Positions 1 to 37,500 of a stretch of 37,500 nt of DNA are shown here, piece by piece. The stretch comes from Neocallimastix lanati (nom. inval.) (lineage: Eukaryota > Neocallimastigomycota > Neocallimastigomycetes > Neocallimastigales > Neocallimastigaceae): positions 605,001 through 642,500 of the forward strand of contig JACVTC010000069.1 in NCBI GenBank assembly GCA_016946835.1, given 5' to 3'. Under the pieces are notes generated by a model. It saw only the letters and a list, made by a program, of their open reading frames with translations. It was not told the origin of the DNA and did not search any database. Numbering within the stretch: the first letter of the stretch is position 1; every line of letters begins with the position of its first letter. The position numbers and the translations under genes are program-made.

Positions 1-149
1 AATTATATTTAAAACAACAACAATAATAACAATAATAATAATAAATAATAATTAAAAAATAACAATAAATATATAATAAATAAATAAATAATAAATAAAT
101 AATAATTATAATATTAATTATATTTAAAACAACAACAATAATAACAATA
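1..149. repeat. Direct repeat of 34 bp, period 115, in AT-rich DNA
   Basis: Bases 1-34 and 116-149 are the same sequence, starting aattatatttaaaacaacaa and continuing with AAC/AAT triplets. Between them lies simple A/T DNA. The second copy lies just downstream of the stop codon of the minus-strand epsin gene, so it probably forms part of that gene's 3' flank. Confidence 0.8.
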
Positions 150-165
150 TATATAAAAATTGTTC

Positions 166-1574
166 TTACTTCGAATTGGCTTCTCTTTTTAATTTTTCAA
201 TTTGAGCTTCTTTTTCACTGAGTTCAATAGCAATTTGTAAATCTCTTTCACTATATATATATATATATATTAATATCTTTATTATATTTTTCATGTTTAT
301 GATAATATTATTTTATTCATAAATTTTATTACAATTGTTCATCACGTTCTCTTTGTTCTCTTTCTCTATTATCATAATTAGTATCATAATTCGTACGGTC
401 ATTTGATGTACTTACATCGTCATCACTATCAAAGCCATAACTATAGATATTGTCATATCTGTTATTTTTTGAAATTCTCATATCTATAAGTTTTGATTGA
501 TTTGTTAATAATTCTGAAATTTCTCGACTTTTTTGTCTAACTGCATATATAGTTTTAAAAAAGAAATATCAATAAATATATTATTAACTTTAATTCCATT
601 CATTATCTTTTGTTGAATTATTTTACTATTTTATTCAATAAATATATAAATTATAACTTTAAAATAAAATTTACCATTTGCACCATAATCTCTTCCACGA
701 TCATCTATATATTGAAATTCTTTCAATGTTTTAATTATATATATATTATCATGAGCATATGATATTACATATTCTGAACCGTTATATAATAAATATTCGA
801 GTAAAGATAATGCCTGAAAATTAATTTTTTATGAAATAAATTAATTAAAAATAATAATATCAATTTTTTATATTATTAATAAATATTATTGAAATAAGTA
901 AATTTTTAATAATAAACAAATAAAAATTATTAATACAAATTTATATTTTGTTGTTTATATTATGATATACCTTGAATACATGTCTCCAGTTTTTTCCTTT
1001 ATCGTTAATACGTTTATCCAAGATTTCTAGGATTTCTTGTAATTGAATTCTTTAATTGTATATAAATATGTTTATATTAATTATATTGTTTATTATTTAC
1101 TCTTTTAATAGTATAGAATAGTAATAAAGATATAAAATATTTTACTGGCTATTTGAAGCTTGAGCAATTTCCATTAATAATTGATTTGAAGGACAATTAC
1201 TATCATTTGAGGTAGCTTTATTGTTTATTTTTTTTTTTATTTTTTGATTTAATAAGTTTTTTTATATTTTATATATAATAGAATAATTATTTGATAAATT
1301 GTATAATGATAACAATAATAATAATAGGTAAATATTTTAATAAAAACAGTTACATCAAGAATTTTTTTTTTTTTTTTTTTTTTTTTTGAAATATTACCGT
1401 TTCTGACTTTTACTTGAATTTCTGAATATCCTTTTGTTACATTTTTTCTATATAATTATAATATATTTTTAGTAAATATTTTTGTAAAATAATTTGGAAG
1501 AAATATTATAGTAGTTTATATATAGTTTATATTTACGTTTGACGTAAAATTTTCTTTCCAACTTGAGTTGCCAT
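166..1574 (-). CDS. Short epsin: ENTH domain plus one ubiquitin-interacting motif (7 exons)
   Basis: Exons on the minus strand are 1574-1537, 1447-1398, 1215-1146, 1049-971, 813-675, 540-333 and 250-166. All six introns are GT..AG, and the joined frame is 669 nt (222 residues plus TAA). The product should be an endocytic or endosomal clathrin adaptor that binds phosphoinositide membranes and ubiquitinated cargo. Residues about 13-145 match the ENTH domain, with the landmarks YSEIQVKVRNATSND (20-34), GKNWRHVFKALSLLEYL (71-87) and LKEFQYIDDRGRDYGANVR (109-127). A polar, acidic linker follows. Residues about 196-211 (ERDLQIAIELSEKEAQ) fit the UIM pattern with conserved L, A, S and E. The protein is much shorter than typical epsins: there is no NPF motif and no obvious clathrin box, and the usual PWGP in the ENTH domain is replaced by SNCP. 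The start is the only ATG that continues in frame. Family assignment is firm; exact role is inferred. Confidence 0.9.
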
Positions 1575-1668
1575 TTTTTTTATGTATGATAATTATGGGT
1601 TTTATTTATTTAAAAGTTATTTTAATTTAATCTTTCTTTTTTTTTCTTTCTTCTTTTTTTTTCTTTCT

Positions 1669-1715
<47 letters not shown>

Positions 1716-3487
1716 CTTTCTTCTTTATTATAATCAGTAATTAATATTGAATGTTTTGTTTATATTATATATTATTATTTAATTTTGGTAATAATATATG
1801 TTTTTATATTCCTTATATCTCTTCTTTTTTCTTTTCTTTCTTTTCTCGATATTTTATTTTTTTTTATTTTATTTTATTTTATTGAACTTTATTTCAATTT
1901 TTTTTTTTTTTTTTTTTTTTCTTTCTAAAAAAGAAGAAAAAAAATTTTTTTATTATTTTTAAATTATAACTTTTTTTTTTTAAATAAAAAAGAATAACAA
2001 TATTAATAGATAATATATATATAATAAATTAAAAGTTTTAATTATTATTATTATTTTTTTTAATAATTTATTTTTGTAATTTTATTTTAATATTAATTAT
2101 TATGGCTTAAAAAAAATTTCAATTAATTTTATTAAATAAGAAAAGTCTTTAATTAACTTAAAAAAATTTTATTAATAATAATATTAATAATAAAGGTATA
2201 GTAAAATTTTTGTTCTTTTTTTGAAATTATTTCTCATTTACAATTTTATGTGCTTTTTTCTTTAATGAAAACTATTTTAAAAAAAAAAAAGAAAAAAAAG
2301 TATTTATATAAATATAATTATCAATATTGTTATGTATTTAAAATTATTTATTGGTATGGATTAATAAGAACAATCTTTAAAAAAAAAAAAAAAAAAGAGC
2401 AATTTGAAAATCTTTACTATTGTAATTTAATCATTTCAATAAAAAAATATATATATTTTATTATTCTTCTATTTTATTTATTGTTATTTTTTTTTAAAGT
2501 CAAGAACATTTTATATATATTTAAATAATAAAAATTTTTAGTGTCATTTTTTTTTATAGTTTTATAATATTGAATGAATTTAAATTACAAAAAATTATTA
2601 TTATTTTAATTTTTTATTTATATTTTCTTTACTAGTATAATGTTAATTAAAATGATTATTAAACTAAAATATATTAAAAGTTTATTTATTATATTTAAAA
2701 TTTATAAGGATTACTAGGACTTATCATTAAGGTGATAGATTTATATAAGTTAAAATTTTTGATTTTATTATATTTTAAAATTTATTATATGAAATTAAAA
2801 TATTATATATTATGAAATATTATAAAATTATATTTATTTCTATAATAGTCATTATTTTATGTACAATTTTAGGCAAAAAGTTCTACTTTATGCTAGAAAC
2901 AAAAAGAATAATATTATTAATAGAATTTTATGTTTTTTTTTTTTTTTTTTTTTTTTTTGTTTTGTTTTTGTTTTTTTTTTGTTTTTTTTTTGTTTTAATC
3001 AAATTAAATATTAAGAAATTAATTAATAGTTTAATTATTTTTATTTATTTATTTATTTATTTTTTGTATATTATTTTATTTTATTTTATCTTTTTTCATT
3101 TTTTATTTTTATTTTTATTTTATTTTTTTATTTTTTATTTTTTTTTTTATTTTTTATTTTTATTTATTTTTTTTTTTTTTTTTTGACACTAATTAATTTA
3201 CTATTTTTAGTAAGAAATAAATTAATTGCTTTTTCGATGGATTTTTAATATCTATATAATAAATTTTGATTAAATGAAAAACTATTATATATATTTAAAT
3301 ATAAAACCAATTATAAAATATGATTTAAGAATTATAAAATTTTAATTAATTCTTAATAAAAAGATAATAAAAAAAAGTTCGACATAAGTCTAAAATTTTT
3401 TTGAATTTAATAAACTTTTTTTATTGGTTTCAAAGATATATTGGAAAAAAAAAAAAATCTTTTAAAATTTAATTTAGAATTATTTAT

Positions 3488-3525
<38 letters not shown>

Positions 3526-3700
3526 AGAATAAAATTTTCTTTTTCAATTTTAAATACAATAAACTTTTAATACATTATAGTTTAATAAACATTTTAATAT
3601 ATAATAAATTTATTGTAATAGTTCATATAGTTTATCTATACTTAATAGAATAATTATATCAAATATATTTAATACCATTTATATATAACACACTAAATTT
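1575..3700. other. AT-rich intergenic region with long homopolymer runs
   Basis: I see no supportable gene in about 2.1 kb. It holds pyrimidine tracts made of T runs and TTTC (about 1620-1730 and 1880-1925), a run of about 35 T near 1680-1715, A runs near 2280-2300 and 2379-2395, T runs near 2933-3000 and 3050-3184, and a run of about 30 A at 3493-3522. Open frames at 2250-2528 and 2812-3186 translate almost only to K, F, L, I and Y from homopolymers and are not credible genes. Confidence 0.7.
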
Positions 3701-3858
3701 AATTAAAATTTCAATATTATATATCTTGTTAAATTTAAACTAAATACTTTATGAAATATATAAATATAAAATATATAAAGTTAAAAAAAATAAATATTTT
3801 ATATATTTTATTGAGTATTTAATATAAATTTAACAAGATATAATATTGAATTTTAATT
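3701..3858. repeat. Imperfect inverted repeat, arms of about 45 bp
   Basis: The left arm 3701-3748 (key part tatcttgttaaatttaaac) pairs with the right arm 3814-3858 (key part tttaacaagatataatattg) with a few mismatches and small gaps. The spacer is about 65 bp of A/T DNA. It could be a small hairpin-type MITE or a relic of one. It lies about 100 bp before the decayed 7TM copy. Confidence 0.6.
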
Positions 3859-3897
3859 ATTTATCAAGTATAAAAAAAAATTTTAATTAAATTTTGT

Positions 3898-3934
3898 AGT
3901 ATATCTTTAACTTATATATTATTAAAGATATACT
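3898..3934. repeat. Perfect 13-bp hairpin directly before the 7TM pseudogene
   Basis: Arms 3898-3910 (agtatatctttaa) and 3922-3934 (ttaaagatatact) are exact reverse complements around an 11-nt loop. The structure ends about 20 bp before the ancestral start codon of the pseudogene. No equivalent is evident before the intact paralogs. Confidence 0.6.
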
Positions 3935-3954
3935 ATAAAATTTAAGTTATAAAA

Positions 3955-4671
3955 ATGTAGATAGAAAATAATGTAAAAAGTAATATTTCGTAATCACCAA
4001 TCATGCGTGATGAAGAGTTTGAGGTTGCTGAAAATTCAGAAATAGTTATTTCTATTGGAGTTTCAACTAATGTTGTTATTCTTAATAGGTATATTTATGG
4101 AAAATATGATTGCTTCTGTTTAAGTGGGTTAATTAATTCTAAAACTTTAACTTTTTATTTCCTTTAGCTGCTACTATTTTTTGTATTTGTTAATAATATT
4201 AATGATATGACTAATTATATTTATCATCAATCTGATTGTTATCCATTTTGGTTAATTTTTGTTGGTTCAACAACTTTAAATTGGGCTCCAATTTTATGGT
4301 TCTAAGCTTATTGTTTAGACCTTATTTCAAAAATCCATTCATCAAAATTAATATCTTCTGTTATTATTTTAACGGCAATTATTTTTAGTAATATTTCTTG
4401 TAATATTCTGTTTTAATAGATAATACATTTTAGTGTGACAATTCAATAAAAGAATCGTTTAAGAAAGAAAGTTTTCAATTTCGTTGATTCTAATATAAGG
4501 CATAGTTCTGGCAATGAGAGTAATAATGCTAGTATATATCATTATATGAGTATTGTTAAAACTCTGGAATTAAATGCATATGTTTCGAATATTAAACGAG
4601 AAATTTATAATGAGAATGTTAAAAGGGAAACATATAATTCAAATTGTAGTTATGATAACATAAATATATAA
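3955..4671 (+). pseudogene. Decayed member of the seven-transmembrane tandem family
   Basis: This copy aligns over most of its length with the intact genes at 6029, 9490 and 15232. The ancestral ATG is at 3955, but codon 2 is TAG where paralogs have TAT, and codon 13 is TAA. A one-base loss near 4138-4145 shifts the frame. In the TM3 region the Leu-Gln pair of WLQAY has become TTC TAA. Homology stops after the TM4 region (about 4415) and resumes about 20 bp later in the second-exon tail (about 4441-4671). TM5-TM7, the exon-1 end and the intron are therefore missing, which suggests one internal deletion. The tail still resembles that of the 6029 gene (HSSGN, SNASI, RETY). Several independent disabling changes show it is long dead. 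Confidence 0.9.
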
Positions 4672-6028
4672 TTTTATTATTTTGTAAAATATATATATAT
4701 ATTTTACAAAAAAATAGATTTATATATTTTTTAAAATTTGCTATTAGTTCAAATACACAAAGAAATTATTTCTATGAATACTAATATTACTATAATATTA
4801 ATTAATAGTCTATTTATTTAAAATAATGATTAGATAAATATATAATATATATGAAAAATAAAATTTTGAAATAAAGAATATTAATATGTATTTTCTTTAT
4901 AATAAATAATAATAAAAAAATAAATAAAAAAAAAAAAAGACTTTATTATAAAGTCTTTTTTTTATTTAATTGATTAATTTTTTTTTTTATAAAAAATTTA
5001 TAAAAAGTTAATTTAATGTATTTTTTATTAAACTATATATATAAATTAATAAAAATATAGTCAATAATAAAAAATCATAGTTTTAATTATAATCTTAACA
5101 TTTAATAATTTATGTAATAATTTATTTATATTATGAATATAAATATTTTTTTTAGAAATATTTTTTATATAATAGTATTTCTGTTTCAAAAGATATAATG
5201 AACTAGAAAAAATAATTAAAAAAATTATATTATTTTAATTATAAATATTAATTTATTTTAATAAATCTTGTTAAGTATCATAAATTAAATGTTTGTAATT
5301 GTCTTTAGCGATAATATAATTTAAATTTTATATGTTATATTATTTATTTTTTTAATTAATTTTTCAATATATATTATAATAATTAATTATTATATGACTC
5401 TAGAAAAAAAAAAATTAATAAGCACTTTATTTTACCTTAAAATCACAATATAGAATTTTATTAAGGTTCTTATTAAATAAAAGAAATGTTTATATAAATA
5501 TTAATTAATAATAATAATATTGGTTGTAGGTATAAATATCATTAAATTAAATTTAATAAAATTTATTATAAATATATAAAACCACAATTTCTATGATATA
5601 TTTAATATATAAAAATGATTACCAAATCATAGAAAAGTATTTTTATTTTTAATATATAAATTAAAAAAAAAAAAAAAAAAATTGAAAAAAAATTGAAACA
5701 AAACTTATAATAAATTCTAAAAAATAATAAATTTAGAATATGGTATTAATTATTAATTAAAATTAATTAAAACAGTAAATTTTAAAATTCTATTATATGC
5801 TAATATATATAATATTAATTAACAATTTTATATATAAATAGAACTTTTTTTTCGAAAAATGTTTATTTTTTGTTAATTTGATTTTATTTTATAATTAATA
5901 TATATATATATTTACAAATAATTAATTATAGTTTTTAAATATATATATATAATTTAGTTTTAAAATTTTAAAAATCTTATTAAACAAAATATATTATAAT
6001 AATTAATATTGTAATAAAAATATATAAA
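4672..6028. other. AT-rich spacer between the pseudogene and the first intact 7TM gene
   Basis: No gene is visible. The clearest structure is a perfect hairpin at 4932-4963, aaaaaaagactttat facing ataaagtcttttttt; its A-run/T-run ends make it look like a bidirectional terminator, though this is not an established signal in fungi. The rest is short A/T repeats, including an A run at 5664-5680. Confidence 0.6.
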
Positions 6029-7281
6029 ATGTATATAAAATCTAATACCATTGATAAATTTTCTGAATCACTCGTTAGACGTGATGAAGAATTAAATACG
6101 ATTGATGATGTCGTTAATAATGAAAATACTACTATGTTAGTTGCTACAAGAATATCAACTATTATTGTAATTATTAGTTGGTATATTTATGGAAAATATG
6201 CTTACTTTTGTTTAAGAGGATTAATTAAATATAAGAACTATAACTTTTTATTTCCTTTAGCTGCTACTTTATTTGCATTTGTTAATAATACTAATGATAT
6301 TGCTAATTATATTTATCATCAATCGGATTGTTATCCATTTTGGGTAATTTTTGTTGGTTCAGCAACTTTAAATTGGGCTCCAATTTCATGGTTACAAGCT
6401 TATCGTTTAGCCCTTATTTCAAAAATTTATTTATCCAGTTTATTATATTTTATAATCACAAGTATGGCAATTATTTTAAGTAGTATTTATTGTACATATT
6501 ATTTCTTAAATTTATCACTTTTCGATCATGCTAAATCTGATACTCTAGGATGTGGTGTTACAAATCCAGGTACATGGACTCCATATATTATGGTATCGGA
6601 TATTGCTGATTCCGTTTTTTCTTTAGCTTCAATTTGTATTATTGTTTTCAAATCTATTAATCACTTAAAAGAATTAAATACTAGAAATGAAAAATTAAAT
6701 GATTTAGTTGGACAAGGTATTATTGAATTATTTATTATTGCACTTGCTAAAATCATTTTATATCCATTAATTCATTACACAAGTAAAGTTCCAGGATTAG
6801 ATGTATTTTGGGATATTTTATCCATGATTGTCATTATTTGTGCCTATAAATTAGTTAATTTCCCATATGAACATGTATGTATTATAAAAATTATTTATAC
6901 AATAATAATTTATAATAATTATTTTTTTTTTAAAAAAAAAAATATTTTATAATTATTAGATAAGATTCAGTCACCATTTCATATTAATATATTTTTACTA
7001 ACTAATATTAATTATTCATATTTTTTTATATTTATTATATATAACAGTTAGATAATTCCAAGAAAGGATTTAGTAATTTAAGAAAGAGTATTTTCAATTT
7101 CATTGATACTAATATTGGTCACAGTTCGGGTAATTACAGTAGTAATGCTAGTATTAATAATGCCAAATATATTAAAACTCCAGATTTAGAAGAGAATAGA
7201 AGTAATTATGCAAGAGAAACTTATATTAATCCACCGTGTAGTAGTTATAACAGAATTTCTAATAATTATAGTAGAAATTAA
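6029..7281 (+). CDS. Seven-transmembrane receptor-like protein, array copy 1 (2 exons)
   Basis: Exons 6029-6874 and 7048-7281 join in phase 0 across a 173-nt GTATGT..ACAG intron, giving 359 residues. The open frame read past the exon-1 end is intron read-through. Hydrophobic segments sit at about 38-58, 72-95, 103-126, 139-161, 185-208, 230-250 and 258-276. Basic residues concentrate in the loops that would be cytoplasmic (RGLIKYK, and the 209-229 loop). Cys101 at the start of TM3 and Cys175 in the TM4-TM5 loop sit where many GPCRs form their conserved disulfide. TM3 ends in WLQAYRL and TM7 ends in NFPY, loosely like DRY and NPxxY. Exon 2 encodes a hydrophilic Ser/Asn/Tyr-rich tail of 77 residues. 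I do not recognise a named family. A membrane receptor is an inference from topology; a transporter or a lineage-specific membrane protein remains possible. Confidence 0.85.
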
Positions 7282-7561
7282 AAATTAAATCCTAATTCTA
7301 ATTACAATGCAAATTAGAATATTAACCAATTTTAATAATTATAGTGTAAATAGTCTTTTAATTGAAAAAAAAAAAAAGTGAAGTAGATTTTAATTATAAT
7401 TCAATTATATATAAAACTATATATAATATTTAATATTTTTTAAAATCTATTACACTTTTTTAATTCAATTATATATAATATTTAATTTTTTTAAGTATTA
7501 AATATGTTGTATAAATAGTTAAAAAAATAAAATTAAAAATACTAAATATTATATTATTAAT

Positions 7562-7679
7562 AATATTAAAAATTAAAAAAATTATTTATATATAATTTTA
7601 ATTGTATATTATAATTATAAAAGATTAATAGAAATATATTTATTACATGTATCTAAATATCACATTTATTAAAATAATA
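7562..7679. repeat. Direct repeat (left copy) flanking a GC-richer relic
   Basis: This stretch of about 118 bp matches 8246-8359 with only scattered differences. A shared core is ttataattataaaagattaa, followed by a shared ttattacatgtat. The two copies bracket the GC-richer segment 7755-8203, with a spacing of about 685 bp. They could be remnants of terminal repeats, or a local duplication into which the segment was inserted. Confidence 0.75.
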
Positions 7680-7754
7680 AAAAAAAAATTTTTTTTTATT
7701 TATTAGTAAAACAAAGGATAGAATTAATATTACATAATTTTTACATTACTATAT

Positions 7755-8203
7755 TACTTTTCAGTCTAAATAATTTTTTACTATTTTTTTTAGACTGGAA
7801 TTAACAAGAGGGGAAGATAATAGGGATTCCAGTCTCTCCCTTAAACATATCAAACTCTCATTGGATTCTTTGCTATACCGTTTTGATGTCAACGTGGACC
7901 AATTTGTAAAAAAAGGCTAATATTAAAGACATTTCCTATTTGCCTTTTTAAACTATAGGCTTCTTTTTAGTGACCTCTTGAATTATCATCGAGGGTGGTA
8001 CAACTACATTAACACTCTCATAGATCAAGTGCTCTCTTCACTAGCAATTATATAGTCTATCCACAGGAATACTTAACATGATATGTGAATATCAACTTCA
8101 TTTACAGGGAAAAATACCTTGGGAGCATGAAAATCATCCCATATTAATTCTAGAGGTTTTCGCAGGATCGATTCTAGAATCCTTTTGTGTATTAGTCGAA
8201 TAA
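7755..8203. mobile_element. GC-richer decayed segment, probably a transposable-element relic
   Basis: This patch is clearly less AT-rich than everything around it, with sharp borders. It holds no intact ORF, but short open blocks remain on the plus strand. One, 7826-7906, reads IPVSPLNISNSHWILCYTV and then stops after about 27 codons; the PxN..NxHW pattern resembles the His region of Ulp1/C48 cysteine proteases, which are often carried by DNA transposons. A second block, about 8046-8201, stays open for about 52 codons. Nested inverted repeats lie at its left end: agtctaaa/tttagact, and agactggaat/attccagtct at 7793-7802 and 7826-7835. The protease match rests on one short motif and is weak. 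Confidence 0.4.
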
Positions 8204-8245
8204 AAAAAAAAATAAAAATATAATTCTCTAAATTATATTAATTAT

Positions 8246-8359
8246 AATATTCAAAATTAAAAATAATTTATATATATTTTAATTTTATATTATAATTATA
8301 AAAGATTAATAAGAAAGTATTTATTACATGTATTTAAATATCATTTATTAAATTAATAA
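8246..8359. repeat. Direct repeat (right copy) flanking a GC-richer relic
   Basis: This is the mate of 7562-7679. Most differences are single bases or one-base indels, so the duplication is fairly young by the standards of this spacer. Confidence 0.75.
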
Positions 8360-9396
8360 AAAAATGTGAAAGTGGTTTCTTGAGTTCATATTTAATTATT
8401 TTATAATATATTAATATTTAATAAATGATAATACGATATTCAAAACATTAAAATTAATATTCTTATTTATAATAAAATAATATATATTCTATTATTTAAA
8501 AAATATATATTTATGTAATATTATAAAAAATTATTTTTTTATCAAAGAGAATAAATTAAAAAAATATATATATCAATTATTTTAATCAAAATTTAAATAA
8601 AAAGATAATAAACTTTTATTAATTCTTTTTTATTTTATTATTTTTCTTTTTTAAATTTAAAAATAAAAAAATAATAATAACAATAATAAAATAATTGATT
8701 ATAAATTCAAAATGAAGATTTTTTTTTTTTTAATTAATATATAAATTTCTTAAAAATTTTTAATTCAGAAATTTATATTAATTTAAAATAATATATATTA
8801 CAATAATTTTTAATTAATTTGTATTATTTTATATATTTCCAATATTATTTGCAATTCTTAAATTATGAAAAAAAAAATAATAATATATAAAAAATGATAT
8901 TAAATAATTTATTAACCAAAAAAAAAAAGTAAAAATTCATTATAAATTAAATTAACCAATACCAAAAATTACATATTTAAATATTTACTATTATTTATTC
9001 CTAATGATTATATAGTATAAATTAATTATTATATCTATTTTATTTATAGAATTTCTAAAAAAAGAATATATATATATATTAAAAAATATAAAAAATATGT
9101 ATAATATTATTATATTGCTATCCTATTAAATTAAGAATTAAAAAATTAATATATTTTCTAAATTTTAAATATTACTTGTATTTAGAGGTCATTTCATTCA
9201 AAACTTTATATTAATGTAAAAAAATCTCATATTTCATTTTTATTTATTTTTTTAATAAATACTATGAAATAAAGTTCATTCTTGGATTAAAAAATAATTA
9301 ATTGTATAGATCATTACAATTAAAAAAAAAAAAAATAATAATAAAAAAAACAAAATTATATATAAATAATTATATAAATACTTTATATATTATTAT

Positions 9397-9427
<31 letters not shown>

Positions 9428-9489
9428 TACTAAATTTATTAAAAAGTTTTGTAATTTTTGATAATTCTATTTTTAAAAACTATACAAAA
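8360..9489. other. AT-rich spacer upstream of 7TM copy 2
   Basis: I see no gene or clear signal, only A/T microsatellites. A run of about 23 A (9405-9427) ends about 60 bp before the start codon at 9490, as is common for genes in this window. A 5' UTR and promoter for copy 2 must lie here but cannot be delimited by eye. Confidence 0.6.
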
Positions 9490-10843
9490 ATGTATATAAA
9501 ATCTAATACCATTGAAAACTTTTCTGAATCACTCGTTAGACGTAATGAAGAATTAAATACGATTGATGATGTCGTTAATGAAAATACTACAAAATTAGTT
9601 GCTACAAGAATATCAACTATTATTGTAATTATTAGTTGGTATATTTATGGAAAATATGCTTACTTCTGTTTAAGAGGATTAATTAAATATAAGAACTATA
9701 ACTTTTTATTTCCTTTAGCTGCTACTTTATTTGCATTTGTTAATAATACTAATGATATTGTTAATTATATTTATCATCAATCGGATTGTTATCCATTTTG
9801 GGTAATTTTTGTTATTTCAGCATCTTTAAATTGGGCTCCAATTTCATGGTTACAAGCTTATCGTTTAGCCCTTATTTCAAAAATTTATTTATCAAATTTA
9901 TTATTCCATATAATCACAAGTATGGCAATTATTTTAAGTGGTATTTATTGTACATTTTATTTCTTAAATTTATCACTTTTCGATCATGCTAAATCTGATA
10001 CTCTAGGATGTGGTGTTACAAATCCAGGTACATGGACTCCATATATTATGGTATCGGATATTATTGATTCTGTTTTCTCTTTAACATCAATTTCTATTAT
10101 TGTTTTCAAATCTATTAATCACTTAAAAGAATTAAATACTAGAAATGAAAAATTAAATGATTTAGTTGGACAAGGTATTATTGAATTATTTATTATTGCA
10201 CTTGCTAAAATCATTTTATATCCATTAATTCATTACACAAGTAAAGTTCCAGGATTAGATGTATTTTGGGATATTTTATCTATGATTGTTATTATTTGTG
10301 CTTATAAATTAGTTAATTTCCCATATGAAAATGTATGTATTTTTTTTTTTTTTTTTTTTATAACTGAATATTATAAAAAAAAAAATTATTAAAAAAGCAA
10401 TTTATTGTAAAAATTATTTATAATTATTACTTAATTTTTATAATCAAAAAAAATTAATTTTTTCCTTAATTAATTTTTTCCTTATTTTATATAATTTTTA
10501 TAATTTATAGTTAGAAAATTCTAAGAAATTAGATAATAGTTTAAGAAGGGTTATTTTTAAATTTATAGAAACAAAAATACCATATATCTCTAGTAGTAAA
10601 AGTAATAGTGTAACCGTTAGTAGTGGAAGTATTTGTAGCCCTAAGAATATTAAAACCTCAGTTTTAGAAAATAATAATAATCATAATTCAAGAGATATTT
10701 ATCAAAATCCTCAAAATTATAATTTAAATAAAATATCTTCTAATTTACCAAATGGAACATCTACTAATTCATTAACTAATACATATAACTTTTCAAGTAT
10801 AATAAATGACTTTAATAAAAATAGTCATGACAGTTTTTCATAA
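9490..10843 (+). CDS. Seven-transmembrane receptor-like protein, array copy 2 (2 exons)
   Basis: Exons 9490-10332 and 10511-10843 join in phase 0 over a 178-nt GTATGT..TATAG intron, giving 391 residues. Exon 1 (281 residues) is about 94% identical to copy 1 by eye, with the same seven membrane segments, the TM3/ECL2 cysteine pair and the TM7 NFPY ending. One Asn codon near residue 31 is missing. Differences from copy 1 cluster in the N terminus, TM3 (VGSAT to VISAS), TM4 and TM5. Exon 2 encodes a 110-residue Ser/Asn-rich tail that keeps only a few anchors of copy 1's tail (SLRRVIFKFIET, KNIKT) and is otherwise different. The intron starts with a long T run. Function is unknown; it shares the receptor-like inference of its neighbours. 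Confidence 0.85.
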
Positions 10844-11330
10844 TTTTAATATTAAAATATATACTAAATCAATGCATACCAATGTTTATGAAATTAATTG
10901 AATATAAGAATTAAAATAATCATCATATTAAAAAAATAGATTTTAAATCAAATTAATAGAATATTATAATTAAAATAATCATTTAATTAAAAATATAAAT
11001 CTTAAAATCAACAATGTAGTTATAGAAATTAATTTTAACTAAGTAAATATCTATTTGTTATTTGAATTAATAGTTATATTTACTTATATGTTTGCTAATA
11101 ATTATATAATTATTAATAATTATAGTATAATCATTTATTATTAGTTAGATATTTGCTAGTAGCTAGATTTTTTTAAGAGTTTAAAGATTTACTAAAACCA
11201 TACATACCGAATTTAGTGATATCAACTAAATGTATGAATTAAAATTAATTCAACTAATTTAAATTTCAATTTAGTAATTTAGTCAGATTTTTACTTTTAG
11301 TTTGATATTTTTTAATGATTTTATAATAAA

Positions 11331-11640
11331 GTTTTAATAATAAATATAAATAATTTTTATAATTAAGTTTTAATAATAAATATTAATGATTTCATAATTA
11401 TATTTTAATTAATGATTTTATAAATACACTGTAATATTTAATATTACAATTTCAACATTAAAAATATTTAATATTAATGATTTAATAATTAAACTGCAAT
11501 ATTAAAATATTAAATATTTTATAATTAAACTGTAATATTAAATATTTTAAAGGTTGAAATTGTAAATATTAAATATTCATGATTTTATAATTAAATTGTA
11601 ATATTAAATATTTTTAATGTTAAAACGTATATAAAAATAT
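11331..11640. repeat. Degenerate tandem repeats of a TTTTATAATTAAA..AATATTAAATATT unit
   Basis: Variants of the phrase (gattttataattaaa)(ctgtaatattaaatattt) recur at least four times with variable spacing. Two copies of an inverted phrase, gtaatatttaatattacaatttcaacattaaa and aaggttgaaattgtaaatattaa (11431-11461 and 11550-11573), face each other. The same unit reappears at 12121-12180 on the other side of the GC-richer segment. Confidence 0.6.
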
Positions 11641-12215
11641 TTTTATAATATTATAATATATAAAAATTAATTTTATTATAAAAAAAAATAATTTAATCAT
11701 AAATAAAATGTTTTTTTTTTTTTTTTTATGAAAATTATTATTTTAATTGAAAATAATTACTTCACTTTTTAATCGCTTGTCTGGTTCTTCAACCTTAACT
11801 TAAATCAGTGCCTCAATGTATAAATTAATTTAGACAAAAAAAACCCAAAGTATGTTGAGTTGCATTAACAATGCTAAATACCAATGGTATATCGATTCCT
11901 GCCCTAAAGATTACATCTGCTTGGCTGAATATAAGAACCGATGCTGGAATTATATGGATGAAAGAGAATGGTAAAAAAAATAAAAGTGAGCGAGTGTGAG
12001 TCCAGTGACAACTTTATCATCGAATATTCTAACGGCTTTATCCAGTCACCCTTCTGCTAATAAAAATTAAATGTGTAAAAGCAATAGCAGCAAGACCGAA
12101 AACAACTTAGATGGTGCATAATATTAAATATTAATGATTTTATAATTAAACTTTAATATTAAAAATATTTAATATTAAATTATATAATTATAAAAAATAA
12201 TTTAATTATAAAACG

Positions 12216-12266
<51 letters not shown>

Positions 12267-12405
12267 ATTACTTTAATTGAAAATAATTTTTAATATTGAA
12301 AGTATATAAAAATATTTTTATAATAATATAATTATAAAAAATAATTTAATTATAAAACGAAAAAAAAAAAAAAAAAAAAATTATTACTTTAATTGAAAAT
12401 AATTA
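11629..12405. repeat. Three copies of a repeat interrupted by a GC-richer insert and poly(A)
   Basis: A unit with the phrases gtatataaaaatatttttat, ataatttaattataaaacga, an A or T run, and actttaattgaaaataatt occurs at about 11629-11758, 12171-12291 (partial) and 12299-12403. The first copy is separated from the others by the GC-richer segment 11760-12120. The second includes an uninterrupted run of about 48 A (12216-12263). Confidence 0.65.
11760..12120. pseudogene. GC-richer relic with broken coding-like blocks, identity unknown
   Basis: Base composition rises sharply here and falls back at 12120. On the plus strand, an ATG at 11852 opens a 40-codon frame to a TAA at 11972-11974, with four Cys and four Trp (CPKDYICLAEYKNRCW). 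On the minus strand, two adjacent blocks in different frames read LDKAVRIFDDKVVTGLTLA (about 12039-11983) and, over about 40 codons, GIDIPLVFSIVNATQHTLGF (about 11951-11831). Two consecutive open blocks with one frame change favour a decayed minus-strand gene or element, but I cannot name the family. It is flanked by copies of a local repeat, which suggests it was inserted into that repeat. Confidence 0.35.
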
Positions 12406-12764
12406 ATTCAATCTTTATTTTTTTTTTAAAGTGTATCAATTATTTTTTTTCATTAAATAATTTTTTATATAATTTTAAAAGTTTATAAATTGTTTTTTTT
12501 TTAAAAAAGTATGATTATAAATGCATTTTATATTTTTTATATGATTTCATTTGTATCTTATTTTATACAATATTATATATTATATAATTCTATTTGTTTA
12601 AACTGTTACTTTAAAATAAGAAATTCCAATTTTTGTAATATTTTTTTACGTTGTTTTGTTTTTACTTTTTATTAAAAAATTTTATAAAGTTAATATTTAA
12701 GAAAATCTTAAATCATTTTATTCAATTAATAATAATAAAATTTAAAATTAATCATTGATATAAA

Positions 12765-12824
12765 TGGATTTAGAAAATAGTTTAGATATTCCATAAAAAT
12801 TGGATTTAGAAAATAGTTTAGATA
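12765..12824. repeat. 24-bp direct repeat, period 36
   Basis: The sequence tggatttagaaaatagttta plus gata occurs at 12765-12788 and again at 12801-12824. The first copy follows an A to make an ATG that reads MDLENSLDIP and stops, too short to call a gene. Confidence 0.75.
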
Positions 12825-13763
12825 AAAAATACGTCTGTTTGAGTATCAGTAAAATATTCTTATAAGAAAAAAAATTCTTTTTTATGGTTATGAATGTTTT
12901 ACAACAAATAAATAAATTTTTCACTTTAAATTCATTTTAATATTTAAGACATTTTTATTTTTAGTTTTAATTTAAAATTGGATAAATTTTTCCTTTAAAA
13001 AAAAAATTTATGCAAGTAATTTATTTGAATTTACCCAAAAAGAAAAATTTTATATAAATATTATTTTAATATTATTTCATATTAACATTCATTTCATATT
13101 AAGATTTGATTAAATAAAAAAAAAAAAAAAATAGTTTTGTACAAATATAATAAAACTTTAAATTTAATAATGAATCAAGTTTAAATATAAATAATTGTAT
13201 TTTTATATTCTAAATTTTATTTCCTATATTCTATATTAAAATATTTTTATATTCATAATATAACATTTAGTAACAATATTAATTTCACTTTATTTTTGAA
13301 AATTCATAAAAATTATGAATTATTAATTAATTTGATTATTTAAACTATATTATTAAAAATATATATATATATTATATATATATATATTTTAATATATATT
13401 TAATTATATAAAACATTTTTATTAAAAATTATTTATCATGTTCTTAAAGCATAAGATTCTAATTCATTTAAAAATATAAAAAAATAAATGGATAAACAAT
13501 TATAACTATTTTTATTATAATTATTTATTAATGTTTTTGGTTATGAATGTTTTACAGCAAATAAATAAGTTGTTTCACTTTAAATTTATTTTAATTTTTA
13601 AAACCTTTTTATTTTTAGTTTTAATTAAAAATTGGATAAATTTTTCCTGTAAAAAAGAATTTATGCAAGTAATTTATTTGAATTTACCCAAAAAGTAATA
13701 ACTTTATATAAATATTATTTATTAGACTTTATTTTTGAAAATTCATAAAAATTATGAATTATT

Positions 13764-14548
13764 GTTAGAAATAAAGTTTAATATTATTAAATAATAAAGT
13801 AAAATAAAATAAATAATTTAAATGGGAGAGTTGCATTTCCCCAAGTTGCATTTTCCCAAGTTGCTTTTCGCCAGGTTGCATTTCGACAAGTAAAGTATTG
13901 ATATAAATAAATGAATAAATAAATAAATATTAATTCAAAATATATTTTTTTAAAATTGTTTTTATGCGATATTAATAATATTTAATTTTATTTATTGATT
14001 TATTTATTTATTTAATAATTTTCAATCTGGCGAAATGCAACTTGGCGAATTGCAATTTGGCGAAATGCCCCACACCCAATTTAAATATATTTAATATTAG
14101 TGATAACTGTCCTAAAATTATGTATATAATAATTATTGATGCACGTGATATACATGAATATAATGTGGCACAAATGATGAAATGTTAAATACATAAAATG
14201 CTCACTGTAATATTTACATAAGAATAGAGGTTTAATTCCTAATAAATAAAAATAAATAAACGACATTAAAATTTATTAATCATAAATTTAAGTGTGTTAA
14301 CAATTAGTTTTATATATTAATTAATATTAGTATATTAATAATAATGTAATAGTATAGTATATAATGTGGCGTATAGCAATAAAAGAAATACGTTTATGTA
14401 ATGTAACACTATATTATAACTTATATTAATACATGTACTTTAATTAAAAAAATAATTTTAATAATATCATTTTTAATATAATTGTTGTTAAATTAAATAA
14501 AGGAATTATTAAAGAATAAAATTGAAATTGATCAATTTAGTAATAAAA
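13764..14548. mobile_element. Insertion of about 785 bp, defined by the empty site in the sister copy
   Basis: Copy 1 of the tandem duplication runs straight through the corresponding point near 13323. In copy 2 the flanks meet this insertion, with aattatt on both sides (13757-13763 and 14549-14555), a possible 7-bp target duplication in low-complexity DNA. The insert starts gttagaaataaag. It contains no credible ORF; the open frame at 14081-14266 has no supporting features. A younger TIR element sits inside it. A solo LTR or a non-autonomous element is possible; the family is not recognised. Confidence 0.5.
13824..14077. mobile_element. Non-autonomous TIR element (MITE) with 9-bp target duplication and 15-bp iterons
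   Basis: Terminal inverted repeats of 51 bp (13824-13874 and 14027-14077) start GGG and end CCC and match at roughly 80%. They are flanked by a perfect 9-bp direct repeat, aatttaaat (13815-13823 and 14078-14086), the target duplication. The ends are built from 15-bp units: gttgcatttccccaa and variants four times at 13830-13889, and the opposite orientation, ttggcgaaatgcaac and variants, three times at 14027-14071. The interior is ATTT-type simple sequence with no ORF. A 9-bp duplication is typical of Mutator-like elements; that class is an inference from duplication length only. Confidence 0.8.
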
Positions 14549-14755
14549 AATTATTAATTTGATTATTTAAACTATATTATTAAAAAAATATATATTATAT
14601 ATATATATATATTTTAATATATATTTAATTATATAAAGAATTTTTATTAAAAATTATTTATCATATTCTTAAAGCATAAGATTCTAATTCATTTTGAAAA
14701 TATAAAAAAAATAAATGGATAACTATTTTTATTATAATTGTTTATTAATTTTTTA

Positions 14756-15231
14756 AATTTTTCGATGATATAAAATTTTTTTGTTAATAATCTAGTTATA
14801 TTAACAACAATAATAGTAAAAACGATTATAATTCTAATAAAATAATTAATTTATTGTAATAAATAAAAATGATCATTAAAATAATCTTTCTTTTTTAATT
14901 TATATGTTTATATAAATTTATGAAAATAATTTAAGTCATGAATCAAAAAAAACATTAAATAAAATTTAGAGAGGATAAAAATAAAATTTTTAATTTAAAA
15001 ATATTTATTCATTTTAATATATTGAATATATTAAATATTAAATATTATATTAAAAAAAAAAATTTTTTAAAATTAATTTGCTTTTTTTTTTTTTTTTTAT
15101 TATAAAAATAAATAATTTCAATTTGATTTTTTTTTTTTTTTTTTTTTTTTTTGGTATTATTTTCTGATATAGATTATTTTTGATCTTTTCTTTTTTCTTT
15201 TAAAAAGTTTATTACAACAGAAAAATTATAA
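14756..15231. other. AT-rich spacer upstream of 7TM copy 3
   Basis: No gene is seen. T runs at 15079-15098 and 15127-15152 and a pyrimidine-rich stretch up to about 15200 lie within 150 bp of the start codon at 15232, so this probably includes the promoter and 5' UTR. Confidence 0.6.
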
Positions 15232-16538
15232 ATGTATATAAATGAAAATAAAGTTAATAATTATTCAGAATCATTAAATAAAGATGATGATATGAAAAAT
15301 GGTGATGGTATTACTGATAATAATACTCTATTAATGGCTACTAGAATATCAACTATTATTGTTATTTTAAGTTGGTATATTTATGGAAAATATGCTTACT
15401 TCTGTTTAAAAGGATTAATAAAATACAAAAATTTAAATTTTTTATTTCCTTTAACGGCTTCATTATTTGCTTTTGCAAATAATAGTAATGATATTGTAAA
15501 TTATATATATCACCAATCTGATTGTTATAAATTTTGGTTAATTTTTGAAATTTCAGCTACATTAAATTGGGCACCAATTTCATGGTTACAAGCTTATCGT
15601 TTAATTCTTATTTCTAAAATTTATTTACCAAAAGTTCCTGCTATAATAATTACTATTTTTGCTATTATTTTTAGTTGTATTTATTGTACTTTTTACTTTT
15701 TAAATTTATCACTTTTTGATTACACGATGTCTGATGATATAGGATGCTCAGTTACTAATCCTGGTACATGGACAATATATTTAATGATTTTTGATATTAT
15801 TGATTCAGTTTTTTCAATGACAACCATTTGTATTATAATTATTATTTCTTTAATTAAATTAAAAGGATTACGTACTGGAAGTGATAGATTAAATAATTTG
15901 GTTGAGCAAGGTATTATCGAATTAATTATTATAGCAACTTCAAAACTTATCATATATCCTATAATTCGTACTAGTAGTTCTATTCCAGGGTTTGATATAT
16001 TTTGGGATATTTTATCAGTAATTGTAATTGTCAATGCCTTTAATTTAGTTAATTTTCCATATAAACATGTAGGCATAATCTTAAAATACACTATTAAATA
16101 ATGATTTTTTTTAAAAAAAAAAAAAAAAATATTATAATTTATTTATTTATTTATTTATTTATTTATTATTTATTTATTTTTTTATTTATTTATTTATTTA
16201 TTTATTTTTTATTTATTTATTTTTTTATTTATTTATTTTTTTTTTAAAAAAAAAAAAAATAGTCTAATGACATAAAAGGAAATGTGAAAAAAAGGAATAA
16301 ATATAATTTTTTTAATTCTGAATTGAGTTACTGTTCAAGTGATTTATGTGACAGTAATAATGATGGTAATAATAAAGAAAAAAACCTTACATCAAATGAT
16401 TCTAATAAATACAAATTAAATATAATAATAGATAAAGATTCCTTTCAAAACCAAAGCGTTAGTGGTACAGCTACTTTAAGTTGCAGTAAAAATAGCAACA
16501 AAAATGATAATAACCTAAAAAGACATTCATATATATAA
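15232..16538 (+). CDS. Seven-transmembrane receptor-like protein, array copy 3 (2 exons)
   Basis: Exons 15232-16068 and 16263-16538 join in phase 0 over a 194-nt GTAGGC..ATAG intron, giving 370 residues. An apparent GTG-initiated frame at 16284 is the body of exon 2, not a separate gene. Exon 1 aligns without doubt to copies 1 and 2 (RISTIIVI.SWYIYGKYAYF, NWAPISWLQAYRL, VTNPGTWT, NLVNFPY). It is clearly more divergent, mainly in the N terminus, TM4, TM5 and TM6. The Cys pair at the TM3 start and in the TM4-TM5 loop is kept. The 91-residue tail (CSSDLCDSNNDGNN, SVSGTATLSCSKN) shares no obvious sequence with the other tails beyond being rich in Ser, Asn and Lys. It is the oldest branch of the array that is still intact. 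Function is unknown. Confidence 0.85.
16139..16245. repeat. (ATTT)n microsatellite inside the copy-3 intron
   Basis: About 107 bp of ATTT tetranucleotide repeat with a few interruptions fills most of the intron between 16069 and 16262. It accounts for the intron being slightly longer than those of copies 1 and 2. Confidence 0.9.
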
Positions 16539-17064
16539 TATTATACCGATATGAGATAATCTTTTTTTTTTTTTTTTTTCAATATTAATGGAATTTATTT
16601 ATATCAAAACATCATGTAATTAATAATATATATAAATATATATATATATCATATAATACAATATGATTTTTAAATTTAAATATACCCTCAATTTAACAGT
16701 ATAATTATTCTTAAAAAAAATAATTATAGTTAATTATAATATACCAAATTTTATTAAATGATACCATAATATCTAATTTTTAAAAAATTTTAAATAGTTA
16801 TTTGAAGAATTTGTATATAAATATACATGTATATAAATACACAATATATATATAATGATATCTTTAAAAGATAGATAAATAAATAAAATTATTAAAAAAT
16901 AAAAAAAAATGAATAAATAAATAAAATAATTAAAAAATAGTATGTCATATTAAATTTTTATTACATCTATAATTAATATGAATCAGGATAATTAGTGATA
17001 AAAATACAACAGTTTTAAAATTATTTATTATTATTTTATCATTCAAAAAATACTTTTTTTTAAT

Positions 17065-17132
17065 AAAGTTTAATTTTTATTATTAAAGAAATATATAATA
17101 TATTTCTTTAATAATAATAAAAATTAAACTTT
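17065..17132. repeat. Near-perfect palindrome of about 68 bp
   Basis: The left arm aaagtttaatttttattatt.. (17065-17095) mirrors the right arm ending ..taataaaaattaaacttt (17132), with one extra ATA triplet on the right. Related pieces occur nearby at about 17192-17236 and as a half copy at about 21060-21095, so this is a small dispersed hairpin repeat. Confidence 0.7.
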
Positions 17133-17279
17133 AAAAAAAAAAAAATATATATATATATATATTGTAATTAATAAATTACTTATTAAAAATATAAAGAAAT
17201 ATATTATATATTTCTTTAACAATAAAAATTTAACCTTGTAAAAAAATTTAAAAATACAAAGAAATACATTATAATAATA

Positions 17280-17313
17280 AACCTTTTTATATTATAATTA
17301 ATATAAAAAGGTT
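17280..17313. repeat. Perfect 15-bp hairpin
   Basis: Arms aacctttttatatta (17280-17294) and taatataaaaaggtt (17299-17313) flank a 4-nt loop. Confidence 0.75.
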
Positions 17314-17439
17314 AATAATAATAATTAAAACATTATACAATTACTTATGCTTATTTATATAAATATTTTGACAGTGTCAATTGAATGTCAATAAACCTTA
17401 GTAATTGTTAACTATGAAGAAATAAAAAAGTTTGTTTTA

Positions 17440-17570
17440 GTTGTGCTACATTTAATTTATTTGGTCGTTTTTTTTTTTTTTTTTTTATTGCACTACATTT
17501 AAATTATGTCTTTTTTTTTTTTTTTTTTTTTTTGATTTTGTTGTTCAACATTTAATTTATTTTTTTTTAA
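17440..17570. repeat. Three imperfect repeats of a (G/A)TTG..CTACATTTAATTTAT unit with poly(T)
   Basis: Units start at about 17440 (gttgtgctacatttaattta), 17489 (attgcactacatttaaatta) and 17540 (gttgttcaacatttaattta). Runs of about 20 T separate them, giving a period near 50 bp. Confidence 0.65.
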
Positions 17571-17913
17571 AAAAAAATTAGACTTAATTATAAGTGTTAT
17601 TAAATAATTAATATTATAATTTTTTAAATATTAATGTATATATTTTAAATTTACTAACAATATTAGTATGCTTTCCTTCTATTTTAGCAAATAGAATAAA
17701 TTTTATAGTACATAAAAGAAATATAAAATAATCTTTATCAAATATAATTGTTAATTGTTTTTTATTTAAAAATAAAAAATATTATGATTTATTTTATATG
17801 CATTGTTTGCATAGTTTATAAAAATAATAATAATGATGATAGTTAATTTGAAATTTGTAATTTTATTAATTCCAGAATTAGTATTCATTATAATATAGAG
17901 GATACAAATACAG

Positions 17914-17956
<43 letters not shown>

Positions 17957-18419
17957 AAAGTAATTAAATATGAAATTATAAAAATATAATCAATTAAGGA
18001 TTCAATAATAGTGTTGGTAAAGCTTGGGACCTTTATTTAAATAGAAATTTTCATAAAATTCTTAAATATTCATCAAATATCAACATAAAATATAACTTTT
18101 TATTTATCATAGTATTGAAAGGTCCAGATATATATATTAATAAATCATTTGAAAATTACAGGAATAATTAAAAAAATAAAATAAAAAATAAAAAATAAAA
18201 AATAAAAAATAAAAAATAAAAAATAAAAAATATATATAAAAATATAAAAAATATATATGTATACATATGATAAATGACTTACTTTTTTTTTAAATTTTTT
18301 TTTTTTTTTTTTTTTTTGTTTTTTTTTTGTTTTCTATTTTTTGTATTTTATTTCATTTTTTTATTATTACTGTATTTTATTATTCTTTGAAAAAAAAATA
18401 TATCATATTAAATTAGATC

Positions 18420-20453
18420 TTATTTACAAGAAATTGTTTTTTCATTGAATAAAATACGATAGTAGCAGATTTTTTCTTTTATTTCTTCATCAGACATACA
18501 AATTTGATGGTTACGAGCATTCAATAAATATATAACACTTTCGACAAATGAATCATCCAATTTTTCTACTTCTCCAGGGAGTTCAGAATATAAAGAACTA
18601 TCTATAAGAATTTCTTTTAAATGGGGTAATGTCCATAGGAAATCAGAAAGTTTATTTAACTCTTTATTATTTCGAATATCTATTTTTTCCAAGTTTTCTA
18701 AATTGGCAAGTGCAGAATTAATTTCAGTCAAGTGATTACCACTCACATCTAACACTTTTAAATTTTTTAATTGGAATATTGAGGTTGGGATTTCCGTTAA
18801 TTTCAAATTTTTCAAGTTCAATTCATCTACTTCAGAATTGAGAAAATTCAAATGTTTTAAACGCCATATCTCTTTTGGTAATTCCGTTAGTTGATTATTA
18901 CCAAGATCCAATACAGTTAAATTGGTTAAATTTCCTATTTCTTTTGGTAATCCTTTTAATTGATTACCGTAAAGATTTAGGCTATTTAAATTGATCAAAT
19001 TTCCTATTTCTTTTGGTAATTCAATTATTCGATTATAGTTAAGATACAATTCAGTTAAATTGGTTAACTTTCCAATTACTTTTGGTAACTCCGTTAATTG
19101 ATTATTGTAAAGATCCAGTTCAGTTAAATTTTTCAAATTTTCTATTTCTTTCGGTAATTCAGTTAATTGATTACAACCAAGACATAATTCTGTTAAATTG
19201 ATAAAATTTAAAACTACTTTAGGTAATTCCGTTAATTTATTACTGCAAAGATGTAGTTTAGTTAAACCAGTTAAATTTACAATTTCTTCTGGTAATTCCG
19301 TTAATTGATTAAAACTGATATTCAATTCTGTTAACTTTGTTAAATTTCCTATTTCTTTTGGTAATATCGATAATTGAGTATCTAAAAGATTCAATACATT
19401 TAAGTTTGTTAAATTTACAATTTCTTTTGGAAATTCAATTAATTTATTACCATAAAGACTCAAGCTAGTTAAATTGGTTAAATTTCCTATTTCTTTCGGT
19501 ATTTCGGTTAATTGATTATTCTTAAGATTCAATTCATTTAAATTTTTTAATTTTCCCATTTCTTTTGGTAATTCCGTTAACTGATTAAAACTAATATTCA
19601 ACTTCATAAACTTTGTTAAATTTACAATTTCCAGTGGTAACTCAGTTATTTCATTATTTTCTAAATTAAATTCAATTAATTTGGTTAAATTTCCTATTTC
19701 TTTTGGTAATTCCATTATTAGATTATTTTGAAGATCTAATTTAGTTAAATTGGCCAAATTTCCTATTTCTTTTGGTAATTCAGTTAATTGATTATAACTA
19801 ATATTTAATTCTGTTAACTTTGTTAAATTTACAATTTCTTTTGGTAATTCCGTTAATTGATTAACACTAATATTCAATTCAATTAAATTTACTAAATTTC
19901 CAATTTCCATTGGTAACTCAGTTATTTCATTACTTTCCAAATTTAATACAGTTAAATTGGTTAAATTTCCTATTTCTTTTGGTAATTCCGTTAATTGATT
20001 AACACTAATATTCAATTCAATTAAATTTACTAAATTTCTAATTTCCATTGGTAACTCAGTTATTTCATTACTTTTAAAACTTAATACAGTTAAATTGGTT
20101 AAATTTCCTATTTCTTTTGGTATTTCCGTTATTTGATTACCTTTCAGATTCAAACTTGTTAATTTTTTTAAATTGTAAACACAACTTGGTATTTTCGATA
20201 GTTTTGCACCTGAAAAACTTATTTCTGAAATATTATTTGTTCTTTTTAATAAATTCGAAATGTCATTGATAATGGTTTCATTACCGAAAACATTTCCTTT
20301 AAATTTTAATGTTTTCCATTTTGAAATTTCATTGTCTGGAATATTTCCCAGTTCCTTTAATTTATCTAAATCAATTTCAACATTTTCTTCATTATACTCT
20401 AGTTTTAACAGATTATTTTGAGTATCAATACTATCTTTTATTTCATTAACCAT
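18420..20453 (-). CDS. Leucine-rich-repeat protein of 677 residues, cytosolic type
   Basis: This is a single-exon gene. There is no signal peptide or membrane segment. Residues 1-75 are a unique acidic region, about 76-98 a first LRR, and 99-535 hold 19 contiguous repeats of exactly 23 residues (consensus LTELNLxxNQLTELPKEIGNLTN). Three or four degenerate repeats reach about 640, followed by a helical, basic-acidic C terminus of about 37 residues. The 23-residue LPxEIGNLxxL pattern is that of Shoc2/PIRL-like and Leptospira-like intracellular LRR proteins, which act as protein-binding scaffolds. No kinase, GTPase or F-box domain is attached. Repeats 2-6 include a recent 138-bp internal duplication. 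It stands alone between plus-strand neighbours. The binding partner cannot be inferred. Confidence 0.9.
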   Translation of the reverse strand: MVNEIKDSIDTQNNLLKLEYNEENVEIDLDKLKELGNIPDNEISKWKTLKFKGNVFGNETIINDISNLLKRTNNISEISFSGAKLSKIPSCVYNLKKLTSLNLKGNQITEIPKEIGNLTNLTVLSFKSNEITELPMEIRNLVNLIELNISVNQLTELPKEIGNLTNLTVLNLESNEITELPMEIGNLVNLIELNISVNQLTELPKEIVNLTKLTELNISYNQLTELPKEIGNLANLTKLDLQNNLIMELPKEIGNLTKLIEFNLENNEITELPLEIVNLTKFMKLNISFNQLTELPKEMGKLKNLNELNLKNNQLTEIPKEIGNLTNLTSLSLYGNKLIEFPKEIVNLTNLNVLNLLDTQLSILPKEIGNLTKLTELNISFNQLTELPEEIVNLTGLTKLHLCSNKLTELPKVVLNFINLTELCLGCNQLTELPKEIENLKNLTELDLYNNQLTELPKVIGKLTNLTELYLNYNRIIELPKEIGNLINLNSLNLYGNQLKGLPKEIGNLTNLTVLDLGNNQLTELPKEIWRLKHLNFLNSEVDELNLKNLKLTEIPTSIFQLKNLKVLDVSGNHLTEINSALANLENLEKIDIRNNKELNKLSDFLWTLPHLKEILIDSSLYSELPGEVEKLDDSFVESVIYLLNARNHQICMSDEEIKEKICYYRILFNEKTISCK

Positions 20454-20709
20454 TATTATTATTAATTATTTTTTTTTTTTTTCATTATCTTATTATTTAT
20501 TTATCTTTTATTATTTATTTATTTATTTATTATTTTCATTGATATTTTTTTCTTTTTGCTTCCTTCATATTTATAAATAAATAAAAAAATAAAAAAAATT
20601 TTTTTTACATAAATTTTTTTTCAAACTTTAAAAAAATTTTATATCCATAAAAATTCTATACAAAAGAGGAAATTAAAAAAATTTTTTTCAATTGTAAATT
20701 TTAAAATCA

Positions 20710-20746
<37 letters not shown>

Positions 20747-22012
20747 ACATATTATGAGATTAATACAAATAAAAATAAAAAGGACAAATATTAAATAAAG
20801 CAAAAAAAGTTTTATACATTACTATTTATTATTTATTATTTATTATTATTATCATTTATTTTTCATTATTAATATTATTATTATTACATATTATTATAAT
20901 TATTTATTAATATTGAAGATTTTACATTTAATAATAATTATAATAATAATTATAATAATAATAATAATAATACATTTAAATCATTTTAAAATTACAGAAA
21001 TAATTAATACGAAAAATAATAAATATAAGATATATATATATATAATAAATGACTGATTATATATTTCTTTAATAATAATAAAAATTAAACTTTTCAAAAA
21101 AAAAAAAGTAAAAAAAAAAAAAAAGTAAAGAAATAAAAAAAGAATAAAATTTAAATAATAATATATATATATCTTTAATACATATACTTTAATACATATA
21201 TATAATAATTTGAAAAATTAATGTTAAGTTAAATTTATATGGTAACAAATAATTTATTGATATAAAAAACTAACATATAAAAAAATGTTTTGATGATAAT
21301 AAAATATCTATTTAATAAATATTATTATTTATTATTTTAATAATATTATTATTTTAATAATATTATTATTTTAATATAAGATTTTAATGAATTTATTACA
21401 TATATTAATTTAATAATAATTCACTTTCAAAATTCTTTTATTTCTTTTTTTTTTTTTTTTTTGAAAAATATCAAATATATAAATATAAATATAATAAGTT
21501 TTTTTTTTTTTTTTTTTTGAAAAAAGTCATGAAAAATAATTTGTATTCTTTATTAATTCGAACTATAACTTTAATTATATGAATAAAATACATATATTAT
21601 TAATTATTTACATAAAATATATAAATTGGTTATTTTATTTATTTATTTTTTTTTTTTTTTCTGAAGTCTTTTTTAAAAATAAATATTTTCTTTTTTATTA
21701 TTTTTATGGATTATTATTAAATAGTATTTAAGAAATCTATTAAATCAATCTATATATATATATTAATAAGATATATTTTTATAAATGAAAAATAAAATTA
21801 AAGTTTTTAGAGTTTTATATTTTAAAAATATATCTAAAATACATTTATTAAATATTAAAATAATTTTTTTCTTTTTTTTTTTTTTAAAAAAAAAAAAAAA
21901 TAATAAATCATTATACTGTAGTCGTTAAATATTGATAAAATAAAATATAATTAAAAAAATTATTATTAAAAATTCTTAGATAAAAAAAAAAAAAAAAAAA
22001 AAGTATTTCAAC
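20454..22012. other. AT-rich intergenic region between LRR and EF-hand genes
   Basis: No gene is seen. It must contain the divergent promoters of both genes. Contents are an A run of about 33 at 20711-20743, (ATT)n at about 20821-20960, a half copy of the 17065 hairpin repeat at about 21060-21095, T runs near 21448 and 21502, and an A run of about 20 at 21982-22001 that ends 11 bp before the EF-hand start codon. Confidence 0.6.
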
Positions 22013-22845
22013 ATGTTTTGTAATAAAAATATGCCTCTTTCAAAAATCATATTTAATAAATATGATACGGATAGTAGCGGTACAATTACAGCTACTGAAT
22101 TTAAATATATGGCATATGATTTAGGTTATTATATATCTGACAATGAACTTGAAATTGCCATTAAAACAGTAGATAGTAGTGGAACAGGAGCAATTACATA
22201 TGATGATTGTAAATAATTAAAATATTTTTTTTTACATATAATAATTAAAAATAGAAATATATTATGTAATTTATTTAAAGTTATTTAAATCCAAATATAA
22301 TGTATATATATTTGATAATTTAAATATATATTCATATTATCCTATTTAATGTAATAATTGATAAATCGATGAATTAATAAATATATAAAATATATATTAA
22401 AAAGTTAGTAAATGGTGGAAGAATTCTGATCGATGGGAAAAAGTTAAATTAACTGAAGAAAATATATCAATACTTTCTACTCTTAGTGAAGAATTTCAAA
22501 AATTTGATACTGATAAGAGTGGAACAATTGATATTAATGTATGAAAGAATAAATAAATATGTAATTACCTATTTTACATAAATTATATAAAAGTTTAAAA
22601 AAAAAAAATTCTTAAGAATTTTATTTTTGTTTTACATATATATAAAAGGAATTTAAAAATTTTTATAAGGAAATAACCAAAAAAGCTAATATTTTTCCAG
22701 GTGATGAAGAAGCTATGTTTGAACAGTTAGATAGTAATCATGATGGTCAAATTTCATTTAACGAATGTAATTATTAATAATTATTAAATCAATAAATATA
22801 TGTATTATAAATTTTAATCATCAAGATTTTATAAATATTATTTAC

Positions 22846-22876
<31 letters not shown>

Positions 22877-23023
22877 TAAACTATTATATAATATTTTATT
22901 ACTTTAATACTTTTTATTTCTTTATACCATAAAAAAAATGAAATATATATATATAATTAAATTAAAGATGTGGATTATCTTAGTGCAAAATACAAGGGTG
23001 ATCTCTCAAATTACAAAAAATAA
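22013..23023 (+). CDS. Calmodulin-like protein with four EF-hands (4 exons)
   Basis: Exons are 22013-22208, 22405-22538, 22649-22766 and 22968-23023; the joined frame is 504 nt (167 residues). The product should bind Ca2+ in the cytosol and act as a sensor or buffer. EF-hand loops: residues 18-29 (DTDSSGTITATE), 54-65 (DSSGTGAITYDD, with Asp instead of Glu at position 12 and Ser/Thr at 3 and 5, so weaker), 100-111 (DTDKSGTIDINE) and 138-149 (DSNHDGQISFNE). The two pairs are joined by a linker with WWKNSDRW (69-76). The protein lacks close identity to calmodulin and is longer than it (167 against 149), so it is a divergent member of that superfamily. Met7 is an alternative start, and an unseen upstream exon cannot be excluded. 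All introns are GT..AG, 102-201 nt, and AT-rich. Confidence 0.88.
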
Positions 23024-23335
23024 TTTTTTTTTTTTTTTTATTTGGGACTGATAAAGAATAATCAAAATCTTAATAATTATAATTAAATTTTATATATTAT
23101 TATTATTTTATAAATTTAAAAAATATTCATAAAACTCCGAAAACATAATTAGGAGTATAAAAATATATTTTTGAAATCAACCTTTCTTAGAAAGGTTCAA
23201 ATATTTTAATTGTGATATATTTTAGATGTAATTTTAAATGATTATAAAAATAAAACATAAAATGCTCATATATTTAATATATTAAGTTAGGGAATTTAAC
23301 AAAATTATATTAAAATAATTAATGCTTAAATATGA

Positions 23336-23376
<41 letters not shown>

Positions 23377-24304
23377 TAATAAATAATAGAATATAAAACA
23401 TATAGAAAAACATAAATGATAATTGTTTATTATTTTTTTAATAGTAATTATATTTAGATATTTTTTATAAATAAATATTATTTTCAAGCATAATAAAATT
23501 TATATATTAATCATTATTCTATTATAAATAAATATTGTCTTCGAGAATAACAAGATTTTTATATTTTAATCTTTATCTTGTTATTAACTCTTAAAAATTT
23601 AAGGTTTTTAAAAATATGAAAAAATAATGAAACCTAATTTTATTTTTTATAGAATTTTTATTAATATTTTATGTTTTGGTTATATTATGAAATCTATGCT
23701 ATAAATAATCATAAGATATAATTAGATGTAAAATTAAATTATTCTTATTATAAAATAGTTTCTGTGAATGTAAAAAAAATAGATTTTATTGATGTCTTAG
23801 TTGAATAATAGAAATTATATATTTATTTATATTTATATATTTATTTTTTTTGTTTGTTTTTTATATATTATTATTTATATATAATATATAATAATAACTA
23901 CACAATATAAATAATTAAAAATAAATATTAAAACAAATATTAAAATAAATTTTTTTATTTTTTTTTAGTTATTAAATATTATAAAAGCTAATCTAATCCT
24001 TGAAATATATTATTTCATATACATTATTTCATATATTTTAGTTATGAAATAATAATCCTAAATATTTTTTTTATTATAAATCTTTAAAAAACAATTTAAA
24101 CCAAAATTACTCAATAAATAAAAAATTTAATCATATTCATTTCCTTCTGTAAATGTATATTTATACATTTAATAATGATATATTAAAATAAAATAAATTT
24201 CGTTGAATTAAATTGATATTAATATTTTAATATCAATTTTATCACTTATCAAAAAGAATAAAAAAAACCTCTTTATATTTTTCATTGATTTTAAAAAAAA
24301 AATA

Positions 24305-24512
24305 TTATTTACTATTTACTATTTACTATTTACTATTTATTTTTTATTTATTATTTTTTATTTAATTATTTATTATTTATTATTTATTGATTATTTATTA
24401 TTTATTGATTATTGATTATTGATTATTCCATTATTTATTATTCCATTATTTATTATTCCATTATTTATTATTATTATTTAATTATTTATTATTTATTATT
24501 TAATTATTTATA
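24305..24512. repeat. (TATTTAC/TATTTAT/TTCCATTA)n variable microsatellite
   Basis: Short units change along the array: ctatttactattta, then tatttattatttatt, then tattgattattgat, then attccattatttatt three times. This looks like slippage with local unit turnover. Confidence 0.8.
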
Positions 24513-25558
24513 GGTGTTTAAATATATATAAATAATTAAATATTTATATAGATATTTAAATAAATATACTAGAAAAGTAAATAAATAAAAGTAAATAATA
24601 AAATTTTTTTCCGTATTAATATTATATCATCCATATTATAGAACTGTGTGGCACATTAATTTTGTTTTGCGGTAATAAGATATCTTCATTTTTATTGGCT
24701 AATTTCTTAAAGAAATGAGTAATTTTATGATTTACCATAAAATTTATTTCTTTAATATAATTTTTACGATTTATGTTATAAAAAAACTTTTTTTTTTTTT
24801 TTTACTTTAATGGGATAAATTGTTATCTTAATTTAATAATAATATTTATGAAAAAAAAAAAAAAAAAAATTAATATATAAAAAGAGAAATTAATTTATTA
24901 ATTAAAGTCAACAATAATTATATTAAAATAAATATGATAAAAATTAATAGAAAGAAATAAAAGAACAGATGTATATATCTTTTTTTTTTTTTTTTTTTTT
25001 TAATTATGAAATTCATTTTCTTATCGTTTTAAATTAGTTATTATTGTTCATAGGAATAAAATATATATATATATATATTTTTTAATAAAAATAATGGTTT
25101 AATAAATATTATATATTATTTTTTAATTTCATATAATTAATATCATAATATTATAATTTATAATGTATATATATTAAATATATAATAGATAATAGAAAGA
25201 ATGTATCGTTTCTGTGTAATTCCTAAATTTTTTAAAAATATATATTTTTTTAAAATTTTAATTTCGAAAGAGAAAAGAAAAAAAGCTTAATTAAATTTAA
25301 TTAAAAAAAATAAAAACTATTATCAAATTTTAATTTACCGATAAAAAAAAAAGGAAAAAAATAAATGAAAACCAAAAAAAAATAAAAATAAAAAATGAAA
25401 AAGCATAAAAAATAAATATTTTACAATAACAATTTTTTTAGAGTAAAAAAAAAAAAAAGTATATATAAAGAGATTAAATTTATTGAAATTTTGTTTATAT
25501 AAAAAAAATTAAAATAACAAAAAAAAAAAATAAAAAAAAAAAAAATAAAAAAAATAAA

Positions 25559-25675
25559 AAAAAATAAAATAAAATATAATAAAATAAAATAAAATAAAAT
25601 AAAATAAAATAAAATAAAATAGAATAAAATAGAATAAAATAAAAAAATAAAAATAAAAATAAAAATAAAAATAGA
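25559..25675. repeat. (AAAAT)n microsatellite upstream of the esterase gene
   Basis: About 15 units of aaaat or a close variant, followed by (aaaaat)n, end about 105 bp before the esterase start codon. They probably fall in its promoter or 5' UTR. Confidence 0.85.
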
Positions 25676-25782
25676 ATTAATAGATAAAAATATAGAAAAA
25701 TATATAAAAAATAAAATAAAATAGATATATTTTTATAATAAATAAATAAAAATTAAAAATAAAAAAAAAAATTAAAAAAAAA

Positions 25783-26874
25783 ATGAAATCTACTTTATTA
25801 ATTAAATTATTTACAATCTTTGGTATTGTTGCTAGTACTTTTGCAAGTCCAATTTCAACAAATTCAACAGTTACCTTGAAAAAGCGCTCCAATATTAATT
25901 ATTATAAAGATTTAAAGCTTGATGTTTATTATAGCGAAAGCGAAGGCAAACATAGTGTTTTCAAAAGAAAGCCAGTTGTAGTTTATATCCATGGTGGTGG
26001 TTGGGTATCAGGTACAAAAAATGAATTATTAAAATAAAAATTAAAATCTCTATACAAATATAAAATATAAAAAATTTTTTTTTTTAATTTTGATATATAT
26101 ATATTCTTATACATATAAAAAAAAAAAAAAAAATTTTTTTTTTAAAGTAATTAAATATTAAAAATAATTATTAAAAATATTAATGAATATATAGGTAGTA
26201 AGGAAAAAAATAGCAAGATTGGAGAATACCTTAGTGAACAAGGTTATGTTGCCGTTTTACCAAGCTATCATCTCTATCCCAATGCTACTTCTATTGATAC
26301 TATGGTAGATGAAATCCATCATGCTATTACATGGACTTATAAAAATATTTATGATTATAATGGAAATAATTTAAGAATGTCAATCAGTGGTCAATCAGCT
26401 GGTGCTCATTTAATTTCTTTAACCTTAACTAAATCTGCTCTTGGTATTGAAAATAATGGCAAACCATTAGAAAAATTGCCTACTTTTAAGCATGCTTTAC
26501 TCTTAAACGGACCATATGATATGAGAAAATTCCAAAGACCAGAAATGGATGATACCTACAAAAACTTATTCTACAATAAGAAGAACACTAGTGCTCAACC
26601 AATTCTTGAAGGTTACGAAGACAAATCTATTATGAGACTTGGTACCAGACAAATTACATTCTTAGAATGTACTGAAGATATTGTTGTTCCATACGGAAAT
26701 GCAGAACCAATGATTGAACAAGTTAAAAGAACGGTTAGATCCACTAAAGTTGATCACATTGTTATTGAAGGTGGTGATCATAATAAAATTAATCATGGTA
26801 TTCGTGATGGTGATGAAGAAGCCAAAAAGATATTTATTGAATTAATTAGAAAATATAATAAACCTTTTAATTAA
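25783..26874 (+). CDS. Secreted alpha/beta-hydrolase esterase, HGGG type (2 exons)
   Basis: Exons 25783-26011 and 26195-26874 join across a 183-nt GT..AG intron, giving 302 residues. The frame that runs past exon 1 is intron read-through, and the frame starting at 26302 is internal to exon 2. A signal peptide (about 1-21, hydrophobic core LIKLFTIFGIVASTFA) is followed by a dibasic KKR at 33-35, a possible Kex2-type processing site. The hydrolase core has the oxyanion-hole motif HGGG (70-73), the nucleophile elbow GQSAG (142-146, Ser144), a likely Asp238 (DIVVP) and His272 (GGDHN). This matches the carboxylesterase/acetyl-esterase and feruloyl- or isoprenylcysteine-methylesterase-like group. 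Given the signal peptide and likely host, hydrolysis of esters on plant cell-wall polysaccharides is a reasonable guess, but no dockerin or CBM is attached. The substrate is not settled by sequence. Confidence 0.9.
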
Positions 26875-26935
26875 AATATTTATTTTTATTCATTTATTTA
26901 TTTATTATATAAAGAAAATTATTAAAAAAAAATTA

Positions 26936-26967
<32 letters not shown>

Positions 26968-28134
26968 TGAAACATTAAAATATATAAAAAAATTTTATAA
27001 AAATTCTTACTTTAAAAAAAAAAAATAAAATAAAATAAAAAAAAAGAAAAATAAACATAAATAAATCCATAAATATATATATACTACTATTTTGGATTCA
27101 TTTATTTATTTTGTTAAAATATTTTAAAATAATCGAATGGTTATCAAATAGATTATTAAAATTATAATAATCATATACAAAATATATAAATATATTTATC
27201 AATAAATAAATGATGAATTAAATTATCAATCAAAAATTTTTTTTTTGTGTATGTGTGTGTGTATGTGTTTTTGCTTTTACTTTTTCATTTTTCTTTCTTT
27301 TTTTTAAAAAATAATCACTTTTATTATAATTAGTTGCTTTTGCATTTTTATTTTTTTGGAAAAAAACCTCTTTCATTATAATTAATTATCTAATTATCTT
27401 ACAATTATTAATAAAGCTATAATAAATTTATTAATTATAATTTTATTTTTTATTTTCCTTTGAAATTTTATTTTTTTGATTAATAATAATAATCAAAGTA
27501 GATAGATGAAAAAAAATAAAATTAAAATAAAAATAAAAATAAAAAAAAGATATAAATAATAATAGTTACATTAAAATTAAGAAAATTGATGAATCCTGAA
27601 CTAATTACTATTAGTATAACTATCAAGTATTAAGTATATATATATATATATTTTTTTTTTCATTTCTAAAAGTTAAAATTGACATTGTTACTTTTATAGT
27701 TTCAGTATTATTACCATTATATGAAATTTTAATAAATGTTATATATTAATTTTTTTTTTTTTTGTATAAATGAAATTAGTCATTATACAATGTAAAATTT
27801 AAAAAAAATTTTTTTTATTATAAATATAATTATATATCTATTTTATAATATTATTCATGGAAAATGAATATTATTACAGTTTTTTTTTTAAAAAATTGTA
27901 ACAAATAGGAAACTCTAAATAATTTATTTCAATTGTATTTTAACTTATTATTCTGATAAATTATATTATTTGAAACATAAAAAAAATTTAGTAGAAATAT
28001 TATGTATTATAATAAGCTATCTTTTGAATATAATTTATTAAATATAAAATTTAAAAAAAAAAAATATGAATAGCTATAATAAGAATTAATAATAATAATA
28101 ATAAGAAGAAGAAGAAGAATTTTATTCTAAATTT

Positions 28135-28167
<33 letters not shown>

Positions 28168-28340
28168 TTTATTTTTTTTATTTTAATATACAATTATGTA
28201 CTGTAATACATATTATATATATTTATAAAATTACAATATTTATTTACATTTTTTTATCATTATTATTATTTTTTTTTAAAGAAAAAAAATATTAATATAA
28301 ATTATAAATTATGATTAATAAATAATATTAATTATTCAAT
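26875..28340. other. AT-rich intergenic region between convergent genes
   Basis: No gene is seen. It contains an A run at 26941-26966, a short (GT)n patch at about 27247-27270 (gtgtatgtgtgtgtgtatgt), (TA)n near 27636-27651, and (AAT)n/(AGA)n at about 28088-28118. It must hold the polyadenylation regions of the esterase and the first cysteine-rich gene. Confidence 0.6.
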
Positions 28341-28895
28341 TTAATGATGAGCATGAGCTAAACATTCTTCAGATTGTAAGTAGGCTAATCCATTCTTGTA
28401 CCAATTTAAGTAAGTAGATTGTGTATCTTTTCTGTATTTAGCTGCAGTAATAGTATTCTTAATGGATTCAATGGTAAGAGAAACACATTCGTGGCAGTCA
28501 CATGAAGCTTTAATAGCATTCTTGAAATCATCTTCAGTAAGCTTCTTATCAGTAATTAAAACATCACCAAAGGCACAGTATTTACCATCTGGGTTCTTGT
28601 GACAGTATAAATTATTATCAGCATGTCTTTCATTAACAAATTCTTCTAAATAAGTTTTTTGTTGTTCAGTAATATTTTGACATTGAGTAATATATTTTAA
28701 TGGACTGTTGAAGAAGTTTTGACATTTTTCAGAAAGAGAATCAGCACAAGCTTGAACTCTGTCTTCACCAACTTCAGCGGTACAAGCAGAAGTAACACTA
28801 AAAACTTCTTTTTGACATTGATCAAAAGTATTAACTGGAGCAGCAATAGTGGAAGCAGCAGCGAATAAAGCGACGATAGCAGTAGAGAATTTCAT
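28341..28895 (-). CDS. Secreted cysteine-rich protein, twin A
   Basis: This intronless gene encodes 184 residues. A typical fungal signal peptide (MKFSTAIVALFAAASTIAA, cleavage predicted after about residue 19) leads a mature protein of about 165 residues with 11 cysteines (27, 38, 50, 58, 72, 98, 107, 132, 134, 137, 178), an odd number. A CDCHEC cluster sits at 132-137 and a His-rich end (HAHH) at the C terminus. There is a sequon at N74 (NIT). I do not recognise the family; size and cysteines suggest an extracellular, disulfide-stabilised protein. The C-rich codon choice in the start region differs from the AT-rich neighbours and hints at strong expression. Its twin at 30416-30970 differs at two residues (T16A, T158K). 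The A-rich leader directly before the ATG is the usual style here. Confidence 0.85.
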   Translation of the reverse strand: MKFSTAIVALFAAASTIAAPVNTFDQCQKEVFSVTSACTAEVGEDRVQACADSLSEKCQNFFNSPLKYITQCQNITEQQKTYLEEFVNERHADNNLYCHKNPDGKYCAFGDVLITDKKLTEDDFKNAIKASCDCHECVSLTIESIKNTITAAKYRKDTQSTYLNWYKNGLAYLQSEECLAHAHH

Positions 28896-29111
28896 TTTCT
28901 TTTTTTTTTTTTTTAAATTAAAAATATAAAATATAATTGTACAAATAAAGATATATATATAATAACGATACTATTTAAATATTTATTTGATTTTTTTTTG
29001 AATTAGTTGTAATTAATACTTTGATACTTTGGTTTAGTAATCTATATTTATATACAAAAAAATTAATTTTTAAAAATCTTATTTTAATAAAAAATGGAAA
29101 AATTTTACTTT

Positions 29112-29122
29112 CTTTATATACT
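29112..29122 (-). promoter_or_regulatory. Putative TATA box of twin A
   Basis: AGTATATAAAG on the minus strand lies about 220 bp before the start codon. The same element is found at the equivalent place before twin B, where the surrounding DNA has otherwise diverged. About 55-65 bp further upstream both promoters share aattgccgt (29175-29183 here). Confidence 0.5.
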
Positions 29123-29747
29123 TGTTTATAAAATATGAAAATATAAAATTTTTCTATCAAATATTATTAACAAAAATTGCCGTTTTTATTATATATTAAT
29201 TTTATTAATTTATTTTATTAACTTTATTTATTTTTAATTATTATTATTTTTTTTTTTAAAAAAAAAATTAAAACCTAATCCTTATAATATAGTTTTTATT
29301 AATAGTGTTTAATGATATTATCAATATAAAATTAATATAATTGTAAAATAAAATAAAATATTTGAATTAATAAAATTTTTTCTTTTATTAATTCTATTAT
29401 TATTATTATTATTTTATAAAATCATAGAATATTTTAACCGCTTCTTATATTAATTAATAATAATAATTTTAATGATTCATTAAATTTGTGAATAGTTACA
29501 AAATATAATTTTTTTTTATAATAAACTAATAGTATTATAAAAAAAAAAAAAAAAAAAAAAAGATAAATATAAAATATACATAACCGAATTTTAATATGAA
29601 ATAAGAAAAGGAAGATATATTTATTATATTTTATATATTTATGTATTTATTATTATGAAAAATTTTTATATAATTATTAATAATAAATAAATAATAAAAA
29701 GAAGCGTCAACTATTAAATAACATTGCTAAAAAATATTAGTAAAAAT

Positions 29748-29896
29748 ATTAGTAATAAGTAATTTTTATTTAGGTGTTATTATTACAAATATCAATACAA
29801 TAAGATCTTAACAATTAGTAATAAGTAATATTTATTTAGGTATTATTATTACAAATATCAATACAATAAGATCTTAACAATACAATAAGATCTTAA
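29748..29896. repeat. 66-bp tandem repeat, two copies plus a partial one
   Basis: Copies at 29748-29813 and 29814-29879 begin attagtaataagtaat and end aataagatcttaaca, with two differences. The last 17 bp repeat once more at 29880-29896. It lies in the spacer between the two cysteine-rich twins and has no ORF. Confidence 0.85.
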
Positions 29897-30415
29897 TATT
29901 CATACGAAATTAATTTTTAATTATATATTATAGAAAATAAAAATATAATATTTCAAAATATAATTAGTAATTTTGTACAAATTTAAAAATAAAAATATTG
30001 TATAAAAATATTGTAATTTAATATTAAAAAATAATTTACTAAATTCTTATTAAAATTAACAACTCTTTATAATTAAAAACAATTAATCCATTAAATCAAG
30101 CTTTTAATATCAATTCTTTAAAATTTTTTTATATATAAATTTCTTTTTCTTTATTTATTTAAATAAAATAAATAATATACTTATTTTTTAATATACAAGA
30201 TATCATTACATTATATTATTTGATAAAAACAAAAAAAAAAAAGAAATATTAATTATTAAAATTAAAATATTGTACAATCTTCTATAATAAATTTACAATT
30301 TTTTTAAAAAATTTTATTTATAAACTAAAATATTAAATATTACGATTTAAGTAAAAAAAAAAAATAATAATAAAAGTGTAATTGCTAATTAATATATAAA
30401 TATTAATTATTCAAT

Positions 30416-30970
30416 TTAATGATGAGCATGAGCTAAACATTCTTCAGATTGTAAGTAGGCTAATCCATTCTTGTACCAATTTAAGTAAGTAGATTGTTTA
30501 TCTTTTCTGTATTTAGCTGCAGTAATAGTATTCTTAATGGATTCAATGGTAAGAGAAACACATTCATGGCAGTCACATGAAGCTTTAATAGCATTCTTGA
30601 AATCATCTTCAGTAAGCTTCTTATCAGTAATTAAAACATCACCAAAGGCACAGTATTTACCATCTGGGTTCTTGTGACAGTATAAATTATTATCAGCATG
30701 TCTTTCATTAACAAATTCTTCTAAATAAGTTTTTTGTTGTTCAGTAATATTTTGACATTGAGTAATATATTTTAATGGACTGTTGAAGAAGTTTTGACAT
30801 TTTTCAGAAAGAGAATCAGCACAAGCTTGAACTCTGTCTTCACCAACTTCAGCGGTACAAGCAGAAGTAACACTAAAAACTTCTTTTTGACATTGATCAA
30901 AAGTATTAACTGGAGCAGCAATTGCGGAAGCAGCAGCGAATAAAGCGACGATAGCAGTAGAGAATTTCAT
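30416..30970 (-). CDS. Secreted cysteine-rich protein, twin B
   Basis: This is the second copy of the 184-residue secreted protein. By eye there are only four nucleotide differences in 555 from twin A: two change residues (T16A in the signal peptide, T158K in the mature chain) and two are silent. All 11 cysteines and the CDCHEC and HAHH motifs are the same. Near-identity extends only about 15-20 bp past the stop codon and about 6-8 bp before the start. Beyond that the flanks differ, although scattered promoter elements are shared. The two genes point the same way, about 1.5 kb apart. Function is unknown. Confidence 0.85.
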   Translation of the reverse strand: MKFSTAIVALFAAASAIAAPVNTFDQCQKEVFSVTSACTAEVGEDRVQACADSLSEKCQNFFNSPLKYITQCQNITEQQKTYLEEFVNERHADNNLYCHKNPDGKYCAFGDVLITDKKLTEDDFKNAIKASCDCHECVSLTIESIKNTITAAKYRKDKQSTYLNWYKNGLAYLQSEECLAHAHH

Positions 30971-31157
30971 TTTCTTTAAAATATTATATTATATTAACGA
31001 TTAAAATAAATTATTTATTTATAAATTTTATTTACTTTCGAAAAAAAAGTACTTATAACTTCTTTTATTTATTCAATGTTTATTTACAAAATATGTTTTT
31101 AAAAAAATAAATATTAATGAATTAAAAAATATTTATTTTAAATGGAAAATTTATACC

Positions 31158-31168
31158 TTTTATATACT
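31158..31168 (-). promoter_or_regulatory. Putative TATA box of twin B
   Basis: AGTATATAAAA on the minus strand lies about 190 bp before the start codon, matching the position and sequence found upstream of twin A. The companion aattgccgt is at 31212-31220, followed in both promoters by a similar ATTTAT..ATATTAATTTT stretch. Confidence 0.5.
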
Positions 31169-32959
31169 TTTCTAGAAATGTATGATTAATATTAAGAATG
31201 CTAGATTAAATAATTGCCGTATTTATGATATATTAATTTTTTAATTATTTAATAATAATTATTTTTCTATTATTTTATTTAAATTAATTAACATATTTTT
31301 GGTTACGGTAAAGATTACCTTTACAAGTATTATATTATTTATAATAATTTTATAGTTTATTAATTTATTTATTATATTTTATTTTATTTTATTTTTTTTT
31401 ATTTGGAATATTAAAAATTATTATTACTAAATGATAAATAAATTACTCTAAATATAATATTTAATTTATATTATATAAAATATATTAAAATCATTTAAGC
31501 CATAATATTAATAAAGTATTAGTAATATGTAATAATTTTATATTAATTAATAAAAAGTAATAATAATAAAAAATAATAAAATTATATTATATATATTAAT
31601 TAATACAAATACACAAATATTTAAATAAAAAAAATTTTTTTTTCTTATTTAATGTGATATAATAATAATAAATTAGATTTAATATTCATTAAAATATAAT
31701 TAATGTATTAATATACTCTTTAAAATTTAATATAATTTATAATTTAATACAATTTTATTAATATATTTAATAATAGATTTTTTTTTTTGTAAAATAAAAA
31801 AATTTTTATTAAATTATAAATAATAAATTAAAACATTTTTTTAATACTGTTAGATTATTTTTCTTTTTTTATAAAAAATGAAGGAATATATATTATAAGT
31901 TGAAAATGGAATATTTAATTTCAATATAATAATAGATTTATTTATTTTACCTAAAAAAAAATATTTATTTTGGTTTATTATATTTTTTTTGACCATTAAA
32001 ATATACATATTGAATAAAAAATGAATATAATAATTTAATATTTTTTTTTCTATTTACATATAATTTTAATAATTAATACAGAATAAACTTTTTTTTTTAT
32101 TTCTGATTTCTTATTAAATACTATATTAAAATGTTTTTTTTTTTTTTAATTTTTTTTTACTTTTTAGTTAATTTTGTTAATTTATCTTTTTTTTATATAT
32201 ATTTTAAAAAATAGAAAATTAAAAAAAGATTGACCGTTTGAACTTTAATTAATAATAAATTGATTTAAAATCAAAGAAAAAAAAAATACACAAAAAAAAA
32301 AAAAATAAAAATAAAAATAAAAAATGAATTGTTTAACTTTCTTATAAAATAGCATTCATTGGTGATGATGAATGGTTAATTTTTTATTTTTTTTATTTAA
32401 ACTTTTCTTTAAATTCTCAAAAATTTCAATTTTAATTTTAATATATATATATATTTTTTTTTTTTTAAAATATAAAATATATAAAACAACATTTTTAGTG
32501 ATAATAAAAAATATTTAATTCATAATTAATTATTAATAAAATGAGAAGGTAAAAAACTTTTATGAAATGATTTAAGAGATTAAAATTAACCGTTTTTTTT
32601 TTTTTTTTTTTTTTTTTATTTTTCTCTTTTAATATTTCTGAACAAATTATAGAATTATGAATTATATTTTTTTTTTAAAAGAAATAAGATAAATTAATAA
32701 ATAATAAATAATAATAAATAATTAATAAAAATTTATAATGAACATAATAAATTATTATCAAATATACAGATGAAAAGTATTAATACAAATAGAAAAGCAA
32801 GAAAACAATTGCTAGTATTAAATAAATAAATTAAAGATGTATAATTATATATTGATTTTACAAAATTAAAAATATTTTTATTAAATTATTTTTATTCTAA
32901 TTCAATTTATATTTAATTTATGATAAAAAGGAATGCAACTTTAAATTTAATGAATTATA

Positions 32960-33180
32960 AATTTTATATTTAATTATTTATTATTTATTATTTATTATTT
33001 ATTTATTATTTATTATTATTTATTATTTCTTAGTTGTTATTTATTATTTATTATTAATAAATACTCTTTTTATTATTTAATTATTTATTATTTATTATTT
33101 ATTATTCAATTATTTATTATTCAATTATTTATTATTCAATTATTTATTATTTATTATTCAATTATTTATTATTTCTTGTA
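32960..33180. repeat. (TTATTTA)n / (TTATTCAATTATTTA)n microsatellite
   Basis: A (tatttat)n array changes into repeats of the 15-bp unit attcaattatttatt (about 33102-33171). It is similar in style to the array at 24305-24512. Confidence 0.8.
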
Positions 33181-33209
33181 TTTTTATTATTAATTAAAAT
33201 TTTTTAAAC

Positions 33210-33272
33210 TTCAACATTTTTGAAATAGATAATTAAATTTATTTAAAAATTATCTATTTCAAAAATGTTGAA
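33210..33272. repeat. Perfect 25-bp inverted repeat (hairpin)
   Basis: Arms 33210-33234 (ttcaacatttttgaaataga plus taatt) and 33248-33272 are exact reverse complements around a 13-nt loop. There is no ORF. It could be a tiny MITE-like hairpin or an RNA hairpin. Confidence 0.85.
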
Positions 33273-33797
33273 CTATTGAAATGTCATAATAAATCATACA
33301 TTTATAAATGTATTTACAAAGAATAAGAAATAATTAAACGAAGAGTTTTTTTTTTTTTAAAAAAAATAAGAATAAACATATTAGAAAAAGTAATTTAATA
33401 TTGATGTTAAATAAATTTATATCAACTTTTTTTTTTTTTATTTATTAAAATTAAAATAATATTTTGAACAAACTAAATTTAAAATAAAAAATTTTTCCAT
33501 CATCTTTTTTTTTTTTTTTTTTTTTTTTTAAATATTTTTTTTTTGAAAATATTTAATTTTTATTAAAAGTGAAGTGAAGATAAAAAAAAAAAATAAAAAA
33601 ATAAAATTATTAATATAAAAATAAATATTTTATATTCTAAATTCAATAAATATAAAATATTATTCTAACTGTTTTATCTATAACATTTTTTTTTAATATT
33701 ATTTAATATATTTATATGTATTATGAATAATAAATAGATAAATAAATAAATAAATAAATAAATTTTTATTATAATTATTCATTAAATATTATATAGT

Positions 33798-33832
<35 letters not shown>

Positions 33833-34218
33833 AAATAATAAATAGTTAACAAATTAAAATTTAAATCTTTAAATAAATATTTCACATTTAATCTATAAAA
33901 ATTTCAAAAAATATAATATACTTTTAACCTAGTAATTTATAATTATCATTTTATGGTAATAAATATTTTGAAAACTATACATATTAAAATATTTTATTTA
34001 TCAATTATTTTATTGTTATTTGATATAAAATATTCATAAAAAATATTCATTAATTTTTGATAAAGGGATAATGAAAAGAGGTTTAGTTAGGATTTAATAA
34101 TTATTGAAAATTTTTTGAACTCCTTTCGATATAATTAATGTTTAATAAATTTTTGAATGAATTTAATAATTTATAAAATTTGTATTATTACATAGGATAT
34201 AGAACGGAATATTTTATT

Positions 34219-34292
34219 ATTTATTTTAATTGATAATATATTGATAGTATCTATACCTAGATACTGTCGATATATTATCAATTAAAATAAAT
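34219..34292. repeat. 35-bp inverted repeat with a 4-nt loop
   Basis: Arms 34219-34253 and 34258-34292 pair over 35 bp with two mismatches (tagatactatcaata against tagatactgtcgata) around the loop TACC. If transcribed, this is a long, nearly uninterrupted RNA hairpin. Confidence 0.85.
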
Positions 34293-34358
34293 GAGAACAA
34301 TATTACTATTTTAAATAAAATAAAAATTAACAAAAAGATAACAAAAATATCTATTAAT

Positions 34359-34360
<2 letters not shown>

Positions 34361-34393
<33 letters not shown>
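34361..34393. repeat. (TA)16 microsatellite
   Basis: An uninterrupted run of TA dinucleotides, followed by T-rich DNA. Confidence 0.95.
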
Positions 34394-34396
<3 letters not shown>

Positions 34397-34486
34397 TTAC
34401 AATTTTTACAATAACTTTATTTATAAATTATTTATTACATAATTTCTTATATTTATTACATAATTTCTTATATTTATTATTTTTAC

Positions 34487-34517
<31 letters not shown>

Positions 34518-34545
34518 TATTGCTTATTATTTCGTTATTATAATT

Positions 34546-35064
34546 TTATTTAGCTTTACGAATAGTAGCATGCTTAATGTTAACAATAAATTTACAATTT
34601 TCATTTGTTAAAAATACGAATTTTTTAGCTTCAATAGAAAAATTCACAATTTTATCCTTTTCTCTTTCGTAGTAGGCAACAAAATGTGTCTTATTAAGCT
34701 TCTTACTATCAAAGCTAGGAGCATATAAATCAGCAGTTTTAAAAGTAGTATTCATGTTGATTTCACAGTCATTTTTAATTTTAACATCAAGAATAAGTTG
34801 ATGCTTTATTTTATCTTGGAAATCACAGATAATTTTTTTATTTTCGAAATTATATTTACAGTTTTCTAATTCAAAATCACCATTAACAGCACCAATAATA
34901 TTATTATTATCATCATAAATATATTCAGGTCTTGTAATCATAAGAGCAAATCCATTTCCATTTTCAAAATTTACAGTCGAAGGTAAATTAATTTCACTTT
35001 TATTTGCAGCAACAAAGGGAATAGTGATTGTGGAAAGTAATGAGATAAGATTAAAGAATTTCAT
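34546..35064 (-). CDS. Small secreted protein of unknown family
   Basis: This intronless gene encodes 172 residues. A signal peptide (about 1-20, LISLLSTITIPFVAA) leads a mature protein of about 152 residues with four cysteines (69, 80, 100, 157) that could form two disulfides. N-glycosylation sequons are at N21, N105, N124 and N141. Alternating hydrophobic and polar stretches (LILDVKIK, FVFLTNENCKFIVNIKHA) suggest a beta-rich fold. There is no similarity by eye to the cysteine-rich twins beyond being secreted and in the same orientation. An A-rich leader precedes the ATG, and a TATA-like sequence lies about 140 bp upstream. I do not recognise the family. Confidence 0.8.
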   Translation of the reverse strand: MKFFNLISLLSTITIPFVAANKSEINLPSTVNFENGNGFALMITRPEYIYDDNNNIIGAVNGDFELENCKYNFENKKIICDFQDKIKHQLILDVKIKNDCEINMNTTFKTADLYAPSFDSKKLNKTHFVAYYEREKDKIVNFSIEAKKFVFLTNENCKFIVNIKHATIRKAK

Positions 35065-35203
35065 TTTTTTTTTTTTTAAAAAAAAAAGTACTCAATTTTT
35101 TCTTTTTTTTTTTTTTTTTTGGTTTTTTTTTTAAATAATTAAAATTTTTTTAAAATACTTTAAAGATTGTTATTTATTTAAAGAGTTGAAGGAAATTTAA
35201 TGG

Positions 35204-35210
35204 TTTATAT
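35204..35210 (-). promoter_or_regulatory. Possible TATA box of the secreted orphan
   Basis: ATATAAA (minus strand) lies about 140 bp before the start codon. In such AT-rich DNA this motif is common by chance, so support is only positional. Confidence 0.3.
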
Positions 35211-36189
35211 AATCGCTAAAATGTTGAATTTTTTTGTTCTCTTCTGTTAGATTTTTTATGTAATATAAATCAATTATTAATTAAATAAATTGAATCAATT
35301 GATATTCCTTATTTAATATTAATAAAAAATTAAAAAAATTTATAAAGTTAAAAAAAAAAATAATAGTATTTTTAGCATTTAATATATATTATTAATTAAT
35401 TTTTATAAAATTCAATATTTAAATAAATATTTTTTTCTTTTAAATTTTCCTTTTTTTTTTATTTTGGCCGTTTAATCAGTATTAAACATTGTTATTCTTT
35501 ATTAATAAAATAAGTGCATTTAATATATTATTAAAATATTTTTTCCAAATATAACTTTTCAGTTAAAATATATTATAAATAATATTATTTCCAAATAAAA
35601 AAAAATTTTTTTAATATGAATTATATTTTAATTATTATTACTACCGCATTAATTTATTTATGACTGATAATATTTTGAAATTATATATAATTATTTTTAA
35701 TAATCTTAGCCTTGCTATTATTTAGAACATAAATAAATGAATAAATATTTACAAAAAATATCCAATAATTTTTAGTCAGATTCATTCATTCATTTTATTA
35801 CAAATATTAAGAAAGATATATAAAATAAAATATATATTATATATATTTTTAAGAGTATATTTATATTAAATACTTTTTATACTTGATTAAATGAAATAAC
35901 AAATTTTCCTATTAAAAATGATAATGAAAAAAAAAAATTATTTAAAAATTGAGTTATTTTATATGAGATTTTTATCTATTTCCATTATATCATATTAAGA
36001 AACACCTTTTTTTTAGATATATATATATACATATTCCAAACTTATAAATTTAGAAAAAATAATAAATTTAACCATTTCTTTTAATAAATTATATTAATTT
36101 TTGGAGAAAAAAAATTAATTTTAGATTGTTTATAAGTGAAATATTTAATTTTATTGTATTACCTATCAAACATATTTTTACAATTGAAT
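35211..36189. other. AT-rich spacer, no recognisable gene
   Basis: No open frame or clear structure is seen. A single ggccgttt at about 35466-35473 loosely resembles the gccgt element before the cysteine-rich twins. Confidence 0.55.
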
Positions 36190-36273
36190 ACTATATATAA
36201 AAAAGAATATTTATTATTTAATGATTAATTATTATTTATTTAATTATTAAAAAAAAACAAGCCAAATACAAAG
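36190..36273. repeat. Flank shared by two TIR-element ends
   Basis: The stretch reading agaatatttattattt, an ATT-rich part, then attaaaaaaaaacaagcc before the hairpin element is repeated at about 36575-36660 before a second atacgccacatt end. The element and its left flank were therefore duplicated together, or inserted into two copies of the same repeat. Confidence 0.6.
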
Positions 36274-36353
36274 ATACGCCACATTGTGAAATGCACAATT
36301 GAGAAATGGGAGATCGTGTATTTCGCAATTGTGCATTTCACAATATGGCGTAT
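36274..36353. mobile_element. 80-bp hairpin element with 28-bp TIRs and the same 15-bp motif as the 13824 MITE
   Basis: The left arm 36274-36301 (atacgccacattgtgaaatg plus cacaattg) and right arm 36326-36353 are reverse complements with one mismatch. The arms consist of 15-bp units, ttgtgaaatgcacaa and ttgagaaatgggaga on one side and ttgtgaaatgcacaa and ttgcgaaatacacga on the other strand. These follow the TTGNGAAATGC pattern seen in the element at 13824-14077. It contains no ORF. No clear target duplication was found. Confidence 0.7.
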
Positions 36354-36655
36354 ATAATTTTTAAATAAAGCCATACATTTTTAAGATATTCTATACAATC
36401 ATAAATAAATATATAAATAATTATTATTTTAAAAGAAAATAATAATATATTTTTTTCAATTAAATATTAATAAATAACTATTTCAAAAGAAATAATAATA
36501 TATTCTATTAAAAAAGAATTATAAAAAATTATTTTTATATTTGAATATTAATAAATTATATATATATATATATATAAAAAGAATATTTATTATTTATTTA
36601 ATTATTATATATTCAATTATTATTTATTAACTATTAAAAAAAACAAACCGCATGC

Positions 36656-36702
36656 ATAAATACGCCACATTACGAAACGCAACTAGATTCTGTGAAATGT
36701 AC
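36656..36702. mobile_element. Single degenerate end of the same TIR family
   Basis: The sequence atacgccacattacgaaacg begins the same way as the left arm at 36274. It is followed by caactagattctgtgaaatgtac, again with gaaa(c/t)g cores at short spacing. No matching right end was seen in the rest of the window, so this is either a truncated copy or one end of a longer element. Confidence 0.5.
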
Positions 36703-37170
36703 TATCCTCCTATTAGCTTTACCTAGCATAAAACTGATTGAGTTTCTGTTATCTTGTCATTTAATTTACTTAGGAGGGAATTCCTAGCATATGAGTACAT
36801 ATGCATGTAGATAAATTCTACAAAAGTAATATTTCTAATTAATATGAAATTGTCAAGTGAAACTAGAACTTTTTAATGGGTTAGGTTATATCAGCCTCTC
36901 CTTCAAAAAAGGAAGTTAGGAAACTGGAGAGACACTCCCCCCGGTGAAAAAAAACATACAAGAAAATTTATCATCAATAATTTACATGTTTAGAGCGCCA
37001 ATGAGGAACATTCAGTAAGGCCGTCCAGCAGGAGGACATAATTCCCCTAATATGAAAGCATATCGGAAGCGAAGTGTTGGGACTACCTTAATATTCCCAT
37101 ACACCTTAAGGGGGGGGCTAAATGTTAGTAAATACCGGAAGTAAATAAACAAACAAACAAAAAAAAAAAA
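36703..37170 (+). mobile_element. GC-richer segment resembling a non-LTR retroelement 3' end
   Basis: About 450 bp of clearly higher GC ends in gctaaatgttagtaaatacc, ggaag, then taaataaacaaacaaacaaa and poly(A). That is the typical form of a LINE or SINE 3' tail. A plus-strand block of about 38 codons just before the tail (AGGHNSPNMKAYRKRSVGTT onward) ends at a TAA, but I could not match it to a domain. No target duplication could be set because the left border is unclear. A 5'-truncated non-LTR copy is the best guess. Confidence 0.4.
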
Positions 37171-37500
37171 GAAAAAAAGAAAAAAAAAATATAATTAATA
37201 ATATCATAAATATCAATTTAATTGTTATTTATTATGAGTACAATTATATTTCTATGGAGAAAAAAAATATTTTATAGATTAAATAGTTTTTCTTAAAGAA
37301 TATGTTTTAATGATAATTTTATTAAAAAAAAAAAAAATGAAAAAAAATAAAAAAGGGTATAATTAAAAAAGTTAACAGAAAATATGGCATATAATACATA
37401 CAATATATTAACATATATATATATGATAATAAATTGTGTGTTTAATACTTATAAATAATGTTTTTTTTTTTTTTTTTTTTTTTTTCATGTTTCCATATAA
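37171..37500. other. AT-rich right edge
   Basis: Only A/T simple sequence is seen, with a run of about 25 T at 37461-37485. No gene is visible before the window ends. Confidence 0.6.

Follow-up and report, generated by a model that had tools for sequence, protein, structure and literature searches.

The window analysed here, the whole stretch of 37,500 nucleotides, carries part of a gene family that probably encodes receptors of the GPCR fold unrecognised by Pfam, and the best reading is that of a new family, distinct from the numerous class C receptors that the same genome encodes. The original prediction of a tandem array of receptor-like seven-transmembrane (7TM) genes stood as regards the seven helices, the extracellular N terminus, the receptor-like character and the amplification, and has to be narrowed in two respects, as the family is only partly tandem and Ste2, which had been set aside, is the solved fold with the top Z after re-alignment.

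Four copies lie on the forward strand of the window, three of them intact (B, C and D) and one dead (A), as had been predicted. Exon 1 of each intact copy, an ORF of the automatic listing, encodes the N terminus and all seven TM helices, and is followed by a phase-0 GT..AG intron predicted from the DNA letters and by a separate exon, defined by the predicted splice, for a Ser/Asn-rich variable cytoplasmic tail. Copy B comprises exon 1 at 6029..6874 (282 aa), a 173-base intron at 6875..7047 (GTATGT..ACAG) and exon 2 at 7048..7281 (77 aa); copy C, exon 1 at 9490..10332 (281 aa), a 178-base intron at 10333..10510 (donor GTATGT) and exon 2 at 10511..10843 (110 aa); and copy D, exon 1 at 15232..16068 (279 aa), a putative 194-base intron at 16069..16262 and exon 2 at 16263..16538 (91 aa), giving predicted spliced proteins of 359, 391 and 370 aa, respectively. 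Splicing is least sure in D because its donor is the unusual GTAGGC rather than the GTATGT of B and C, and the unspliced D protein would end after 289 aa. In copy A (3955..4669), the TM1-TM4 region holds six in-frame stops (three TAG and three TAA within its match to query residues 1-162) and TM4 joins exon-2-like tail sequence directly, with TM5-7 and the intron absent. Of the four copies to which one common layout had been ascribed, only B, C and D show it, with the seven helices in exon 1, the phase-0 intron behind them and the tail on its own exon. The window also encodes a BD-FAE-type esterase, and Rfam and tRNA scans of it gave no matches. This esterase, the base composition and size of the genome and its expanded class C receptors suggest that the host is a gut fungus.

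At least 15 intact members were found on nine contigs of the same genome (199 Mb, AT-rich), together with two decayed copies and one fragment. The family query returned 18 genome matches at E 4.4e-5 or better, and dN/dS lay between 0.13 and 0.48 in all 32 exon 1 comparisons; on both counts, the family matches are far above the chance level. Amplification within this genome was thus supported, while the claim of a tandem expansion applies to part of the family only. The window cluster had no DNA in common with the C743 cluster when the window was compared with the 7.2 kb that follow the C743 copies downstream. As judged by eye, the intron of three members (L010, L012 and L014) is in phase 1 and sits several codons further on, and L006 has no intron at that site. 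Pattern matches to the family in viral contigs (48) and in GTDB genomes (19) yielded not a single confirmed case.

Exon 1 of B and C is nearly identical (dS 0.06), whereas their tails (dS 0.77) and flanks have diverged. Gene conversion has apparently kept the exon 1 core of the two copies alike, a claim drawn from this dS contrast and from the fall in identity where the exon ends, rather than from the exon 2 tree. That tree was set aside as evidence on conversion, since B+C was not rejected there (p-AU 0.22) and L003 and L004 also grouped together (support 72/81, unstarred); in the exon 1 tree, B+L003 was rejected (p-AU 0.024). Upstream and intron identities carry little weight, because the DNA is AT-rich and other pairs reach up to 67% by the same alignment method (C-L003 intron, D-L004 upstream). 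Such conversion would make B and C a natural case of a single sensor core with differing flanks and tails.

Pfam was searched with the three exon 1 proteins and then with the 15 members, and no receptor model matched any of the 15 (E<=10), in agreement with the claim that the family could not be placed among known fungal receptors. Stray matches to DUF350, Imm_superinfect, DUF4077, CMV_UL34, NapE and DUF6442, each in one to three members, with a best E-value of 0.02 and no receptor family among them, were taken as chance. Sequence searches of the PDB, run from a single protein and from a 14-row profile, gave no match at E<=10, and hhalign gave no signal against Ste2, two Dicty_CAR loci and the class C loci of the genome (11 of 12 fetched, L057 being left out for its stops).

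Two members, the first of them copy C, were modelled with AlphaFold (pLDDT 82 and 83), and each model predicts seven membrane helices and a hairpin in extracellular loop 2 (ECL2); the two models are not independent, because their alignments (15 and 13 rows) are shallow, overlapping paralogue sets from one genome. Hydropathy likewise gave seven positive peaks, of which six exceed the preset line of 1.1, since TM3 peaks at 1.05 (TM2, 1.15). Loop charge by the positive-inside rule predicts an extracellular N terminus for all 15 members, so that the proposed topology of seven helices with the N terminus outside was recovered. The structure search suggested with the original prediction listed 50 PDB matches per model in Foldseek, all of them GPCRs and mostly class A, with modest E-values for both models. 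Among the re-aligned matches, Ste2 (7ad3) had the top structural Z for each of the two family models, and behind it came a designed GPCR-like bundle and microbial rhodopsins, ion pumps among them. Because rhodopsins and a designed bundle come next in Z and the E-values are modest, the fold alone does not imply signalling. A confident assignment to known transporters or enzymes, named beforehand as the result that would speak against a receptor, was found neither in Pfam with the 15 members nor among the listed Foldseek matches.

Sequence conservation adds receptor-like features to this fold. C100 at the top of TM3 and C174, within strand 173-177 of the modelled ECL2 hairpin, are invariant in all 15 members and are placed as in receptors in which a bond staples ECL2 to TM3, the bond itself being putative here. 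Another invariant residue is R125, which closes TM3 on the cytoplasmic side, 25-26 residues after the cysteine (a constant spacing of 25 was dropped, as L017 has 26). An invariant polar cluster occupies the outer half of the bundle, comprising N85, N86 and D89 (TM2), N114 (TM3), S150, Y153 and Y157 (TM4), D190 and D193 (TM5), K240 and Y244 (TM6), and D261 and S264 (TM7). The cytoplasmic helix halves were not more conserved than the outer halves (mean entropy 1.38 vs 1.32, 13 non-redundant members), R125 lies outside any DRY motif and the end of TM7 shows no NPxxY. The N terminus measures 37-45 residues before TM1 in five members (B, C, D, L003 and L004), and may be longer in L007, whose open frame extends upstream by about 60 more codons, none of them a Met; an N-terminal sequon is missing in five of the 15, fuller N termini included.

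Several other explanations were weighed against this evidence. A seven-helix transporter, channel or proton pathway would account for four Asp and one Lys (D89, D190, D193, D261 and K240) being invariant inside the helices, which is unusual for a receptor core; so many invariant buried charges fit an ion or proton pathway too, and light-driven ion pumps with the microbial rhodopsin fold stand out among the entries ranked after Ste2 in the re-aligned lists of both models. We nevertheless consider it improbable, as all 50 listed Foldseek matches per model are GPCRs, with SWEET, TRIC and other transporters not among them, a hairpin in ECL2 whose cysteine faces TM3 is characteristic of receptors, and the window copies carry long variable tails. 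A light sensor or pump of the microbial rhodopsin type is scarcely credible: the TM7 Lys that binds retinal in such proteins has no conserved counterpart among 13 members, the sole mid-helix Lys column (273) is mixed K/N/R/A and lies near the cytoplasmic end, and Bac_rhodopsin matched none of the 15. Descent from the gut-fungal class C receptors by loss of the large extracellular domain is a quite improbable origin.

The closest contender, which falls within the reading of a GPCR-fold family, is a divergent branch of Ste2 (class D1) outside Ascomycota that has lost the hallmarks or had yet to gain them; we regard it as possible but unlikely. Ste2 had been set aside in the original prediction; PF02116 matched none of the 15 members (E<=10), and Ste2 was the solved fold with the top Z after re-alignment. 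PF02116 was without a match in the genome as well, in a search in which no control matched either, and hhalign to yeast Ste2 scored 14.6, against a mean of 13.2 and a maximum of 18.5 for 30 Ste2 shuffles. TM1 GxxxG occurs in none of 13 non-redundant members, and of the 302 residues of Ste2 that were compared, two are cysteines, located in the TM1 GxxxG and in TM6, whereas the family has its invariant TM3/ECL2 pair. The structural likeness is itself qualified: in one model, re-aligned 7qa8 (16.9) and 7qbc (16.6) do not exceed the designed bundle (17.0); 7ad3 ranks 15 by E-value in one model and is absent from the 50 listed matches of the other; some aligned N-terminal residues have low pLDDT; and the comparison covers two models, both of family members. 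There is a limited chance that the family is an undescribed lineage of Ste2 architecture outside Ascomycota, in anaerobic gut and perhaps other zoosporic fungi, with at least 15 genes, converted cores, diverging flanks and tails, and a role in zoospore or mating sensing. Anaerobic gut fungi are not known to have a sexual stage. In the literature, STE2-like receptors are placed in Ascomycota only (PMC12842992), no reliable Ste2 is reported from Chytridiomycota (PMC3251606) and the TM1 GxxxG of Ste2 is described as a dimer motif (PMC9220813).

For a GPCR-fold receptor family, a small polar or charged ligand might bind the buried polar cluster, and the receptors might signal through some of the G-alpha proteins of the genome, in which G-alpha matches are present. 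Regulation would be set by the tail exon and the promoter, and gene conversion would hold the receptor cores of a cluster close to one another as their flanks and tails drift apart, such that paralogues could respond to similar cues yet differ in timing or in desensitisation. Considering the lifestyle, zoospore guidance or substrate sensing would be the likeliest use.

The surveys of gut-fungal and other fungal receptors in PMC5168858, PMC12842992 and PMC3251606 start from InterPro/BLAST annotation, Pfam domains or seed sequences, and this family would escape such a first step because none of its 15 members has a Pfam receptor match. The 2025 survey pooled 141,666 further 7TM proteins in 1,969 clusters and inspected Pfam domains for the ten largest (PMC12842992), so that the family could sit unnamed among those clusters. 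If its members are receptors, at least one multigene family besides class C serves the fungus in sensing its environment.

Compared with known systems, the family resembles the gut-fungal class C GPCRs (7tm_3) in being a large 7TM receptor multigene family of the same genome, and differs in that the class C loci match PF00003 and its own 15 members do not, and in its short N terminus in the members checked, against N-terminal domains of 200-1600 residues reported for gut-fungal class C receptors (PMC5168858). With the Dictyostelium cAMP-receptor-like proteins (class E), 7TM receptors reported also from fungi, it shares neither a PF05462 match (0/15) nor detectable similarity (hhalign probability 0.2% to L062 and L063); these two other loci of the genome carry Dicty_CAR (PF05462) matches. 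Class A receptors, whose hallmarks are a 7tm_1 match and the DRY and NPxxY motifs, are unlike it in all three, yet have in common with it the ECL2 beta hairpin with a cysteine opposite that at the top of TM3 and, 25-26 residues beyond that cysteine, the Arg with which TM3 ends on the cytoplasmic side. Ste2 (PDB 7ad3, 7qa8 and 7qbc) differs in showing no detectable sequence kinship, in its TM1 GxxxG, in the absence of a TM3/ECL2 cysteine pair from the residues examined and in the multigene nature of the present family, and is alike in its seven helices, long cytoplasmic tail and fungal origin, with 7ad3 superposing over nearly the full length.

The window (C654:605001–642500; GC content 10–22% along its length, in an assembly of 199 Mb and 762 contigs) was found to hold three intact receptor-like genes, B, C and D, all on the forward strand. 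Exon 1 of each runs to 279–282 codons and carries the membrane segments; it is followed, after TM7, by a phase-0 intron (173–194 bases) and then by a tail exon of 77–110 residues. A fourth copy, A (3955–4669, + strand), is decayed, with six stops within its match and the TM1–TM4 part fused straight to tail-like sequence. These gene models bear out the original prediction of three intact genes and a dead one, both in coordinates and in the exon 1, intron and tail exon layout. Two stretches between receptor copies (7780–8190 and 11760–12120) appeared G+C-richer by eye and lack long frames; they may be relics of mobile or repeated DNA. Repeats of short GTTGCATTT-like motifs were seen at 13830–14070, with inverted counterparts about 200 bases off by eye. 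Elsewhere, the window encodes a 677-aa leucine-rich-repeat protein with many similar repeats (18420–20453, − strand), a secreted-looking BD-FAE-type protein in two exon pieces (25750–26874, + strand; longer piece above the Pfam cut-off, shorter below), likely a plant-cell-wall esterase, and a secreted-looking 172-aa protein (34546–35064, − strand) with no Pfam match at E≤0.001. Twin 184-aa cysteine-rich proteins with an apparent signal peptide (28341–28895 and 30416–30970, − strand) differ by two residues by eye, and the first, which alone was scanned, had no Pfam match.

Whole-genome searches with three members agreed on 15 intact exon 1 frames, spread over nine contigs: three on the window's contig, C654, two each on C743, C753, C38 and C52, and one each on C8, C24, C246 and C334. 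The first query additionally hit copy A together with two sequences on C223, one a decayed copy (C223:96109) and the other a weak fragment (C223:221478); of these three, the second query recovered only the decayed C223 copy and the third this copy and A. As introns are disregarded in the search and scoring is confined to the top candidates, the family counts are lower bounds. Three starred groups were resolved in the protein tree: group I, the window type, with eight members; group II (L011, L015, L017 and L019), in which TM7 ends in KPKLN or KPRLN; and group III (L010, L012 and L014), whose Asp-rich tail, by eye, has just 8–11 residues behind a phase-1 intron. The phase-0 intron was seen by eye in all readable group I and II members except L006; the L015 tail is masked. 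In L006 (group I; C8:259447–260256), the conserved intron is cleanly missing and the tail runs on in frame. In L007 (C753:217848–218606), about 60 codons ahead of the match are free of stops and encode four cysteines and no Met; a 5′ exon and a more extended N-terminal domain may therefore exist in this gene. On both C38 and C52, a single group II gene and a single group III gene sit about 11 kb from each other, an arrangement that resembles duplication of a mixed pair. Some 28 kb separate the C38 pair (230028–241823) from a G-alpha match (269599–273100), a proximity that could be chance, given 19 G-alpha contigs.

Exon 1 is under purifying selection (dN/dS 0.13–0.48, 32 comparisons), which is weaker on exon 2 (0.49–0.82, three comparisons among B, C and D). 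B and C share 96.4% identity in exon 1 (dS 0.062, 281 codons) versus 47% in the 200 bases upstream, 52% in the intron and 64% in exon 2 (dS 0.77, 77 codons), identity falling sharply at the exon 1 borders. In exon 2, B has 70% amino acid identity with L003, on a different contig, versus 40% with C, while B and L003 differ at dS 0.48 in exon 1; their 70% identity upstream and in the intron adds little, since background pairs reach 67%. L003 and L004 resemble the B/C pair (96.9% in exon 1, 63% in exon 2), their similar stretch spanning the intron and reaching the first part of exon 2. Tree tests rejected B+L003 for exon 1 (p-AU 0.024) and did not reject B+C for exon 2 (p 0.22). Because protein constraint cannot hold synonymous sites alike, the near-identity of exon 1 in the B/C and L003/L004 pairs is most simply explained by recent gene conversion acting on the core exon inside each cluster.

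Invariant residues occupy 35 positions in the 13 non-redundant members compared. They include the cysteines C100, at the top of TM3, and C174, on strand two of the ECL2 hairpin, as well as R125, which lies close to the cytoplasmic end of TM3. Also among them are polar residues (N85, N86, D89, N114, S150, Y153, Y157, D190, D193, K240, Y244, D261 and S264) that sit 3–13 positions from the outer ends of TM2–TM7, with helix limits set by hand, and read like a buried polar pocket common to the paralogues. Such a pocket could accommodate a small charged ligand or serve as a site for ions or protons; a transporter or channel is improbable beside a receptor. DRY, NPxxY, a TM1 GxxxG and a conserved TM7 lysine are all absent from the family, and a rhodopsin is scarcely credible. 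No Pfam-A receptor model matched any of the 15 members at E≤10 (exon 1 only, some N-terminally trimmed), and PDB sequence searches gave no matches. Other genes of the genome gave two Dicty_CAR matches and, with 150 of 303 candidates scored, at least 131 class C matches, some of them fragments or below cut-off. Profile comparison with 11 of these class C domains, yeast Ste2 and the two Dicty_CAR loci yielded probabilities of only 0.2–0.3%; by sequence, the family falls in no known one, and descent from class C is quite doubtful. Kinship with Ste2 is a live minority reading, unlikely on balance and contained within the GPCR-type one; the STE2 model found no match in the genome, in a search where no control matched either. 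In the portions available, a 1,357-genome survey listing 17 fungal classes confines STE2-like receptors to Ascomycota (PMC12842992), and an earlier one could not identify Ste2, Ste3 or Git3 reliably in Chytridiomycota (PMC3251606).

We consider it probable that the family comprises receptors of the GPCR type whose ligand site is buried and which signal to some G-alpha proteins. The computations themselves show a fold and a topology, both predicted, along with the conserved core, the selection on it and the copy number in one genome. A ligand would bind the buried site, and coupling would be to some of the genome's G-alpha proteins. Matches to G-alpha number 51 and are spread over 19 contigs, of which 17 have one above cut-off; part may be fragments or other GTPases. 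The receptors might serve zoospore guidance or substrate sensing.

No description of the family was recognised in the portions seen of the open-licence PMC literature, the only literature covered; the single passage on receptors in PMC6712302 deals with lectin-domain proteins of animals, and the candidates newly put forward in the excerpted 1,357-genome survey are DUF6534 proteins of Basidiomycota (PMC12842992). The host is very probably an anaerobic gut fungus of the Neocallimastigomycota, a group whose known traits agree with the composition and size of this genome, the BD-FAE-type esterase of the window and the class C matches. Class C expansion is known from Neocallimastigomycota: as excerpted, a survey of transcripts from three gut fungi, based on InterPro and BLAST annotation, counted 53, 25 and 34 GPCRs, almost all class C, with one or two rhodopsin/Dicty-CAR-like receptors besides (PMC5168858). 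Class C transcripts of Caecomyces churrovis rose in co-culture with M. bryantii on some substrates, according to part of another report (PMC8665504). The class C matches of the present genome, at least 131, compare with 51 reported from N. californiae transcripts in the part seen of the gut-fungal survey (PMC5168858).
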